From Deltaproteobacteria bacterium (GTDB taxonomy: Bacteria; Desulfobacterota_D; UBA1144; Nemesobacterales; UBA2774): DNA of 64,000 bases. A program made the translations under genes and the position numbers. The notes beneath the pieces were generated by a model that was given only the letters and a program-made list of their open reading frames with translations, searched no databases and was not told the DNA's origin. Position 1 is the stretch's first letter; each line of letters opens with the position of its first letter. The stretch is taken from NCBI GenBank assembly GCA_040223695.1, contig JAVKFU010000017.1, forward strand, positions 186,001 to 250,000. Reading direction: 5' to 3'. This document shows positions 1 through 64,000 of this stretch, in pieces.

Positions 1-603
1 ACCCACATGGAGAGTTACATATCTAATCTCCACCCCTTTTCTCTTCAGCCGCCCGAGGAGTTCAGGCGTAAAATGAAGACCCGCCGTGGGAGCCGCAATA
101 GCTCCCTCCTTTTCGGCAAAGACGGTTTGATAGGAACTTCTGTCGCTTTCATCAGGCGCGCGCTTTATATAGGGAGGGAGAGGCATTTTGCCTATTCTAT
201 CGAGAAAGAGAGGGGATTTTTCGTTAAATTCTATTATCCATTCGCTCCTGCCGTTTCTGTGAAGCGTGGCATTTACATCGCTTCCGAACTTAATTTCGAG
301 GTTCTCTTTCGGATTTCTGACAAGACATGTCCATCTCCGCCCGTCCTGCTTCTCTAGGAGAAGAACTTCGATCTCTCTACCGGATTTCCTGTTTCCGAAA
401 AGCCTCGCAGGAAGAACCCGTGTATTATTCAGCACCAGCAGATCGCCTGCGTTCAATAAATCGGGAAGCTCAAAGAACCTTTTGTGATTTATCCCCCCAT
501 GCTCTCTGTCGAGCACCATAAGCCTGGAGTTATGCCTTTCCGCGACCGGACGGTACGCGATCATCTCCTCGGGCAGACGGTAATCGAAATCGGAAGTTTT
601 CAT
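1..603 (-). CDS. queA: tRNA ribosyltransferase-isomerase QueA (partial, N-terminal 201 residues)
   Basis: The gene runs off the left edge. The visible 201 codons start at an ATG (601-603) and read without a stop to base 1. Residues 7-19 (DYRLPEEMIAYRP), the LNNTRVLPARL segment and PTAGLHFT near the edge are hallmarks of QueA. This enzyme moves and isomerises the ribosyl part of S-adenosylmethionine onto preQ1-modified tRNA, making epoxyqueuosine. The family is usually about 340 residues, so roughly 140 C-terminal residues lie outside. It starts 10 bases after the argG stop on the same strand, so the two are probably co-transcribed. The assignment is firm from motifs; only completeness cannot be judged. 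Confidence 0.95.
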   Translation of the reverse strand, partial: MKTSDFDYRLPEEMIAYRPVAERHNSRLMVLDREHGGINHKRFFELPDLLNAGDLLVLNNTRVLPARLFGNRKSGREIEVLLLEKQDGRRWTCLVRNPKENLEIKFGSDVNATLHRNGRSEWIIEFNEKSPLFLDRIGKMPLPPYIKRAPDESDRSSYQTVFAEKEGAIAAPTAGLHFTPELLGRLKRKGVEIRYVTLHVG

Positions 604-613
604 TATGAGAAGT

Positions 614-1822
614 TTACTTTCCTTTCTTTTCAAGGAGCTTTCCGACAGAAAGCCTGAGAGCGTTTAGTTTTATAAACCCCGTCGCGTCAGACTGGTCATA
701 GATGCTGTCTTCTTCGAAAGTCGCAAGATCCTCCTGATATAACGAATATGGCGACTTTCTTCCGGCCAGTATTACGTTGCCCTTGTATATCTTCAAACGC
801 ACAGTCCCGGTTACATTTTTCTGAGATTCCTCCACGGCCGCCCTGAGCATCTCCATCTCCGGGGAATACCAGAATCCGTAGTAAATGAGCTCCGAAATTT
901 TAGGAATGAAAGAATCCCTCAGGTGCATCACCTCCCTGTCCATGGTTATGGACTCGAGCGCCCTGTGAGCCGCGTGGAGTATCGTGCCACCCGGGGTCTC
1001 GTACACCCCCCTCGATTTCATGCCCACAAACCTGTTCTCCACCAGATCGACCCTGCCCACCCCGTTCGCCCCGCCTGTCTTATTGAGCGTGTCAAGCAGC
1101 TCCGCCGGTTGGAGCCCCTTTCCATCCACCCGCACGGGAACGCCTTTCTCAAAATCTATATCCAGGTATTGAGGTTCGTCCGGTGCTCTCTCCGGTGATA
1201 CGGTCATCTCAAACATATCCTCAGGGGGCTCTGACCAGGGGTCCTCCAGCATTCCTCCCTCATAACTGATATGGAGAAGATTCCTGTCGCAGCTGTAGGG
1301 CTTCTCTGAAGTAACAGGAACGGGTATGCCGTTTTTCCTGGCATATTCTATCAGGGAGCTTCTGGAATTCAGATCCCACTCCCTCCAGGGCGCGATAACC
1401 CTGATTTCAGGATCGAGCGCGTAATATGTAAGCTCGAAGCGTACCTGGTCGTTGCCCTTCCCGGTCGATCCGTGTGATACGGCAAAGGCGTTTTCCTTCT
1501 CCGCGATCTCGATCTGCCTTTTCGCGATGAGCGGACGGGCGAGCGAGGTCCCGAGTAAATATGTTCCTTCATACACCGCGCTTGCCTTTATAGCCGTAAA
1601 AACGAAATCATTTACGAACTCTTCCTTCAGGTCCTCTATATATACCTTGCTTGCCCCTGTTTTTATCGCTTTTTCCCTGACTTCCTCCAGATCCTCCCCC
1701 TGTCCGACGTCGGCGACATACGCTATTATCTCAGCCTCATATTTCTCGGCGAGCCACTTGAGAATCACCGAAGTATCAAGCCCGCCTGAGTAAGCCAGAA
1801 CGATCTTATTTGTTTTACTCAT
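614..1822 (-). CDS. argG: Argininosuccinate synthase
   Basis: This 402-residue protein joins citrulline and aspartate using ATP, the penultimate step of arginine synthesis in the cytoplasm. The N-type ATP pyrophosphatase loop AYSGGLDTS is at residues 10-18, followed by the [16 protein letters not shown] region that binds citrulline and aspartate. Length matches the family (about 400). The ATG start is preceded by GAGGGG about 9 bases upstream. It lies directly upstream of queA with a 10-base gap. The other arginine genes in the window, argC (17.1 kb) and argH (35.7 kb), are separate, so the pathway is not one operon here. A TATAAT hexamer on the minus strand near 1865-1870 could be a -10 element, but no convincing -35 was seen. 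Confidence 0.97.
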
Positions 1823-1949
1823 TATCGTTTACCCCTCAAAATCCCGATTGCAGGATACAGTAATATTATATTTCGCTTGGAATTTAATTTACTTGGGAAT
1901 ATATGATAGTTAAAGACTCGGGAATCCGGAACGCGAATATAACGTGTGT

Positions 1950-2399
1950 TTACGGCTGCCCCTGTTGTCCCGGCTGCTCGCTCGGCGGCCTTAAGTCATG
2001 CAGATAAAACTTGGCGTTATTACCTTCATAAAATTTTTCAAGAGTGAAACCTATATATTCGATCTTCTCCTGATCATCGCCCATGTATGACGCGCGCTTG
2101 ACCTCATCCGACAGCTTGCACTCAACGGGTATATCCTTTGAAGCACTCTCGTGTGATATGAACCTAAGCCTTAAATCTCTGTCCTCAAGCTTTAAATTTT
2201 TAGGTAGAACAAACCCGACAGCCATTTTCGCGCTGATGAATTCCACAATAATAAGTCTTACGGTACTTGCGCCTATGCCTTCTGTTCCGCCTTCCACTTC
2301 GAATGTATATGCGTAATAATCAACGGACTGTCCGCTTTCATTCATAGAATCCAGATACCCATAGTCCTCCGAATCAAGCCAGCACATTATCTGAAGCAT
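1950..2399 (-). CDS. Hypothetical protein, 149 aa, proline/glutamine-rich tail
   Basis: I do not recognise this protein. It has no signal peptide or membrane segment, is mixed alpha/beta in composition, and ends in a PPSEQPGQQGQP tail that looks disordered. I choose the ATG at 2397-2399 because GGAGG sits six bases before it; an in-frame TTG at 2409-2411 would place that Shine-Dalgarno inside the gene. It stands alone between argG and pgeF, with about 90-130 bp gaps on both sides. Codon use (AGA/AGG arginine, ATA isoleucine) matches its neighbours, so it is probably a real native gene. A PilZ-like or other small beta-barrel fold is possible but unsupported. Confidence 0.7.
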   Translation of the reverse strand: MLQIMCWLDSEDYGYLDSMNESGQSVDYYAYTFEVEGGTEGIGASTVRLIIVEFISAKMAVGFVLPKNLKLEDRDLRLRFISHESASKDIPVECKLSDEVKRASYMGDDQEKIEYIGFTLEKFYEGNNAKFYLHDLRPPSEQPGQQGQP

Positions 2400-2492
2400 G
2401 ATCGCCTCCAATCAAATTTAATTTATCGTTATGAATTTGTTCGGATATTATACCCTCTAAAAAATATAACACTTTTTTCCCGGACTCTGACT

Positions 2493-3176
2493 CTAAACGA
2501 GACCGATCACGCTGAGCTGGCTTCCGACACCTTTGCCTTCCCTACGGTAGGAGTAAAAATTATCGTTACATATCGTGCAAATATCCATAATTTCTATATT
2601 TTTAACGCCGGATCTCTCGAGCGCCGATTCATTGGCTAAAGCCAGATCGAGAATGAATTTGGAATCAGCTTTTTCTCTTAAATATTGACTGTTGTCACGA
2701 TACTTTTCTCTAAACTGAAAGGCAACGTCCTCACCAACTTCGTAACAGCAGTTCCTCGCGGAAGGGCCGATTACGGCAATCATCCGTTCGGGAGTAATAC
2801 CGAAACTGTCTTTAATCACACCTAGTGTTTTATCAACAATTTGCGAGAGAGTGCCGCGCCATCCCGCGTGTACGGCAGCGGCCACTTCTCCTCTGTCGTC
2901 AGCAAGTAGAACAGGAACACAGTCGGCGGTAGAGACGCCTATTCCGACACCTCTCAGCCGGGTAACAAGGGCATCCCCGGTCATATATGCTTCCGCGACA
3001 CTATTGTCATTTATCACTTTGACCTCACTGCTGTGTATTTGCCTGAGGCGGGTTATCCCCCCTGACAAACCCAGGCTCACGGCCAAATCAGACTCCGCAC
3101 CCTTAACAGTTCTGTCCGCAAATCCGTGCACAATCCCCGGAACCGTGGATAGTATGCTCGATTTAGTCCAGTTCAT
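2493..3176 (-). CDS. pgeF: Laccase-domain protein (PgeF/YfiH, purine nucleoside phosphorylase type)
   Basis: A 227-residue member of the multicopper-polyphenol-oxidase-like (DUF152/YfiH) family. The metal-binding pieces visible are RQIHSSEV (residues 44-51), the ADCVPVLLAD segment, AAVHAGWRGT and IGPSARNCCYEVGEDV. Family members act as purine nucleoside phosphorylases or adenosine deaminases, and in some bacteria affect peptidoglycan editing. It starts three bases after the stop of the upstream rluD-like gene on the same strand. This rluD-pgeF pairing is very common in bacteria and supports the call. Which substrate it uses cannot be read from sequence. Confidence 0.92.
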   Translation of the reverse strand: MNWTKSSILSTVPGIVHGFADRTVKGAESDLAVSLGLSGGITRLRQIHSSEVKVINDNSVAEAYMTGDALVTRLRGVGIGVSTADCVPVLLADDRGEVAAAVHAGWRGTLSQIVDKTLGVIKDSFGITPERMIAVIGPSARNCCYEVGEDVAFQFREKYRDNSQYLREKADSKFILDLALANESALERSGVKNIEIMDICTICNDNFYSYRREGKGVGSQLSVIGLV

Positions 3177-3179
3177 TGT

Positions 3180-4145
3180 CTATAAATTATTCTCCCCGGA
3201 TTCCTCAAGAATGTTAAGGGCCTCTTTCATATCTTCCGGCACAGGAGCGGTAAATTCCATATATTCCTTCGTGGCGGGATGCGCAAAGCCGAGTTTAAAG
3301 GCATGCAGCGCCTGCCTCCCTATCTTTTTCGCAGCGGCTGCGACAGCGCCCGATTTTAGCTTTTTATAGCCGTATACTTCATCAGCCAGAACCGGGTGAC
3401 CGTTCTCCGAGAAATGAACCCTTATCTGATGAGTACGGCCTGTTTTGGGCTCGGCCTCGACGAGCGTGGCGTTTTTATATCTCTTTACCACCTTCCACAA
3501 TGTAAGCGCTTCTCTGCCAGAGGCGGTTTTAGAGGACATTTTGATTCTGTTTGTGGGATGTCTCCCTATTCCGGATGAAAACGATCCCGAATCCTTTTTC
3601 AATACACCTTCCACTACCGCCATGTATTTCTTACGGACGGTTCTCTCTTTGAACTGTCCGACGAGCGAGTTGTGGGACAAATCGTTTTTAGCCACTACCA
3701 TAATCCCCGACGTATTTTTGTCCAGCCTGTGTACTATACCCGGCCTTATCTTCCCCCCGATACCGGACAGGTCCTTACACCTGTGGAGAAGCGCATTTAC
3801 AAGAGTCCCTCTTTTTACACCCGCTCCGGGATGGACGGTCATGCCGGGAGGCTTGTTGACTACCGCTATGCAATCATCCTCAAAAATGACCTCAATCGGA
3901 ATATCCTCGGGCTCCGCATCTATGGATTCCGGCGCGGGTATCGTTACATGCACAACTTCACCGACGTCGAATTTCCTCGAAGGCTTAATTGGCTCTCCCC
4001 CGACCAGCACGTGCTTCTCGTCAATCAGTTTTTTAATCTGAGAACGCGTCAGCCCCGGGAGAAAATGAGAAAGCACAATATCGGCTCTCTTGTCCGCGAA
4101 TTCCGGTGAGATTCGAAATTTTTCAGTCCTTTGCCCGTTAATCAT
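3180..4145 (-). CDS. rluD: RluA/RluD-family 23S rRNA pseudouridine synthase
   Basis: A 321-residue pseudouridine synthase. An S4 RNA-binding domain covers roughly residues 12-75 (LTRSQIKKLIDEKHVLVGG). The catalytic motif HRLDKNTSG carries the essential aspartate, followed by GRTHQIRVHF and RQALHAFKLGF. Related enzymes modify uridines in 23S rRNA helix 69 (RluD) or other rRNA and tRNA sites. The symbol is by architecture and operon position next to pgeF; the exact target is inferred. I prefer the ATG at 4143-4145, though an in-frame TTG three codons upstream (4152-4154) is also possible. Neither has a strong Shine-Dalgarno. Confidence 0.9.
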   Translation of the reverse strand: MINGQRTEKFRISPEFADKRADIVLSHFLPGLTRSQIKKLIDEKHVLVGGEPIKPSRKFDVGEVVHVTIPAPESIDAEPEDIPIEVIFEDDCIAVVNKPPGMTVHPGAGVKRGTLVNALLHRCKDLSGIGGKIRPGIVHRLDKNTSGIMVVAKNDLSHNSLVGQFKERTVRKKYMAVVEGVLKKDSGSFSSGIGRHPTNRIKMSSKTASGREALTLWKVVKRYKNATLVEAEPKTGRTHQIRVHFSENGHPVLADEVYGYKKLKSGAVAAAAKKIGRQALHAFKLGFAHPATKEYMEFTAPVPEDMKEALNILEESGENNL

Positions 4146-4179
4146 TACTTTCAACTAAAGGGGAAGTGACGAGGGGATA

Positions 4180-5286
4180 CTATTTTCTATCCCTTTTATC
4201 CTGAATTATCTGTCTTACGGCGGTTGTGAGTACCCCGGGAAGATTTTTACTCCACCTCAGATTTTTCAGATCGACATCCCTCAAGTGCCTTATCAGGTTT
4301 ACTGAAATATGCGGAGGTGTTTTGGGGTTATTAACCAGGGCCAGCTTAACCTGATATAACCTCATCCACTTACGGCCGTCCGAAATCTCACGAAGTATGT
4401 CCTCACTAACGATCTTTGATTGAGATATCGACACGATTTCACTGTCGGTAAGCCTCGGGTTCTTGAGAACGGCTTTCGATACAATCCTGTTCGGGTCCTT
4501 AATCAGCACAGTCCTTGCTTCCCTGTTTCCGAGGATCGCGAGCTTTATTTTCTGACCGATATTTAACATGCTTATTTGAATCTGATAATTCTGATGTCTT
4601 ATTTCAGAGGGTTCCCCGTCTTCATCGTTTTCCTCGACAAGCTCTTCGTCAATGTCAACGTCATCCAGAAACGATTCCTGAACCTCATAGTCTGCTTCTC
4701 CTTCATGAGCATCTTCCGATTCGGGGTTTTGCGAAACCGGAGCATCTTCCGGATGAACCAGATCGGGAATATCGTACTTCTTTCCCATGTAGAGTTTTAA
4801 ATAATCTATTACCGCATCCAGCGTCGAGCGCGTAATCACGGGATTTTTGCTCAGGGACTCCACAATATCCGCGGAACGTACAATCCTCTCATGGTTGTTC
4901 GCTATCAGCTCTATAAGGTTTTGGGCGTGTACCGCCCCCGCCAGATAAGCGATGGTATCGTCTCTCGCGGAGTTATTTAATATGATCTTCTGTAGCTGTT
5001 TTTCATCGCTGATCGTGCGCGCGAAATAATCCAGAAGCCCGGAATTAGTTCCCGGATCGCCAAGGACGGACGAAACCACATCGGCGGGTATCTCCGAGAG
5101 AGACTTACGGGCATGCTCCGAGACCTCCCCGTCATTATCTGAAATGAGCAGGTAAAGAACAAGCGTAATATCTTTGGGGATAAGCGGAACAAGCCCTCGG
5201 GCCGCCATTAAACGTAGTTCTTTGGGACGAGAAGGATCGGCAAACTTTCTTACAGGCTCCGGTAGGCTTTCAGAATAATCTTTCAT
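4180..5286 (-). CDS. Repeat-type hypothetical protein with acidic linker
   Basis: No function recognised. The protein (368 residues from the ATG at 5284-5286) has two helical parts. The N-terminal part resembles HEAT/ARM-like repeats, with phrases such as LRLMAARGLVPLIP and LLISDNDGEVSEHARKSL. A strongly acidic, low-complexity linker follows (about residues 185-240, rich in D and E). A conserved-looking C-terminal helical region carries IKLAILGNREARTVLIKDPN and NPKTPPHISVNLI. From memory, this C-terminal phrase pattern recurs in unnamed proteins of deltaproteobacteria and acidobacteria. An upstream start at 5382 would add 32 residues without domain character, so I chose the inner start. It sits 34 bp before rluD on the same strand and may share its transcript. 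Confidence 0.75.
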   Translation of the reverse strand: MKDYSESLPEPVRKFADPSRPKELRLMAARGLVPLIPKDITLVLYLLISDNDGEVSEHARKSLSEIPADVVSSVLGDPGTNSGLLDYFARTISDEKQLQKIILNNSARDDTIAYLAGAVHAQNLIELIANNHERIVRSADIVESLSKNPVITRSTLDAVIDYLKLYMGKKYDIPDLVHPEDAPVSQNPESEDAHEGEADYEVQESFLDDVDIDEELVEENDEDGEPSEIRHQNYQIQISMLNIGQKIKLAILGNREARTVLIKDPNRIVSKAVLKNPRLTDSEIVSISQSKIVSEDILREISDGRKWMRLYQVKLALVNNPKTPPHISVNLIRHLRDVDLKNLRWSKNLPGVLTTAVRQIIQDKRDRK

Positions 5287-5488
5287 TGCTAGTTCTAATT
5301 GTATAAAAAAACCCGACCGCTCGCAATGTTTGTAAAAAATGACGGCAAAAGAAGTATCGCATATCTTTTGACGGAAGAACACAGACGAAACTTGATATAT
5401 ATTTATTTCTATACATTATTTTTGGCTGCCATATAATTAAACTTCGGGAACCGGGATTAAACCCCGATTAGAACTTAGGGAAGATATA

Positions 5489-6856
5489 GTGACGATAAAT
5501 CAGAAATCGGCGGTAAAGGTATACGAAGGCAGATGGGCGACAAAACCCGAAAAAGTCAAAGAGGGAATATTGTTCAGTTACTATTCACCGTACGCACGGG
5601 AAGTATATATTTCCGGTGATTTCAACGGATGGAAACAGGGCGCTACACCTTTAATAAAAGGTAATGACGATGTCTGGCGTCTGATTATGACGCTTCCGTC
5701 AGGCCGGTGGTATGACTATAAGTTCATCGTTGACGGAAAGTGGATAACCGACCCCAATAATCCCGACCTTAACCCCGACACCGCAGGAGATGCCAATTCG
5801 GTGATTTACCTCGGGAAGAGCGGCGAGCTGCTGGCGGGGGACGATCCCGGGAGGCATGTATTCTCTCCGGAGGGAAGAAATATCCGACGCGGCCGTTTCG
5901 AGTCGCCGAAATACAGCAGGAGCTTTGAGTTTTTTTACATTCTTCCCGAGGGCCAGGATAAGAGCAATCTGCCCGTCATAATATGTCTCAACAACTACAT
6001 AAAGTCTCAGCGGATACACGAATACTGCAAAAAATACGGATATATCGGCATAATGCCCTCCCCTGAGCTCGGCCGAGATTATTTAAGACTGGGAAAGGTT
6101 GATACCTTTTCCGAACTTCTCGATTACCTGAAGAATAGTTTCAAAATAGACGACGACAGAATCTACGTGACCGGCATGTCAAACGGCGGGCTCGAAGCAA
6201 TGCTCGTATCAATGTACTATCCCGACCTGATTGCGGCCTCGGGACTTGTATTCGGCCCGTACAGGCTTAGGTATTATAAGAAGCGAATAAAAGATATGAA
6301 CCCTCCGGAGCTAAGGAATTTTATTAACAGTCTCGATTTCCCGGAGAAGATGATAGCGAATCTGGAGAATCTGCCGTTGTACATTTCACACGGAGGGGAT
6401 GACGAAGCCGTTCCCGTCGACGATGCAATCGTTCTCCACGAAATGACCGAAAAGCTCGGGGGCCCCGCGAAATTTAAATATTACCCTGAAGAGGGGCATA
6501 CATGGCTCATGGTGGACAAGGACCTGCCGGAGATATTCGACTGGTTCGGCAGGCACACGCGTGTCCGGTTTCCGAAGTATATTCACTATACCGCGCCTTC
6601 CGGTATTTTTAAAAATACGATTTATTGGGCGGAGTTCACCGCAGCCGACATCCGGGGTCCGGTTAAAGTCTTTGTGGAACCGGCCGGAAAATACATACTG
6701 AAGGTCGAAATAGAAAACATCAGCAAGTTAATACTCAAACCGCTCCGGGAATTTGTGAAAATTTCGGACAAATTAAAAATAGAAACAAATATCGAGGCTT
6801 CTAACATAGATTTCGATAAGGTTGCAAATGAAGCTGTAATAACCTTCGGGTGCTGA
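5489..6856 (+). CDS. Glycogen-binding (CBM48/AMPK-type) domain fused to an esterase
   Basis: A 455-residue two-domain protein. Residues about 23-105 form a CBM48/AMPK-beta-type carbohydrate-binding module: VYISGDFNGW, YDYKFIVDGKW and DANSVIYL contain the tryptophans and lysine that contact alpha-glucan in this family. The following domain is an alpha/beta hydrolase of the esterase D/feruloyl esterase type, with nucleophile motif GMSNGG, acid ISHGGDDEAVP and histidine EEGHTW. A C-terminal beta-rich tail of about 95 residues (VRFPKYIHYTAP onward) is unassigned. The start is GTG, with AGGGAAG upstream. No signal peptide is seen, so a cytoplasmic role is likely. It heads a three-hydrolase operon. 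Its substrate is unknown; a storage glucan or acylated sugar is a guess. Confidence 0.88.
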   Translation: MTINQKSAVKVYEGRWATKPEKVKEGILFSYYSPYAREVYISGDFNGWKQGATPLIKGNDDVWRLIMTLPSGRWYDYKFIVDGKWITDPNNPDLNPDTAGDANSVIYLGKSGELLAGDDPGRHVFSPEGRNIRRGRFESPKYSRSFEFFYILPEGQDKSNLPVIICLNNYIKSQRIHEYCKKYGYIGIMPSPELGRDYLRLGKVDTFSELLDYLKNSFKIDDDRIYVTGMSNGGLEAMLVSMYYPDLIAASGLVFGPYRLRYYKKRIKDMNPPELRNFINSLDFPEKMIANLENLPLYISHGGDDEAVPVDDAIVLHEMTEKLGGPAKFKYYPEEGHTWLMVDKDLPEIFDWFGRHTRVRFPKYIHYTAPSGIFKNTIYWAEFTAADIRGPVKVFVEPAGKYILKVEIENISKLILKPLREFVKISDKLKIETNIEASNIDFDKVANEAVITFGC

Positions 6857-6859
6857 TTC

Positions 6860-7801
6860 ATGACGTCAACTGACAAAACAAAATATATGGAACAGGAGCT
6901 TTTATCCATTCCGTTCGGAAATAGCAAGATAGATGCCCTTTTCTACAGAAGCCTTCTCAGGGCTGACGAATCCGAGAAAGAGCCCGTGATGATTCATGTG
7001 CACGGATTTCTGGGCAATTTTCTCGAAGGAAGCCAGCGTTTTTTACCCCCTATTCTGGCGAAGTCCGGCTATTCGTCTCTTTCAATCAACACAAGAATGG
7101 CGACCTTCGGCCTCTTTTTCGGATACGGAATCATAGACGACACCATCCCTCAAATAGATACGGTCGTTGTGTATCTGAAGAACCTGGGATATAAGAAAAT
7201 CATTTTATCCGGATACAGCGTCGGAAGCAGTATTGTTATGAGATACGCCTCGCTCAGAAACGATCCTTCCAGGTATCAGAGCTTAAGAGGAGTAGTGGGC
7301 ATTTCCACTTCATATTCCACCCCTGAAACCATACGTATGAAATGGAACGGATGGAGAAGCGTCCCTTCGTATGACGAGATTTACAGAAGGGTAAAAGAGG
7401 CTCTTAAGCCCGACCCTTACAGCTCGGCGGAAGACCGCACTGTCATAATATACAGGGCAAGCGGAGACACGCTAAACCCGGAACATTCGGAGCTGTACAC
7501 ATTTAAAACATGGTGGCACCTGGCGAGCCCTGAGGCCGAGTCGGCAATGTGTTTCAGACAAATCGAAAAGGTAAAAATACCGGTCCTCCTGATTCAGGGG
7601 CGAAATGACGATACCCTGAAATCTGATGAAGCTATCGAGCTTGCAAAGATTGCGAAGAAGGCCGGCAATCGTGATGTATCCAGCATATACATGGACGCCG
7701 GTCACGGATTCGAGGGCAAAGAAAAAGAATTGGGAGAAGAGATTATAAAATGGCTCGACGCAAGGTTCGGCAACCAGCGACTTCCAGATCGGCATGATTA
7801 A
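6860..7801 (+). CDS. Alpha/beta hydrolase, first of a tandem pair
   Basis: A 313-residue alpha/beta hydrolase. The oxyanion region is HVHGFLGNF, the nucleophile motif is GYSVGS (G-x-S-x-G), the acid is probably in IQGRNDDTL, and the histidine is in MDAGHGFEG. The start lies three bases after the stop of the CBM48-esterase, and the end overlaps the next gene by 8 bases, so translational coupling is likely. It is clearly paralogous to the next protein; shared phrases include NTRMA, KTWW and SPEAE. No signal peptide is visible. Substrate unknown. Together with its neighbours it suggests sequential de-esterification of one compound class, but that is inference. Confidence 0.88.
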   Translation: MTSTDKTKYMEQELLSIPFGNSKIDALFYRSLLRADESEKEPVMIHVHGFLGNFLEGSQRFLPPILAKSGYSSLSINTRMATFGLFFGYGIIDDTIPQIDTVVVYLKNLGYKKIILSGYSVGSSIVMRYASLRNDPSRYQSLRGVVGISTSYSTPETIRMKWNGWRSVPSYDEIYRRVKEALKPDPYSSAEDRTVIIYRASGDTLNPEHSELYTFKTWWHLASPEAESAMCFRQIEKVKIPVLLIQGRNDDTLKSDEAIELAKIAKKAGNRDVSSIYMDAGHGFEGKEKELGEEIIKWLDARFGNQRLPDRHD

Positions 7802-8720
7802 AAGACAGCGACAACTAATCAGCTTCAGATCAAAAGACGACTTTTTAATACACTCCCTCTTGGTTACCGGCGAATACCCAAAGCGGGAAGACCTGATGAA
7901 ATCCCCGATTATCATTTTAGTTCACGGCGTATTGGGACATTTTTTGGCGCGCGGAACACCGAGACAGCTGCCGGGAGCCCTGGCCGAAAACGGGATAAAC
8001 TCCTTTTCGATAAACACCAGAATGGCCTATCTGGGTCAGATAAATGGAAATGCGATATTCGACAAGACGGTTTATGACATAGATGCGGCACTGGACTATC
8101 TTCGCGAGGAGGGTTTTTTAAATATATTTATACTGGGATTCAGCCTCGGAGCCAATCTGGCGGCTTACCATAATTCAATAAGAACATATAGTGAATTAAA
8201 GGGAATTATTCTCGAAGGATGCGCGTATTCACTTCCCGACTCTCAAAAAAGAAGATGGGACAAGTGGAAAAGCATACCATCTTACGGAGAGGTCTATGAA
8301 AAGGCGATCGAGCTTTTAGCCCCCGACCCGATATCAAGTAGAAATGACCGGATTTTCCTAGTCAACAGGGCATGGGGGGACACGCTCAATCCTTTTCATA
8401 ATGAAATATTTACATACAAGACCTGGTGGTTTATGAGGAGCCCGGAGGCAGAGAATGCCAAAACATATAAAATCATTCCAGAGATGAAAACACCCCTTCT
8501 GTTGCTGCAGGGGGAGCATGACGACATCCTGGATGATTGGGAGTGTCGGGAACTTGCCCGATCGGCCCGGGAATCAGGAAACGGTGCGGTCGAATTCAAT
8601 TATATTCCGGGGGCAAAGCACGACTGCATGGAAAATGCCGAGGCCACTGTTAACGCCATATCGGTCTGGGTCAAAACAGTATTGAAGCGGCAGAAATTAA
8701 AGGGAGAAAGTACAGGTTAA
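7794..8720 (+). CDS. Alpha/beta hydrolase, second of a tandem pair
   Basis: A 308-residue paralogue of the preceding hydrolase. It has LVHGVLGHF (oxyanion region), GFSLGAN (G-x-S-x-G nucleophile), LQGEHDDIL (acid) and GAKHDCMEN (histidine), so the triad looks intact. The start ATG lies inside the end of the upstream gene (8-base overlap). The pair therefore arose by tandem duplication and diverged while keeping catalytic residues, which argues for two different substrates. No signal peptide or membrane helix is seen. The gene ends the operon; about 340 bp without a gene follows. Confidence 0.87.
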   Translation: MIKRQRQLISFRSKDDFLIHSLLVTGEYPKREDLMKSPIIILVHGVLGHFLARGTPRQLPGALAENGINSFSINTRMAYLGQINGNAIFDKTVYDIDAALDYLREEGFLNIFILGFSLGANLAAYHNSIRTYSELKGIILEGCAYSLPDSQKRRWDKWKSIPSYGEVYEKAIELLAPDPISSRNDRIFLVNRAWGDTLNPFHNEIFTYKTWWFMRSPEAENAKTYKIIPEMKTPLLLLQGEHDDILDDWECRELARSARESGNGAVEFNYIPGAKHDCMENAEATVNAISVWVKTVLKRQKLKGESTG

Positions 8721-9057
8721 GCGGATTATCCGGAAAAGAATAATACACTCATTTCATTATACCTCTCAAAAATAAACGGCTGATTACCGCCCCCTGCCGC
8801 AGGCATATTCACTATTACTAATAGTCAGATTAAAACTCCCCCCATATCGATATACCCTGATTTGCATAACTACCTGACGAAAATTGTAAAAATGCGGCAA
8901 AGAAATAATCCCCTCATAAAAAAAAGCAAGCATTGCAGCAAGTTACAAGTCAGGCGCCTTATGGCATGGATTTTGCTCAATATATTTTTGTGCTGACCGG
9001 AATCGGTCATTTGCCCTGATGACTCCAAAAGCGAATATCGGATCAGGAGAGACATTT
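8721..9057 (+). other. Gene-free stretch between hydrolase operon and hypothetical gene
   Basis: I see no convincing gene here. A minus-strand frame of about 60 codons overlaps the start of the next gene and has no supporting start signal. Short AT-rich runs occur, and a small CCTGC/GCAGG inverted repeat lies near 8790-8805. The last 20 bases hold the Shine-Dalgarno AGGAGAG for the gene at 9058. No strong terminator was identified. Confidence 0.5.
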
Positions 9058-9483
9058 ATGGATAACAGGCAGACAATAAATCTGGCCAATGATGAGCAGG
9101 GCCGTTCGAAGGTTGTAACCCTGAAATGGAGCGATATACTCGAGAGCGCTTTCGATTACTATTACAGCGAATACATGCCGGCATGGACTCTCAATCAGAC
9201 CCGGCTGAACAACTCGGGCGATAAATTGTTCATATCCAAAAAAAGTACGGAATGGGTCAGCTGGGAAAAAATAAATAAACCGGATAGACCAGATATTGCG
9301 ACCCTTTTTGACTTGCTCCCGGACCTCCCCGAGGATGAGAATTTTTGGAAGCTTATTAAGAAACTCGAGAATGAGGGAATAAAAGATCCCGAAGATCATT
9401 TTTGGGAAAATATTTTTTCATACGAAGCGGCTAAAGAAATAAGCGTAAACGAGAAAAAATATCATATAGAGTGGGAAGCCTGA
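9058..9483 (+). CDS. Hypothetical protein, 141 aa
   Basis: Not recognised. I start it at the ATG at 9058, which has AGGAGAG seven bases upstream; the frame is open further upstream, but without a start signal. The protein is acidic and rich in tryptophan (WSDILES, PAWTLNQ, WVSWEKI, ENFWKLI, DHFWENI, IEWEA), with no signal peptide or membrane helix. A DUF-type all-alpha fold seems likely. It faces the SAM hydroxide adenosyltransferase gene convergently, with a 76 bp gap. Codon use is like its neighbours. No function is proposed. Confidence 0.65.
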   Translation: MDNRQTINLANDEQGRSKVVTLKWSDILESAFDYYYSEYMPAWTLNQTRLNNSGDKLFISKKSTEWVSWEKINKPDRPDIATLFDLLPDLPEDENFWKLIKKLENEGIKDPEDHFWENIFSYEAAKEISVNEKKYHIEWEA

Positions 9484-9559
9484 ATATTAATAAACCGGGG
9501 CCCTGAGCGCACTCAAAAAAACATCACTCCATTCTGATTGAAAGCAATAGGTGACCCGG

Positions 9560-10327
9560 CTAACTCAAAACACGTATAACGGGCCGGTTAGTCCCTATCA
9601 TTTTCGACGCGCTACCCTGATTCACGGAAATTTCCAACAGCTCCGAGCTGCCCGTAATAGCGAGGAGTTCTCCTTTCCCCGCCTCGCCGTATGAGCTGAC
9701 TATACCCTCAATCCTGACTTGATCGACATATACAATCGAGTCTGCCTTGATCATCTCGGCAGGAATGTTAGTAACGAGATTGCCAAAAGAATCCTCGTAA
9801 ATTACCACGCCCTGAATTTCTCCGGACCTGACCTCGGGTTCAGGAATGTCGAGCGCTTCAGGTGAAGAAACACCCTCTCCGAGCTCGTCTATTCCCACAC
9901 CCAGACCGAGATGCGCAGCAGCCGGGGCGAATATATCCCTGCCGTGAAAAGTGCTGCTCACGGCCTCAAGCATATAACTCCGGTTCGTTATTTCAACAGC
10001 TTTACACTCATCCTTGAGAGCGGGTATCAAAGAAAATACCCCGTTATCCGGGCCGACAAAATAATACCCGTGAGCTTCTACGGCTATTGGTTTTCTCGGC
10101 CCCCCGACGCCCGGGTCCACTACGACTACATGCACCGTTCCTTTCGGGAAATAACTGTAAAAGCTCCTCAGCTTAAAAGCCGCCTCGATAATGTTAAATT
10201 TTTCAATCCCGTGCGTAATATCCGTAATCACCGCCCCGGGGTTTATACCCAGAATAACCCCTTTCATCGCGCCCGCGTAATGATCTTTTAAGCCGAAATC
10301 GGTAGTCAGTGTAATGATCCTGTTCAA
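9560..10327 (-). CDS. S-adenosyl-L-methionine hydroxide adenosyltransferase family (DUF62)
   Basis: A 255-residue member of the DUF62/SAM hydrolase family, which splits SAM to adenosine and methionine using water; halogenase relatives use chloride or fluoride. The N-terminal TLTTDFGLKDHYAGAMKG, then DITHGI, VVVDPGVGG, FVGPDNGVFSL and FHGRDIFAPAAAHL follow the family's order. The C-terminal part (FGNLVTNIP) forms the second beta-barrel domain. Length is typical (about 250-270). It is monocistronic and divergent from the metallo-beta-lactamase gene, with a 72 bp gap. A halogenase role is unlikely by default but not excluded by sequence alone. Confidence 0.93.
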   Translation of the reverse strand: MNRIITLTTDFGLKDHYAGAMKGVILGINPGAVITDITHGIEKFNIIEAAFKLRSFYSYFPKGTVHVVVVDPGVGGPRKPIAVEAHGYYFVGPDNGVFSLIPALKDECKAVEITNRSYMLEAVSSTFHGRDIFAPAAAHLGLGVGIDELGEGVSSPEALDIPEPEVRSGEIQGVVIYEDSFGNLVTNIPAEMIKADSIVYVDQVRIEGIVSSYGEAGKGELLAITGSSELLEISVNQGSASKMIGTNRPVIRVLS

Positions 10328-10399
10328 TATATTTGCCTTTTTCCGAACCGGTGCTAAATTGCTCGATATTACAATAACTCAATTAAAAGGGATTGAAAA

Positions 10400-11149
10400 A
10401 TGAAGCTCTATGTACTGGGGTCGGGCACATGCATTCCCTACGCCAAACGGGGTTCATCGGGATACGCTCTCGAACTTTCGGGAAATAAACTCCTTCTCGA
10501 CTGCGGAAGCGGAACAACGGGAAAGCTGGCCAAAGCAGGGGTAAGCTACTTGAATATAGACCATATTCTTCTATCCCATCTCCACCCCGACCACACGGGG
10601 GACCTGGTCCCGTTCCTCTTTGCGACAAAATACGCCTACGGCTCAAAAAGGGAAAAGCCCCTTTCTCTGTGGGGAGGCGAAGGCTTCATAAACTTCTTCG
10701 ACGCCCTCAAAAACGCATATGATGACTGGATTCTCCCGGACAATATGACGGTAAACGAGCTTGAAACCGGCAAAACGGAATTCGACGGATTTAACATCAT
10801 TTCGTCCCCTACACCCCACATGGAAGGGAGCCTCGCTTTCAGAGTGGAAGAGAATGACAAATCAGTTGTTTACTCAGGCGACACCGACTACTCGGACGAG
10901 CTTATAGAACTGGCAGCGGACACCGACCTTCTCATCATCGAATGCTCCCTGCCCGATGAGGCCTCAAAAAGGAAAGGCCACCTTACTCCGGGAGAGGTAG
11001 CCGCAATAATAAACAAATCAGGGGCCAAAAAAATTGTTGTTACACACCTCTATCCCATATGCGATGAAGCACGTGTCGTGGAAACTATCAGGAAGAATGT
11101 AAGCGCGGAGGTAATTGAGGCTCAGGACCTGCTGGAAATGGAGATTTGA
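10400..11149 (+). CDS. Metallo-beta-lactamase fold hydrolase, ribonuclease Z-like
   Basis: A 249-residue metallo-beta-lactamase protein. The zinc motif HLHPDHTGDL (residues 57-66), the later PHMEGSLAFRVE, the YSGDTDYSDEL aspartate and the C-terminal THLYP histidine form the usual two-metal site. It resembles the ElaC/RNase Z-like group of short proteins. It lacks an obvious long exosite arm needed for tRNA 3' processing, so the substrate may be a small phosphodiester or cyclic nucleotide. The start ATG at 10400 has AAAGGG about 10 bases before it. The neighbouring nitroreductase starts 81 bp downstream and may be co-transcribed. Confidence 0.87.
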   Translation: MKLYVLGSGTCIPYAKRGSSGYALELSGNKLLLDCGSGTTGKLAKAGVSYLNIDHILLSHLHPDHTGDLVPFLFATKYAYGSKREKPLSLWGGEGFINFFDALKNAYDDWILPDNMTVNELETGKTEFDGFNIISSPTPHMEGSLAFRVEENDKSVVYSGDTDYSDELIELAADTDLLIIECSLPDEASKRKGHLTPGEVAAIINKSGAKKIVVTHLYPICDEARVVETIRKNVSAEVIEAQDLLEMEI

Positions 11150-11230
11150 ATCTGCGCTAAGTAGAATATAAATAATATCGGTTGACATCAAATAAGCTTA
11201 GAGCTTTAATGAAAACAGGAGGCAAAAAAA

Positions 11231-12112
11231 ATGGAATTAATGGAAGCCATCGGCACCAGAAGGAGTATAAGATTTTTTAAGCCCTGGAAAGAGGTGGAGG
11301 ACTGGAAGATACAGAGAATGCTGCAGGCCGCGAGGCACGCGTCATGCCAGGGCAACTGCGGATCTACAGAGGCGATAGTTATTGACAAGAAGACTTATCC
11401 CGAAGAAAAATTCGAACAATTAATCGAGTGCGCGTCAACATTCAACGAGATACAACTACGAACGGCTCCTGTAGTGATAGCGTGGCTCATAAACATGGAC
11501 GCCTGGTACAAGGAGCTGGTCGAATCCTTTGCGGTGCTCTTTCCCGCAAGGGCTATCACGGCGGCGCACGGGTGGACATATAAAATCCTTACGGAAACCA
11601 CTTATCCGCGCTTGATGAGTTTCCCGAGGGAGAGAGCCGAGGACCTCCTCAGAATAGAAGCGGGACAGGCAATCGCGAATTCTCTACTGGCGGCGACAGA
11701 GCTCGGCCTCGGATGCTGCCTTCTCGCGACAGGAAGGAAACCGGCCGAATTTCCCAAGGTGCTCGGAGTCCCTGAAAACATAGTTCCAATCTGGCTCATG
11801 GCGGTAGGGTACGCGGCCGAGTCCCCGGGACAGAGACCGAGAAAACGCTTTGACAGGCTTTACCACTACAATGAGTACGGTAATCCTCTGAAGGAAGACC
11901 AGGGAGTCAAGGAGGAGCTGAGACAGAAGAAGATGCTTCAGCCTATGGATCCCCTTCCGGGGAGGGAAGAGGAGCTAAGGCACATTTGCAGAATGTTCGG
12001 ACTCAAGGAAGACATGCCTGACATGCCTAAGGACAAGATAAAAGCCCTTTACGAAGAGGACTCCATCTATTACGGAGAGGTTCCGCCGGGGCTTGAGGAA
12101 AAGGGCGTTTGA
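11231..12112 (+). CDS. Nitroreductase-family flavoprotein, long form
   Basis: A 293-residue nitroreductase-fold protein. The N-terminal AIGTRRSIRFFKPW and AARHASCQGNCGS carry the FMN-phosphate contacts, and GQAIANSLLAATELGLGCCLLATG is the helix typical of the family. It is about 90 residues longer than usual; the C-terminal extension (EELRQKKMLQP onward, acidic and proline-containing) has no recognised domain. Family members reduce nitro or quinone compounds or flavins with NAD(P)H. Upstream is an AGGAGG-like sequence (aaacaggaggc) a few bases before the ATG. Substrate unknown. It is convergent with the GT9 gene, 15 bp apart. Confidence 0.85.
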   Translation: MELMEAIGTRRSIRFFKPWKEVEDWKIQRMLQAARHASCQGNCGSTEAIVIDKKTYPEEKFEQLIECASTFNEIQLRTAPVVIAWLINMDAWYKELVESFAVLFPARAITAAHGWTYKILTETTYPRLMSFPRERAEDLLRIEAGQAIANSLLAATELGLGCCLLATGRKPAEFPKVLGVPENIVPIWLMAVGYAAESPGQRPRKRFDRLYHYNEYGNPLKEDQGVKEELRQKKMLQPMDPLPGREEELRHICRMFGLKEDMPDMPKDKIKALYEEDSIYYGEVPPGLEEKGV

Positions 12113-12127
12113 TAAACCGGAAATGGA

Positions 12128-13258
12128 CTAATTTGACTTGACCGGGGAGTAGGAAAGCAGTTCGATAACGGACTCTCTCACTTCCTCGACCGTTATTTCA
12201 GAAAGGCATCTCACGTGATAGGGACACGGGGGAGTATATCCGAATTTTGTACAGGGACTGCAGGGAACGCGCTTGTTAATCGCAATATGGTTATCCCCGG
12301 GGGGAGCCCACTTCCCCTGTATTCCTGCGCCGAAAAGCGACACCGTAGGCGTTCCGACACCGTACGCCACGTGCATCAAACCCGTGTCCCCGGTGACAAA
12401 CAGGTTCAACAGGGAGATTATAGACGCGGTTTCCATGAGTGAGGTTTTACCGGTAAAATCGAGAACATGTTCATTGCCGGCTATTTCTTTAAACCTTAAT
12501 GCATCGCGTTCGTCCGCTCCCCCGCCCACTATGACCGTTCCGATTCCCTCTGCTGATAATTCCCCCGACAGCCGGGCGAATTTCTCCACTCCCCACCTCC
12601 TTTCCCTTATCGTAGCCCCCGTAAACATCCCTGCGACAGCCTTTTTAGATTTTCCGAATTCCGAGATCGATTGAGCGAGCGCATTATCTCCGCCCGCGTC
12701 CACGGGAATAAACGGCTCATTTTCATCGAATTCATGGTTCTTCCCCGTAACGGCTGATATTAAATTCAAAAAACTGAGAACCTCATAGTCGCTCTCGGAA
12801 TATTTGACCGGCAGGGTGAAAAGCTCCGCCCTCTCATTTGTCTCGAACCCAGCCCTCACTGAAGCGCCGGTCAGATAGGATAGCGCCGCTGTGAGCCTGT
12901 GCCACTGCTCCGTATCTATTACTATGTCATAATGCCGCTTCATTACCCCGTACAGGGTCTCGTGCGGCCTGTAATCATAGAGGATGAGATCGCTTATAAA
13001 AGGGCACCCTTCGAGAATTCCCCCGTTCCTCTTCTCGGCGAGAACATCTATCCGGGAGCCGGGGAAATTCTTCCTGAGTTCCGATAACGCCGGATACAGA
13101 AGCGCCGCGTCTCCAATCCCCCCGGGCCTGATGACAAGTATTCTCGGGTCGCCGTTATGAGACTCCTTTCTCGGATTGACCATCAGTTTCGCGACCAAAC
13201 ACCCGAGTCTCCCGAAAATACTATCGAACCTCTTAAGCCCTTCTGTCTTCCAGTTCAT
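12128..13258 (-). CDS. Glycosyltransferase family 9 (heptosyltransferase-like)
   Basis: A 376-residue ADP-heptose:LPS heptosyltransferase-type enzyme. ILVIRPGGIGDAALLYPAL at residues 41-59 is the GT9 N-terminal signature, and FVTGDTGLMHVAYGVGTPTVSLFG near residues 285-309 is the C-terminal nucleotide-sugar motif. A cysteine-rich tail (CSPCTKFGYTPPCPYHVRC) is common in GT9 members. These enzymes add heptose or other sugars to the lipopolysaccharide core on the inner face of the inner membrane. No other LPS gene is adjacent, so the acceptor is unknown. This is one of the clearest signs of an outer membrane. Confidence 0.9.
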   Translation of the reverse strand: MNWKTEGLKRFDSIFGRLGCLVAKLMVNPRKESHNGDPRILVIRPGGIGDAALLYPALSELRKNFPGSRIDVLAEKRNGGILEGCPFISDLILYDYRPHETLYGVMKRHYDIVIDTEQWHRLTAALSYLTGASVRAGFETNERAELFTLPVKYSESDYEVLSFLNLISAVTGKNHEFDENEPFIPVDAGGDNALAQSISEFGKSKKAVAGMFTGATIRERRWGVEKFARLSGELSAEGIGTVIVGGGADERDALRFKEIAGNEHVLDFTGKTSLMETASIISLLNLFVTGDTGLMHVAYGVGTPTVSLFGAGIQGKWAPPGDNHIAINKRVPCSPCTKFGYTPPCPYHVRCLSEITVEEVRESVIELLSYSPVKSN

Positions 13259-13291
13259 ATAATATGTCCGATCCGGCCCTGCCCGGGCCCG

Positions 13292-13310
13292 CCGATAGAT
13301 ATATTATCGG
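13292..13310. repeat. Small inverted repeat upstream of the GT9 gene
   Basis: CCGATA, a 7-base spacer, then TATCGG lie about 35-50 bases upstream of the GT9 start, in a GC-rich then AT-rich gap. This could be an operator or simply a short hairpin. There is no T-run, so it is not a terminator candidate. Confidence 0.3.
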
Positions 13311-13463
13311 TTGCCGTTTAGTATAAATCCGGTTGAAAAAAATAAGTAGGATGTAATAACAGGAAGCGAAAAAAAGACAAGACCCCCTTTGAGCAAGGCC
13401 AGAAAAATTACTAATTAAATCTCAACCGGTTATCAAGCCTGACAGGAAATGTTAATAAGCCCG

Positions 13464-14549
13464 TCACGCAACGGTAACATCATTGTTCAGATAAACGTCC
13501 TGAACCGCATTTAGTATCTGAACCCCCCCCTTCATGGATTTCTGGAAGGATTTCCTGCCGGTTATCAAACCCATCCCGCCGGCCCTTTTGTTAATTACCG
13601 CCGTCCTGACCGCCTGCGCGAGATCGTCCTCACCCTTCCCCGTTGACGCTCCGCCCGAGTTTATCAGACCCGCCCTGCCCATATAGCAATTTAAGACTTG
13701 ATAGCGCGTGAGGTCTATCGGATGATCGGAGCTCAGCTTGGAGTAAACCCTCGGATCTGTCTTGCCAAAGTTGAGCGCAAGAAAGCCGCCGTTATTTTCA
13801 GCCTGTTTCTGCTTTACTATGTCCGCTTCTATCGTTGCCGCCAGATGATTGGCCTGTCCGGTTAAATCGGCGGAAAGATGGTAATCGACCTTTTCGGTCT
13901 TGAAGGCCGGATTCCTGAGATAGGCCCACAATACCGTAACCAGTCCGAGCGAGTGCGCGTAGCTGAACGCTTCCGATATTTCCTGAATCTGACGCGTGCT
14001 TTCATCGGAGCCGAAGTATATGGTGGCTCCTACGGATACCGCCCCCATCTGAAAAGCCTGGTCAACATTGGCAAACAGTATCTGATCGTACTTGTTTGGA
14101 TACGTGAGTAGTTCGTTATGATTAATCTTTACTATGAACGGAATTTTATGAGCGTACTTACGGGATACTGCGCCCAGAACGCCGAGCGTCGAGGCAACGG
14201 CGTTACAACCCCCTTCGATAGCCAGTTTGACGATGTTCTCCGGGTCGAAATAAATAGGGTTAGGAGCAAATGATGCGCCGGCCGAATGCTCGATTCCCTG
14301 ATCCACGGGCAGAATCGACAGGTACCCCGTACCCGCAAGTCTTCCGGTGTTATACATGAGCTGCAAATTTCTGAGCACTGAATTAGGTCGGTCAGACGGA
14401 ATGAAAATCCGGTCTACAAAATCCGAACCCGGCAGGTGGAGGTTATTTTTGGAAACGGTTTTACATTTGTGATTTAAGAGATCGTCGGCCTCTTTCCCCA
14501 GGAGTTTTACTAAAGAATCCGTACCGCCCTTTATCTTAAGCTTTGCCAT
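13464..14549 (-). CDS. fbaB: Class I fructose-bisphosphate aldolase (FbaB/DhnA type)
   Basis: A 361-residue Schiff-base aldolase of the archaeal/DhnA type, cleaving or forming fructose 1,6-bisphosphate in glycolysis or gluconeogenesis. Motifs include [22 protein letters not shown] (a lysine of the active site region), [13 protein letters not shown] and [17 protein letters not shown]. Length fits E. coli FbaB (350). It is third in the gap-pgk-fbaB series on the minus strand, 126 bp after pgk, and probably co-transcribed. The enzyme lacks the class II zinc-binding histidine arrangement. No triosephosphate isomerase gene is seen nearby. Confidence 0.93.
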
Positions 14550-14675
14550 TCGCTCGCTCCGTTTTATTTTAATAGACTCGTGAATAAATCCTTGTTAGAG
14601 ATTAACATGGTTTAGGATTCAAGGGTAGATACAACTACACGTACCCGGGGATATTTTCTGAAAATTCTGTGGAAA

Positions 14676-15896
14676 CTAGTTCACAGCCATAGACACATGC
14701 TCTTTTCTTTCAGTCAGAATCGAGATTCCCGGAAGCTCGTCGCCGCCCAGGAATTCAAGAAGCGCCCCGCCGCCCGTGGAAATGTGTGTAATTTCCGAAT
14801 CCAGCACCTCGGCTTTTCTTATTGAGGCAATCGTTTCTCCCCCTCCGACCACTGTCGTCGCTCCCCTCCACGTGGCAAGCGCCACGGCCCTTGCGACCTG
14901 TGTGGTGCCGGCAGCAAAATCCCCGACTTCGAAAACCCCCATAGGTCCGCTCCAGAATATCGACCCGGTACCCTTTATCTGATGGTTATATTCGGCTGCT
15001 GTTTTAGGCCCGATATCGAATCCCTGAAGGTCTTCCGGAATCCCCTCGTCTACAACCATGCAGTTCTTTCTTCTTTCGAAACTTCCGGCAACTACATGAT
15101 CCACCGGAAGATATATCTTTTTCCTGTATTTTCTAAGCGCTTCTCCGGCCCATTCCACCAGTTCGTCCTCGACTATTGAGTTCCCTATATTAACCCCCTC
15201 CGCCTTGAGAAATGTATAAGCCACGCCTCCGCCCAAAAGCACTTTATCGGCTTTATCTATCAGATTTTTTAAAGCGTTTATTTTATCTTTGATTTTACCC
15301 CCTCCCACTATGACTACAAACGGGCGGTCAGGGTCTTCACGAAGCCGTGTGAGGAATCTGAGTTCCCTGCTTACTAAAAACCCGGCGACCTTTATATCGA
15401 AATAAGAGGCCATGCCGTAGGTAGAGGCGTGCTTTCTGTGCGAGGTTCCGAATGCGTCATTCACGTATATATCCGCGAACGAAGCGAGCTCCTTTGCAAA
15501 TTCGGGGTCATTATCTGTCTCTTCCTTGTGAAATCTGAGGTTTTCAAGAAGCATTACCTCCCCGCCCGTCAGGCTTTCAATCGATTCCTTTACATCGGGA
15601 CCTATAACCTTCCCTGTAAATTTTACGGATTTGCCCAGAAGCTCCGACAGGCGTGTTGCTATGGGTTTTATGGAAAGGTCTGCGATTGCTATTCCCTTCG
15701 GTCTCCCGAGATGCGATCCCAGGATTACCTTCGCCCCCCTTTCCACAAGATAATCGATGGTAGGGATGGCCCGCCTGATTCTGTAGTCCTCGCTGATTTT
15801 TCCGTCTCTGATCGGAACATTAAAATCCACCCTCACGAAAACCCTTTTCCCCTCAAGCTCAGAGTCGGGCAGGTCGGAAATAACGAGCTTGCTCAT
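14676..15896 (-). CDS. pgk: Phosphoglycerate kinase
   Basis: A 406-residue phosphoglycerate kinase, interconverting 1,3-bisphosphoglycerate and 3-phosphoglycerate with ADP/ATP. RVFVRVDFNVPI (about residues 18-29), SHLGRPKG, LLENLRFHKEE, VNDAFGTSHRKHAST, FVVIVGGGKIKDKI and the C-terminal STGGGALLEFLGG loop are all canonical. Its ATG overlaps the gap stop codon by one base, so translation is coupled. Length is typical (about 395-415). Confidence 0.97.
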   Translation of the reverse strand: MSKLVISDLPDSELEGKRVFVRVDFNVPIRDGKISEDYRIRRAIPTIDYLVERGAKVILGSHLGRPKGIAIADLSIKPIATRLSELLGKSVKFTGKVIGPDVKESIESLTGGEVMLLENLRFHKEETDNDPEFAKELASFADIYVNDAFGTSHRKHASTYGMASYFDIKVAGFLVSRELRFLTRLREDPDRPFVVIVGGGKIKDKINALKNLIDKADKVLLGGGVAYTFLKAEGVNIGNSIVEDELVEWAGEALRKYRKKIYLPVDHVVAGSFERRKNCMVVDEGIPEDLQGFDIGPKTAAEYNHQIKGTGSIFWSGPMGVFEVGDFAAGTTQVARAVALATWRGATTVVGGGETIASIRKAEVLDSEITHISTGGGALLEFLGGDELPGISILTERKEHVSMAVN

Positions 15897-16903
15897 TAGA
15901 GTTTATCTCCTATGAACTCTATTAAATCAACAACCCTGGATGAGTATCCGTATTCATTATCATACCATCCGATTACTTTGACAAGATTACCCCCGATTAC
16001 AGAGGTAAGCGCCGAATCGAGGACGGCCGAATGCGGATCTCCAATGAAGTCGGACGATACGAGCTCCTCGTCGACGTATCGAAGGTATTCCTTTAGCTCG
16101 CCTGAGGAGGCCTCTTTGAATTTTTCGTTCACTTCCTCGACTGTGGTGTCCTTTCCGACTTCGCATGTAAAATCTATAACCGAAACGTCCGCCGTAGGCA
16201 CTCTCATGGCTACAGCCATTAACTTGCCCTTTAGTTCGGGGAAGATAATCTGTATCGCGTTTGCGGCCCCTGTGCTTGTAGGGATTATCGAAAGCGCTGC
16301 CGCTCTTGCCCTTCTCAGGTCCTTATGGGGCGCGTCCAGTATTTTCTGATCGTTCGTATATGAGTGAATCGTTGTCAGCTCGCCCCTTTCAATGCCGAAA
16401 TTTTCATGGAGCACCTTTACAATCATCGCGAAGCAGTTTGTGGTACATGAGGCGTTTGAAATAATATTGTGCTTTTCAGTATCGTATTTATCGTGGTTTG
16501 CGCCAAGTACAGTTGTAAAATCCACATCGCCCTTGGCGGGGGCGGTAATCACTACCTTTTTGACCGTATTTCCGAGGTGTCTGGAAGCCTCCTCTTTGGA
16601 CCTGAATACACCGCTCGCTTCGGCAACGATCTCGGCGCCGACATCATCCCAAGGTATATTAGAAGGTTCTCTCTCTGAAAAGACCCTGATGGGTTTTCCG
16701 TCTATTACGATGTGTCCGTTTTCGGACTTCACTTCGCCCTTGTAGGGCCCGAAAATCGAATCGTATTTAAATAGATGAGCAAGCGTATTTGAGTCTGAAA
16801 TGTCGTTAATTCCGACGAATTCGAGGTCCTTCCTACCAAGTCCGATACGCAGAACGTGCCTTCCGATTCTTCCGAACCCGTTAATACCTACCTTGGTTGA
16901 CAT
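15896..16903 (-). CDS. gap: Glyceraldehyde-3-phosphate dehydrogenase
   Basis: A 335-residue NAD-type GAPDH. GINGFGRIGRHVLR at the N-terminus binds NAD, and the catalytic cysteine is in SNASCTTNC (near residue 152). SYTNDQKILDAPHKDLRRARAA and WYDNEYGYSSRVVDL complete the signature. I start at the ATG 16901-16903, which has GGAGGG eight bases upstream; a TTG immediately before it is less likely. It heads the gap-pgk-fbaB unit and is divergent from argC. The aspartate after the glycine loop (GINDISD) suggests NAD rather than NADP. Confidence 0.96.
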   Translation of the reverse strand: MSTKVGINGFGRIGRHVLRIGLGRKDLEFVGINDISDSNTLAHLFKYDSIFGPYKGEVKSENGHIVIDGKPIRVFSEREPSNIPWDDVGAEIVAEASGVFRSKEEASRHLGNTVKKVVITAPAKGDVDFTTVLGANHDKYDTEKHNIISNASCTTNCFAMIVKVLHENFGIERGELTTIHSYTNDQKILDAPHKDLRRARAAALSIIPTSTGAANAIQIIFPELKGKLMAVAMRVPTADVSVIDFTCEVGKDTTVEEVNEKFKEASSGELKEYLRYVDEELVSSDFIGDPHSAVLDSALTSVIGGNLVKVIGWYDNEYGYSSRVVDLIEFIGDKL

Positions 16904-16921
16904 CAAAAATCCCTCCAGAAA

Positions 16922-16951
16922 AATATAATGTTAATATTATGTTAAGCTCAA
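16922..16951 (-). promoter_or_regulatory. Possible sigma-70-type promoter for gap-pgk-fbaB
   Basis: On the minus strand TTGAGC (16946-16951) is followed after 18 bases by TATATT (16922-16927), about 19 bases before the gap start codon and upstream of its GGAGGG. The -35 box matches consensus at four of six positions. The short leader makes this plausible but not certain. Confidence 0.35.
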
Positions 16952-17090
16952 ACCGATTTAAAATTACCTTTTGAAACTATTGGAGTCAAGGTATCGCGCG
17001 CAGCATGAAATCTGCCAAAACCAACGCATTCCAGCCTTATTATTAGCAAAAACTTGTATTTGATACTTTTCCCTGATATTTTCAATCCTT

Positions 17091-18131
17091 ATGCAAAGAA
17101 AAAAGGCCGCGATACTGGGAGCTAGCGGGTACACCGGAAGCGAGCTCATCAGACTTCTTCTCACGCACCCAGAAGTCGAAATCGCTCACTTAACAGCTGA
17201 AAAACACGCGGGCAGGAATATATCCGAAGTATTCCCGCATCTGAGAGGCTTTCTAAACACGGAGCTCAAACCCCTTGACCCGGGTTCAGTTCCCGAAGAT
17301 ATGGATATGGTGTTTCTGGCGCTCCCTCACGGCACCTCGGCCGCTGTAGTAAAAGAATTATTCAAAAGAGACATAAAAATAATCGATCTGGGAGCCGATT
17401 TCAGGCTCAGCCGTGATATGTACCGGAAATGGTACGGGGAGCATCCCTGCCCCGAGCTTATTTCGGAAGCGGTGTACGGAATACCCGAGCTCAACAGGAA
17501 GCGCATAAAAAACGCCAAACTCGTGGCTAATCCGGGATGCTACCCTACGTCCGCGATACTGGGGCTAGCGCCCCTCGTTAAGAATGATTTGATAGAGCCG
17601 GGGCACGTAATCGTCGACTCCAAATCGGGAGTGTCGGGAGCGGGGAGGTCCCCTTCCCTCGACTACCATTTCTCGGAGGTCAACGAAGGTGTAAAGGCGT
17701 ACATGGTCGGTGAGCACCGCCACATGCCCGAGATCGAAGAGGTGCTCTCGAACTACTCCGGCTCTAAAGTAGAGGTCTCTTTCACTCCTCATCTCATCCC
17801 GATGGACAGAGGAATCCTCTCTACTATTTATGTAAGACTAAGGGAAGAGAAAAGCGTCCGGGAGCTTATCGACTTATATGAAGAGTACTATAAGGATGAG
17901 AGATTCGTTCGTATATCCCCCGAAAAGGTATATCCATCTACCTCGCAGGTCAGAGGGTCGAATTACTGCGATATAGGAATGACGGCGAACCCGGCCAATA
18001 AAACAGCCGTAATAGTCTCCGTAATAGACAACCTTGTAAAGGGAGCTTCGGGGGCCGCGGTTCAGAATATGAACCTGATGATGGGGTTCGACGAACCGGC
18101 GGGCATCGATACACCGCCCGTATTTCCTTAG
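17091..18131 (+). CDS. argC: N-acetyl-gamma-glutamyl-phosphate reductase
   Basis: A 346-residue ArgC, reducing N-acetylglutamyl phosphate to the semialdehyde with NADPH (arginine pathway, third step). AILGASGYTGSELIRLLLTHPE (N-terminal, NADP fold) and the active-site cysteine in ANPGCYPTSAIL (about residue 149) are diagnostic; GEHRHMPEIEE contains the catalytic histidine. The length fits the long-form family. The start ATG lacks a good Shine-Dalgarno, but no better start is available. It is divergent from gap and convergent with the cysteine desulfurase (21 bp gap). Confidence 0.96.
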   Translation: MQRKKAAILGASGYTGSELIRLLLTHPEVEIAHLTAEKHAGRNISEVFPHLRGFLNTELKPLDPGSVPEDMDMVFLALPHGTSAAVVKELFKRDIKIIDLGADFRLSRDMYRKWYGEHPCPELISEAVYGIPELNRKRIKNAKLVANPGCYPTSAILGLAPLVKNDLIEPGHVIVDSKSGVSGAGRSPSLDYHFSEVNEGVKAYMVGEHRHMPEIEEVLSNYSGSKVEVSFTPHLIPMDRGILSTIYVRLREEKSVRELIDLYEEYYKDERFVRISPEKVYPSTSQVRGSNYCDIGMTANPANKTAVIVSVIDNLVKGASGAAVQNMNLMMGFDEPAGIDTPPVFP

Positions 18132-18152
18132 ACTCGTAATATATCCTCCCGA

Positions 18153-19334
18153 CTATATTACAGAAGTATCGGCAGCCGCTACCCTTCTTATTCTCTCCAC
18201 AGCCCTGGGCAGAATTTCGGACACTACGTCTATATCCTCTTTCGTCGTGAATCTTCCCAAACTGATTCGGACCGATGAGGATGCTTCCTGCTTCGACATC
18301 CCCATTGCCAGCAGGACATGAGAAGGATCGACTTTCCCCTCGGAACACGCTGAGCCCGTGGATACCGCGACTCCTTCAAGATCGAGGCTCATGGAAAGCG
18401 AGCCTCCGTCCACTCCGGCAATACTCAGATTAAGGGTATTCCAGAGCGTATTTTCTTTAAGCCCGTTAAGAGTTACATTATCCGTACGCCGTAGTATTTC
18501 ACTGTACAATCTGTCCCTTAATTCCTTTACCCGTGCTTCATCTTCCTTCATTTCGGTCTTTGCGAGAGCGGCGGCCGTTCCCAACCCCACAATTCCGGGA
18601 ACACTTTCAGTACCCGATCTTACCCCTCTCTCCTGCCCGCCGCCGTGAATAAGTGTTGCAATCTCAAGCTCCCTTAATAATCCGTCCCTTATGAACAAAG
18701 CCCCCGAGCCTTTGGGGCCGTAAAATTTATGCGCTGAAACGGTGAGCAGATCGGCGGGTATTTTCTTAACGTCTATCTCCAGTTTGCCCGAGGCCTGCAC
18801 TGCGTCAGTATGGAATATAGCCCCCCTTTGCTTTACGATTTCGGCAATTTCCGTAACGGGCATGACCGTTCCCGTCTCATTGTTGGCGTACATGCACGAA
18901 ACAAGCAAGGTTTCATCGGTGACGGCCTTTTTAAACGCTTCGGTATCTGGAAGACCGTACCCGTCGACCTCAAGGTAAGTAACTTTGAATCCGCGCGCCT
19001 CAAGGTATTTGAAAACCTCGAGCACCGACTCGTGCTCGACCCTCGTAGTTACCAGATGATTCCGTTCTTTCCCGAGCTTTCCGAACACCGTCCCTTTAAT
19101 GGCGAAATTGTTGCTTTCGCTCCCGCCGGATGTAAAAAATATTTCCCGGGGACTCGCGTTTATGAAATCCGCGACCTCTTCCCTCGATTTGTCAAGGGCC
19201 GCCCTCGCCCTGCTTCCAAACGAATGTATACTCGACGGATTCCCGAAATCGTCTTTCAGGTAAGGCATCATAGACTCAAGAACCCTCGGGTCTAAAGGCG
19301 TCGTAGCGTTGTTGTCGAGATATATCTTTCTCAT
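18153..19334 (-). CDS. Cysteine desulfurase (NifS/IscS family)
   Basis: A 393-residue PLP enzyme that takes sulfur from cysteine for Fe-S clusters, thiolated tRNA or other acceptors. The N-terminal YLDNNATTPLDPRV, the lysine motif SVSAHKFYGPKG-like (TVSAHKFYGPKG), HTDAVQASGK and the active cysteine loop STGSACSEGKVDPSHVL are present. The short loop with GSACS places it in group I (IscS/NifS) rather than SufS. No iscU, iscR or mnmA neighbour is present here, so a dedicated partner cannot be named. It lies upstream of oxyR in the same direction as that gene, but oxyR is transcribed first (63 bp gap). Confidence 0.93.
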   Translation of the reverse strand: MRKIYLDNNATTPLDPRVLESMMPYLKDDFGNPSSIHSFGSRARAALDKSREEVADFINASPREIFFTSGGSESNNFAIKGTVFGKLGKERNHLVTTRVEHESVLEVFKYLEARGFKVTYLEVDGYGLPDTEAFKKAVTDETLLVSCMYANNETGTVMPVTEIAEIVKQRGAIFHTDAVQASGKLEIDVKKIPADLLTVSAHKFYGPKGSGALFIRDGLLRELEIATLIHGGGQERGVRSGTESVPGIVGLGTAAALAKTEMKEDEARVKELRDRLYSEILRRTDNVTLNGLKENTLWNTLNLSIAGVDGGSLSMSLDLEGVAVSTGSACSEGKVDPSHVLLAMGMSKQEASSSVRISLGRFTTKEDIDVVSEILPRAVERIRRVAAADTSVI

Positions 19335-19397
19335 GGAATCACATGCGAAGTCAGTTTTTGAGCACGAATTCGTAGTTTACATCAGGAAGCCGCCATT

Positions 19398-20333
19398 CTA
19401 AATAACCGGCGCATTTAAATCAAATCCGGATGTTCGTCGGATTTTAAGAAGGGACTCGTATTCCTGTTTTACTATTTCGATAAATTCCAGTGCCAGTTTT
19501 GAGGGCTTTCGGTCCCTGTGCCATGCGGCGACAACCGTTCGCTTTGGAAACTGGCCTTTAATTTTTCTGTACACGCAGCTCCCGGACGAATCCGTCATGA
19601 CCAGCATCTTCGGCACAAGAGAAATCCCGTTTCCAAAAGAAACACAGTGCTGTATTGTGGACAGATTCCACGTGCGGCAGATAATTTCCGGATTTATCTG
19701 TTTCTCGTAGCAGAAGTTATTGACCTGCTCGCCCAGGCAGTGCTCCTCGTCAAGCGCGATGAACGGGATATTAACCAGGTCTTTGATTCTGATGTCCTGC
19801 AAGTCGTTTAGGGGATGTCCATCCGAGAGAGCCAGAACCAATGGGTCTTCGAATAGAGGCTCCGTTTTGATGAGCTTGCTGTCGATAGGAAGACTCATAA
19901 TCGCAAGGTCTAGCTCCAGATTTATCAAGCTCTTCACCAGCCTGTCCGTAAGATTCTCGGTGATCGAAATCTGCGCCTTCGGATATTCCTCGCTGAACAT
20001 ATTCAGGGTGCCCGGAAGTAGGTACGGAGCTATTGTGGGAATCATGCCTACGGAAAGAGTCCCGATACCGGAATGAACATCCCCCAGAATTCCGGATTTG
20101 ATTCCGTTTGCTTCTTTTAGGATCAGCCTGGCGCGGGGCAGTAAAGACCTTCCGGCTTCCGTTAAAGCCACACTGCGCCCGAGCCTTTCGAACAGCTCCT
20201 GGCCGAGTTCGTGCTCAAGTTTTATGATCTGCTGGCTAAGTGAAGGCTGAGCGACATAACACCTTTTGGCTGCTTTACTAAAACCCCCGGTCTCGGCTAC
20301 TGCAACAAAGTATCTCAATTGATGAAGTTCCAT
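19398..20333 (-). CDS. oxyR: OxyR, LysR-type hydrogen peroxide sensor
   Basis: A 311-residue LysR-type regulator. The winged helix is residues 1-60 (FSKAAKRCYVAQPSLSQQI). The effector domain has HCLGEQVNNFC, placing cysteines at residues 199 and 208, exactly the positions of the redox pair in E. coli OxyR. This supports peroxide sensing by disulfide formation. The gene is divergent from katG, its classical target, with a 113 bp intergenic space holding an OxyR-type operator. Its arginine codons are mainly AGA/AGG, like the rest of the window and unlike katG. The assignment rests on the spaced cysteines plus context. Confidence 0.93.
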   Translation of the reverse strand: MELHQLRYFVAVAETGGFSKAAKRCYVAQPSLSQQIIKLEHELGQELFERLGRSVALTEAGRSLLPRARLILKEANGIKSGILGDVHSGIGTLSVGMIPTIAPYLLPGTLNMFSEEYPKAQISITENLTDRLVKSLINLELDLAIMSLPIDSKLIKTEPLFEDPLVLALSDGHPLNDLQDIRIKDLVNIPFIALDEEHCLGEQVNNFCYEKQINPEIICRTWNLSTIQHCVSFGNGISLVPKMLVMTDSSGSCVYRKIKGQFPKRTVVAAWHRDRKPSKLALEFIEIVKQEYESLLKIRRTSGFDLNAPVI

Positions 20334-20349
20334 AGCTCAACACGCATCC

Positions 20350-20386
20350 ATAGGAAATAACTATACAATACATAGACAAATAATAT
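20350..20386 (+). promoter_or_regulatory. OxyR operator upstream of katG
   Basis: The tetranucleotides ATAG (20350), CTAT (20361), ATAG (20372) and ATAT (20383) stand exactly 11 bp apart, matching the known OxyR consensus ATAG-N7-CTAT-N7-ATAG-N7-CTAT with one mismatch. A further CTAT lies 11 bp on, at 20394. The operator abuts the -35 box of katG, as expected for activation, and lies between the divergent oxyR and katG genes. Confidence 0.85.
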
Positions 20387-20415
20387 TAGACAACTATAGC
20401 CAATAAGTTTATTCT
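20387..20415 (+). promoter_or_regulatory. katG promoter
   Basis: TAGACA (-35, 20387-20392) and TATTCT (-10, 20410-20415) are separated by 17 bp. The -35 box begins immediately after the OxyR operator. A GGGAGG Shine-Dalgarno at 20435-20440 precedes the katG ATG by six bases. Confidence 0.65.
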
Positions 20416-20428
20416 ACAGATGGGCTAA

Positions 20429-22702
<2,274 letters not shown>

Positions 22703-22837
22703 TTTCAGTGCTGTTTGGCTGGCCGAAAGGCTAATCATTTTCTGTTGCTGGGCTCGGCAATACTTGAAGGTCCAGTCATTCTGAGTCCATCGATTCACTC
22801 GGAATAAACTTGGCTGAAGATAATTTCTAAAGCAAAC

Positions 22838-22869
22838 AAAAGAGAGGGACTTAGGTCTCCCTCTCTTTT
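22838..22869 (+). terminator. Rho-independent terminator after katG
   Basis: A perfect 12-bp stem (AAAAGAGAGGGA with TCCCTCTCTTTT) encloses an 8-base loop, and the right arm ends in TTTT. It lies 135 bp after the katG stop and would end katG transcription before pheT. Confidence 0.75.
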
Positions 22870-22924
22870 AATCCCATAATCCTGAACCCAGTCAAAAGAT
22901 GTATCCTTTTATCCTTACCCTTTC

Positions 22925-23072
22925 CCGACATTACAGAACGATTTCGATCAAGTGAGGAATCGGATGCCCTTGCCTACCGGGGAGGAATTAAAATATTTTA
23001 GACGTAGTAATTTATTTTTAGCTATTTCTGTTTAGTCGGTGATTTTTGCTTCTTTTCATCCAGGAAAAGAAG
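22925..23072 (+). repeat. Dispersed intergenic repeat, copy A
   Basis: Three conserved blocks occur in the same order as in 59405-59518. CCGACATTACAGAA is at 22925-22938, TTAAAATATTTTAG at 22988-23001, and a 39-base block at 23034-23072 has one mismatch to its partner. The last block holds a perfect 9-bp hairpin, CTTCTTTTC (23049-23057) with GAAAAGAAG (23064-23072). Spacers between blocks differ. Confidence 0.8.
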
Positions 23073-23181
23073 TATTTCTAACGCGTTGTCAATGCCCGAC
23101 TCCGAAGGAGCCACTGCAATCTCATCTCTTGCACTCTATCTCGAATCCTGAATCGTGCATCTTTCTTCATTTCAGCCCGCT

Positions 23182-23205
23182 CGTCCTGAGTCCAATCGAA
23201 GGACG
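23182..23205. repeat. Palindromic repeat CGTCCTGAG...GAAGGACG
   Basis: The ends CGTCC and GGACG pair, enclosing a TGAG...TCGAA core. A related element at 59210-59247 has CATCC/GGATG ends with the same TGAGC/GTCGAAGGA logic, so the stem is kept by paired changes. It looks like a REP-like intergenic element. Confidence 0.6.
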
Positions 23206-23348
23206 TTAACTTTTCGAAAAACACATAAGGTGGTCTTTTCGGGAAACACACGGATTTTTTCAGAAAACACACTACGTGTGTGCCTATGGGACCACTATTG
23301 ACCCGGCTATAAGAATATGTGATTATTTAATTTTGTCCGCGCTATAAC

Positions 23349-25760
23349 ATGATACTTACATTAAGCTGGCTTAGAGAATACGTCGATTTTGATATTTCGC
23401 CTGATGACTTGGCCGAGAGGCTCACCATGGCCGGGCTCGAGGTGGAATCGGTCGAGCACAGGGGTAAAGGGCTTGAAAATGTGGTAGTGGCGGAAATCCT
23501 TGATATTAAACCACACCCGGACGCTACAAAACTCTCACTCTGCGACGTTTCAGACGGCGAGAACCGCTATAACATAGTCTGCGGAGCAACTAACATGAAA
23601 GCGGGCGATAAGGTTGCGCTTGCGAAAATCGGCACCACTCTGCCCCCGGGACCGAAATTCCCCGACGGACTCAAAATAAAGAAAGCAAAGATAAGGGGCG
23701 AAGTATCGGAAGGGATGCTGTGCGCCGAAAATGAGCTCGGCTTGGGAGAGGAAGGGGATGGAATCATGATTCTTCCCGAATCGGCAGAGACGGGAAAAAG
23801 GCTTGTGGATGAGTACGGGCTTGAAGATGTTTTATTCGAGATTGGAATTACCCCCAACCGTCCCGACTGCCTGAGCGTCGTAGGAGTTGCGAGAGAGGCG
23901 GCTGCAATATTGGGGGGCAAAGTAAAATTCCCCGATTTAACCGTATCCGAATCCGGAGAAGGCATTCAGAACCTCGTAAAGGTAGAGCTTCTTGACCGTG
24001 AGAAGTGCCCGCGGTACTCCTGCCGGATAATAAAGAACGCCCGGATCGGGCCTTCCCCGCTCTGGCTTAAAACGAGGCTCGAATCCTCGGGGATCAGACC
24101 TATCAATACTGTGGTGGATGTAACGAACTACGTCCTGCTCGAGCTCGGTCAGCCCCTCCACGCTTTTGACTATGACCTCATTGAAGACAGAAAGATCGTG
24201 GTGAGGTCGGCTGGAGAGGGAGAGGTAATCGAGACGCTTGACGGCGCCGAAAGAAAACTCACTCCGGACGACCTTCTTATTTGCGACGGGAAGAAACCGG
24301 TTGCTCTTGCGGGCGTAATGGGCGGCGCCAACACGGAGGTATCAGAAAGCACGAAAAACATCTTACTCGAAAGCGCTTATTTCGAGCCTCTCTACGTGAG
24401 AAAAACATCGAGAAAAACAGGGCTCAGGTCCGAATCCTCTTATAGGTTCGAAAGGGGCGTCGACCCGAACGGCATAACGGACGCGCTGGACAGGGCCGCA
24501 GAGCTGATAAGAAAACTCGCGGGCGGGGAGATAGCCAGGGGCAGAGTGGATGAATACCCGGCTATAATCAAACCCGCCGAAGTCAAGCTGTCTTTAAAGC
24601 GCGTGAATTCCCTTTTGGGAACAGACATAGACTCAAAAAAAATAATTCAAATAACCCGGGGACTGGGACTGGAAAGCACCGATTCCTCGGACGGAGAGTT
24701 CACCTTCAGGATACCCACGTACAGGGTGGACCTGACAAGAGAAATAGACTTAATAGAAGAAATCGCCAGGCTCCACGGGTATGACAATATTTCAACGACT
24801 CTGCCTTCGGTACTGATGAGATCAGAGGGGGTCGGCAAAGACAAACTTACTCGGGACAGGATCAAACAAATCCTCATGTCGGACGGTTTTTATGAAGTGA
24901 TTAATTACAGTTTCGACGACAACGAGCTTTTGAGCCTTTTCAGCAAAAGTGAGTCGCTCGGAATCCTCAACCCTCTGACGAGGGAAAGCTCGGCTATGAG
25001 GACAAGCCTGCTGCCCGGCCTAATACGTAATACCGTTTTGAACCTGAACCGCCAGGAACAGGATGTAAGACTGTTCGAGTCAGGAAAGGTCTTTTTCCCG
25101 ACGGAAGAGGGTAATCTGCCGAAAGAAATTACAAAATTAGCTGCGGCTGCAACCGGAAGGAGACAGCCGGAATTCTGGGATAAGGAGGAATTTGATTTCT
25201 TCGACCTAAAGAGCGTTCTTGAAAAATGCTTTGATGCGCTGTCTGTTCGGGAAAGCGTAAATTTCAGACGCACTCCGGAAATCGGATTTCTCCACCCGGG
25301 AAAATCAGCTGTAATAATGATTGGAGATGAGGAAGCGGGCTTCATCGGAGAGCTGCATCCCGACCTGAGTGAAAAACTCGAAATCTCAAAAAAATTATAT
25401 GTTTTCGAAATCGACCTCGATAAAGCCGCAACCAAATCGAAGGACAGGAAAAGGTTATTTAAAGGGCTTCCGAAATTCCCTTCGGTCAGGAGAGACATTG
25501 CTCTTATCGTGAATGATGAAATCCCTGTCAGCAGTATTCTCGAAGAGATAGACAGGGTAGGCTCGGAGTTAATCGAAGACGCTCAGGTATTCGACGTGTT
25601 CACCGGCGGCCCTGTAGAGAAAGGAAAAAAGAGCGTTGCCGTGTCACTTCAGCTCAGAGCCTCGGACAAAACACTGACCGATGAAGACATTAACGAAGTG
25701 CAGAAGAAAACCCTTAAAAACCTTCAATTGGCTATCGGAGCCGAATTGCGTACAATATAG
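23349..25760 (+). CDS. pheT: Phenylalanyl-tRNA synthetase beta subunit
   Basis: An 803-residue PheT that charges tRNA-Phe as an alpha2beta2 enzyme with PheS. The N-terminal EMAP-like tRNA-binding domain (about 40-150: PHPDATKLSLC, VCGATNM) is followed by the B3/B4 editing domain, the B5 domain, the synthetase-like core and a C-terminal ferredoxin-fold anticodon-binding domain (FPSVRRDIALIV). Length is typical (about 790-810). The pheS gene is not upstream as usual; katG and a repeat-rich gap occupy that place. Downstream the classical pheT-ihfA order is kept (22 bp gap). So pheS must be elsewhere. Confidence 0.97.
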   Translation: MILTLSWLREYVDFDISPDDLAERLTMAGLEVESVEHRGKGLENVVVAEILDIKPHPDATKLSLCDVSDGENRYNIVCGATNMKAGDKVALAKIGTTLPPGPKFPDGLKIKKAKIRGEVSEGMLCAENELGLGEEGDGIMILPESAETGKRLVDEYGLEDVLFEIGITPNRPDCLSVVGVAREAAAILGGKVKFPDLTVSESGEGIQNLVKVELLDREKCPRYSCRIIKNARIGPSPLWLKTRLESSGIRPINTVVDVTNYVLLELGQPLHAFDYDLIEDRKIVVRSAGEGEVIETLDGAERKLTPDDLLICDGKKPVALAGVMGGANTEVSESTKNILLESAYFEPLYVRKTSRKTGLRSESSYRFERGVDPNGITDALDRAAELIRKLAGGEIARGRVDEYPAIIKPAEVKLSLKRVNSLLGTDIDSKKIIQITRGLGLESTDSSDGEFTFRIPTYRVDLTREIDLIEEIARLHGYDNISTTLPSVLMRSEGVGKDKLTRDRIKQILMSDGFYEVINYSFDDNELLSLFSKSESLGILNPLTRESSAMRTSLLPGLIRNTVLNLNRQEQDVRLFESGKVFFPTEEGNLPKEITKLAAAATGRRQPEFWDKEEFDFFDLKSVLEKCFDALSVRESVNFRRTPEIGFLHPGKSAVIMIGDEEAGFIGELHPDLSEKLEISKKLYVFEIDLDKAATKSKDRKRLFKGLPKFPSVRRDIALIVNDEIPVSSILEEIDRVGSELIEDAQVFDVFTGGPVEKGKKSVAVSLQLRASDKTLTDEDINEVQKKTLKNLQLAIGAELRTI

Positions 25761-25782
25761 CTAAGAGAGGAGAGTAAGAATA

Positions 25783-26067
25783 ATGACAAAAAAAGAACTC
25801 GCAGATGTTATTCATACAAAAATAGGCTTATCCAAAAGAGAATCGGCCGAGATAGTAGAGTTCTTCTTTGAAATCGCCAAAGACAGGCTCGGCAACGGCG
25901 AGGGAATAAAACTGCCCAGATTCGGAAGCTTCCGTGTCCAGAACCGGAAGGCAAGAAAAGGCAGAAACCCCGCCACCGGGGAGACGATCGAAATAGCCGA
26001 GAGAAAAGCGGTTGTATTTAAACCCAGCAGATTCCTCCGCGATGCTATAGACAAACAAACCGCTTGA
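25783..26067 (+). CDS. ihfA: Integration host factor alpha / HU-family DNA-bending protein
   Basis: A 94-residue HU/IHF-family protein. TKKELADVIHTKIGLSKRES is the N-terminal dimerisation part, and GIKLPRFGSFRVQNRKARKGRNP contains the conserved arm that bends DNA. NPATGETIEI is the arm tip, with the intercalating proline. Position directly after pheT is the usual place of ihfA (himA), which supports the alpha subunit name. AGAGAGGAG lies a few bases before the ATG. Whether it forms IHF heterodimers or acts as HU cannot be told without finding a beta subunit. Confidence 0.93.
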   Translation: MTKKELADVIHTKIGLSKRESAEIVEFFFEIAKDRLGNGEGIKLPRFGSFRVQNRKARKGRNPATGETIEIAERKAVVFKPSRFLRDAIDKQTA

Positions 26068-26070
26068 TGA

Positions 26071-26760
26071 ATGAGCAAGATCTATAGTAACTTCAAGAGC
26101 CATTTCAAGCAAAACATTCTAACGGGTGTTCTGGTTACAGTACCATTCGGTCTTACCATTTGGATATTATACATACTTGGCTCGTGGATCGTATCCCTTG
26201 TAAGCGCACCCCCATCAAAACTGTTCGGAAGCCCACTCGGAGAACTACCCCGGGGAATCCATGAAATAGTAGCATTCTTGATAGGCCTTATAGGAACACT
26301 TTTAATAGTCCTCGTCATCGGTGCGGTAGCCAGAAATCTGGTGGGCAGAAGGCTTGTCAACTTCGGAGAGGGCATAATATCGAAGATTCCCCTGGCAAGA
26401 ACCATATATATAGCCACCAAACAGGTTATCGAGACGCTGTTCATGGGCACGGGAATGAAAAAGCTGAAAAGGGTAGCCCTGTTCCAGTATCCCAGAAAGG
26501 GAATTTACTCGATCGGATTTATAACAGGGACTCTTGAGCCTGGAATGCATCATAACCAGACGGAGAAGAGACTCGTCAGCATCTTTGTGCCTACAACTCC
26601 CAACCCTACCAGCGGGTATTATATAATGGTTCCCGAAGAGGACGTCAAGGAGCTTTCCATAACCATAGAGGACGCGTTCAGGATAATAATGTCCGCGGGA
26701 CTTGCCGCCAATAATATAGATAATGCTGGCCCGGGTAAGAAAAACTATCCAAAAATATGA
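26071..26760 (+). CDS. DUF502 family membrane protein
   Basis: A 229-residue DUF502 protein. Two transmembrane helices are visible (about 17-40 ILTGVLVTVPFGLTIWILYI and 64-90 IVAFLIGLIGTLLIVLVIGA). A conserved soluble part follows (IPLARTIYIATKQVIETLF, PRKGIYSIGFITG, FVPTTPNPTSGYYIMVPEEDV). The family is widespread in bacteria and plants (LIKE-COV) with no settled biochemical role. The start lies three bases after the ihfA stop, and its end overlaps tilS by 38 bases. It is part of the pheT-ihfA-DUF502-tilS run. Confidence 0.92.
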   Translation: MSKIYSNFKSHFKQNILTGVLVTVPFGLTIWILYILGSWIVSLVSAPPSKLFGSPLGELPRGIHEIVAFLIGLIGTLLIVLVIGAVARNLVGRRLVNFGEGIISKIPLARTIYIATKQVIETLFMGTGMKKLKRVALFQYPRKGIYSIGFITGTLEPGMHHNQTEKRLVSIFVPTTPNPTSGYYIMVPEEDVKELSITIEDAFRIIMSAGLAANNIDNAGPGKKNYPKI

Positions 26761-28099
26761 CATGCTCCTTCCCGGAGAAAAGGTAGTAATGGGTGTCTCA
26801 GGGGGGGCGGATTCCATCGCGCTCCTTCATATTCTTAATGAGCTGAGCGACTACCGTCCCAGAATTATAGTCGCACACCTGAATCATGGAATAAGGGGAA
26901 ATGAAGCAGAGAGGGACTCGGAATTCGTCGGCAGGATTGCGGACTCGTTAAATCTCCAGTTTGAGTACGGGGAAGCAGACACACCCGTATACAAGGAGAA
27001 ATCAAAATTAAGCCTAGAAGAGGCGGCGAGAGCGCTCAGATACGAGTTCTTCCATAAGGTCAGGGAAAAACACCGCGCCTCTAAAATTGCGACCGCCCAT
27101 ACGCTCGACGATCAGGCCGAGACCGTATTGATGAGGCTTATAAGGGGAAGCGGGCGTCCCGGGCTTTCCGGCATCCCTCCCGTCTCGAAACCTCATATAA
27201 TAAGACCACTGATTGACACGAGCCGCTCCATGGTAGAGGAATATCTTCGATCAAGAGGCATCCCCTGGATCGAGGACTCGACAAACGAGCTGCGAACACT
27301 CCTCAGAAACAGGATAAGACTTGACCTTATTCCCGAGCTAAAGAACTATAACCCCCAAATAAAAGAGACGCTCGCGCGGACATCCGACATCCTGAGGCTT
27401 GAAGACGACTACATAAAACGGGAGGGGGAAAAACATTTCAAACGCATATTCAGCAAAGACGAAAAAGAACTGACAGGCAAGTTAGAAAAATATAAGCGCC
27501 TTCACGCAGCTCTCAGAATGTCGGTCCTGAGACTGGCGCTCGACCACACGGCGAGCCTCAAAAACGTATCATCGGTTCACCTGATCTCGGCGGATGAATT
27601 CCTTACTTCAGCCGCTCCGTCAGGCGAAGTCTCTTTCCCCGGAGGCATCGCCGTCGCCAAGGGATACGACTATTTTCTCGTCACCTCGCAATCCGGGCTT
27701 AAACGGGAATTCTCGCATACCATACCGTCAACAGGAAAATGGAGCTTCCCGGAACTCGAAGTCGAAATAGAAAAGGCAAGAGCGGAATCCTTAGCGGAGG
27801 AAAGCGAAAATCTTGTTTATCTGGCTCGGGAAGCGGTTGAGTTCCCGATTGAGGTAAGAAGCTTTAAACCCGGTGACAGGTTTATCCCCCTTGGAATGAA
27901 GAACCGTAAAAAGCTGAAGAATTATTTTATAGATTGCAAAATCCCGCGTTTTTTGAGGTATAGAATTCCGGTTTTTACAAGCAACGGGGAGATTATGTGG
28001 CTCGGAGGGCTCAGGATCGACGAGAGATTCAAGTTGAAGAATAAGGGTAAAGAGGCGCTCAGATTCAAACTTACGAGACCCCGGCTTTTCCCCGGTTAG
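26723..28099 (+). CDS. tilS: tRNA(Ile)-lysidine synthase
   Basis: A 458-residue TilS, which adds lysine to C34 of the tRNA-Ile anticodon so that it reads AUA. The PP-loop VMGVSGGADSIALLHIL is at residues 22-38, with HLNHGIRG and the ATAHTLDDQAETVLMRLIRGSG block following. Substrate-binding and C-terminal TilS domains are complete (KPGDRFIPLGMKNRKKLKNYFID). I keep the start at 26723 because the helix before the PP-loop is a family feature, even though it overlaps DUF502 by 38 bases. Its stop overlaps the stop of the convergent ROK gene. Confidence 0.95.
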   Translation: MLARVRKTIQKYDMLLPGEKVVMGVSGGADSIALLHILNELSDYRPRIIVAHLNHGIRGNEAERDSEFVGRIADSLNLQFEYGEADTPVYKEKSKLSLEEAARALRYEFFHKVREKHRASKIATAHTLDDQAETVLMRLIRGSGRPGLSGIPPVSKPHIIRPLIDTSRSMVEEYLRSRGIPWIEDSTNELRTLLRNRIRLDLIPELKNYNPQIKETLARTSDILRLEDDYIKREGEKHFKRIFSKDEKELTGKLEKYKRLHAALRMSVLRLALDHTASLKNVSSVHLISADEFLTSAAPSGEVSFPGGIAVAKGYDYFLVTSQSGLKREFSHTIPSTGKWSFPELEVEIEKARAESLAEESENLVYLAREAVEFPIEVRSFKPGDRFIPLGMKNRKKLKNYFIDCKIPRFLRYRIPVFTSNGEIMWLGGLRIDERFKLKNKGKEALRFKLTRPRLFPG

Positions 28100-29067
28100 C
28101 CCCCATTACTATCCCCGGCGTTCAAAACCAAGTAGGCCGCGCCTATGATCCCCTCGTCGTCCCCGAGCACGCTTCTCATAATCCTTACCCTCTCCGCGGG
28201 AGCCTTGAGTCCCCTCTTCTTAAGTTCCGACCTTGTACGGTCTATGAACATCTCCCATCCCTGAGATACGCCCCCTCCTATCACTACCATCTCCACATTT
28301 AGAATATTAACCACATTCGCAATACCTATCCCGAGCGCCTTCCCGAACTCATCCCATATTCCGAGCGAGGCTTCGTCCCCTCCCAGGGCAGCTTTGGAAA
28401 CCACTTCGGGTATCCTGCCCGGGTCAATGCCTTTGACCTCCTCCGTGAGTACGGTTTCAACTTTAGGGTCTTCGAGTATATCTCCGACCATCCTTCTGAT
28501 AGCCGAAGCGGAGGAATAAATTTCAAGGCACCCGTAATTCTCGCAATTGCATTTTGCCCCGTCCGGATAAATCTTGGTATGCCCGATTTCCCCTCCCATG
28601 CCGTCAGCGCCCCTCCACAATTTTCCGTCGAGAATTATTCCGCCCCCGACGCCCGTGCCGAGCGTCAGCATTACGAGCGAGCCCACCTCTTTTCCCGCCC
28701 CCAGCCACCATTCCCCCACGGCTGCGCAATTGGCGTCGTTTTCCACTATCACAAGGGGACCCTCTCCCAGCTTCCGCTTTAATACATCCCTTATCGGATA
28801 ATTTTCCGCTTTGGAAATATTAGGGGCCTGAGTAATTACGCCGTTCTTTGAATCGATTATTGCCGGAATGCCGAATCCCACTCCCGCGGGGCTCTCGCCT
28901 TCGCTGAGCTTGTTGATCAGGCCGACAAGGTTTTCCACAACGGCCTCTATACCGTCGTGGGCCTCCGAGGCAATTTTCTCCCGTCTCAGTATTTTCCCGT
29001 TTTGATCAACCAGGGCGCCCCTGAGGTTGGTGCCGCCTACATCTATACCGATTACTCTCTTTTCCAT
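28096..29067 (-). CDS. ROK-family sugar kinase (glucokinase-like)
   Basis: A 323-residue ROK-family kinase. The N-terminal IGIDVGGTNLRGALVD is the phosphate-binding loop, and TLGTGVGGGIIL is the second. The zinc site IGHTKIYPDGAKCNCENYG-like stretch ends in CLEIYSS. Members phosphorylate glucose or related sugars or act as repressors; here there is no helix-turn-helix domain, so a kinase is likely. I start at the ATG 29065-29067, which has GGAAGAGG seven bases upstream; an upstream start adds 10 residues without support. Divergent from the acyl-CoA dehydrogenase. Substrate is not determinable, but glucose is the default. Confidence 0.9.
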   Translation of the reverse strand: MEKRVIGIDVGGTNLRGALVDQNGKILRREKIASEAHDGIEAVVENLVGLINKLSEGESPAGVGFGIPAIIDSKNGVITQAPNISKAENYPIRDVLKRKLGEGPLVIVENDANCAAVGEWWLGAGKEVGSLVMLTLGTGVGGGIILDGKLWRGADGMGGEIGHTKIYPDGAKCNCENYGCLEIYSSASAIRRMVGDILEDPKVETVLTEEVKGIDPGRIPEVVSKAALGGDEASLGIWDEFGKALGIGIANVVNILNVEMVVIGGGVSQGWEMFIDRTRSELKKRGLKAPAERVRIMRSVLGDDEGIIGAAYLVLNAGDSNGG

Positions 29068-29159
29068 AACCTCTTCCTTTCGTGCTGAAAATTTCACTCT
29101 ATACTGTACAATATGAATGACGGACCGAAAATATTACGGAAAGGGAACCTGAAAAACAA

Positions 29160-30299
29160 ATGGACTTCGACTTTACCGAAGAACAAAAGATGATAAGAGG
29201 CGTTGCGAGGGAGTTCGCGAGGAAGGAAATAGCCCCCGCTGCCGACTATTGCGATAGAAAAGCGGAATTCCCGCATGAAATTCAGGAAAAGGCCCGCAAG
29301 CTCGGCCTCATAAATGTCGTAATCCCGGAAGAGTACGGAGGCTCGGGACTCTCGGCAATCGAGATGATAATAGTAGCCGAGGAGCTCGCATGGGGATGCG
29401 CCGGGATCACAGTAGGCGGAATCGCAGTCAACACCCTCACGGCCCAGCCGATCATCATAGCCGGTGACGACGGTCAAAAGAAAAAATATCTCGGGCTTCT
29501 GGCGGAAGCCTACGGCTCTTACTGCGTAACCGAGCCCAACGCCGGCTCGGACGTAATTTCAATGAGAACTACCGCGCTAAAGAAAAAAGACAGATACATA
29601 CTAAACGGGCAGAAAACCTGGATATCAAACGCCCGGGAAGCCCGGTTCTTCGTGGTTTTCGCCAAAACCGACCCTGAAGAAGCGAGCCACAGAGGGATCA
29701 GCGCATTTCTCGTAGACCGCGATCTACCGGGGGTAGAGGTATCGAAGAAGCTCGCTAAAATGGGCCAGAAGGCAAGTGACGCGTGCGAAGTTGTTTTTAA
29801 TGAGGTCGAGCTTGGAGCGGAATCCCTTTTGGGCGGCGAAGGCCAGGGGTTTAAACTGGCTATGGAGGTATTCGACCATAGCCGCCCCGTGATAGCCGCC
29901 ATGGGTGTCGGAATTTCCCGGCGCGCGCTCGATGAATGTATAAGCTACTCTAAAGAAAGGCAGGCTTTCGGTCGTCCCATACTCGACTTCCAGGGGGTCA
30001 GCTTCAAAATAGCGGACATGGGTATGAGGACTCAGGCGGCGAGACTGCTGGCATATAACGCCGCTTGGAAAACGGTCAAGGGAGAGCGCAATACGCTCGA
30101 AGCATCCTACGCCAAGACCTTTGCCTCGGATACCGCCATGTGGGCCGCGACGGAAGCCGTCCAGATACACGGCGGCTATGGCTACTCCGAAGAATATCCG
30201 CTCGAAAAGCTAATGCGCGACGCGAAGGTGCTTCAGATATACGAAGGCACAAACGAAATACAGCGCGTTGTAATGGTAAAGGAGCTGACAAAGGACTGA
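29160..30299 (+). CDS. Acyl-CoA dehydrogenase
   Basis: A 379-residue FAD-dependent acyl-CoA dehydrogenase. Typical features are MDFDFTEEQKMIRG at the start, CVTEPNAGSDVISMRTTA (substrate/FAD region), YILNGQKTWISNA, and IHGGYGYSEEYPLEKLMRDAKV before the catalytic glutamate in IYEGTNEIQR near residue 366. The glutamate position is that of short/medium-chain enzymes. It catalyses the first step of beta-oxidation in the cytoplasm. The thiolase gene begins four bases after its stop, so the two are an operon. The membrane Fe-S protein at 56.6 kb may accept its electrons through ETF, but that is inference. Confidence 0.94.
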   Translation: MDFDFTEEQKMIRGVAREFARKEIAPAADYCDRKAEFPHEIQEKARKLGLINVVIPEEYGGSGLSAIEMIIVAEELAWGCAGITVGGIAVNTLTAQPIIIAGDDGQKKKYLGLLAEAYGSYCVTEPNAGSDVISMRTTALKKKDRYILNGQKTWISNAREARFFVVFAKTDPEEASHRGISAFLVDRDLPGVEVSKKLAKMGQKASDACEVVFNEVELGAESLLGGEGQGFKLAMEVFDHSRPVIAAMGVGISRRALDECISYSKERQAFGRPILDFQGVSFKIADMGMRTQAARLLAYNAAWKTVKGERNTLEASYAKTFASDTAMWAATEAVQIHGGYGYSEEYPLEKLMRDAKVLQIYEGTNEIQRVVMVKELTKD

Positions 30300-30303
30300 A
30301 CCT

Positions 30304-31458
30304 ATGGGAGAGCCAGTCATCATAGACGCGCTCCGCACCCCTGCGGGGCGTAACCGCGGGGCGCTCAGATATATCAGGCCAGACGAGTTATACGCGCAAT
30401 TAATCAATCGTCTATTGAGCCGGACAGGGATAGACGGCCGGAAAATAGACGACGTTATTACGGGGTGCGTAACGGAGGTAGAAGAACAGGGCGCCAATAT
30501 CGGAAGACTGTCCGTGCTCCTCTCCGAGCTCCCCGCATCTGTTCCCGCCACGACACTCAACCGCCTGTGCGGCTCAAGCCAGCAGGCAGTCCATTTCGGA
30601 GCGCAGTCAATCGCTTCAGGGGACGCGGATTACGTCATAGCCGGAGGCGTCGAGTCCATGACCCGTGTGCCGATGTTCTCCGATATCAGAGGGGGTTTTG
30701 AGAATCTTAACCCCGTTATCGGCAAGAAATACGAACTCATTCATCAGGGCGAATCGGCGGAAAGAATCGCCGAGAAATACGGACTCAAAAGGCAGGATTT
30801 GGATAAATTCGCGTATCAGAGTCATCTGAGAGCCGCGTTCGCCACAAAATCGGGCTATTTCAAAGAACAGATCATGCCCGTAAACGGCGTTGACGCGGAT
30901 GGCAAACCCTTTTTACTGGATTACGACGAGGGCATAAGATTCAAACCTGATCTCGACAGAATGTCGGCCCTCTCCCCGGTTTTCAGAGAAAACGGCGTCA
31001 TCACCGCCGCAAATGCGAGCCAGATATCCGACGGGGCTGCCGCGGTCCTGATCGCCGACAGCGAAACCGCCCGGGCGGACGGTCTGAAACCCCGCGCCCG
31101 ATTCCGCGCCAGAGTCGTTTTAGGGGGCGATCCCACAATGCAGCTCCTGGAGGTAATCCCCGCGACAGAGAAAGTCCTTGACAGAGCCGGACTCGGCCTG
31201 GAAGATATGGATGTTATCGAAATAAACGAGGCTTTTGCCTCCGTAGTACTCGCGTGGGCAAGTGAGCTAAAACCCGATATGAGCAGGGTAAATCCGAACG
31301 GGGGAGCAATAGCTCACGGCCACCCGCTTGGCGCTACAGGGACCCTCCTCATGACGAAGCTCCTCCACGAGCTCGAACGATCAGGAGGTCAATTCGGACT
31401 TCAGTTAATGTGTATAGGACACGGAATGGCGACTGCCACGATAATCGAACGGATATAA
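30304..31458 (+). CDS. Acetyl-CoA acetyltransferase / 3-ketoacyl-CoA thiolase
   Basis: A 384-residue thiolase. The acylated cysteine is C89 in TLNRLCGSSQQAVH. NPNGGAIAHGHPLGATG holds the catalytic histidine, and CIGHGMATATIIE the second cysteine near the C-terminus. It cleaves or condenses acyl-CoA and acetyl-CoA. It starts four bases after the acyl-CoA dehydrogenase stop, giving a small beta-oxidation operon; enoyl-CoA hydratase and hydroxyacyl-CoA dehydrogenase are not in the window. Length fits FadA-type enzymes (about 387-395). Confidence 0.94.
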   Translation: MGEPVIIDALRTPAGRNRGALRYIRPDELYAQLINRLLSRTGIDGRKIDDVITGCVTEVEEQGANIGRLSVLLSELPASVPATTLNRLCGSSQQAVHFGAQSIASGDADYVIAGGVESMTRVPMFSDIRGGFENLNPVIGKKYELIHQGESAERIAEKYGLKRQDLDKFAYQSHLRAAFATKSGYFKEQIMPVNGVDADGKPFLLDYDEGIRFKPDLDRMSALSPVFRENGVITAANASQISDGAAAVLIADSETARADGLKPRARFRARVVLGGDPTMQLLEVIPATEKVLDRAGLGLEDMDVIEINEAFASVVLAWASELKPDMSRVNPNGGAIAHGHPLGATGTLLMTKLLHELERSGGQFGLQLMCIGHGMATATIIERI

Positions 31459-31487
31459 TTTTTTCACGCTGAGCCGGTGAACCTCAA

Positions 31488-32405
31488 TTGAGCGAAAGAA
31501 ATAAACATAAACATCCGTGCAGTATATTCTCTCTCGAATCAGACGAGGAGATGTTCGGTACTGCCCCCAGAGTGGAAACATGGTTCCTGCTGGAGTACGG
31601 AGGGCACTGGACCGGAGACGCTTTCAAGGACAGTAAAATTCCCGGGAAGGTCAAAAAACGAATCAAGCGTTATCTTAAAACCTATAAGAACTCCCGTCTC
31701 CAGCTCATTAAACAACAAAAGGCCACAGAAGAGGGCATCAAGCTTTTTATCGCGCTTTCCACGGAATCCCGTCCCCGCCTGTATGAACTGACGCTTGAAG
31801 GCTATGAAGACCTCCTTCGACTGGATATAAAATCGTTGTTGAAAGGTGATTCAAATCTGAGAAAGGAGCCCCTGTTCCTCATATGCACAAACGGTGAATA
31901 CGACACCTGCTGCGGTAAATTCGGCATGCCGGTTTATCTGGACATCGCCGAAGGCGTGCACGGCCCTGATACCTGGCAGACCATACACATCGGAGGGCAC
32001 AGATTTGCGTCCACCTTCATATGCTTCCCTCACGGTTTATATTACGGGGGCATCAGAGAGGGTAGAAGGGCCGAGGAGTTAATCGAAGAATATAAAAAAG
32101 GGCATATCAATATTCGGAATTACAGGGGACGCACATGCTATGAACAGGAAGTTCAGGCAGCGGAATATTTCCTCAGAAAGGAAACCGGAATAAGTGAGAT
32201 AGCCATATGTCCGCTAAAAAAACACAAGAAAACCAAGCGTGGATTAAGTGTTGAATTCATTTACAAAGACGAAAAAACTAAATACAAGATGAAAATCAGA
32301 AAACTTGCAGATCAAATAAGGGTCTTTAAAAACTGCGGAGACAAGAAAACATCATACGTAACTCAATACAGACTTAAAGACTTCAAAACAGGCCCGGCGG
32401 ATTAA
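31488..32405 (+). CDS. Sucrase/ferredoxin-like (thioredoxin-fold Fe-S) protein
   Basis: A 305-residue protein of the sucrase/ferredoxin-like family. The cysteine set ICTNGEYDTCCGKFGMPVY and the IHIGGHRFASTFICFPHGLYYG phrase are the family signature, and an additional cysteine in HPCSIF lies near residue 11. The family has a thioredoxin-like [2Fe-2S] ferredoxin fold. The C-terminal 80 residues are lysine-rich and specific. The start is TTG at 31488-31490; no ATG occurs before residue 22, which would remove the first conserved cysteine. It lies 29 bp after the thiolase, in the same direction, and might serve as a redox partner in that operon. The actual function is unproven. Confidence 0.82.
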   Translation: MSERNKHKHPCSIFSLESDEEMFGTAPRVETWFLLEYGGHWTGDAFKDSKIPGKVKKRIKRYLKTYKNSRLQLIKQQKATEEGIKLFIALSTESRPRLYELTLEGYEDLLRLDIKSLLKGDSNLRKEPLFLICTNGEYDTCCGKFGMPVYLDIAEGVHGPDTWQTIHIGGHRFASTFICFPHGLYYGGIREGRRAEELIEEYKKGHINIRNYRGRTCYEQEVQAAEYFLRKETGISEIAICPLKKHKKTKRGLSVEFIYKDEKTKYKMKIRKLADQIRVFKNCGDKKTSYVTQYRLKDFKTGPAD

Positions 32406-32449
32406 ACCCCCGTCTTCTCAATTATCTGATAATTAAATAAGCGATGCAG

Positions 32450-32959
32450 CTAATCCATCCTGCCTCCGTACATATTGAGATGAAATACCTCCCTAGGCGC
32501 CTTCCTGAATTTTGTACCGCTGATCATTCTCTCATCGAAATACCCGAAGGGAAGAACCGTCAACACATGAAGCTCTTTCGGAATATTGAGATACTCCGCA
32601 AGCCCTTTTCTATCCAGCCTTCCTATCCAGCAGGACCCGAGTCTATGCCCCCAGGCGGTTAAAACCATATTCTGCACGGCGCGCGTGCCGTCTATCTCGT
32701 GCCATTTGGACGAAGGGTCGGTCAACACAACAACCGCGAAATCGACCTCGGATACAAACCTCCCGCTTATACAGAATTCCTCCAAGCCCTTCAGCTTCTT
32801 CTTATCCCTGACCAGTATAAATTCCCAGGGCTGATCGTTGTGAGCGCTCGGAGCGAGCCGTCCGGCCTCCAGGATCTCTCCGACTATTTCCTCCGGCACA
32901 TCCTTTTTAACATAACTCCTCACCGAGCTAAGTGTTTTCACGCATTCGAACACATCCAT
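32450..32959 (-). CDS. Nitroreductase-family protein, short form
   Basis: A 169-residue nitroreductase-fold flavoprotein. VRSYVKKDVPEEIVGEILEAGRLAPSAHN-type N-terminal residues bind FMN, AHNDQPWEFILV is canonical, and AVQNMVLTAWGHRLGSCWIG is the conserved helix. The protein is compact, as in the simplest NTR members. It is transcribed alone, convergent with the sucrase/ferredoxin-like gene. The ATG at 32957-32959 is preceded by GAGGTG. Substrate unknown. Confidence 0.88.
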   Translation of the reverse strand: MDVFECVKTLSSVRSYVKKDVPEEIVGEILEAGRLAPSAHNDQPWEFILVRDKKKLKGLEEFCISGRFVSEVDFAVVVLTDPSSKWHEIDGTRAVQNMVLTAWGHRLGSCWIGRLDRKGLAEYLNIPKELHVLTVLPFGYFDERMISGTKFRKAPREVFHLNMYGGRMD

Positions 32960-33083
32960 TTTCGCACCTCTATTATCATCTTTTGTAGTGAAAGTATCTC
33001 TGACCGTACCAGAACAAATATATCATTAAACCTGGATTCCCCATTGAGTATTTCTAAAAACTCTCTATACTAACCCTCCAACT

Positions 33084-33761
33084 ATGACTCCAAATAAGAT
33101 GGAAATAAACCCTTTTCACGTAAAAGACTGCGCCCTTTTACGTATAGCGACGGGAGAGCACGCGCAGAATTTGAACGAGCTCCGGGATAAACTTTTAACC
33201 GTTCACCCGGAATCTATTTATTATCACTACTGGGGCAGAAAATTCCGCCCCCGTTTTACGGACCCGGAATACAATAACGACTTCGCTGAGTGGGCCTATC
33301 AAAATCTTCACGACGCCGAGCTTGCGGAGCGCCTGAGCGTTATAGATCCTTCGCATGCAAGCAGTCCGGAGGAACTCAGGGCCGAACTGATCGACGTAAT
33401 AGAGAAATGCCTGTATGAGCGCGAAACAGCCCCGGCCTCAAGGCAGGACGAGCAGTTTTACTTCGTCCGGGCCCAGGTAGTCGTATTCGATACCGACTGC
33501 GTTATAAACAAACCCGAGGAATTACCCGGCCTGATAGACAAGCTATCCGACGGAAGCGTATTCTATCATTTCATAAATGCCGCGAGACGCACAGAAAACA
33601 GGACGAACGATTTCAGTGCCTGGCTTTCGGATATAGGCGACGGCTATGGGGAGCTTTCGGCGCTGGTCTCCGCTATTGAGCCTTATTTTCTGAATATGAC
33701 CGACATACGAGAGCGTCTCAAAACAACACTGAACGGATATTTAAAAAGACAGGGCAAATGA
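33084..33761 (+). CDS. DUF5752-like protein, internally duplicated
   Basis: A 225-residue protein that I match, from memory, to the DUF5752 family found beside trehalose-synthase-like glycosyltransferases. It consists of two related halves, about 10-112 and 124-222. Both carry a Y/F-YHY/F patch (SIYYHYW; SVFYHFI), then NDFAEW / NDFSAW, then LAERLSVIDP / LSALVSAIEP and ELR / DIRER. No signal peptide or membrane helix is present. Its stop overlaps the start of the glycosyltransferase by four bases (ATGA), so they are translationally coupled and probably function together. An internal ATG at 33099 is an alternative start. Function is unknown; a regulatory or accessory subunit is an inference. 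Confidence 0.78.
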   Translation: MTPNKMEINPFHVKDCALLRIATGEHAQNLNELRDKLLTVHPESIYYHYWGRKFRPRFTDPEYNNDFAEWAYQNLHDAELAERLSVIDPSHASSPEELRAELIDVIEKCLYERETAPASRQDEQFYFVRAQVVVFDTDCVINKPEELPGLIDKLSDGSVFYHFINAARRTENRTNDFSAWLSDIGDGYGELSALVSAIEPYFLNMTDIRERLKTTLNGYLKRQGK

Positions 33762-34999
33762 GCGATTTACTGGAATCTTACGCGAAAGCGGGCGGGAAAG
33801 ACGTTATCGAGCACCTGAGTCAGCTTTCCGCACCTCTTAAGGGAAGCAGAATAGTGCACGTGAATTCCACCCGCATCGGAGGCGGAGTTGCCGAGATACT
33901 GATGAAGCTCGTTCCGTTAATGAATGAGTTAGGCATTGATACGAGCTGGGAAGTCATAACGGGCGAAAACGAATTCTATCAATGTACAAAAAGTATGCAC
34001 AACGCCCTTCAGGGGAATCCTGTGGACATCCCGGACAACCTTCTCAGAGCCTATGAGGCGACAAACGAAGCCAATGCGGAGGAGCTTCGCGGCAAGCTTC
34101 AGGACGCTGACTTTGTAATAATCCACGATCCCCAGCCCGCGCCCCTTCTAACGCTCTGCCCCGAACGAAAGGGGAAATGGATATGGAGGTGTCATATTGA
34201 CGCGAGCAATCCTTACCCCCCGGTCTGGAATTATTTAAGTGAATACGTCCAGGGCTATAACGCCAGTATCTTCTCTCTTGCGGACTATGCCCAGCCCCTT
34301 CCGCATAACCAGTATCTGATACCGCCCAGCATTGATCCGCTTAGCGAAAAAAACACGGAGCTCGAAAAAAGTGAAATAGAATCAAAATACGGAGAGTTCT
34401 CCATCGATCCCGAGAGGCCCGTAATGCTTCAGGTATCCAGATACGACAGGTTTAAAGACCCGGTGGGGGTAATCGAAGCCTACAGGATTACAAAGAAACT
34501 GAACCCTTCACTTCAGCTCGTCCTTGCAGGAGGGGGAGCGACGGACGACCCCGAAGGAGAAGAGGTACTGAGAGAAGTCTACGATACCGCCGGGAAAGAC
34601 CCGGATATCCACGTCCTGCTCCTGCCCCCGGACGCGCACCGTGTAATCAATGCGCTACAGAGACTCTCGGATATAGTACTTCAAAAATCGACGAAAGAAG
34701 GATTCGGCCTGACTGTCTCGGAGGCAATGTGGAAGGGAAAACCCGTAATCGGCGGAAACACGGGCGGTATTCGCCTTCAGGTGATTAATAATCACACGGG
34801 CTTTCTTGTAAGCACGCCCGAAGGAGCGGCCCTAAGGACCCAATACCTCCTTAAACACCCGGATGAACGAGGGGAAATGGGAAAAAAGGCGAAAGAGTTT
34901 GTCCGCAGGAATTTTCTGATAACAAGGCAGCTCCGGGAGTATTTATCTCTTATAATAGGACTCCATAAAGGAAACCCTGACACCATCGAGTTAAGCTGA
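33758..34999 (+). CDS. GT4 glycosyltransferase, trehalose synthase (TreT)-like
   Basis: A 413-residue GT4 glycosyltransferase of the TreT type, which joins NDP-glucose and glucose to make trehalose. HVNSTRIGGGVAEIL is the N-terminal sugar-acceptor motif, WRCHIDASNPYPPVW is a TreT family phrase, and the C-terminal KSTKEGFGLTVSEAMWKGKPV carries the E-x7-E-type donor site. It is paired with the DUF5752-like gene by a four-base overlap. Trehalose would be an osmolyte or stress protectant. The acceptor cannot be proven from sequence; trehalose phosphorylase-like activity is an alternative. Confidence 0.85.
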   Translation: MSDLLESYAKAGGKDVIEHLSQLSAPLKGSRIVHVNSTRIGGGVAEILMKLVPLMNELGIDTSWEVITGENEFYQCTKSMHNALQGNPVDIPDNLLRAYEATNEANAEELRGKLQDADFVIIHDPQPAPLLTLCPERKGKWIWRCHIDASNPYPPVWNYLSEYVQGYNASIFSLADYAQPLPHNQYLIPPSIDPLSEKNTELEKSEIESKYGEFSIDPERPVMLQVSRYDRFKDPVGVIEAYRITKKLNPSLQLVLAGGGATDDPEGEEVLREVYDTAGKDPDIHVLLLPPDAHRVINALQRLSDIVLQKSTKEGFGLTVSEAMWKGKPVIGGNTGGIRLQVINNHTGFLVSTPEGAALRTQYLLKHPDERGEMGKKAKEFVRRNFLITRQLREYLSLIIGLHKGNPDTIELS

Positions 35000-35069
35000 G
35001 CTTTTTGTACACTAAGGAAATCTGATCTCTGTGTATTCTAATCCATACTAAAACGGAGACTGTGAATAA

Positions 35070-35537
35070 TTGGCCAGGGCAATAAAAACAGGTGACCGCG
35101 CCCCGCTGTTCACCCTTCCATCGGGGAACGGAGACTCGGTGGACCTTGAAGACTATATCGGCAAAAAGCCTGTGGTCCTGTATTTTTATCCAAAGGACAA
35201 TACGAAGGTATGCACAAAAGAAGCCTGCGCTTTCAGGGACAGCTACGAGGAATTCAAGAAAACAGACGGCGCCGAGATATTCGGAATAAGCTCCGATTCC
35301 GCAAGCTCCCACAAAAATTTCTCTTCCGAGCACAACCTCCCGTTCAAACTGCTTAGCGATGAGGCAGGTTCCGTGAGAGAGCTCTACGGGGTTCCTAAAA
35401 CGCTCGGCATACTTCCCGGCAGAGTTACTTACGTAATCGACAGTGAGGGAATAGTAAGGCACATATTTTCATCCCAGCTCAACTACCGCAAACACGTCGA
35501 AGAGGCGCTCGACGCCCTTAAAAAACTTAAGAAATAA
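35070..35537 (+). CDS. bcp: Thioredoxin-dependent peroxiredoxin (BCP/PrxQ type)
   Basis: A 155-residue peroxiredoxin. The peroxidatic cysteine is C48 in YPKDNTKVCTKEACAF, with a probable resolving cysteine C53 five residues on, the arrangement of the BCP/PrxQ subgroup. It reduces peroxides with thioredoxin. The start is TTG at 35070-35072, with GGAG 11 bases upstream; residues 2-8 (ARAIKTG) match the family start well. It is a single gene. The neighbouring argH is 211 bp downstream. Confidence 0.93.
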   Translation: MARAIKTGDRAPLFTLPSGNGDSVDLEDYIGKKPVVLYFYPKDNTKVCTKEACAFRDSYEEFKKTDGAEIFGISSDSASSHKNFSSEHNLPFKLLSDEAGSVRELYGVPKTLGILPGRVTYVIDSEGIVRHIFSSQLNYRKHVEEALDALKKLKK

Positions 35538-35748
35538 GAGTCGCCAGATAGTAATTCTTGTAAGCCTGGCCTGAAATCAATTGCGCTTCCGGGCTGGTCA
35601 TACGCCGCTACCGCCGGCAAATCCCTGTCTGCCCCTGTTTTAATTCCGCCCTTATATTAACATGCCCCTCATGATATAGTTTCAGAATCCTTGGGTTCAA
35701 TGACGGCAAAATTCACGGTAATATAATGAGATATAGAGGAGGAACGGC

Positions 35749-37131
35749 GTGCTGAAAAAACCATGGGCTGGCAGGTTTAAAAAAGGAACGCACAAGATAG
35801 CGGAGAAATTTTCGGCTTCGATCGATTTCGACAGAAGACTCTATAGAGAAGACATAGAGGGAAGCATCGCACACGCCAGAATGCTCGCCGAAAAGGGGAT
35901 TATACTGAAAAAGGATTCCGAAAAAATCATCAAGGGACTCAAGCAGATAGAAAAAGAGATAGAATCGGGCAAGTTTCCTTTCAGAGAGGAGTACGAGGAC
36001 ATTCACCTCAATATCGAAAAACGCCTTATCGATAAGATCGGCGAGACGGGCGGGAAAATTCATACCGGAAGGAGCAGAAACGATCAGATTGCGCTCGATA
36101 TGAGGCTTTATTTGAGAGGCGAAATCAATGAAATAACCCTGCTCTTAAAAGTTATCGCAGAGACCATACTCGACCTGGCGGATAGAAATATCGACGCCGT
36201 GCTTCCATTGTATACGCATCTTCAAAGAGGGCAGCCGGTGCTGCTATCCCATCAGCTGTTGGCCTTCTACGAAATGATAAAGCGGGACAGGGAACGCTAT
36301 CTTGACTGCCTGGAAAGAGTAAACGTAATGCCGCTAGGTGCGGGGGCGGGCGCGGGAACCACCTTCCCGATAGACAGAGAATTCATAGCCAGGGCGCTCA
36401 ATTTCCCCAAGGTCACCCAAAACAGCATAGACACTGTTAGCGACAGGGATTTTATTGTTGAATTCATATCCGTATCGGCGAATCTGATGATGCACCTGAG
36501 CAGGTTATCGGAGGAGTTCGTCCTGTGGTCGAGCAAGGAATTTGACTTTGTCGATCTGGGCGATGAATTCACCACCGGCTCGAGCATCATGCCCCAGAAG
36601 CGAAATCCTGATATGGCGGAGCTGATCCGTGGAAAGACCGGCAGGGTTTACGGGAACCTCGTATCGATATTGACCGTCATGAAAGGGCTGCCCTTTTCTT
36701 ACAACCGTGACATGCAGGAGGATAAGGAGCCGATGTTCGACACTGCGGACACCGTAAAATCATCCCTTGAAGTCCTGGGAGAAATGCTGGGCAACATAGA
36801 GTTCAAGCACGGGAATATGAGAAAAGCGCTCGAAGCCGGTTTTATTACCGCAACGGACCTCGCCGATTATCTGACCCGGAAGGGTATGCCTTTCAGGCAG
36901 TCGCACGAGGTTACGGGCAGGATAGTCGGATATGCCGAGGAGAAGGGAAGGGAGCTTGTAAAATTGCACGTCTCGGAGTACCGCATGTTCTCGAACCTTT
37001 TTGAGGAAGACCTCTTCGAATACATAACTCTCGAAGGATCAATCAAGAACAGAAATTCCCACGGCGGAACCGCCCGGGAGAATGTCGTTAAAATGATCGC
37101 GCAAGGAAAAAAAGAGACAGCGAAGTGGTAA
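35749..37131 (+). CDS. argH: Argininosuccinate lyase
   Basis: A 460-residue lyase of the fumarase/aspartase superfamily, splitting argininosuccinate to arginine and fumarate. PWAGRFKKGTHK begins the family pattern, HTGRSRNDQIALDMRLYLR is the second region, and GSSIMPQKRNPDMAELIRG is the signature loop with the catalytic serine. The start is GTG, with GAGGAGGAAC upstream. It is the third arginine gene of the window, unlinked to argG and argC. Length fits ArgH (about 460). Confidence 0.96.
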   Translation: MLKKPWAGRFKKGTHKIAEKFSASIDFDRRLYREDIEGSIAHARMLAEKGIILKKDSEKIIKGLKQIEKEIESGKFPFREEYEDIHLNIEKRLIDKIGETGGKIHTGRSRNDQIALDMRLYLRGEINEITLLLKVIAETILDLADRNIDAVLPLYTHLQRGQPVLLSHQLLAFYEMIKRDRERYLDCLERVNVMPLGAGAGAGTTFPIDREFIARALNFPKVTQNSIDTVSDRDFIVEFISVSANLMMHLSRLSEEFVLWSSKEFDFVDLGDEFTTGSSIMPQKRNPDMAELIRGKTGRVYGNLVSILTVMKGLPFSYNRDMQEDKEPMFDTADTVKSSLEVLGEMLGNIEFKHGNMRKALEAGFITATDLADYLTRKGMPFRQSHEVTGRIVGYAEEKGRELVKLHVSEYRMFSNLFEEDLFEYITLEGSIKNRNSHGGTARENVVKMIAQGKKETAKW

Positions 37132-37223
37132 GAGCAAAAAAATCCTGACGAACTGCCTCCCTCATCGGTTGTTCTATCAATTCCAGTAGTTTTATCAAAT
37201 TTCGGTAATCAGGAGGTTCCCGT

Positions 37224-37652
37224 ATGAAAGAAATGACCGAAAATGAATATAGAGAATTTCTTTTGACAGGCACAAAGACCGGGAAACTTGCGACCGTGAG
37301 AAAGGACGGACGTCCCCATGTCGTACCCATCTGGTACGACCTCGACGGAGAGACATTAATCTTTAGCACTGGCGGGGACTCCGTTAAGGCCGACAACATG
37401 CGGCGAGACCCGAGGGTATGCCTGACTGTAGACGACCAGACGCCCCCCTACTCGTATGTAATGATCGAGGGAACGGTCTCTTTTTCCGAAGACCCCGACG
37501 AGCTTCTCAAGTGGGCCACCCGCATCGGAGGCCGTTATATGGGAGAAGAGCAGGCGGAAGCATACGGAAAACGAAATTCGTCCGAAGGGGAAATCCTGGT
37601 CAGAATCTACCCGACAAAAATACTGGCCCATAAAGACGTAGCCAGCTGGTAG
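37224..37652 (+). CDS. PPOX-class flavin/F420-dependent family protein
   Basis: A 142-residue split-barrel protein of the pyridoxamine-5'-phosphate oxidase-like group. TGKLATVRKDGRPHVVPIWYDLDGE and the VCLTVDDQTPPYSYVMIEGTVSF phrase are the usual strands around the flavin or F420 site, and the C-terminal VRIYPTKILAHKD is typical of TIGR03618-like members. These proteins reduce flavin- or F420-linked substrates or bind haem. The AGGAGG Shine-Dalgarno lies about 9 bases before the ATG. It is not in an operon with argH (92 bp gap). Cofactor choice is uncertain. Confidence 0.85.
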   Translation: MKEMTENEYREFLLTGTKTGKLATVRKDGRPHVVPIWYDLDGETLIFSTGGDSVKADNMRRDPRVCLTVDDQTPPYSYVMIEGTVSFSEDPDELLKWATRIGGRYMGEEQAEAYGKRNSSEGEILVRIYPTKILAHKDVASW

Positions 37653-37884
37653 ATCCTTTAGAGACACGGGACTCCACATAAACGGAAAATGGAATGACGA
37701 GTGGTACGATACAGAATCCACAGCCTAGCGTTTCGTCAGGGGCCAAGACCTTCCCCGTCAAATTTTACTATTGCTTTAAAATCGTATAAGAAACATAATT
37801 ATTAACAATTCCGATTAGTTGATGATCCGTCTGTCGAGGGAAGTTCGATAGATTTTCAAACCGTACCAGTCCGTGGAGGCAGCA

Positions 37885-39249
37885 ATGAAGTTTCATTCCG
37901 AGCGAGAACCTAAGAAATCCTCATACATAAGCAGAATCATGTCCAGATTCCTCTCGGCGGAGAAGAGGAGCAGTCCCGTTTTGTTTTGGGCCCTCATCGT
38001 AGGAGCCCTGACAGGCTTAATCGGAGCCGTATTTCAGATTGTGCTTGATCAGATCGCCGGATTCAGGGAAATGCTTATGAGCCATGTCTCGGATACGCCC
38101 GGGCTCCCGCTACTGACCTCTGTAGTGCTGTCGGCAGTGATGGTATTCCTGGCATTTTTGCTGGTTCGCAGGATAGCGCCCGAAACAGGTGGGAGCGGGG
38201 TTCAGGAAATTGAGGGCGCGCTCGACGACGTAAGGCCTGTCAGGTGGAAAAGGGTTCTGCCGGTCAAGTTTTTCGCCGGAATTCTGTCCCTCGGAGGCGG
38301 CCTGGTGCTGGGAAGAGAAGGGCCTACAATACAGATGGGGGGCAATATCGGCAAGATGATCGCGGACTTCTTTAAAGCGGCCAAAGATGAGACTCACGCG
38401 CTTATAGCCGCGGGGGCAGGGGGAGGGCTCTCGGCGGCATTCAATGCGCCGCTTGCCGGGATTTTATTCGTCTTCGAGGAGATGAGACCGGAATTCAAAT
38501 ACAATTTTCTCTCCGTCCAGGCCGTAATTATCGCCTGCGCAGCTTCAGACATTGCGCTCCGCTCCCTGATGGGACAAAGCCCGGATATCAGCATGGCAAT
38601 GCTGCAAGTGCCTCCACTGGCATCGCTCTGGCTTTTTCTTATATTCGGTTTCGTATTCGGGATATTCGGAGTCGTCTTCAATAAAGTTCTGATAGAAACC
38701 CTTAACTTCTTCACTAATTTAAAGGGTTGGTCTTTTAAGCTTACCGGCCTTTACGTGGGCGCCTTCATAGGACTTCTAGCATGGCTCTATCCCGACACTA
38801 TAGGCGGCGGTTATGACGTTATACCCAGAGCGCTCTCGGGCTCTATACCCGTAATGATACTTCTCGTACTTTTCGCCGCCCGTTTCGGCACGACGATGGT
38901 AAGCTACGGCTCCGGGGCCCCGGGCGGCATTTTCGCCCCCATGCTGGCGCTCGGCACACTGTTCGGCATGTGGTTCGGCCACTTCGCGCATTTCTGGCTT
39001 CCCGATCTCGTTGTTCGTCCCGAGTTATTTGCGGTAGCCGGTATGGCCGCCCTTTTTTGCGCAACGGTGAGGGCCCCTCTCACCGGAATAACCCTGACGA
39101 TCGAAATGACCGGGAATTACGATATGATTTTACCCCTGATCCTAACCTGTCTTACGGCAACACTCGTGGCCGAGGCGTTGGGCGGAAAGCCCATATATAC
39201 TGTGCTCCTGAAAAGAACCTTAAATCTGGCGAAAAACAAGATATTGTGA
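37885..39249 (+). CDS. ClC-type chloride channel / H+:Cl- exchanger
   Basis: A 454-residue ClC protein with about ten membrane helices (inner membrane). The selectivity motifs are GSGVQEIEGAL, GREGPTIQMGG (with the gating glutamate) and GGIFAPMLALG. FEEMRPEFKYN contains the glutamate that carries protons in exchangers, so an H+/Cl- antiporter is more likely than a pure channel. I use the ATG at 37885, which has GGAGGC six bases upstream; a GTG at 37873 would start inside that Shine-Dalgarno. There are no CBS domains. Single gene; acid-resistance or ion balance role is known for the family. Confidence 0.92.
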   Translation: MKFHSEREPKKSSYISRIMSRFLSAEKRSSPVLFWALIVGALTGLIGAVFQIVLDQIAGFREMLMSHVSDTPGLPLLTSVVLSAVMVFLAFLLVRRIAPETGGSGVQEIEGALDDVRPVRWKRVLPVKFFAGILSLGGGLVLGREGPTIQMGGNIGKMIADFFKAAKDETHALIAAGAGGGLSAAFNAPLAGILFVFEEMRPEFKYNFLSVQAVIIACAASDIALRSLMGQSPDISMAMLQVPPLASLWLFLIFGFVFGIFGVVFNKVLIETLNFFTNLKGWSFKLTGLYVGAFIGLLAWLYPDTIGGGYDVIPRALSGSIPVMILLVLFAARFGTTMVSYGSGAPGGIFAPMLALGTLFGMWFGHFAHFWLPDLVVRPELFAVAGMAALFCATVRAPLTGITLTIEMTGNYDMILPLILTCLTATLVAEALGGKPIYTVLLKRTLNLAKNKIL

Positions 39250-39377
39250 ATGGTCTCCGGACGCTGGCGGACCATAGAAAAATTTTTTTAAGGAAAGAGC
39301 CTTCAGGTTTGAATCGGGACGAATCGATAACCACACATATCAGCTTGTTGACTAATTAAAGAATGGAAACGCGCGTT

Positions 39378-40640
39378 TTAAGATACCTCCTCCTTGCACC
39401 CACCCTCCTCCAGTATCTTCTCAATCTCATACCCAGCCGCCATACTCGCAATACACGAAACCAGTTCCTGCGCCGGAGAGAAGACCGCGTTCTTATCAAT
39501 GCCTTTTACGAGCTCATTTCCATTGTAGATAGGTGAAAATTCCATACCCCTGGAATTAAGATTTTCAAGTTCGGATTTTCCTCTGTTAAGCCTTAGAAAC
39601 GCACCGGCTACCCTATCCTCTATCATATAGAATACAGGCTCTCCGACCACTTCGGAGTCAACCCTTAAAGCGGTAGGAATACCTTCCTGAATAACTATGT
39701 CCCTCACGGGTTTTCCGCCCTTGCTGACCCTCATACGCTTCCTACTCTCCGAATTGAGAGAACGTATTTCGTCCCCGCTCGAAACACTGATAACAGCCAT
39801 TCCATACGTGCCCGAGTCGCTCTTGAGGAACAGGTAAGGCTCCTCGGAAACCCCCCTCTGTCTGTATTCCCCCCTCAGCTTTTCAAGCATTTCATCCGCG
39901 ATACGTGCCACCCTTTCACGGTCTCCGGGATCATCAAAATCCACGCCCTCTGCGGATAAAGTTTCGATCGTGATAATCCACGGGTCTATACCCAAAACCT
40001 CGGACGCCTCCCCCGCAAGCTTGTTATAGAACTCAAAATGCACACTCTTTCTCCGTGTGTGCCAGCCTATTTCAATCGGCGGTTCTACCGGCTGCCGTAT
40101 ATCCCTCAGAGTCTTCGGACACTTTTCGGAAAAGTCGTTATTAATTAGCAGTAAGTCCGGGACCGTTTTAGAAGTAAAGACCTTATGGTCTTCTTTCATT
40201 ACCTTACCGGCATATACTTCTTTTCCCCCTTGAGCCTTGAAAACGATCTCATCCTGACCGAAGTCGTCGCTCACGATCCCCACTTCAACACTGTAATTCA
40301 CCTTCTCAAGGATCGATTTGAGTACCGATATATTCTCCCAGTAGTACGTATTTCTTGTATGAAGCTCGGGAACGATCAGAATGGATTTAACCTTCGGGTG
40401 CTTCCGTTCGAAATAATTCTTGAACAACATTGACGTCCTGTCTCTGAAGGTCTCCGAAAGGTTATTGAAACCCGCGGGGAAAATGTTCGTATCAACAGGG
40501 GAGACCTTATAATCCGACACCCTGAGGTCTACCGATGAATAAAGCGGTATGAACAATTCTTCGGTTTTACTCTCTAACCAGGATTCAAGTTTGTCCTTAT
40601 TGCGGGAAATTTTATCGTTCAGTTCAATAATCTGTTTCAT
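39378..40640 (-). CDS. gshA: Glutamate-cysteine ligase, proteobacterial GshA-type (PF08886-like)
   Basis: A 420-residue protein that I match to the ATP-grasp-like GshA family found in some proteobacteria. The key phrase is VSPVDTNIFPAGFNNLSETFR, with RNTYYWENISVL and IEIGWHTRRKSVHFEFYN also characteristic. The product would be gamma-glutamylcysteine, the first step of glutathione synthesis. It is seven bases downstream of the RDD-family gene on the same strand, so they form an operon. No gshB is in the window. The assignment rests on motif memory and is good but not absolute. Confidence 0.85.
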   Translation of the reverse strand: MKQIIELNDKISRNKDKLESWLESKTEELFIPLYSSVDLRVSDYKVSPVDTNIFPAGFNNLSETFRDRTSMLFKNYFERKHPKVKSILIVPELHTRNTYYWENISVLKSILEKVNYSVEVGIVSDDFGQDEIVFKAQGGKEVYAGKVMKEDHKVFTSKTVPDLLLINNDFSEKCPKTLRDIRQPVEPPIEIGWHTRRKSVHFEFYNKLAGEASEVLGIDPWIITIETLSAEGVDFDDPGDRERVARIADEMLEKLRGEYRQRGVSEEPYLFLKSDSGTYGMAVISVSSGDEIRSLNSESRKRMRVSKGGKPVRDIVIQEGIPTALRVDSEVVGEPVFYMIEDRVAGAFLRLNRGKSELENLNSRGMEFSPIYNGNELVKGIDKNAVFSPAQELVSCIASMAAGYEIEKILEEGGCKEEVS

Positions 40641-40647
40641 GAGTAAA

Positions 40648-41583
40648 TCAATCTTTCACAACATAAGTCCCTGCGATCTTATCATGCCAGGTCTGAGACT
40701 CCCGATCGAATAGCGACCAGAAAAATCCGGCAAACAGAAATGAGGCAGACACATAATAGCCCACCCACCTGACGAAAGAATCCCATAAACCTACGTTATC
40801 TCCTTCGTTATTTATCAATTTAATACCCATCAGCATCTTTCCTATCGTGGTTCCGGTGAGTCCGTGAAGGAAAACAAAGTATGTGGATGCCAGAATTAAA
40901 AGAGCTAAATAGAGCGGGGTAAGGACTCTGTCCGAGCCGTAGATTTCCGCACCAAATCCTCCGGCAAAATAAAGACCCGCCCGCGCCGAAATAAACGCCG
41001 TAAGCGTGATAATAATAATATCAACTATAAAAGCCGCTCCTCGTGTCATAACACCTGCAAGATTGAAAACCTGGGTCTCGAGAGCGTAACTTTCCCTCGG
41101 TTTTCCTAAATCATCCCTTCTGTAACCCTCGTTGTCTTCGTCCAGCAAGAAGGGGTCCGATATTATGCTGGGATACTCCTCCTCATCGTTGGATGAATTC
41201 TCCCCGGGTGCCATATCTGCTGAATGATATCCTTTCCCCGAGCCGGCTGATACATCCTCCTCCTTTTCTTTAGAGAACTCTTTAGACTCAGGGGATTCAA
41301 CTCCGGCTCCGGTTTCATATCCGGCAGCAGTTCTCTTTTCCACAAAAGGACTTTCATCATTATACGGGTCGTTTCCCGCGGCGGGCTTTATAGGAATATC
41401 CAATAATTCCCCGAATGCTTGTTCAGAACCGGCGTCTGAGCGGTATTCGGGACTTTCGCCCTTTTCCGTTCTTTTATTCCGTCCTGCTGATTTATAATTC
41501 GAATCCCCCCTGAGCGGTGAGCCGCATTTCTTGCAGGATTCAAGATAATCGAAACTATTATATCCGCAGGATGGACATTTCAT
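40648..41583 (-). CDS. RDD-family membrane protein with N-terminal zinc ribbon
   Basis: A 311-residue protein. The N-terminus is a zinc ribbon (CPSCGYNSFDYLESCKKCGS, residues 3-22), followed by about 140 acidic, proline- and serine-rich residues, probably disordered, and a C-terminal RDD domain with three membrane helices. The RDD motif phrases are RGAAFIVDIIII, GTTIGKMLMGIKLIN and WHDKIAGTYVV. RDD proteins are often transporters or envelope factors of unknown substrate. The zinc ribbon is common in the deltaproteobacterial branch. It precedes gshA with a seven-base gap. Confidence 0.85.
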   Translation of the reverse strand: MKCPSCGYNSFDYLESCKKCGSPLRGDSNYKSAGRNKRTEKGESPEYRSDAGSEQAFGELLDIPIKPAAGNDPYNDESPFVEKRTAAGYETGAGVESPESKEFSKEKEEDVSAGSGKGYHSADMAPGENSSNDEEEYPSIISDPFLLDEDNEGYRRDDLGKPRESYALETQVFNLAGVMTRGAAFIVDIIIITLTAFISARAGLYFAGGFGAEIYGSDRVLTPLYLALLILASTYFVFLHGLTGTTIGKMLMGIKLINNEGDNVGLWDSFVRWVGYYVSASFLFAGFFWSLFDRESQTWHDKIAGTYVVKD

Positions 41584-41624
41584 ACCGGTTTGTTAAAGAA
41601 TAAAAATAGAATCGAAATTCTGTC

Positions 41625-41696
41625 AAAAAAAACTGCGCCTTACCCTGACAAATCATCAATAGAATTAATTGAGATATATATCAAAATAAGGCGCAG
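41625..41696 (-). terminator. Long-loop terminator after the DsbA-like gene
   Basis: On the minus strand, CTGCGCCTTA (complement of 41687-41696) pairs with TAAGGCGCAG (complement of 41633-41642): a perfect 10-bp stem with a 44-base AT-rich loop. It is followed by eight T residues (complement of 41625-41632). It lies about 20 bases after the stop of the DsbA-like gene. Confidence 0.6.
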
Positions 41697-41717
41697 CAGG
41701 ACATTTATAAAACTTTA

Positions 41718-42842
41718 TCAGGAATCTTCAGACAATTGAATCTCAATTGCTGATTTGAGTCCTTCCGGATTCGCCCCGGGGACTATCATTCCGTTTACCA
41801 CAAAAGTCGGAGTTGAGGACACCCCTATAGAAGAGGCCTCTTTCATCTGAGTTTCTACCTTTGCCTTAACCTCTTTGGAATCCAGGCAGGCATCGAATTT
41901 TTTGGTGTCCAGACCCAGCTCCTTGGCGTATTCATTGAACTTTTCTTCAGAATTTTCCAGTTTTATATCTTTTTGATTATCGAACAGCATATCGTGGAAT
42001 TTCCAGAATTTATCATTACCCTGCTCATAAGCGCAAAGTGAGGCGATTGCGGCGGGCATGGCCCAGTTATGATTCTGTAAAGGCAGCTGCTTATAGGAAA
42101 TCTTCACCTTGCCGTCGTATTCCTTGAGGATAGACGGAATCATGTCTTTCCCTCTCTTGCAGAACGGACATTGAAAATCGGAATACTCTACAATCGTAAC
42201 CTTGGCGTCCTTCGCGCCCTTGGTAGGTATATCTTTAAGCGATATTTTTTCCATTACCTCTTGATGAGGGTCCACGGTTGAGTCATAAAGCTCGCTTCCC
42301 AGTACAATGTATTGACCGTTAGCGCTTATAAAAACCGGAACCTCCTGACGCCCACCCATAAGGAATGAGCCTTCTTTAATACCTTTTAACTTGGACTCCT
42401 TGAATTTACCCGTATCCACTATCTCGCTGTTTATGATGAGGAATTTACCGTCCGATGTCATGAGCAGCGGAAATTCTCCGCGAGCTACCGGAATTGAGCC
42501 TTTTTTGATTCCCTCTATAGGTGTCTCTTCAAATGTTTTCGTATCCACCATGTTACCCATCATCACGTACTTCCCGTCCGGGCCGATCATGAACGTAACA
42601 TCCTGTGCGCCCGTCGGGGTTTGGATAATGAATTTCCCCTGTTTCAGTCCCTTTACAGGGCTCTCTTCGAAGCCCTCTACTTTTACGGTTGTGTCCGGGC
42701 CTATGTTTGCGCCGAATCTTTTCTTGAAAAACGATTCGAGCCTCGCAGATTCATCCTTCGATATTTGATCGGCTAACGCCAGATTCCCTACCAGGATAAA
42801 ATTCATAATAAGTATTGCCAATGATAAAAATCTAAATCTCAT
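41718..42842 (-). CDS. DsbA-family thiol-disulfide protein with three N-terminal repeats
   Basis: A 374-residue exported protein. Residues 1-24 form a signal peptide (hydrophobic LAILIMNFILVGNLALA). Residues about 59-190 hold three tandem repeats of about 45 residues, each with a KGLK/EGIK-G start and a DGKY-type turn before V/Y-DT. The C-terminal thioredoxin domain carries C225-PF-C228 and the cis-proline at P345 (STPTF). The Cys-Pro-Phe-Cys motif and inserted helices match DsbA/BdbD-type proteins that oxidise or isomerise disulfides in the periplasm. The GGAGGCAAGT ribosome site precedes the ATG. The repeats may be dimerisation modules like the DsbC N-terminus; that is inference. Confidence 0.88.
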   Translation of the reverse strand: MRFRFLSLAILIMNFILVGNLALADQISKDESARLESFFKKRFGANIGPDTTVKVEGFEESPVKGLKQGKFIIQTPTGAQDVTFMIGPDGKYVMMGNMVDTKTFEETPIEGIKKGSIPVARGEFPLLMTSDGKFLIINSEIVDTGKFKESKLKGIKEGSFLMGGRQEVPVFISANGQYIVLGSELYDSTVDPHQEVMEKISLKDIPTKGAKDAKVTIVEYSDFQCPFCKRGKDMIPSILKEYDGKVKISYKQLPLQNHNWAMPAAIASLCAYEQGNDKFWKFHDMLFDNQKDIKLENSEEKFNEYAKELGLDTKKFDACLDSKEVKAKVETQMKEASSIGVSSTPTFVVNGMIVPGANPEGLKSAIEIQLSEDS

Positions 42843-42955
42843 ACTTGCCTCCTTGGTTTTGATTAGCTAAAACTATACCACTGAATGTTGAGAAAGCAAC
42901 AAAAATCGGATGGGTTAGAAATAGCGGTAATAGCTAAAAATTATTGAATTTTAAG

Positions 42956-44248
42956 CTATGAAAACACCCTATCAAAGATACGATCGACATTTTTCAGATC
43001 GGCCTTTACATCGAAGCATTCCTCGATTTCCTCCTTGCTCAAGGAACCGGAAACAGTGCTGTCTTTTAACAACAGCTGCTTGAAATCTTCCTTATTTTTC
43101 CATGTTTTCATGGCGTTTTGCTGAACCAGCTTGTAAGCTTCTTCTCTGGAGAATCCCTTTTCGATGAGTTTGAGCAAAACCTTCTGGGAAAACACAAGAC
43201 CGCGCGTGAGCCAGATATTCTTTTCCATGTTCTCGGGATATACCTCAAGTCCGTCCAGAAGGTAACAAAGCCTGTCCAGCATAAAGTCGAGGAGAATGGT
43301 GCTGTCGGGACCTATTACCCTTTCAACCGATGAATGGCTTATATCGCGTTCGTGCCAGAGCGCGATATTCTCAAGCGCCGGTATGGAGTAAGAGCGAACC
43401 AGACGCGAAAGTCCGCACAGGTTTTCGGAAAGCACGGGATTCCTCTTATGAGGCATTGCAGAGGAGCCCTTCTGACCCTCGGTGAACGGCTCTTCGAGCT
43501 CAAGCACCTCCGTTCTCTGAAAATGCCTTATCTCCACGGCTATTTTTTCGATTGTGGATGCTATTATAGACAGAGTGAGAAAAAATTCCGCGTGTACGTC
43601 CCTCTGAACTATCTGTGTCGATATCGGAGCAGGCCTCAAACCCAGACGCTCGCAGGCATATTCCTCAACCTCGGGGCGGACATTCGCAAATGTGCCGACT
43701 GCGCCCGAAATCTTGCCCACGCTTATAATATCCCGCGCCCTTTTCATGCGCTCGAGATTCCTTTTCATCTCGTCGTACCACAGGGCGAAAACAAGCCCCA
43801 TGGTCCTGGGCTCTGCGTGAATACCGTGGGTTCTGCCAATCATAGGGGTGTCTTTATATTTAAACGCCTGCTTCTTCAGCACCTCAAGCGCCCTGTTTAA
43901 ATCTTCTATAAGTAAATCGGACGCGTCCCGTAGCTGAAGAGCGAATGCGGTATCGAGCACATCGGACGACGTCAGGCCGAGGTGAATAAATCTCGAGTTC
44001 TCTCCCACATGCTCGGCAACGGACGTAAGAAAGGATATAACATCGTGCTTTAGTTCCTTTTCGAGTCCGTTTATTCTTTCCACATCGAAACCCGCTTTCT
44101 CTTTTATCTCGTCAACGGCCTCCCCGGGAATCCTGCCGTGCTCAGCCCACGCCTCGCAAACGGCGATTTCGACGCGAAGCCAGTTCCCGTACTTTGCCTC
44201 ATCAGTCCAAATTGCCGACATTTCAGGCCTTGAATATCTTGGTATCAA
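42956..44248 (-). CDS. purB: Adenylosuccinate lyase
   Basis: A 430-residue PurB, which acts twice in purine synthesis: on SAICAR and on adenylosuccinate. IPRYSRPEMSAIW at the start, GRTHGIHAEPRTMGL, and the signature GSSAMPHKRNPVLSENLCG are canonical. The start is TTG at 44246-44248, supported by the conserved N-terminal phrase; the next ATG is nine codons inside. It overlaps the stop of the upstream metallo-beta-lactamase gene by about four bases, so the two are coupled. Confidence 0.95.
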   Translation of the reverse strand: MIPRYSRPEMSAIWTDEAKYGNWLRVEIAVCEAWAEHGRIPGEAVDEIKEKAGFDVERINGLEKELKHDVISFLTSVAEHVGENSRFIHLGLTSSDVLDTAFALQLRDASDLLIEDLNRALEVLKKQAFKYKDTPMIGRTHGIHAEPRTMGLVFALWYDEMKRNLERMKRARDIISVGKISGAVGTFANVRPEVEEYACERLGLRPAPISTQIVQRDVHAEFFLTLSIIASTIEKIAVEIRHFQRTEVLELEEPFTEGQKGSSAMPHKRNPVLSENLCGLSRLVRSYSIPALENIALWHERDISHSSVERVIGPDSTILLDFMLDRLCYLLDGLEVYPENMEKNIWLTRGLVFSQKVLLKLIEKGFSREEAYKLVQQNAMKTWKNKEDFKQLLLKDSTVSGSLSKEEIEECFDVKADLKNVDRIFDRVFS

Positions 44249-45003
44249 ATCCCGAGCACCTCCCCGATTGTTTTCCTAGGAGCAAGAGAAACCCGCACTT
44301 CCGTTTCAGCGCCCTTTCTTTTTACAACATTTGAAGCGGAGTTGAAAGCGACTTCGGGTCTGTTGTTAACCTGGCTCAGATGTGCCAGCACGACGTGTTT
44401 TAATTCACAGTCAATAAGCTCGTCCAGAAGCTCCGATGCCTGGAGATTGGAAAGGTGTCCGAGACGGCCCTTGATCCTCTGTTTAAGGTCCCACGGATAA
44501 TGGCTGTAAAGAAGGATGTCGTTGTCGTGGTTGAATTCCATTACAAGCACATTTGATCCCCTGAGTCTCTCTTTTACCAGCTGAGTGACGGAGCCTATGT
44601 CCGTCACGACACCGACTTTCTCGCCTCTTTGAGACTCGACCGTAAAACCTACCGGGTCAAGCGCATCGTGAGGCACGGAAAACGGAGTAATAAAAAGATC
44701 CTTTATCGCAAAAGGGGAGTCGCTGTCAAATTCCCGGAGGCGGTTCACCTTGTTCCGCCAGAGATGGGCCGTCGCCGAAGCGACATGGACCGGGACATTT
44801 ATCCTCGGAATCGCAGCCGTATGGTCCGAGTGCTCGTGAGTTACAACAACGGCGTCCAGATCGGAAAGCTCCACACCGATCTTCTTGAGCCTAATGGTAA
44901 TCTGCCTCAGGCTTATCCCTGCGTCGACGAGTACCCTGGCGTCCCGGGACTCAATATAAAGAGAGTTTCCCGAACTTCCGCTTGCGAGTGTACATACTCT
45001 CAT
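44245..45003 (-). CDS. Metallo-beta-lactamase hydrolase, YycJ/WalJ type
   Basis: A 252-residue metallo-beta-lactamase protein. TLASGSSGNSLYIE at the start and VVVTHEHSDHTAAIPRI (residues about 55-71) with a later SHYPWDLKQRIKGRLGHLSN are characteristic of YycJ-type 5'-3' exonucleases or related phosphodiesterases. All the metal-binding histidines and aspartates are visible. It overlaps purB by four bases. The name is by family; activity is unproven. The ATG has a weak GATAAGAA upstream. Confidence 0.88.
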   Translation of the reverse strand: MRVCTLASGSSGNSLYIESRDARVLVDAGISLRQITIRLKKIGVELSDLDAVVVTHEHSDHTAAIPRINVPVHVASATAHLWRNKVNRLREFDSDSPFAIKDLFITPFSVPHDALDPVGFTVESQRGEKVGVVTDIGSVTQLVKERLRGSNVLVMEFNHDNDILLYSHYPWDLKQRIKGRLGHLSNLQASELLDELIDCELKHVVLAHLSQVNNRPEVAFNSASNVVKRKGAETEVRVSLAPRKTIGEVLGI

Positions 45004-45347
45004 TTCTTATCTATTACCGGTTATTAGAATTTGAACTCATAGTATTGATTTTATCTCTCCGCCCCTTGGCACCGAATTCCTTATAAATCGTCCGGCTATA
45101 ACTAATGAGACATCATACATTCATTTAACCATTCAATAAATACCGGAGCACGCGGATGGCGCCGAAACCACTTAATCCCGCCTTAACCCGGGACTAACAA
45201 ATCATTCATAATAGTCTTTCACAATATCTGTCACACCTATCTATTCTATATCTCCGTGCTCTCAAGGGATGAGTCCGAACGCGGCTCACCCTTGTTTTCT
45301 ACCCTTAAAGCGCGAACAACCACAAACTCTTCTGTAATCTATTGATA
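45004..45347 (-). other. Gene-free stretch upstream of the MBL-purB operon
   Basis: No gene of support in 344 bp. The base content is AT-rich with patches of ATTCATT and TCATTCATAATAG. It must hold the promoter of the MBL-purB operon on the minus strand, but I could not identify boxes with confidence. No hairpin or repeat family was recognised. Confidence 0.45.
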
Positions 45348-45863
45348 TTACTTAGTATTTGCCAACTTATATTGCTCAATAAAGCTATCAACCAGTATTT
45401 TAACATATTTCCCTACGTCAGAATCGAGGTCCTCGGGGAGCGAAGCCCCGGTCCCGATAATAGACCATGTGGGAGCCTCGAGTTTAATATCCAGATTCCG
45501 CGCCAGAAATACAACCTGCTCAAGGCCAATGTTCACGGTAAAACTATATACACCCCCTGAGTGCTTTATTGTATTAATGTTTACAAACAGCGAGGGGGCG
45601 CCCACGGAGCCGTTTAACTCGGCCTTTGACAGTACCTTGATACCCGCTCCGCCGAGGGATTCAGTCACGGTGCTCGCGAGCTCATCTCCGTTTAAACCGT
45701 CCTTTTGCGCATCAGGGTCTATTTCCTCTATCTCCACCCCGACTCCGTCAATGCCCTTTAAGCTTATTATCTCCTTAGGTAAATCCTGAGCTGCAACACT
45801 TGCGGAAATGATGAATACGGAAACAATCAGAAAAATAGAGACGAAGAAATTTCTTCCGAACAC
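45348..45863 (-). CDS. Secreted hypothetical protein, 171 aa
   Basis: Not recognised by name. It starts at GTG (45861-45863) with AGGAG ten bases upstream. Residues 1-25 are a signal peptide (FFVSIFLIVSVFIISASVAA) with an AxA-type site, so it is periplasmic or outer-membrane associated. The mature part has phrases (KGIDGVGVEIEEIDPDA, GAGIKVLSKAEL, SLFVNINTIK, VGKYVKILVDSFIEQYKLA) that I recall from unnamed deltaproteobacterial proteins. It appears to be a single alpha/beta domain. It lies downstream of the GT2 gene on the same strand, but no link is shown. Function unknown. Confidence 0.75.
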   Translation of the reverse strand: MFGRNFFVSIFLIVSVFIISASVAAQDLPKEIISLKGIDGVGVEIEEIDPDAQKDGLNGDELASTVTESLGGAGIKVLSKAELNGSVGAPSLFVNINTIKHSGGVYSFTVNIGLEQVVFLARNLDIKLEAPTWSIIGTGASLPEDLDSDVGKYVKILVDSFIEQYKLANTK

Positions 45864-45988
45864 TTTAGTTACACTCCTCTATCTACTATTCCTAAATTAA
45901 ACGCGGTTAAACCCTCGCGCGCCTGCCGTCCGCAAAAATGAAAACAGACGTGAAAACCGGTCCGTACGCAATTCCCATTCCCGGGACC

Positions 45989-47530
45989 TCAGTATTCTTT
46001 TTCCCTCTGAAGCGCGGGTTCGGGGATTATAGACCCTATCCCGGCGGCAGCCCCTTTTTTCCCCGATCCGTGAAAAATCGAAAGGAGACCTGTATAAAAA
46101 AATCCGAACTGTATAAAGATTAAAAAGGGAACCCAGCCGAAGTAACCCAAATAGATCGCCAAAAAGGTCTCCAAAAGAAATACCGCTCCTATGGCGAGCT
46201 CGATCACGGCTGTGGCATCCTTGGACGTTATATAACTGCTGGAACGCCAACTTTCTCCCTTTAACGTGACTGCAAACTTGGGTGTCCTCCTGAATTCGGA
46301 ATTTTTGGCCATTAAAGCCTCCAGCACAGCCTTTGAATTATTAACCGCCATGCCCGCCCCGATCGAGATAGCAAGCGGGACGTATTTTATATACGCGCGC
46401 CAGCTTTTGCCGCGCGCTTCCCTTACCGTCAATATATAGAAAAGAACGAAGCTTAAAGTGCCGGCGGCCAAAGCGAATATGCTCAGCACCACTCCGCTTT
46501 CCCAGACCAGATCGTTCCAGAACAAACCCACCGGAAACATCAATAGAAACAAAATAAGGAGAAGCAAATATGAAATATTGCCGAAAAGGTGAAAGAACGC
46601 TTCCGACTTTATCTTCAAGGGCAGATTTTTCCTCCGGAATATTTGAGGCAGTATCTTTAAGGCGGTCTGCACGCCGCCCTTGGCCCATCTGTGCTGCTGT
46701 GACTTAAACGCATTCATATCTACGGGCAGCTCGGCGTCGGCAATGAGGTCCTTCAAATATATGAGCTTCCATCCCGCAAGTTGCGCACGGTAGCTAAGGT
46801 CCAGATCCTCCGTCAGTGTGTCGTGCTGCCAGCCTCCAGAGGTCTCTATGCATTCTTTTCTAAGCACCCCGGCGGTTCCGTTAAAATTAAAGAACATCCC
46901 GCTGTTGAACCGGGAGGTCTGCTCGATCATAAAATGCCCGTCGAGCAGAATGGACTGAGCTTTAGTAAGTGTTGAAAAATCCAGATTAACATGCCCCCAC
47001 CTAACCTGCACCATTCCGATCTCGGGATCGGAAAAATAGTCCACTGTTTTTTTCAGAAAATCCTCAGGCGGTATAAAGTCAGCGTCAAACACGGCTATTA
47101 GTTCGCCCCCGACCGTCTTAAGACCTTCCCTCAAAGCGCCCGCCTTGAAGCCCTCCCTGTTGCCCCTGTGAATATAATGGATGTTTAAACCCTGCTCTTT
47201 GTAGCCCCTGACACATCTGGCGGCAATTTCAGTGGTATTGTCCGTTGAATCATCGAGTACCTGAATTTCAAGTAAATCCCCGGGGTAGTCTATTCTGCAG
47301 ACCGAGGAGATAAGCCTCTCGACCACATACATCTCGTTATAAATAGGGAGCTGTACCGTAACGGCAGGTAATGTTTTGTATTTCTCTTTGGGAGAAGGTT
47401 TCTTGTCTTTATTTTTTGTGTATAAATACGATAGATAGTATCGGTGCAACCCAAATACGCAGAGAAATATCAGCGTTACGGCATAAACCGATGTTAATAT
47501 TATTTTAGAAGTTAGAATAAAATATTCCAC
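45989..47530 (-). CDS. GT2 polysaccharide synthase (cellulose/glucomannan synthase-like)
   Basis: A 513-residue processive family-2 glycosyltransferase. One helix lies at the N-terminus (about 8-28) and about four at the C-terminus. The catalytic motifs are VLDDSTDNT, AVFDADFIPP (DxD), TEDLDLSYRA (TED) and QQHRWAKG (QxxRW), all in order. This combination marks beta-glucan or mannan chain extension at the inner membrane. No cellulose synthase accessory genes (bcsB, PilZ) are nearby, so it may make a glucomannan or a glycolipid. It is followed by a secreted unknown protein and preceded by dapL. Confidence 0.92.
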   Translation of the reverse strand: MEYFILTSKIILTSVYAVTLIFLCVFGLHRYYLSYLYTKNKDKKPSPKEKYKTLPAVTVQLPIYNEMYVVERLISSVCRIDYPGDLLEIQVLDDSTDNTTEIAARCVRGYKEQGLNIHYIHRGNREGFKAGALREGLKTVGGELIAVFDADFIPPEDFLKKTVDYFSDPEIGMVQVRWGHVNLDFSTLTKAQSILLDGHFMIEQTSRFNSGMFFNFNGTAGVLRKECIETSGGWQHDTLTEDLDLSYRAQLAGWKLIYLKDLIADAELPVDMNAFKSQQHRWAKGGVQTALKILPQIFRRKNLPLKIKSEAFFHLFGNISYLLLLILFLLMFPVGLFWNDLVWESGVVLSIFALAAGTLSFVLFYILTVREARGKSWRAYIKYVPLAISIGAGMAVNNSKAVLEALMAKNSEFRRTPKFAVTLKGESWRSSSYITSKDATAVIELAIGAVFLLETFLAIYLGYFGWVPFLIFIQFGFFYTGLLSIFHGSGKKGAAAGIGSIIPEPALQREKEY

Positions 47531-47566
47531 GCGCCCTTTCCTGCAGCCATTTCCTCCCCGCCAGAA

Positions 47567-48733
47567 TCAGAACTTCGCCTCTTTGATCCTCTCCACCGCT
47601 TCGACGATTCTTTCAGTTGCGAATGTAGTCGAGACACGAGCGTAACCCTCGCCGTACTCACCAAATCCGGTGCCGGGCGTAACGACGACTCCCGCTTCCG
47701 TAAGAAGTTTCGATGAAAATTCCTTGGACGACACACCTTCCGGCACTTCAAACCACACGTAAAATGTCGCCTTGGGTTTATGATATTTGAGACCCGCCTC
47801 ATCGAGCCCCTTACAAAAAATGTCCCTTCTCTCCTCGAATATTTTGATTCTGTCATCAAGGCCGAGTCTGTAATTTTTGAGAGCCTCTATGCCCGCGACC
47901 TGTATTGCCTGAAATGCGCCCGAATCTATATTGGTTTTAATCTTTCCGAGTCCCCCGATAGCCTTTTTGTTTCCCACTGCAAATCCAATTCTCCATCCGG
48001 TCATATTGAAAGTCTTCGACAGAGAATGGAACTCAATACCCACATCCTTGGCGCCGTCGATCTCGAGAAAGCTGAGCGGCTTATAGCCGTCGTACGCTAT
48101 TTCAGTGTAAGCCGCATCGTGACATATAAGGATATTGTATCTGGCGGCAAATTCTATTACCTCCCTGTAGAAGTCCTCTCCGGCCACGGCCGTTGTCGGA
48201 TTGTTCGGATAGTTTATGAACATTATCTTCGATTTCTGCCTCACATCCTCGGGTATCAAACCAAGGTCGGGCAGAAAATCATTTTCCTTTAGAAGCGGCA
48301 TTGCATAGGGCGTGCCTCCCGCAAAGCTGATCGAAGTAGGGTAGACAGGATAACCCGGGTCTGAATAGAGTCCGTAATCACCGGGATCCACAAAGGCAAG
48401 AGGCGTGTGAGCAATGCCTTCCTTGGAGCCTATAAGAGCCACGACCTCTGTTTTCGGATCAAGATCAACGTCGAATCTTTCCTTGTACCAGTCGGCTACT
48501 GCCGCTCTGTATGAGAGCATTCCCTCGTATGAAGGGTATCTGTGATTCCGGGGATCATGAGCGGCTTTATCCAGAGCATCGATTATTCGATCAGGCGTAG
48601 GGATATCCGGGTCTCCTACTCCCAGATCTATTATATCTACCCCCTTTGCCCTCATTTCATTTTTTTTCGCGTCGATTTCAGCAAACAGGTAAGGCGGAAG
48701 CTCCGCAATTCTTTTCGCCCATTTCACATCCAT
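47567..48733 (-). CDS. dapL: LL-diaminopimelate aminotransferase
   Basis: A 388-residue class I/II aminotransferase of the DapL type. It makes LL-diaminopimelate directly from tetrahydrodipicolinate, so no succinylase pathway is needed. IIDLGVGDPDIPTP, YPSYEGMLSYRAAVADWY and YSDPGYPVYPTSISFAGG are characteristic, and the PLP lysine is in SLSKTFNMTGWRIGFAVG. GAGGAG lies eight bases before the ATG. The route supports the cell wall and lysine synthesis and is common in deltaproteobacteria, spirochaetes and others. Confidence 0.92.
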   Translation of the reverse strand: MDVKWAKRIAELPPYLFAEIDAKKNEMRAKGVDIIDLGVGDPDIPTPDRIIDALDKAAHDPRNHRYPSYEGMLSYRAAVADWYKERFDVDLDPKTEVVALIGSKEGIAHTPLAFVDPGDYGLYSDPGYPVYPTSISFAGGTPYAMPLLKENDFLPDLGLIPEDVRQKSKIMFINYPNNPTTAVAGEDFYREVIEFAARYNILICHDAAYTEIAYDGYKPLSFLEIDGAKDVGIEFHSLSKTFNMTGWRIGFAVGNKKAIGGLGKIKTNIDSGAFQAIQVAGIEALKNYRLGLDDRIKIFEERRDIFCKGLDEAGLKYHKPKATFYVWFEVPEGVSSKEFSSKLLTEAGVVVTPGTGFGEYGEGYARVSTTFATERIVEAVERIKEAKF

Positions 48734-48885
48734 TAATGGTTCTCCTCAATTTTATATCTTACGAATTTTATACCTTTCGAGTTTTCTATCATAACTAACC
48801 TGATATCTTAGAGCAAGGCGCTGTATTTCAATATTTCACCGGGAGAATAACCCACCGGGATCGGCTCAAACCCACGTGTTTTTTA

Positions 48886-49704
48886 TTATCCGTCCTCACA
48901 TTTTTCATTATATGCATCACTTATTCTCGAGAAGGCTTGTTCCGTCAACTCCTTCCTGGTCACTCCGGACCGGGACTCGATAACCTCGAGCTCTCTGAGC
49001 TCGACAGTAATAGACCTCAGATTGAGCAGTCTGAAAAAATGCTCGAAAAACGTAATATTCTCGTAAAAGTAGACAAGATGTCCGTTTTCCTTGTCCACGC
49101 TCCGGCCGTTTATTTCTCTGTATCGGATACATATTGGCAGTACATCGGCCCCGGTTTCAGCCGCGGCTCCCAAGAAGGAAGTCTTAAACGGCATTACCCT
49201 TTCCCCGTTCGATGTCGTACCCTCGGGGAATATTACTACATTTATACCCATATTAAGAATATTGGTTATATTAGTTATATCCGTAAGCAATTTAGCCCTG
49301 CTTCTCCTCTCTACGAACACTCCGCCGGAGTATCTCACAATAGAGCCGAGCAAAAAAGACTCCTCCAGTTCCGAGTTGGCTACGAAAAGCGAGGGGCTTA
49401 CCGAATATATAGCGAATATGTCAATGTAAGAGAGATGGTTTGATATAATGAAATAGTTTTTCTTTCTGTCTTTCAACCTGGAGGCGTTTTTGACCCTCAC
49501 CCGAACCCCCAGCACGGCGAGAGCGACACGAAGATAAAAAGACGAGATTCTCGAAAAGAGATAAAGTTTTGTCCGCTTTTTAAATATGAACAGATCGACC
49601 AAAAACAATACCGGGAGAAAGGTTATAACCAGAACCAGAAAGGCAGCTATTTTAAGGGGTTTTCTTAGAAGCGTCATAGTATTCTGAAGAGCGTCCGATT
49701 TCAT
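48886..49704 (-). CDS. plsC: 1-acyl-sn-glycerol-3-phosphate acyltransferase
   Basis: A 272-residue PlsC-family acyltransferase that makes phosphatidic acid at the inner membrane. Residues about 15-40 are a membrane helix. The catalytic motif NHLSYID (H-x4-D) and FPEGTTSNGERVMPFKTSFLGAA (glycerol-phosphate binding) are present. Start at 49702-49704; a start nine codons inside is possible because neither has a clear Shine-Dalgarno. It is divergent from the MidA-type gene, with a short shared intergenic region. The acyl acceptor could also be a lysolipid; PlsC is the default. Confidence 0.9.
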   Translation of the reverse strand: MKSDALQNTMTLLRKPLKIAAFLVLVITFLPVLFLVDLFIFKKRTKLYLFSRISSFYLRVALAVLGVRVRVKNASRLKDRKKNYFIISNHLSYIDIFAIYSVSPSLFVANSELEESFLLGSIVRYSGGVFVERRSRAKLLTDITNITNILNMGINVVIFPEGTTSNGERVMPFKTSFLGAAAETGADVLPICIRYREINGRSVDKENGHLVYFYENITFFEHFFRLLNLRSITVELRELEVIESRSGVTRKELTEQAFSRISDAYNEKCEDG

Positions 49705-49773
49705 CCGGGAGCCTTGACGGGCGAACGCTCAGATATAATTTACTTTAATTCAAGAAAAGTAAAACTATTTAAA

Positions 49774-50916
49774 ATGAACCAGCTCGCGGAATCAATTAAA
49801 TCGGAAATACGAAAAAGGGGCCCTCTCACATTCGCCCACTTCATGGAACTCGCCCTCTATCACCCTGAGCTTGGATATTACTCTCCCGGAATTGAGCGGA
49901 TAGGGAAAGAGGGTGATTACTATACAAGTCCCTATGTACATCAGGCGTTCGGCGAGATTCTGGCAAGGTTTATTGTAAAAGGAGCAGGCCATTTCGGGGG
50001 TGCCGATTTCGACATAATCGAATTCGGCGGCGGAAAGGGCTTGCTCGCCTCCGACATACTGAAATACATGAAAAGAGACCATCCTGACGTATACGATAGA
50101 GTGCGTTACCATATAGTCGAACATAACCCGCACCAGAGAAAAGAAGCGGAAAAGGGTCTTGAAAAGCATAGACATAAACTGAGCCTCCTCTCGTCACTTT
50201 CGGAATTGGGCGAAAGAAACATCGACGGGGTTATAATCTCAAATGAATTCGTGGACGCTCTCCCCTTTCACAGGGCCAAATTCTCGCGTGGCGAACTGCT
50301 TGAAATCTACGTGGCGCTTAAAGAAAACGAATTCGTAGAACTTAAAGGCAAGCCGTCTTCAAAAGAGATCGCAAGCTATCTTGAAGACTACGGCCTGCAG
50401 TTAGAGGAAGGGCAGGAGCTTGAAATAAACCTGAATGCGGGCAGGTGGATCAAGGAAACAGAACGGATACTGGATAGAGGATTAATACTTACGATAGACT
50501 ACGGCTATCTCGCGCCTGAATTATTCAGCCCCCATAGAATGAAGGGAACCTACAAGTGCCTTCACAAGCATCAAATAAACGAGAACCCTTACGTAAATAT
50601 AGGAGAGCAGGATATAACCGCCCACGTCGATTTCAGCAACCTGATTAGAGTCGGTGAGCACGCGGGCCTAAACGAAATCATATACACCACTCAGGGTCAG
50701 TTCCTGCTCGATTGGGGGATACTCGATATTATAGAAGACGGAGAATCAGGGGCCGGGACCGCGTCAGGAAAAGATACAATCGCAGCCGGGACTTTATTTT
50801 TGCCGCAGCTTATGGGAGATAAATTCAAAGTACTCGTACAGGGAAAAAATATTGAGGATGAAACACGGAACTTCTATCCCGAATCCCCTCTCAAAATCAG
50901 TTTTGGTGTTTTGTAG
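49774..50916 (+). CDS. SAM-dependent methyltransferase, MidA/NDUFAF7 family (COG1565)
   Basis: A 380-residue protein of the COG1565/DUF185 family. RGPLTFAHFMELALYHPELGYYSPG is the family opening, with YYTSPYVHQAFGEI and FDIIEFGGGKGLLA (SAM-binding loop) following. VIISNEFVDALPFHRA and LTIDYGYLAPELF complete the signature. In eukaryotes it methylates an arginine of complex I; the bacterial target is unknown. I choose the ATG at 49774 because the family motifs begin there; a TTG 20 codons upstream is unsupported. It is divergent from plsC. Confidence 0.9.
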   Translation: MNQLAESIKSEIRKRGPLTFAHFMELALYHPELGYYSPGIERIGKEGDYYTSPYVHQAFGEILARFIVKGAGHFGGADFDIIEFGGGKGLLASDILKYMKRDHPDVYDRVRYHIVEHNPHQRKEAEKGLEKHRHKLSLLSSLSELGERNIDGVIISNEFVDALPFHRAKFSRGELLEIYVALKENEFVELKGKPSSKEIASYLEDYGLQLEEGQELEINLNAGRWIKETERILDRGLILTIDYGYLAPELFSPHRMKGTYKCLHKHQINENPYVNIGEQDITAHVDFSNLIRVGEHAGLNEIIYTTQGQFLLDWGILDIIEDGESGAGTASGKDTIAAGTLFLPQLMGDKFKVLVQGKNIEDETRNFYPESPLKISFGVL

Positions 50917-50928
50917 GTTCCGCTTCCG

Positions 50929-50948
50929 ATAATTCCACCGGGAATTAT
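50929..50948 (+). terminator. Weak hairpin after the MidA-type gene
   Basis: ATAATTCC and GGAATTAT form an 8-bp stem around the loop ACCG, 13 bases after the gene. There is no strong T-run, so a terminator role is only possible. Confidence 0.3.
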
Positions 50949-51011
50949 TACTCCGGCTATAAGACATGAAGCCTGCCCGCCTGTAGCTTCCAAATACGCG
51001 GAATATTCACC

Positions 51012-51040
51012 TTGACAAAGGCTTAAAAATACCCTATAAT
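51012..51040 (+). promoter_or_regulatory. Consensus sigma-70 promoter of the TetR/CMD operon
   Basis: TTGACA (51012-51017), a spacer of exactly 17 bases, and TATAAT (51035-51040) are both perfect consensus hexamers, about 90 bases before the TetR start. The right end overlaps the palindromic operator, which suggests tight repression by a very strong promoter. Confidence 0.9.
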
Positions 51041-51065
51041 TAGGACTGACTGGTCAGAGCTAATT
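51038..51065 (+). promoter_or_regulatory. Palindromic operator, probable TetR binding site
   Basis: Two nested inverted repeats share one centre: AATTAG...CTAATT (51038-51043 and 51060-51065) and CTGAC-TG-GTCAG (51046-51057). The whole 28-bp element begins inside the -10 box. Its size and position fit autorepression by the TetR-family gene that follows. Confidence 0.8.
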
Positions 51066-51128
51066 GCGCAGGTATTAAATTGATTCAAAGCGGCGCAGGG
51101 TGAGAAAATAAAAGGAGGGAGCAAATAA

Positions 51129-51710
51129 TTGAGGAAGAGCAAAGATAAAATACTTGAAAGCGCAAAGAAGTTGTTTCATCTCAAAGGTTTTTACCAGACA
51201 TCAATAGACGAGATTCTCAGTGACAGCGGCGTTACAAAAAGCAATTTTTACTACCATTTTAAGAGCAAGGAGGAACTGGGGCTTATATATCTGGATAGAC
51301 GCATTAAACAATATGAAACCGAGGTGCTCTCAACCACACTGGAGAACAATTCGGAAAGTCCCGCTTCGCGAATTGACAAATTCTACAAAAAAGTGAAAAC
51401 ATTTCATACGGATTTGAGTTGTGTGAAAGGCTGCCCATTCGGAAACCTTGCCATAGAAATGAGTGGTGCCAACGAGAATTTTAGAGAAAGATTATCGACA
51501 TTTTTCCGCAGGTGGGAGAAATCGATTGAAGAATGCATTGAAGAAGGAATGAGCAACGGGGAATTCAGGAGTGATATTTCGCCAAAAATAATGTCCCGGC
51601 TCATATTGTCCCACCTGGAAGGCGCCGTAATGATGGTCAAAACCCACAGATCCATCGATCCGCTCTCTTCCGGGAGCGAAACGATGATAAAATTGCTAAA
51701 AGCTGCTTGA
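51129..51710 (+). CDS. TetR-family transcriptional regulator
   Basis: A 193-residue TetR-type repressor. The helix-turn-helix is at about residues 22-54 (TSIDEILSDSGVTKSNFYYHFKSKEEL). The C-terminal domain has CVKGCPFGNLAIEMSGA, a pattern of the TetR_C_6-like subgroup, and cysteines that could sense redox or electrophiles. The start is TTG, with GGAGGG nine bases upstream. A palindromic operator overlaps the promoter upstream, so autoregulation is likely. The double-CMD gene follows after 27 bp and is presumably the controlled function. Ligand unknown. Confidence 0.9.
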   Translation: MRKSKDKILESAKKLFHLKGFYQTSIDEILSDSGVTKSNFYYHFKSKEELGLIYLDRRIKQYETEVLSTTLENNSESPASRIDKFYKKVKTFHTDLSCVKGCPFGNLAIEMSGANENFRERLSTFFRRWEKSIEECIEEGMSNGEFRSDISPKIMSRLILSHLEGAVMMVKTHRSIDPLSSGSETMIKLLKAA

Positions 51711-51737
51711 AAATAAAAAGAATAAGGAGGCATTAGA

Positions 51738-52439
51738 ATGTCGGAATATTTGTTTAAAAGCGATATAGGGAAGGAGATGGGGCTTCTCAGGGAGATAAAT
51801 CCCGAGCTGCACGGGGCGTGGATGGACTTTCATAACGGGGTTTTCAAAGACGGCGCCCTCAGCCAGAAAGACAAACAGCTTATCGCCGTTGCGGGTGCTC
51901 ATATTACCAGGTGTCCATACTGCATCAGGTCAAGGGTCAGACTGGCGAAGAACCAGGGTGCTTCGGACCAGGAAATAGTCGAGGCCATATACGTCGCACT
52001 GCGCTTCTCCATGGGAGCGCCTTTCGCCTATTCGAGCATTGCTTTCGAGGCTCATGACGCGCTTGAGAACGACATACCGCTTACGGACGGCCATTTCTTC
52101 AAAAAGGATATAACAAAGGAGATAAACGAATTCCATCAGTGCAGCGGAGACAACTCAGATAATTTCAAAGCGTTCACCAAGAAGGTTTTTGCGGACGGCG
52201 CTATCAGCAAGGACATGAAAAGGGGCATAATAGGCCTCGCCTGCGCCCAGATGACCAGATGCCCATACTGCATTAGGGGCTGCGTTAAAGACGCCAGAAG
52301 CGCGGGAATTTCGAAAGAGCAGATCGCCGAGGCGATAAATGTGGCTATGGTAATGGCCGCAGGCGCGTGTTTCGCGCATACAAGCCTGGCCATGGAGACC
52401 ATTGAAGCGTTAAACCAAAAGGAAAGATCGCGGGCTTAA
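51738..52439 (+). CDS. Tandem carboxymuconolactone decarboxylase/AhpD-like protein
   Basis: A 233-residue protein with two CMD/AhpD-like domains (about 30-110 and 145-222). Each has a CPYC motif (C59-C62 and C175-C178) with a long helix after it. In AhpD the CxxC pair plus a histidine four residues later (CxxCxxxH) reduces peroxiredoxin; here those histidine positions are R66 and C182. A disulfide-linked redox role is likely, but the proton relay differs. It is 27 bp downstream of TetR, with GGAGG at the usual distance. A strong hairpin lies downstream (52546-52576). Substrate unknown. Confidence 0.86.
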   Translation: MSEYLFKSDIGKEMGLLREINPELHGAWMDFHNGVFKDGALSQKDKQLIAVAGAHITRCPYCIRSRVRLAKNQGASDQEIVEAIYVALRFSMGAPFAYSSIAFEAHDALENDIPLTDGHFFKKDITKEINEFHQCSGDNSDNFKAFTKKVFADGAISKDMKRGIIGLACAQMTRCPYCIRGCVKDARSAGISKEQIAEAINVAMVMAAGACFAHTSLAMETIEALNQKERSRA

Positions 52440-52545
52440 TCTTCCCTTTGAGGCTCATTAGTTTATTTTGGTTTGTAAAGACATTAGTGCATTCTGGCGG
52501 AATACGGAATACTTAGTTAAGTTGCCGAGCCAAACCAAATTATTT

Positions 52546-52576
52546 CCATAGAAGGGGTTAAAACCCCCTTCTATGG
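52546..52576. repeat. Strong inverted repeat between CMD gene and mnmE
   Basis: A perfect 12-bp stem (CCATAGAAGGGG with CCCCTTCTATGG) has a 7-base loop. It is not followed by a long T-run on the plus strand. It is nested inside two further inverted pairs: TTTGGTTTG/CAAACCAAA and, outermost, GTAAAGAC (52475-52482) / GTCTTTAC (52588-52595). It may be a terminator or a small folded element. Confidence 0.6.
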
Positions 52577-52687
52577 GCAATTAAAGGGTCTTTACACTAA
52601 ATTAATATGCAAAATCTCTTCCAAACAGACCGGTTAGATATACCTGCATTAGAAACCATAGCGCGATTATGGTAATTTATCCCTGAG

Positions 52688-54094
52688 ATGAGCCGGGCTT
52701 CCATTCCTGATCAAGATACAATCGCGGCAATTGCTACAGCGGAGGGGGACGGAGGGATCGCCGTAATTAGAATAAGCGGCCCGAAATCGCTCGACACAGT
52801 AAGCCGACTATTCCGAAGAGTCGGCAAGGGCGGAAACGCTCCCCGGATGGAATCCCACAAGCTCTACCACGGCCGAATTATAGACCCTGAGTCGGATGAA
52901 CTTATAGACGACGTACTTTGCGTTTTTATGGGGTCTCCGAATTCATACACCGGGGAGGACATGGCTGAAATACACTCTCACGGGGGATATCTTGTCCCGA
53001 AAAGCATACTCAAACTGCTCTTTTCACTCGATATCAGACCCGCGAACCCAGGGGAATTCTCCCTCAGGGCCTTTTTAAACGGTAAAATGGACCTCACACA
53101 GGCAGAAGCCGTAGCCGATATCGTAAATGCCCAGACTCGGGAAGGCCTGAAACAGGCGGAATTACAGCTTGATGGGCATCTTTCGTCTAAAACGAGTGAT
53201 TTTAAGGAAACCGTTCTTGACGTACTGGCCGAAGTTGAGGCGCAGGTCGATTTTCCGGAGGAAGACATAGATCCTATCGTAAAAAACGAGCTAACGAGGC
53301 GGATAACAGGGCTCATCCGTAATCTAGAGTCTTTATTGTCTACATACGACGAAGGCAGAATTATCAAGTACGGGGTAAAAACGGCTATTCTGGGCAAACC
53401 AAATGTCGGCAAATCGAGTCTGTTGAACATGCTAATCATGAAAGACAGGGCTATTGTAAGCCCTGAGCCCGGCACCACAAGGGATTTTATCGAAGAATCC
53501 ATGGATATTCGCGGCATACCCCTCAAGCTGGTTGACACTGCGGGGATAAGGGCGACGTCAGATAAGATAGAGAAGACTGGGGTGGAGCTTGCAAGGAAAA
53601 AAGCGCTTGAGGCCGAGCTTTTAATAGTGGTTTTGGACGGAAGCGCTGTACTCGATAACGATGACATGGAGGTTTTAAATGAGGCAAAACATAAAAAAGC
53701 GCTTTTAATATTGAACAAATCGGACATTGGAACGAAGATAAGGTATGTCGACCTGTCAGGTTATGCAGATGAAGAAAGGATGATTCACACATCGGCCAAG
53801 CTCGGAACGGGCATAGAAGAGCTCAAGGACAAAATACGAGAACTTTTAACGGGAGAATCCCAAGCCACTGAAGCAAGCGAAATAGTATTGACCGAATTAA
53901 GGCATAAGCTCGCGATTGAAAAGGCAAGAGACAGTCTCATTTCCTTCCTTGAAGTCCTGGACAAAGGAGAATCCCCGGAATTCCTCGCTCTCGATTTGAG
54001 GGTCGCTCTAGACTCACTCGGAGAAATTACCGGTGAAGTTACCACCGAAGACATACTGGGAAGAATTTTCAGCAAGTTCTGCGTAGGCAAGTAA
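52688..54094 (+). CDS. mnmE: tRNA modification GTPase MnmE
   Basis: A 468-residue MnmE (TrmE), which with MnmG makes cmnm5U at tRNA wobble positions. An N-terminal folate-binding domain (DTIAAIATAEGDGGIAVIRISG) is followed by the helical domain and a G domain: GKPNVGKSSLLN (G1), TTRDFIEE (G2), VDTAGIR (G3), NKSD (G4). The C-terminal FCVGK contains the conserved catalytic cysteine at residue 465. Length is typical (about 450-470). It is often found near the replication origin, and here the next intergenic region carries a parS site. No mnmG, rsmG, parA or parB is in the window. Confidence 0.96.
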   Translation: MSRASIPDQDTIAAIATAEGDGGIAVIRISGPKSLDTVSRLFRRVGKGGNAPRMESHKLYHGRIIDPESDELIDDVLCVFMGSPNSYTGEDMAEIHSHGGYLVPKSILKLLFSLDIRPANPGEFSLRAFLNGKMDLTQAEAVADIVNAQTREGLKQAELQLDGHLSSKTSDFKETVLDVLAEVEAQVDFPEEDIDPIVKNELTRRITGLIRNLESLLSTYDEGRIIKYGVKTAILGKPNVGKSSLLNMLIMKDRAIVSPEPGTTRDFIEESMDIRGIPLKLVDTAGIRATSDKIEKTGVELARKKALEAELLIVVLDGSAVLDNDDMEVLNEAKHKKALLILNKSDIGTKIRYVDLSGYADEERMIHTSAKLGTGIEELKDKIRELLTGESQATEASEIVLTELRHKLAIEKARDSLISFLEVLDKGESPEFLALDLRVALDSLGEITGEVTTEDILGRIFSKFCVGK

Positions 54095-54106
54095 TGCGCG
54101 GCGTGA

Positions 54107-54122
54107 TGTTTCACGTGAAACA
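54107..54122. other. parS centromere site (perfect match)
   Basis: TGTTTCACGTGAAACA is the full 16-bp palindromic consensus bound by ParB in chromosome segregation. It lies 12 bases after the mnmE stop, outside any gene. By length alone a perfect 16-mer is not expected by chance in 64 kb. A one-mismatch copy lies at 55842-55857. Confidence 0.9.
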
Positions 54123-54130
54123 TCCACAAT

Positions 54131-54139
54131 TGTGGATAG
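54131..54139 (-). other. DnaA box-like site, one mismatch
   Basis: TGTGGATAG on the plus strand is the reverse complement of CTATCCACA, one change from the DnaA consensus TTATCCACA. It is inverted relative to the box at 54229. Confidence 0.5.
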
Positions 54140-54228
54140 ATTTTTTCACATTTACCAAGGGGGGATTAAGATATTATATTTAATGATTACAGGAAGTTAG
54201 GACGACTAATCGCAATTCGTCGAAAAAT

Positions 54229-54237
54229 TTATCCACA
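54229..54237 (+). other. DnaA box (perfect)
   Basis: TTATCCACA matches the DnaA consensus at every position. It lies in AT-rich intergenic DNA about 107 bases after the parS site. Confidence 0.65.
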
Positions 54238-54337
54238 ATCCTTCCACTTTTTAAATTTTCTTTAATTACAGGGACTTGAGAATTTAAAGGAAAATTACAG
54301 GATAAAAAAGCACTCTAAAACTGTATTTTTCGGAGCG

Positions 54338-55150
54338 TTAGGACCATTTAAGCTTCTCAATAAGCAACTCTTTTAAATCTCCGTACCGTCTTTGATCAAC
54401 GGATATATTGCAATCATTTATCCGGGAAATAAGCGAGCACCCCGTTATGGAATTCGTAAAAAAGGCGAAGTCTGAATCAATAATATCGCTCGGAAAATAC
54501 CGCCCTTCTCTGACCTCTATCCCAAGCTCCGGGATATTATTTAATAAAATATCCCTTGTTATACCCGGTAAAAGGCCGCACTCAAGAGAAGGCGTAAAGA
54601 TCACACCGTCTTTGAACCAGAATACGTTACTTGCGCTACCTTCGGTAATCTCATCCCTGTGATTTAAAAAAAGCGCTTCGTCGAACCCCTTTTCAATCGC
54701 CTCTCTCCGGGCGGCGATGTTCTCCAGGTAATTCATGCTCTTGATCCGGAGAAGCGGTGATTCCGAGTACCTTTTAACCGGGTGAACCAGAGTTTTAACA
54801 GGTTCTTTGGTTGCCGAGTACTCCTTGATAATTACGAGAATTGCCTCTTTTTCAGGGTTATCGTAAAAACGAGAGCTCCCCTGGGACAGAAGACAAACCT
54901 TAACATACGCGTCCGAATACCCGGCTTCCTCAACCGCGTTTCGTACCTGCATTGATAAACCGGAGATCTCCGGGATGGGTATTCTTAAAAGCTCCGCCCC
55001 ACGCTTCATACGCTGATAGTGAACCGGGAAAAAAACAGGTAAGCGGGACTTGTAACGAAAGGTCTCAAAAACCCCCTCTCCGTAAAATAAGGTCCTCAAC
55101 GGCAGTAGGCTTTCTGCTCTTTCGCCATCTATAAACACCTGTTCTGACAC
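54338..55150 (-). CDS. pabC: Aminodeoxychorismate lyase (PabC) / branched-chain aminotransferase-like
   Basis: A 270-residue class IV PLP enzyme. The LRTLFYGEGVFETFRY opening, the PLP-lysine region RIKSMNYLENIAARREA and the EITEGSASNVFWFKDGVIFTPSLECGLLPGITRD block are typical. In PabC this enzyme releases p-aminobenzoate for folate; the alternative is a D-amino acid or branched-chain transaminase. The position directly downstream of pabB on the same strand supports PabC. The gap to pabB is 36 bp. Confidence 0.9.
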   Translation of the reverse strand: MSEQVFIDGERAESLLPLRTLFYGEGVFETFRYKSRLPVFFPVHYQRMKRGAELLRIPIPEISGLSMQVRNAVEEAGYSDAYVKVCLLSQGSSRFYDNPEKEAILVIIKEYSATKEPVKTLVHPVKRYSESPLLRIKSMNYLENIAARREAIEKGFDEALFLNHRDEITEGSASNVFWFKDGVIFTPSLECGLLPGITRDILLNNIPELGIEVREGRYFPSDIIDSDFAFFTNSITGCSLISRINDCNISVDQRRYGDLKELLIEKLKWS

Positions 55151-55186
55151 AATATTTTCCGTTTTTCTGACTATAACCGGATAGAC

Positions 55187-56437
55187 TCACTCTATCAGAC
55201 CGAAGGCCTTTCTCACAGCCAGGGATTTCAGCAATGATTCCTCGTATTCCTTCTCTGGATCAGAGTCCCATACTATTCCTCCCCCCGCCCAGAATGAACA
55301 TCTCCCGGCCTCCGCCGCCAAAACCCTTATTCCCACACTCAGCGTAAAGTCCCCGTCAGGATAAAATACTCCGATCGCGCCGCAATAAGGTCCCCTGTAA
55401 TGCGGCTCGAGTTCATCGATGATTTCCAAGGTTCTCTTTTTCGGCGCTCCGGTAACCGATCCCGGAGGAAATACATTTCTCACGATCTCCCCTATGCCTG
55501 CATCAGCCTTAATTTCACCCTGTACCTCGGAAACCATCTGATGGAGTGTCGCGTAACTTTCTATCTCGAATAATCCGTTCACCTTGACGGAGCCGGGCCT
55601 GCACACACGTGAGAGATCATTTCTCATGAGATCTACAATCATCAGGTTTTCTGCCCTCTCCTTCTCGCTGCTTACAAGCTCCGCTTTCTTAATAGTATCG
55701 GCCTGCTCGGAGAGCCCCCTCCTCCTCGTTCCCTTGATTGGTTTTGTAAGCAGTTTTCTCCCTTTTTTTCTTAAAAAAAGCTCCATTGACCCGCTCAAAA
55801 GCTGAAAATCACCAAAATCCATATAGCTTGCGAACGGCACATGTTGCACGTGAAACATTCTCATAAAATAAGGCAAAGGATTAATCGTGAAGTCCAGCAT
55901 GAACCGCTGAGAAAGATTTATCTGATATAAGTCCCCGTATTCAATGTATTTTTTCGCCTTTAACACCATATCTATATATTCGGCTTTACTCATATTCGAA
56001 ATTATGGAATGGTTGCCTTTATCGATCCCGCAGGGGTTTTCCTCATTGACCGGCAAGTTGAACCTGTAAGCCAGCTCTCTGATACTTCCTCTCTCGATGT
56101 CCTCCATGCGGTACAGGTGAAAAAACAGCTCGGGGAATTTTGTGCCGTCCTTCCGGCGAACAGGAGTGAAGCCGGTGTCAGTGAGCCCGGAATATTCATA
56201 TCCCAGATATCCCGCTGCAACGTAACCTTCGCTTAGATACCCTTCCAGAACCATTACAGGGTCGCGCTTTGACTGAATTATTTTATTTCCGGTATTAATC
56301 CTGGTCAGCTCGCCCTGAAATGACATGGATAAAACGGGTCTTTTGAAAAGCATGAATGAATCGGTATCGGTTATGTCGTCCAGCCACCCTCCTCCGGAGT
56401 CCAGGAGCAGTGACGAGCAGGTTATTTCAGGCTCCAT
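55187..56437 (-). CDS. pabB: Aminodeoxychorismate synthase component I
   Basis: A 416-residue chorismate-binding enzyme. YIEYGDLYQINLSQRF and SGSMELFLRKKGRKLLTKPIKGTRRRG contain the family signature; the lysine in PIKGT is typical of PabB and absent in TrpE. RNVFPPGSVTGAPKKRTLEIIDELEP and GAIGVFYPDGDFTLSVGIRVL follow. It adds ammonia or glutamine nitrogen to chorismate for folate. Its partner glutaminase pabA is not seen. It precedes pabC. A one-mismatch parS site lies inside it. Confidence 0.93.
   Translation of the reverse strand: MEPEITCSSLLLDSGGGWLDDITDTDSFMLFKRPVLSMSFQGELTRINTGNKIIQSKRDPVMVLEGYLSEGYVAAGYLGYEYSGLTDTGFTPVRRKDGTKFPELFFHLYRMEDIERGSIRELAYRFNLPVNEENPCGIDKGNHSIISNMSKAEYIDMVLKAKKYIEYGDLYQINLSQRFMLDFTINPLPYFMRMFHVQHVPFASYMDFGDFQLLSGSMELFLRKKGRKLLTKPIKGTRRRGLSEQADTIKKAELVSSEKERAENLMIVDLMRNDLSRVCRPGSVKVNGLFEIESYATLHQMVSEVQGEIKADAGIGEIVRNVFPPGSVTGAPKKRTLEIIDELEPHYRGPYCGAIGVFYPDGDFTLSVGIRVLAAEAGRCSFWAGGGIVWDSDPEKEYEESLLKSLAVRKAFGLIE
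55842..55857. other. parS-like site inside pabB (one mismatch)
   Basis: TGTTGCACGTGAAACA differs from the parS consensus by one base (T to G at position 5). It lies within the coding sequence of pabB, as parS sites often do in other genomes, 1.7 kb from the perfect site. Confidence 0.7.
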
Positions 56438-56606
56438 AGATAAGAATCATAACCCCGGGGACTTAATTTACAACCGGAATTTGAAATACCCGTGAATCTT
56501 CCACTACTAATCCTACATAACCGACTGTAATTTATAGAAATATTGAGTCAGGTAATTGACAGGCAAAGGCTCATAAAGAGTCCCTAACGCAGACGCGGAT
56601 AAGCTG

Positions 56607-58607
56607 CTAAGCCTTCTTATCAGTTTCTATAGACTCCCTCAGAATCATAGAAATATCCTTTATCTGCAGCTTATCATTTCCGGCATGCTTCGCAGCGTCC
56701 TCAAACATAGTATCGCAGAAGTAACATGCAACCGCAAGTGTATCCGGATTTTTCGATTCCACCTCCTCGAAACGGTTCCAGTTTACCCTCGGCGCGTCCT
56801 CTTCCATCCATATCTTGCCGCCGCCCGCGCCGCAGCAGAAGCTCCTCTCCCGCTTACGGTCCAATTCCACGAGATTTAATCCCGGAATCGACTGAAGTAT
56901 CTCACGAGGGGCATCGAATATCCTGTTGTACCTCCCCAGATAGCAGGGGTCGTGATAGGCGACATCCTCTTTTATCTCCTTGGTCGGCCTTAACTTCCCC
57001 TCTTTTACAAGATCATTCAGCAGTTCAGTGTGGTTGACAACCTCGTAGTTTCCGCCGAACTGCGGGTATTCATTCTTAATCGTGTTAAAACAGTGCGGGC
57101 AGTTCGCAATAACCTTTTTAACCTTGAGTTCATTGAGGTTCTCGATATTCTGGGTCGCCAGCATCTGATACAAGGCTTCCTCGCCCAGCCTTCTTGCCGG
57201 ATCCCCCGTACAGCTTTCCATCGGCCCCAGTACGGCGAAGTTAACCCCGGCCTGAGTTAAAAGGCTTACTATAGACTGTGCGATCTTCTGCCCCCTGGGG
57301 TCGTACCCTCCGTAACATCCCATCCAGTATATGTAGTCAAACGTGCTTGCGTCATCCTTGCCATCCTCGCCGATTACATTGACGTCCTCATAGTTAGAAA
57401 GCCATTTCGCCCGGTCCCCTTCGCTGAATCCCCACGGATTACCCTGGGTCTGAAGTTTTTGGAGCGTCTTTACTGCGGTTCCGGTCAGCCTCCCCTCAAG
57501 TGTGAGAAAGCGCCTCATCTCCATTATCATTCCCATCTGGTCTATAAACAGCGGGCACTGCTCGACACATGCGTTACAGCTGGTGCAGGCCCAGAGTTCA
57601 TCCTCCGTGACCCATTCGGGACCCGGAATTATGGCATGGCCATTTCCGTTTACGGAGTCTCCGTCTAACATCACTTTCCCCTCGCTTGAGGCGTAATGCC
57701 TTAATTTAACTACAATTTCTCTTGGGGAAAGGGGTTTTTCCGTGTGCCAGGCAGGGCAGTTATCCGTGCATCTTCCGCACTCTGTGCATGTGTAGGCGTC
57801 GAGGATGTTTTTCCAGGTGAAATCCTCTATTGTTCCGGCGCCGAAGTGGTCTATATCGTCCGGCACATTCTCGAAATCGATGGGTTTCATGGCTCCTCTC
57901 GGTTTAAGGTTCTGAAAAAATACATTCGGCACTGCAGTGAAAACATGGCTGTGCTTCGAATAAGGAAGATAGTTAAGGAATCCGAGAACTATCAGGACAT
58001 GAAACCACCAGAAAAATTCATGGGAGAACCTGAGCCCTCCTTCACTCATACCGCTAAAGAAAACATTTGCAAATACGCTCGAAACCGGAAGCCACTTCGA
58101 TTCGGTTTCCCCCAGTGCTATATTTGTCCCAGTAGCCCCGAACGCCGTAACCATAAGTCCGAATATCAACCCCAAAACGACGACCGCGTCGAGTCCGTTG
58201 ACTTCCCTTCTTTTGGCAATGGTCGTCCTGTTGATTATTCCCATGACGATGGCCACCAGTACAAGGAGCTGTACTATATCAAGTATGAATTCATAGACAT
58301 TATGCGCTGATCCGGGGACCAATTTGAAACCCGGGAAAACCCCTCCCACCAGCATCTCAGTGGTTCCTATAGTGATTATCACGAAACCCCAGAAAATCAT
58401 GAAGTGTTCGACACCGGCGAATGTGTAATTCTTCACAAGCCTCTTCTGGCCGAATACATATACGAGAACGCGTTTTATTCTCTCGCCTATGTTGTCGAAT
58501 CTTGGCTCGTATTTGCCGATTCGCAGAATCTTTATCAGGTTGTAAATGTTGTAGAGGAAAAACCCGAAAGCGGCTATTATCAGAATTGCCATTATAATCG
58601 GTTTCAT
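56607..58607 (-). CDS. Membrane-bound Fe-S oxidoreductase (HdrD/EMO-like, ETF:menaquinone type)
   Basis: A 666-residue fusion. The N-terminal 270 residues contain about five membrane helices of the NarI/HdrE type. Two [4Fe-4S] motifs follow: CTECGRCTDNCP and CTSCNACVEQCP. The C-terminal part has two CCG-type domains: ESCTGDPARR region with NCPHCFNT (degenerate) and HDPCYLGRYN with SFCCGAGGG (classical). This order matches membrane proteins proposed to move electrons from ETF to menaquinone. It would act at the inner membrane. The ETF genes are not in the window. A heterodisulfide reductase-like role in anaerobes is the main alternative. Confidence 0.88.
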   Translation of the reverse strand: MKPIIMAILIIAAFGFFLYNIYNLIKILRIGKYEPRFDNIGERIKRVLVYVFGQKRLVKNYTFAGVEHFMIFWGFVIITIGTTEMLVGGVFPGFKLVPGSAHNVYEFILDIVQLLVLVAIVMGIINRTTIAKRREVNGLDAVVVLGLIFGLMVTAFGATGTNIALGETESKWLPVSSVFANVFFSGMSEGGLRFSHEFFWWFHVLIVLGFLNYLPYSKHSHVFTAVPNVFFQNLKPRGAMKPIDFENVPDDIDHFGAGTIEDFTWKNILDAYTCTECGRCTDNCPAWHTEKPLSPREIVVKLRHYASSEGKVMLDGDSVNGNGHAIIPGPEWVTEDELWACTSCNACVEQCPLFIDQMGMIMEMRRFLTLEGRLTGTAVKTLQKLQTQGNPWGFSEGDRAKWLSNYEDVNVIGEDGKDDASTFDYIYWMGCYGGYDPRGQKIAQSIVSLLTQAGVNFAVLGPMESCTGDPARRLGEEALYQMLATQNIENLNELKVKKVIANCPHCFNTIKNEYPQFGGNYEVVNHTELLNDLVKEGKLRPTKEIKEDVAYHDPCYLGRYNRIFDAPREILQSIPGLNLVELDRKRERSFCCGAGGGKIWMEEDAPRVNWNRFEEVESKNPDTLAVACYFCDTMFEDAAKHAGNDKLQIKDISMILRESIETDKKA

Positions 58608-59209
58608 AAAATTGTCTCCTTGGTTGGTAAAACGGCTAATCGTCGACCATCTAGTATCTTAAAAAAAAGCTATATGATAGTCAAGCTAAAAATCCCCTGT
58701 ATCAAGCCGTTATTGAATAATTTTTGGACTACGCCCGTGTATACTCATCCCCGGCAAGCGTTGCCGTGATAATGTCGTATATATTCACTATAAGCAATAT
58801 AATATATATATAATTGTATCATGGAAATTCCAGCCCGATAGTGCGGGCGCTTTTTGCTCAGTTCCGTCCCGGGGGGCCTTGTATAAAAACCGGCGCTTCC
58901 GTCTATACCTCGTTATTCAGGAGTAAATATCAGAGAGCGGCAATCACGTCTTTGTCTTTTTATTTCCCTATCCCCGGTACAGGAGAACGGTTCTGAGTAA
59001 GGATTGCGTACAAGTGCGCAGTTGGACGCTCCCGGCTAACTGCAAATTAACCATTCCGTCTTCGCACCGAAGTCGTGAAACCGGATCCAAGAACCCGGCG
59101 CCCTTGTTTAAAGGCAGAGTAGCCTGTTAATTTCCGGCACTGAACGCATTGATTCAAATTAAAGGTGAATCTCCTCCGCACATCCCCTGTGGGTGCAATC
59201 CACCCCCCT

Positions 59210-59247
59210 CATCCTTGAGCGCACACGTAGTGTGCAGTCGAAGGATG
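59210..59247. repeat. Palindromic repeat CATCCTTGAGC...GTCGAAGGATG
   Basis: CATCCTT and AAGGATG pair at the ends, and an inner GCACACGTAGTGTGC palindrome sits in the loop. It is the counterpart of the 23182-23205 element, with paired changes in the stem. Confidence 0.6.
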
Positions 59248-59289
59248 TCGTTCCTTTTTCCGCCTATCCTTGGACTAAACTAGATATTT

Positions 59290-59312
59290 CCTTCCCCCTA
59301 ACAGGGGGAAGG
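59290..59312. repeat. Perfect hairpin CCTTCCCCC/GGGGGAAGG
   Basis: A 9-bp stem encloses TAACA. No gene ends next to it and no T-run follows, so a REP-like intergenic element is more likely than a terminator. Confidence 0.55.
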
Positions 59313-59404
59313 TTAGAACGGAGGTGTCATGTCGACCAACACGAGAAATCTATTATTTGTCATTCTGAATTTATTTCAGAATCTCGTCTTTTGCCATTTC
59401 TTTT

Positions 59405-59518
59405 CCGACATTACAGAAATTGCGTTAAAAAATAAATACACAATCGTTAAAATATTTTAGGTCTGCAGGTTTTTTGTTAAGTCGGTGATTTTTGCTTCTT
59501 TTCATCAAGGAAAAGAAG
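59405..59518 (+). repeat. Dispersed intergenic repeat, copy B
   Basis: It has the same three blocks, in the same order, as 22925-23072: CCGACATTACAGAA (59405-59418), TTAAAATATTTTAG (59447-59460), and a 39-base block (59480-59518) with a 9-bp hairpin (CTTCTTTTC 59495-59503, GAAAAGAAG 59510-59518). The loop differs by one base. Confidence 0.8.
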
Positions 59519-59648
59519 AAATTATTAATGTTGTCATTGCCGTAAATGTCAAGTAATTCGGGGCGGTTTTTAAGGAATTCAGCAGGCGCCATACCCCCTA
59601 GCTCGCTGCGGCCGTTTGTGGGGCCCTTGATTAATGAATTCTAGTGGC

Positions 59649-60872
59649 TTAATTTAAGGTTACAAGGATCGAGTCCACTTCGGGCTCATCTGTCTGAATA
59701 TCCCTTCCGTACCGACTCGCTTCCTCTTTTGTGGTAAATTTCCCCACTCTTACCCTGTACCAGGTTCCCCTGCCGGGCAAATCGGCCTTCTCTATATACG
59801 CGGGATAGGTCTTTGACAGAAGCGCCTGCTCCATTTTCCTCGCGATATCCAGATCAGGGTAGGAGGCAATCTGAACCGTATAACTCCCGTTTGAGTCACT
59901 TGCTACGAGTGCGTCGGTTACTTGAGGCGAATCAGCTTTTACCGCCGATGCGGTCTGCTTCTTTTCGCCGGCCTCTTTATTAGCCCCTGATTCGGACTTC
60001 CGGGGAGATTTCCCCTTGTTATTTACTATAGTCTCTGTCTTAAGGGTCTCCACGTATACGAATGATTTAACTTTTTTCTTCGGAGAGTTATTCTTGTCCT
60101 TCCTGTCGGCAACTCTGGCCTTAATATTTCTCGCCGTTGGTGTCTGCTTTAGATAATCATAATGAGCGTAGACTTTTTCCACATATTCTATCGTTTCCGA
60201 ATAGGGCGGTATCTTGTAGCCGTATTTTTTCACGGCGTTCTCTCCGGCATTGTACCCCGCGATCGCAAGCGTTACATCATTGAACATATTCAGCAGTTTG
60301 TTGAAATACCTGACCCCGCCCTCTATGTTCTCCGACGGGTTAAACGGGTCGGCCACTCCGACGCGCTCGGCCGTGCCGGGCATGAGCTGCATGATTCCCA
60401 TAGCGCCCTTGGGCGAAACTGCGTCAGCATTGAAATTGGACTCCACCTTTATCATCGCCTTTATTAGCAGCGGGTCTATTCCGTACCACCGGGCTGTAGT
60501 GGTGATGTTCTCATCGAACTTGTCAGAATATTTAAACTTATTCAGATACCCCCTCTTACTTTTCGGCGTCCCCCTGAAAGTGCCCCAGGGATTTACTACG
60601 CGTTTGTAGCTGCTGCTTTTCGGATCAATATTCGTGTAATAGACAACGCCGTTACTTTCCTTTTTGTAATAGTAGGAATTGGCCTGTGTATAGGCCGGGG
60701 AAAATAGAAAAAATACGGGGAAGAATAATATAGAAAGAATCAGATAAGCTTCTTTATGCAGAGTCGCTCCTCTCACGGGGGCATTCTTACGGCACATAGT
60801 CAAAAAGGCAGAGTACGACCGCCTTAAATTCAACTGAGAAGAGCGGAATATGTACAAAGATTCATCCTCCAT
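59649..60872 (-). CDS. Lytic transglycosylase (SLT) with SPOR domain
   Basis: A protein of about 407 residues acting on peptidoglycan. Residues about 43-66 look like a signal peptide or anchor (LILSILFFPVFFLFSPAYTQ), preceded by an unusually long, basic N-terminus. The SLT domain includes IDPLLIKAMIKVESNFNADA (catalytic glutamate), GAMGIMQLMPGTAERVG and AIAGYNAGENAVKKYG. The SPOR domain is C-terminal (VQIASYPDLDIARKMEQAL). A lysine-rich linker joins them. The start is uncertain: ATG at 60870-60872 is used, but ATG 60795-60797 (MCRKNAP) would give a normal signal peptide. A GC-rich hairpin lies just upstream (60887-60927). Confidence 0.85.
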   Translation of the reverse strand: MEDESLYIFRSSQLNLRRSYSAFLTMCRKNAPVRGATLHKEAYLILSILFFPVFFLFSPAYTQANSYYYKKESNGVVYYTNIDPKSSSYKRVVNPWGTFRGTPKSKRGYLNKFKYSDKFDENITTTARWYGIDPLLIKAMIKVESNFNADAVSPKGAMGIMQLMPGTAERVGVADPFNPSENIEGGVRYFNKLLNMFNDVTLAIAGYNAGENAVKKYGYKIPPYSETIEYVEKVYAHYDYLKQTPTARNIKARVADRKDKNNSPKKKVKSFVYVETLKTETIVNNKGKSPRKSESGANKEAGEKKQTASAVKADSPQVTDALVASDSNGSYTVQIASYPDLDIARKMEQALLSKTYPAYIEKADLPGRGTWYRVRVGKFTTKEEASRYGRDIQTDEPEVDSILVTLN

Positions 60873-60886
60873 CACTCAGGCGTCAC

Positions 60887-60927
60887 TGCCGCCCCGGGCT
60901 TGCTCAAGCGCCCGAAGGCCGGCGGCA
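60887..60927. repeat. GC-rich hairpin just upstream of the transglycosylase
   Basis: TGCCGCC (60887-60893) pairs with GGCGGCA (60921-60927). Inside are CGGGC/GCCCG and GCTTG/CAAGC arms. It is much more GC-rich than the surrounding gap. It ends only 15 bases before the chosen start codon, so it could influence translation, or it may be a repeat. Confidence 0.55.
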
Positions 60928-61141
60928 TTACTCTATCCTTTCGAATAGTGTGCCCTTTTTGAATAAATCACTCGACCTCCAATCCATCAAGATTCTATAA
61001 CCAAGAACTAATTTTGTCAATGACCTTTGGAGGTTATGATTGCTTCTTAATGTTAACTTGGATTCCACTTAATAAATGACTCAAGGAGCAAACAGTTATT
61101 TACAATATCGTAATCCCTGTATAAGATGAAGGAACTCTAGT

Positions 61142-61888
61142 ATGACTTCAAGACTCAGATTTATTCTCCTCTATCCGTTTGAGGATTTTCTGTCAGGGCT
61201 GGAAAAGAGCCTCAAAAAGGCCTCAGCTTTTAATATAGGGCTTATATTCATTTCGTTCGGTGTATCCTGGTGGATATACGTCCCTATTCACGAATTGGGA
61301 CACGCCTACGGATGTATTCTCGGCGGAGGAAGTGTGAGCAGGCTTGAGATAAGCCCTCTATACGGGGCGGATATATTAAAGGAAGTTTTCCCTTTTGTTT
61401 CATCCGGCTCCGAGTACGCGGGACAGCTGACCGGATTCGATACCGGCGGCAGCGACCTCATATATCTCTTGACTGTATTTTTCCCCTTCCTGCTGACAAT
61501 TTTCATAGGCGTCCCGCTACTCAAGTCGGCAGCGCGCTCCTCGCCGCTCTCAGCGAGCGTAAAACTCGGCTTCGGCATCCCTATGGCGTTTGCGCCTTTT
61601 ATATCCTTCAGCGGAGATTACTATGAAATGGGCTCGATTATATTTACCCGGCTCGCAAGCTTCCTCTTTCCGGGCTTTAATGCTGACCGCTTGAGGAGCG
61701 ACGATGTTTTCAGGCTCACGGATGAGCTGTTTTTCAAGGGCAATCCATATGGAATGACTGACGTTACAGGTGTAATCGTATCATTTATTCTCGGGATAAT
61801 ACTTATATATGTTACCTATTTTACGGGCGTTCTCTGGAACAGGGCATTATTTAGAATCCTTCACTACAAGCGCCCGGCGCAAACATAA
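61142..61888 (+). CDS. Membrane protein with HELGH zinc-protease motif (M50-like)
   Basis: A 248-residue membrane protein with about five helices. VPIHELGHAYGCILGGG places H50-E-L-G-H54 at the cytoplasmic or membrane end of a helix, as in site-2-type M50 proteases and related scaffolds. A possible third ligand is near D159 (FSGDYYEMG). It lacks the usual NPDG motif and PDZ domain, so protease activity is not assured. It is convergent with the XrtH-associated gene (11 bp gap), a suggestive but unproven link. No confident Shine-Dalgarno was identified; a short AAGGAAC run is close. Confidence 0.7.
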   Translation: MTSRLRFILLYPFEDFLSGLEKSLKKASAFNIGLIFISFGVSWWIYVPIHELGHAYGCILGGGSVSRLEISPLYGADILKEVFPFVSSGSEYAGQLTGFDTGGSDLIYLLTVFFPFLLTIFIGVPLLKSAARSSPLSASVKLGFGIPMAFAPFISFSGDYYEMGSIIFTRLASFLFPGFNADRLRSDDVFRLTDELFFKGNPYGMTDVTGVIVSFILGIILIYVTYFTGVLWNRALFRILHYKRPAQT

Positions 61889-61899
61889 TTATTTCATAT

Positions 61900-62517
61900 C
61901 TACTTCTTTTTTTTCTTAACCGGCCTTATCTCCTCGGATTTTTTATTTCTGAAGAAATAGAGATAAGCCCCTATTAAAAAGGGCTCGAATCTCACGACCA
62001 TGTTATCCACAAATCCCCACAGGAACTCCCAGAATATATGCGCCGCCGCTCCCGATTTCTCATAACCCTGAGCTTCCAGGGCAGCCGTCAGCTTCTGACC
62101 CTCAAGCGAGAACACAAAGAGAAAATGCACGGCGACCAGGATCAAAACGGCCTCCAGATATATCCACCGCCTTTTCAAAAACGGATAAAAAGCGGCCATG
62201 ATGGCAAAGGTGAGCGGCGCGTTGAAGGTGTAATTGGAAATAGGTATATCTATTCCTGTCTTCAAAATCGTAACCCCGTACTTCTTAGGGATAAAACCTA
62301 CGGTTATTATGTCCTTGTTCCTTACAAACTCCACTATATCGACATTTTTTATAAATGTGATTGCGTAAGAGGCCGTACCCGTAATCGCCATGCCGTAGTA
62401 CCCTTTCACTACCAGCCATACAGCCAGGAAAATCAGGTAGGATACGACGAATATGAGGGCGGCCTTGAGTAAGGCGGGATTAAGCAGCTTCCGCTTCTTG
62501 TTTTCTTTCTCGTCCAT
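61900..62517 (-). CDS. Exosortase H-associated membrane protein
   Basis: A 205-residue membrane protein with about four helices (around 16-36, 88-110, 118-140, 170-190), and a basic C-terminus (PVKKKKK). I recognise it by position and profile as the partner commonly encoded next to exosortase H. Its start lies inside the end of xrtH (38-base overlap), so the two are coupled. The mechanism of the partner is not known to me. It would act with XrtH at the inner membrane. Confidence 0.8.
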   Translation of the reverse strand: MDEKENKKRKLLNPALLKAALIFVVSYLIFLAVWLVVKGYYGMAITGTASYAITFIKNVDIVEFVRNKDIITVGFIPKKYGVTILKTGIDIPISNYTFNAPLTFAIMAAFYPFLKRRWIYLEAVLILVAVHFLFVFSLEGQKLTAALEAQGYEKSGAAAHIFWEFLWGFVDNMVVRFEPFLIGAYLYFFRNKKSEEIRPVKKKKK

Positions 62518-63043
62518 GACTGAGGTAGTTCAAATAGAGTACGAATGTCCCGAGAGCCACCGCTATCATTACGCCCTGGGCCACGTAAAGGTGTATCAAA
62601 TCGAATAAATCCCGGTGATAAACGCCGGCATAGGCGAGCGCCACGATTCTCACCAGGTTCAGCACCTGAATAACAAGAAAACCCGCTATTATGCCGATAA
62701 TCCTGTCTCTCCACGATGCCGGAAACGTCAGTACCGCAACTGCGTATATCATGACGGCCTCAAGACCGTTACATCCGAACTCCACATCGAGTGAAATTGA
62801 AGGCAGATGTATAATCGACCCCTGGAGCGTGGAGGACACTCCCAGCACGCCCAGGATCTTCGCCGTGAAATATACAATGGCGTTTGAATACCCGCCGTTT
62901 ATGTCGATTATATCCTGAACAGGCTTAAGTCCGATAAGCAGGAAGAAGGCCCCCATCAGGAGCACGTATGTCAGTATGAAACGGAGAACGGTTACCGGGC
63001 TCGATTGTGACTTTGATTCAGAATCCCTATTTTTATCTTTCAT
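62480..63043 (-). CDS. xrtH: Exosortase H
   Basis: A 187-residue membrane enzyme of the exosortase family, H subgroup. Six or so helices are visible. The catalytic cysteine is C91 in EFGCNGLEAV, the conserved arginine is R132 in LNLVRIVAL, and the conserved histidine is H151 in DLIHLYVAQG, in the expected order. Exosortases cleave and anchor or release proteins with a short C-terminal sorting tag; XrtH is associated with the IPTLxxWG-CTERM tag. No protein with such a tag occurs in this window. GGAG lies about ten bases before the ATG. It is followed by its partner gene, with overlap. Confidence 0.9.
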   Translation of the reverse strand: MKDKNRDSESKSQSSPVTVLRFILTYVLLMGAFFLLIGLKPVQDIIDINGGYSNAIVYFTAKILGVLGVSSTLQGSIIHLPSISLDVEFGCNGLEAVMIYAVAVLTFPASWRDRIIGIIAGFLVIQVLNLVRIVALAYAGVYHRDLFDLIHLYVAQGVMIAVALGTFVLYLNYLSHGRERKQEAEAA

Positions 63044-63176
63044 TCAGCTTTTTCTCCGACAAATGAATGCCGGAAATGTAATAAAGTCAAATCTTCTAGA
63101 TTTCTAATATACATTGCGGTATTCACATATACAAAGGGGACTGCCCGCCTCTCCGTTCTTTTAAACATTTATGTAA

Positions 63177-63836
63177 CTAGCAGGCGCAAACCTGCTCTTC
63201 TCTCAATGTTTCATAACCTTCCCTTACCAGGAAGAGCACAATGAGTAACCCAGCTGCGGGATCCGCCCACCACAATCCGAACAGGTAATTGAGCCCGAGA
63301 CCAGTAAGGAGGGCTACGGATAAATACACGCACGCAAGTGTCTGCTTCGAATCCGCAACGAGTCCCCTGCTCCCGATAGATTTTCCAATTCGATTTTTCA
63401 AATAAAACAATACCGGCATAACCACGAGAGAAACTATCGCTATTACTATTCCTAGAAGACTCGGCTCGGGTATATCACGATAAATAAGTTTTTTAAGCGA
63501 TTCGAACAACACGTAAGCCCCGAAGACAAAAAATGTGTAGGCTACGAATCTCGCCGCCTTGGCCTCGGCCTTCTCTTCCTCCTCTTCCGAAATTTTCCCG
63601 TGCTTCTCGAATCTCCAGATCATTACCCCGCCGGAGAGAGACTCGACGAAGCTGTCTAGGCCGAACCCCACGAGTGCAACGCTCCCTGCCAGGTATCCGG
63701 CGATAATCGATACTATCCCCTCAAGAATGTTATAGCCGACCGTAAATATCGACAGATAGAGGGCTTTTCGGTGCAGCGAGCCGGAATTTCTCTTGTAAGT
63801 TCCCTGGGTGCTGTGAGAGAAGTTTTCCACCATCAT
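63177..63836 (-). CDS. Cation diffusion facilitator-family transporter (variant metal site)
   Basis: A 219-residue CDF-type membrane protein with five or six helices and no C-terminal cytoplasmic domain. The second helix has GFGLDSFVESLSGG, and the fifth has VADSKQTLACVYLS. In classical zinc CDFs the metal site is Asp-x3-Asp with His-x3-Asp; here the pattern is Asp-x3-Glu with Gln-x3-Cys, so metal choice may differ. AGGAG precedes two adjacent ATG codons (63834-63836 and 63831-63833) and a GTG, so the exact start is uncertain. It is a single gene beside the radC end. Confidence 0.82.
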   Translation of the reverse strand: MMVENFSHSTQGTYKRNSGSLHRKALYLSIFTVGYNILEGIVSIIAGYLAGSVALVGFGLDSFVESLSGGVMIWRFEKHGKISEEEEEKAEAKAARFVAYTFFVFGAYVLFESLKKLIYRDIPEPSLLGIVIAIVSLVVMPVLFYLKNRIGKSIGSRGLVADSKQTLACVYLSVALLTGLGLNYLFGLWWADPAAGLLIVLFLVREGYETLREEQVCAC

Positions 63837-63853
63837 CTCCTTATAATTTATTT

Positions 63854-64000
63854 CTAAGCATTGAGCAAGCCACTTTCCACAAAGCTGAAGTAGCCGCCTT
63901 TTCCGACAATTATATGGTCGAGCATCCTTATATCAATCGTATTTACCGCCTCTCTAATATCCCGTGTCAGAATTTTATCCTCTCTCGAGGGCGCAGGGTT
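63854..64000 (-). CDS. radC: DNA repair protein RadC (partial, C-terminal 48 residues)
   Basis: The gene enters from the right edge. The visible tail (48 residues plus stop) reads NPAPSREDKILTR, then LDHIIVGKGGYFSF and VESGLLNA. PSRED carries the S-x-x-D of the JAMM/JAB metal site, whose histidines (HNHPSG) lie just outside. DHIIVG and SFxExGLL are the RadC C-terminal signature. The family is about 225 residues. Its role, despite the name, is not clearly DNA repair. It lies immediately before the CDF gene, in the same direction. Confidence 0.93.
   Translation of the reverse strand, partial: NPAPSREDKILTRDIREAVNTIDIRMLDHIIVGKGGYFSFVESGLLNA

Follow-up and report, generated by a model that had tools for sequence, protein, structure and literature searches.

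Two parS matches lie at mnmE and within pabB

The window, a 64-kb stretch of DNA (positions 186001-250000 of contig C17 in genome G000), comes from a genome of 3.03 Mb assembled in 23 contigs and 95.6% complete. The closest relatives of its MnmE protein were mostly from Candidatus Dadabacteria MAGs, and the host is an uncultured relative of Dadabacteria. The mnmE gene, encoding a tRNA-modification GTPase, occupies 52688-54094 on the plus strand (NCBIfam NF003661, 423 bits, E=1.5e-126) and is convergent with pabC (54338-55150, minus strand), which encodes an aminodeoxychorismate lyase-like protein. Beyond pabC lies pabB (55187-56437, minus strand; TIGR00553, above cut-off), encoding aminodeoxychorismate synthase component I. 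Upstream of mnmE, at 51738-52439, is a gene whose product has two AhpD-type (alkylhydroperoxidase-like) domains, a neighbour kept in families f1 and f7 (f1 denotes the window's own family and f2-f7 the remainder of its order).

The 16-bp parS palindrome TGTTNCACGTGAAACA has an exact match at 54107. This site 1 (54107-54122, unstranded) is a perfect palindrome, TGTTTCACGTGAAACA, with 0 mismatches, and begins at the same position past mnmE as in relatives. Site 2 (55842-55857, unstranded), TGTTGCACGTGAAACA, has 1 mismatch and covers pabB codons 194-199 (M FHVQ H). Both 16-mers were exactly where the sequence-only reading had located them, and its placing of the first beside mnmE is borne out by the 12 bases between the mnmE stop codon and parS. 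Beyond what that reading described, site 2 is inside pabB and site 1 abuts a DnaA box between convergent genes. At ≤3 mismatches, sites 1 and 2 were the only parS matches in the 64 kb; shuffled windows held a mean of 0.13 matches, and two were reached in 0 of 100. A search of the whole 3.03-Mb genome at ≤2 mismatches returned only the same two places, 1.7 kb apart. Few and clustered copies, without scatter, were thereby found in this genome, as in all 41 positive relatives (1-2 per genome), and sites 1 and 2 are almost certainly the only strong ParB docking sites in this bacterium.

Site 2, with the identical single mismatch, is common to genera g1, g2 and g4. Relatives with the site have FHVQ at these pabB residues, and relatives without it have other residues. 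The FHVQ codons, TTT CAC GTG CAA, were invariant in 6 genomes and form the sole pabB run of ≥3 codon-invariant positions, against a background in which about 10% of conserved-residue codons are invariant (6 genomes). We rejected the explanation that site 2 is a by-product of the PabB protein, given these frozen codons and the different residues of the siteless relatives. By its codon pattern, site 2 is selected as DNA, a predicted parS embedded in coding sequence and under codon-level constraint. The one base at which it breaks the palindrome belongs to a CAA codon, for a glutamine that every aligned relative shares, so the protein appears to hold that base.

A single ParABS set of the chromosomal type

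A ParB of the curated family is encoded once in the genome, at C17:156251-156763 on the minus strand (match to TIGR00180, 198 bits). The gene belongs to the operon parA-parB-purS-purQ, in which the parA and parB reading frames overlap, and SMC is also present in the genome. The same order recurred across families in nearly all relatives read, except where a contig ended and at a second, unrelated ParB-like locus. Across the larger-genome order, parA-parB shares an apparent operon with the purine genes purS and purQ (L003 and the parB loci of relatives).

The ParB protein resembles solved Spo0J/ParB chains and keeps GERRWRA, with the GERR motif associated with CTPase function. By alignment it has R173, G201 and R204 (Caulobacter numbering), with K or R at position 184. 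R173 and G201 distinguish proteins that read parS from Noc, and one engineered ParB (RTKG), of the K184 type with R173/G201, was promiscuous (PMC7383237). With one intact ParA/ParB/SMC set, the sequences support a complete parABS system of the parS-reading chromosomal type. The sequence-only reading had deduced ParABS segregation while remarking that parA and parB are absent from the window. The absence is real, both genes being elsewhere on contig C17, 83 kb to the left of parS; the deduction agrees with the single operon, the ParB motifs, the SMC and the unscattered sites. Where parS and parB share a contig, they are 83 kb (G000) and 77 kb (G048) apart in f1, and 336 kb (G029), 410 kb (G032) and 465 kb (G013) apart in other families.

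mnmE is the recurrent address of parS

An order-wide survey of 44 genomes (≤1 mismatch, with the reversed pattern as control) found one or two parS sites in 41 and never three; the control gave 0 matches. Among the three parS-negative genomes, G028 carries the two sites with 2 mismatches each, and G053 and G055 are without an assembled mnmE. Every placeable parS of the order sits at mnmE, starting 6-19 bp past the gene end, and families f3, f5 and f7 carry an additional parS just upstream of mnmE. At one locus (L022:11410-13395), the parS after mnmE is interrupted by an insertion element, about 2 kb long and with inverted ends, whose 8-bp target duplication (GAATGTTT) means that a perfect parS remains beyond it.

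In the f5 genome G029 (locus L281; the G028 locus is L282), both mnmE sites read TGTTTCACGGGAAACA, one half matching parS and the other bearing the C characteristic of NBS, the site read by Noc. The f5 ParB keeps R173/G201 together with K184, described as a permissive lysine (PMC7383237). It is possible that f5 represents a natural intermediate between the reading of parS and of NBS.

The genomes of f8, a second order within the same class with small genomes of about 1 Mb, are without a canonical parS. Loss of the system was considered and rejected: ParB is kept in 12 of the 14 genomes, and TTCCACGTGGAA, or a variant of one half of it, occurs inside mnmE in 12/14. This variant palindrome always lies over the same mnmE codons, [G/A]TT CCA CGT G[G/A]A A, in MnmE proteins only about 28-39% identical to that of the window and with residues at the palindrome that differ from those of other families. 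The f8 ParB differs too, with R replaced by I, L or V at position 204 and K/R by D, E or N at position 184. The joint change of site and ParB suggests co-evolution, though no more firmly than that, because it represents one event on the tree.

Predicted DnaA boxes adjoin parS in the mnmE-pabC gap

With mnmE and pabC convergent, an order kept in f1, f2 and f3, neither gene requires a promoter in the DNA between them. The gap has 34% GC, compared with about 48% in the contig, and is the top-ranked DnaA-box cluster of the 251-kb contig C17. A degenerate left half-box, ACATCCACA (54120-54128, plus strand), overlaps the last bases of parS site 1, and a DnaA box, CTATCCACA (54131-54139, minus strand), lies 8 bp after the site. 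Half-box and box together make a palindrome, ATCCACAATTGTGGAT (54122-54137), which has one base in common with parS. In dinucleotide shuffles of the window, a first DnaA box ≤17 bp from parS had a probability of about 1e-4. Farther into the gap, an exact DnaA box, TTATCCACA (54229-54237, plus strand), belongs to a conserved downstream cluster, next to a degenerate second DnaA-like box, CCTTCCACT (54240-54248, plus strand), which aligns with the second box of f2 relatives, where a second ATCCACA follows 11 bp after the first. Alignment places an AT-rich core with the class consensus ATTATTCAATAATTnnAGnnAGTTAGAA between the box clusters (54165-54205, unstranded). No structured RNA was matched in Rfam within 50000-60000.

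We considered whether the palindrome after parS is only the intrinsic terminator of mnmE, its likeness to a DnaA box being incidental. In the window ATCCACAATTGTGGAT followed by AGATTTTTTC scores as terminator-like, and in G021 both arms have changed with pairing kept (TTCACA/TGTGAA), which amounts to one possible compensatory pair. Across f1, f2 and f6, however, 21 of 22 genomes retain the right arm TGTGGATA 7-9 bp after parS, compared with 14 of 22 for the complete stem, a pattern more in keeping with a protein site. Most of these genomes also have further ATCCACA boxes at about 105-118 bp from parS, which the hairpin does not explain. A terminator as the sole function is thus unlikely, and terminator and DnaA-box roles could coexist at the palindrome.

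The boxes are not a general feature of such loci. The parS-bearing mnmE loci of other groups showed no DnaA box adjoining parS, and within the order f4, f5 and f7 have either no boxes or decayed ones. In G025, DnaA boxes persist where the adjoining parS has decayed. These families, and the persistence of boxes in G025, indicate that the boxes are not obligatory for the centromere. The AT-rich core ATTATTCAATAATTnnAGnnAGTTAGAA is kept even in f7, where the DnaA boxes have decayed.

The predicted oriC lies at dnaA

Contigs C17 and C19 of the window's genome were examined over their whole length. The second of them carries dnaA, and the gap before the next gene, presumably dnaN from its first codons, carries TAGTAGTAGCAGTAGTAGGGCCTGTGGATTTGTGGATAA, with DnaA-trios abutting boxes. 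DnaA-trios abutting DnaA boxes are the usual unwinding element of oriC. The element was present at 4 of the 11 dnaA loci tested (L185-L188), this one included, and in the mnmE gap in none of the 6 genomes tested. These sequence elements place a separate oriC between dnaA and dnaN.

The sequence-only reading had called the window origin-proximal, which is true of relatives and could not be extended to f1. In the one-contig, 1.59-Mb genome G013 (the same genome as G044), the cumulative GC-skew minimum, at 1,107,521, coincides with the end of dnaA; the parS sites, at 1,084,318 and 1,085,805, are 22-23 kb from it, and parB is at 618,608. In most other families in which the genes share a contig, mnmE and parS lie 13-27 kb from dnaA. 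In f1, mnmE and dnaA are on different contigs and, assuming correct assembly, at least 70 kb (G000) or about 150 kb (G048) apart. On contig C17 the cumulative skew is already declining as it reaches parS and continues to do so up to the contig end, with no minimum at parS. Origin proximity therefore rests on the relatives, because the f1 dnaA is on another contig and the C17 skew falls through parS.

The contig ends 10-11 kb after parS in two genera (right ends at 251187 in G000:C17 and 562350 in G048:C3), hinting that a repeat shared by both contig ends keeps the parS-dnaA distance open in f1.

The distance of at least 70 kb from oriC in f1 fits a second alternative, that the box cluster titrates DnaA or promotes DnaA-ATP turnover (datA/DARS-like or rctA-like) and is merely beside parS. 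A precedent is rctA/parS2 of Vibrio cholerae, a centromere locus titrating an initiator (PMC6399470). On the other side, a spacing of 7-9 bp from parS points to joint function more than to mere proximity, and about three boxes are few for titration; we consider this explanation, too, improbable.

It is very unlikely that the mnmE-pabC gap serves as the replication origin or as a second, active one. In favour of that reading, the boxes are at fixed spacing in DNA of low GC content and, in G025, outlast parS. Nevertheless, the DnaA-trio count (0/6 gaps against 4/11 dnaA-flanking loci), the G013 minimum at the end of dnaA and the uninterrupted fall of the C17 skew led us to reject the gap as oriC. 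Least credible of all is that the parS matches arose by chance or serve a regulator other than ParB, for CACGTG cores are bound by other regulators but the rarity, fixed position and codon-level constraint of the sites, the parS-type ParB and the class-level change of site in f8 together with ParB positions 184 and 204 speak strongly against it.

A probable centromere and its possible link to DnaA

We conclude that the two sites are very probably the chromosomal centromere (parS) of a ParABS system. The identity and rarity of the sites, their position, the box spacing, the coding-site constraint and the intact ParA, ParB and SMC are all evident from sequence, and from them we infer that ParB binds here. 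Dimeric, CTP-bound ParB would load at parS and slide outward over mnmE-pabC-pabB; it would recruit SMC, and ParA would pull ParB, so that the parS region segregates first. ParB-CTP loading, sliding, SMC recruitment and ParA-driven movement are established for ParABS systems (PMC7333895, PMC7022226).

In f1 and f2 the main parS forms part of a compact predicted module in the mnmE-pabC gap, in which a DnaA box follows parS after 7-9 bp and one or two more DnaA boxes stand beyond about 90 bp of AT-rich DNA. DnaA would be expected to bind these boxes, and its most likely role there would be to couple replication initiation to the start of segregation, a proposal by analogy for and against which we find the case evenly balanced. 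More tentative, and on present evidence doubtful, is a class-wide reading in which the centromere stayed fixed at mnmE as the segregation genes and, in f1, the origin moved off, and in which two to three families acquired a parS-DnaA-box composite where DnaA occupancy gates ParB loading or release, making it a DnaA-controlled centromere distant from oriC. As a parS, the locus is of an ordinary and well-supported kind; less ordinary are its class-wide address at mnmE with distant parAB and the parS-DnaA-box composite. Our search, which covered part of the literature, found no paper on chromosome segregation in Dadabacteria and no report of an mnmE-fixed centromere or a parS-DnaA-box composite for this group.

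The main known case of DnaA acting directly at parS is that of Caulobacter, a member of a different phylum. How replication initiation is coupled to centromere segregation is an open question on which the recurrence of parS with DnaA boxes bears: the arrangement is kept at fixed spacing over several genera, and the box-free families serve as natural controls. According to the account of Mera et al. 2014 in PMC6399470, DnaA of Caulobacter crescentus binds boxes that lie at the centromere and are distinct from oriC; at low levels DnaA can move parS with no replication taking place, and a link of DnaA-ATP to segregation has been proposed. The present locus is similar in having (predicted) DnaA boxes at parS, apart from oriC. 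It differs in the fixed 7-9 bp between parS and the adjoining box, in the further boxes at about 105-118 bp, and in that the arrangement, predicted from sequence, is kept over many genera of another phylum. The rctA/parS2 locus of Vibrio cholerae chromosome II likewise combines a centromere locus with initiator binding, which is predicted here; there, however, the initiator RctB has no relationship to DnaA, and titration of RctB is the presumed role of the locus (PMC6399470). Loci of Geobacteraceae and another deltaproteobacterium (L023, L025 and L036) are without a DnaA box adjoining parS, unlike the window, and resemble it in that parS starts 6-8 bp past mnmE.

The chromosomal ParABS systems of Bacillus (Spo0J), Thermus (ParBc) and Caulobacter (ParB) share with this one the same 16-bp site, one parA-parB operon, a ParB with CTPase and recognition motifs, an SMC and few sites. 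Systems with a single parS have been described in Thermus (PMC4409726), Xanthomonas (PMC7333895) and Caulobacter (PMC6399470), and in Thermus about 6 kb separate the par locus from oriC (PMC4409726). Unlike in those systems, parAB here is 77-83 kb from parS in f1 and 336-465 kb from it in three contiguous genomes of other families, the centromere keeping its mnmE address with parAB tens to hundreds of kilobases off. A further difference is that one parS lies in coding DNA under codon-level constraint, retained at the cost of codon and residue freedom.
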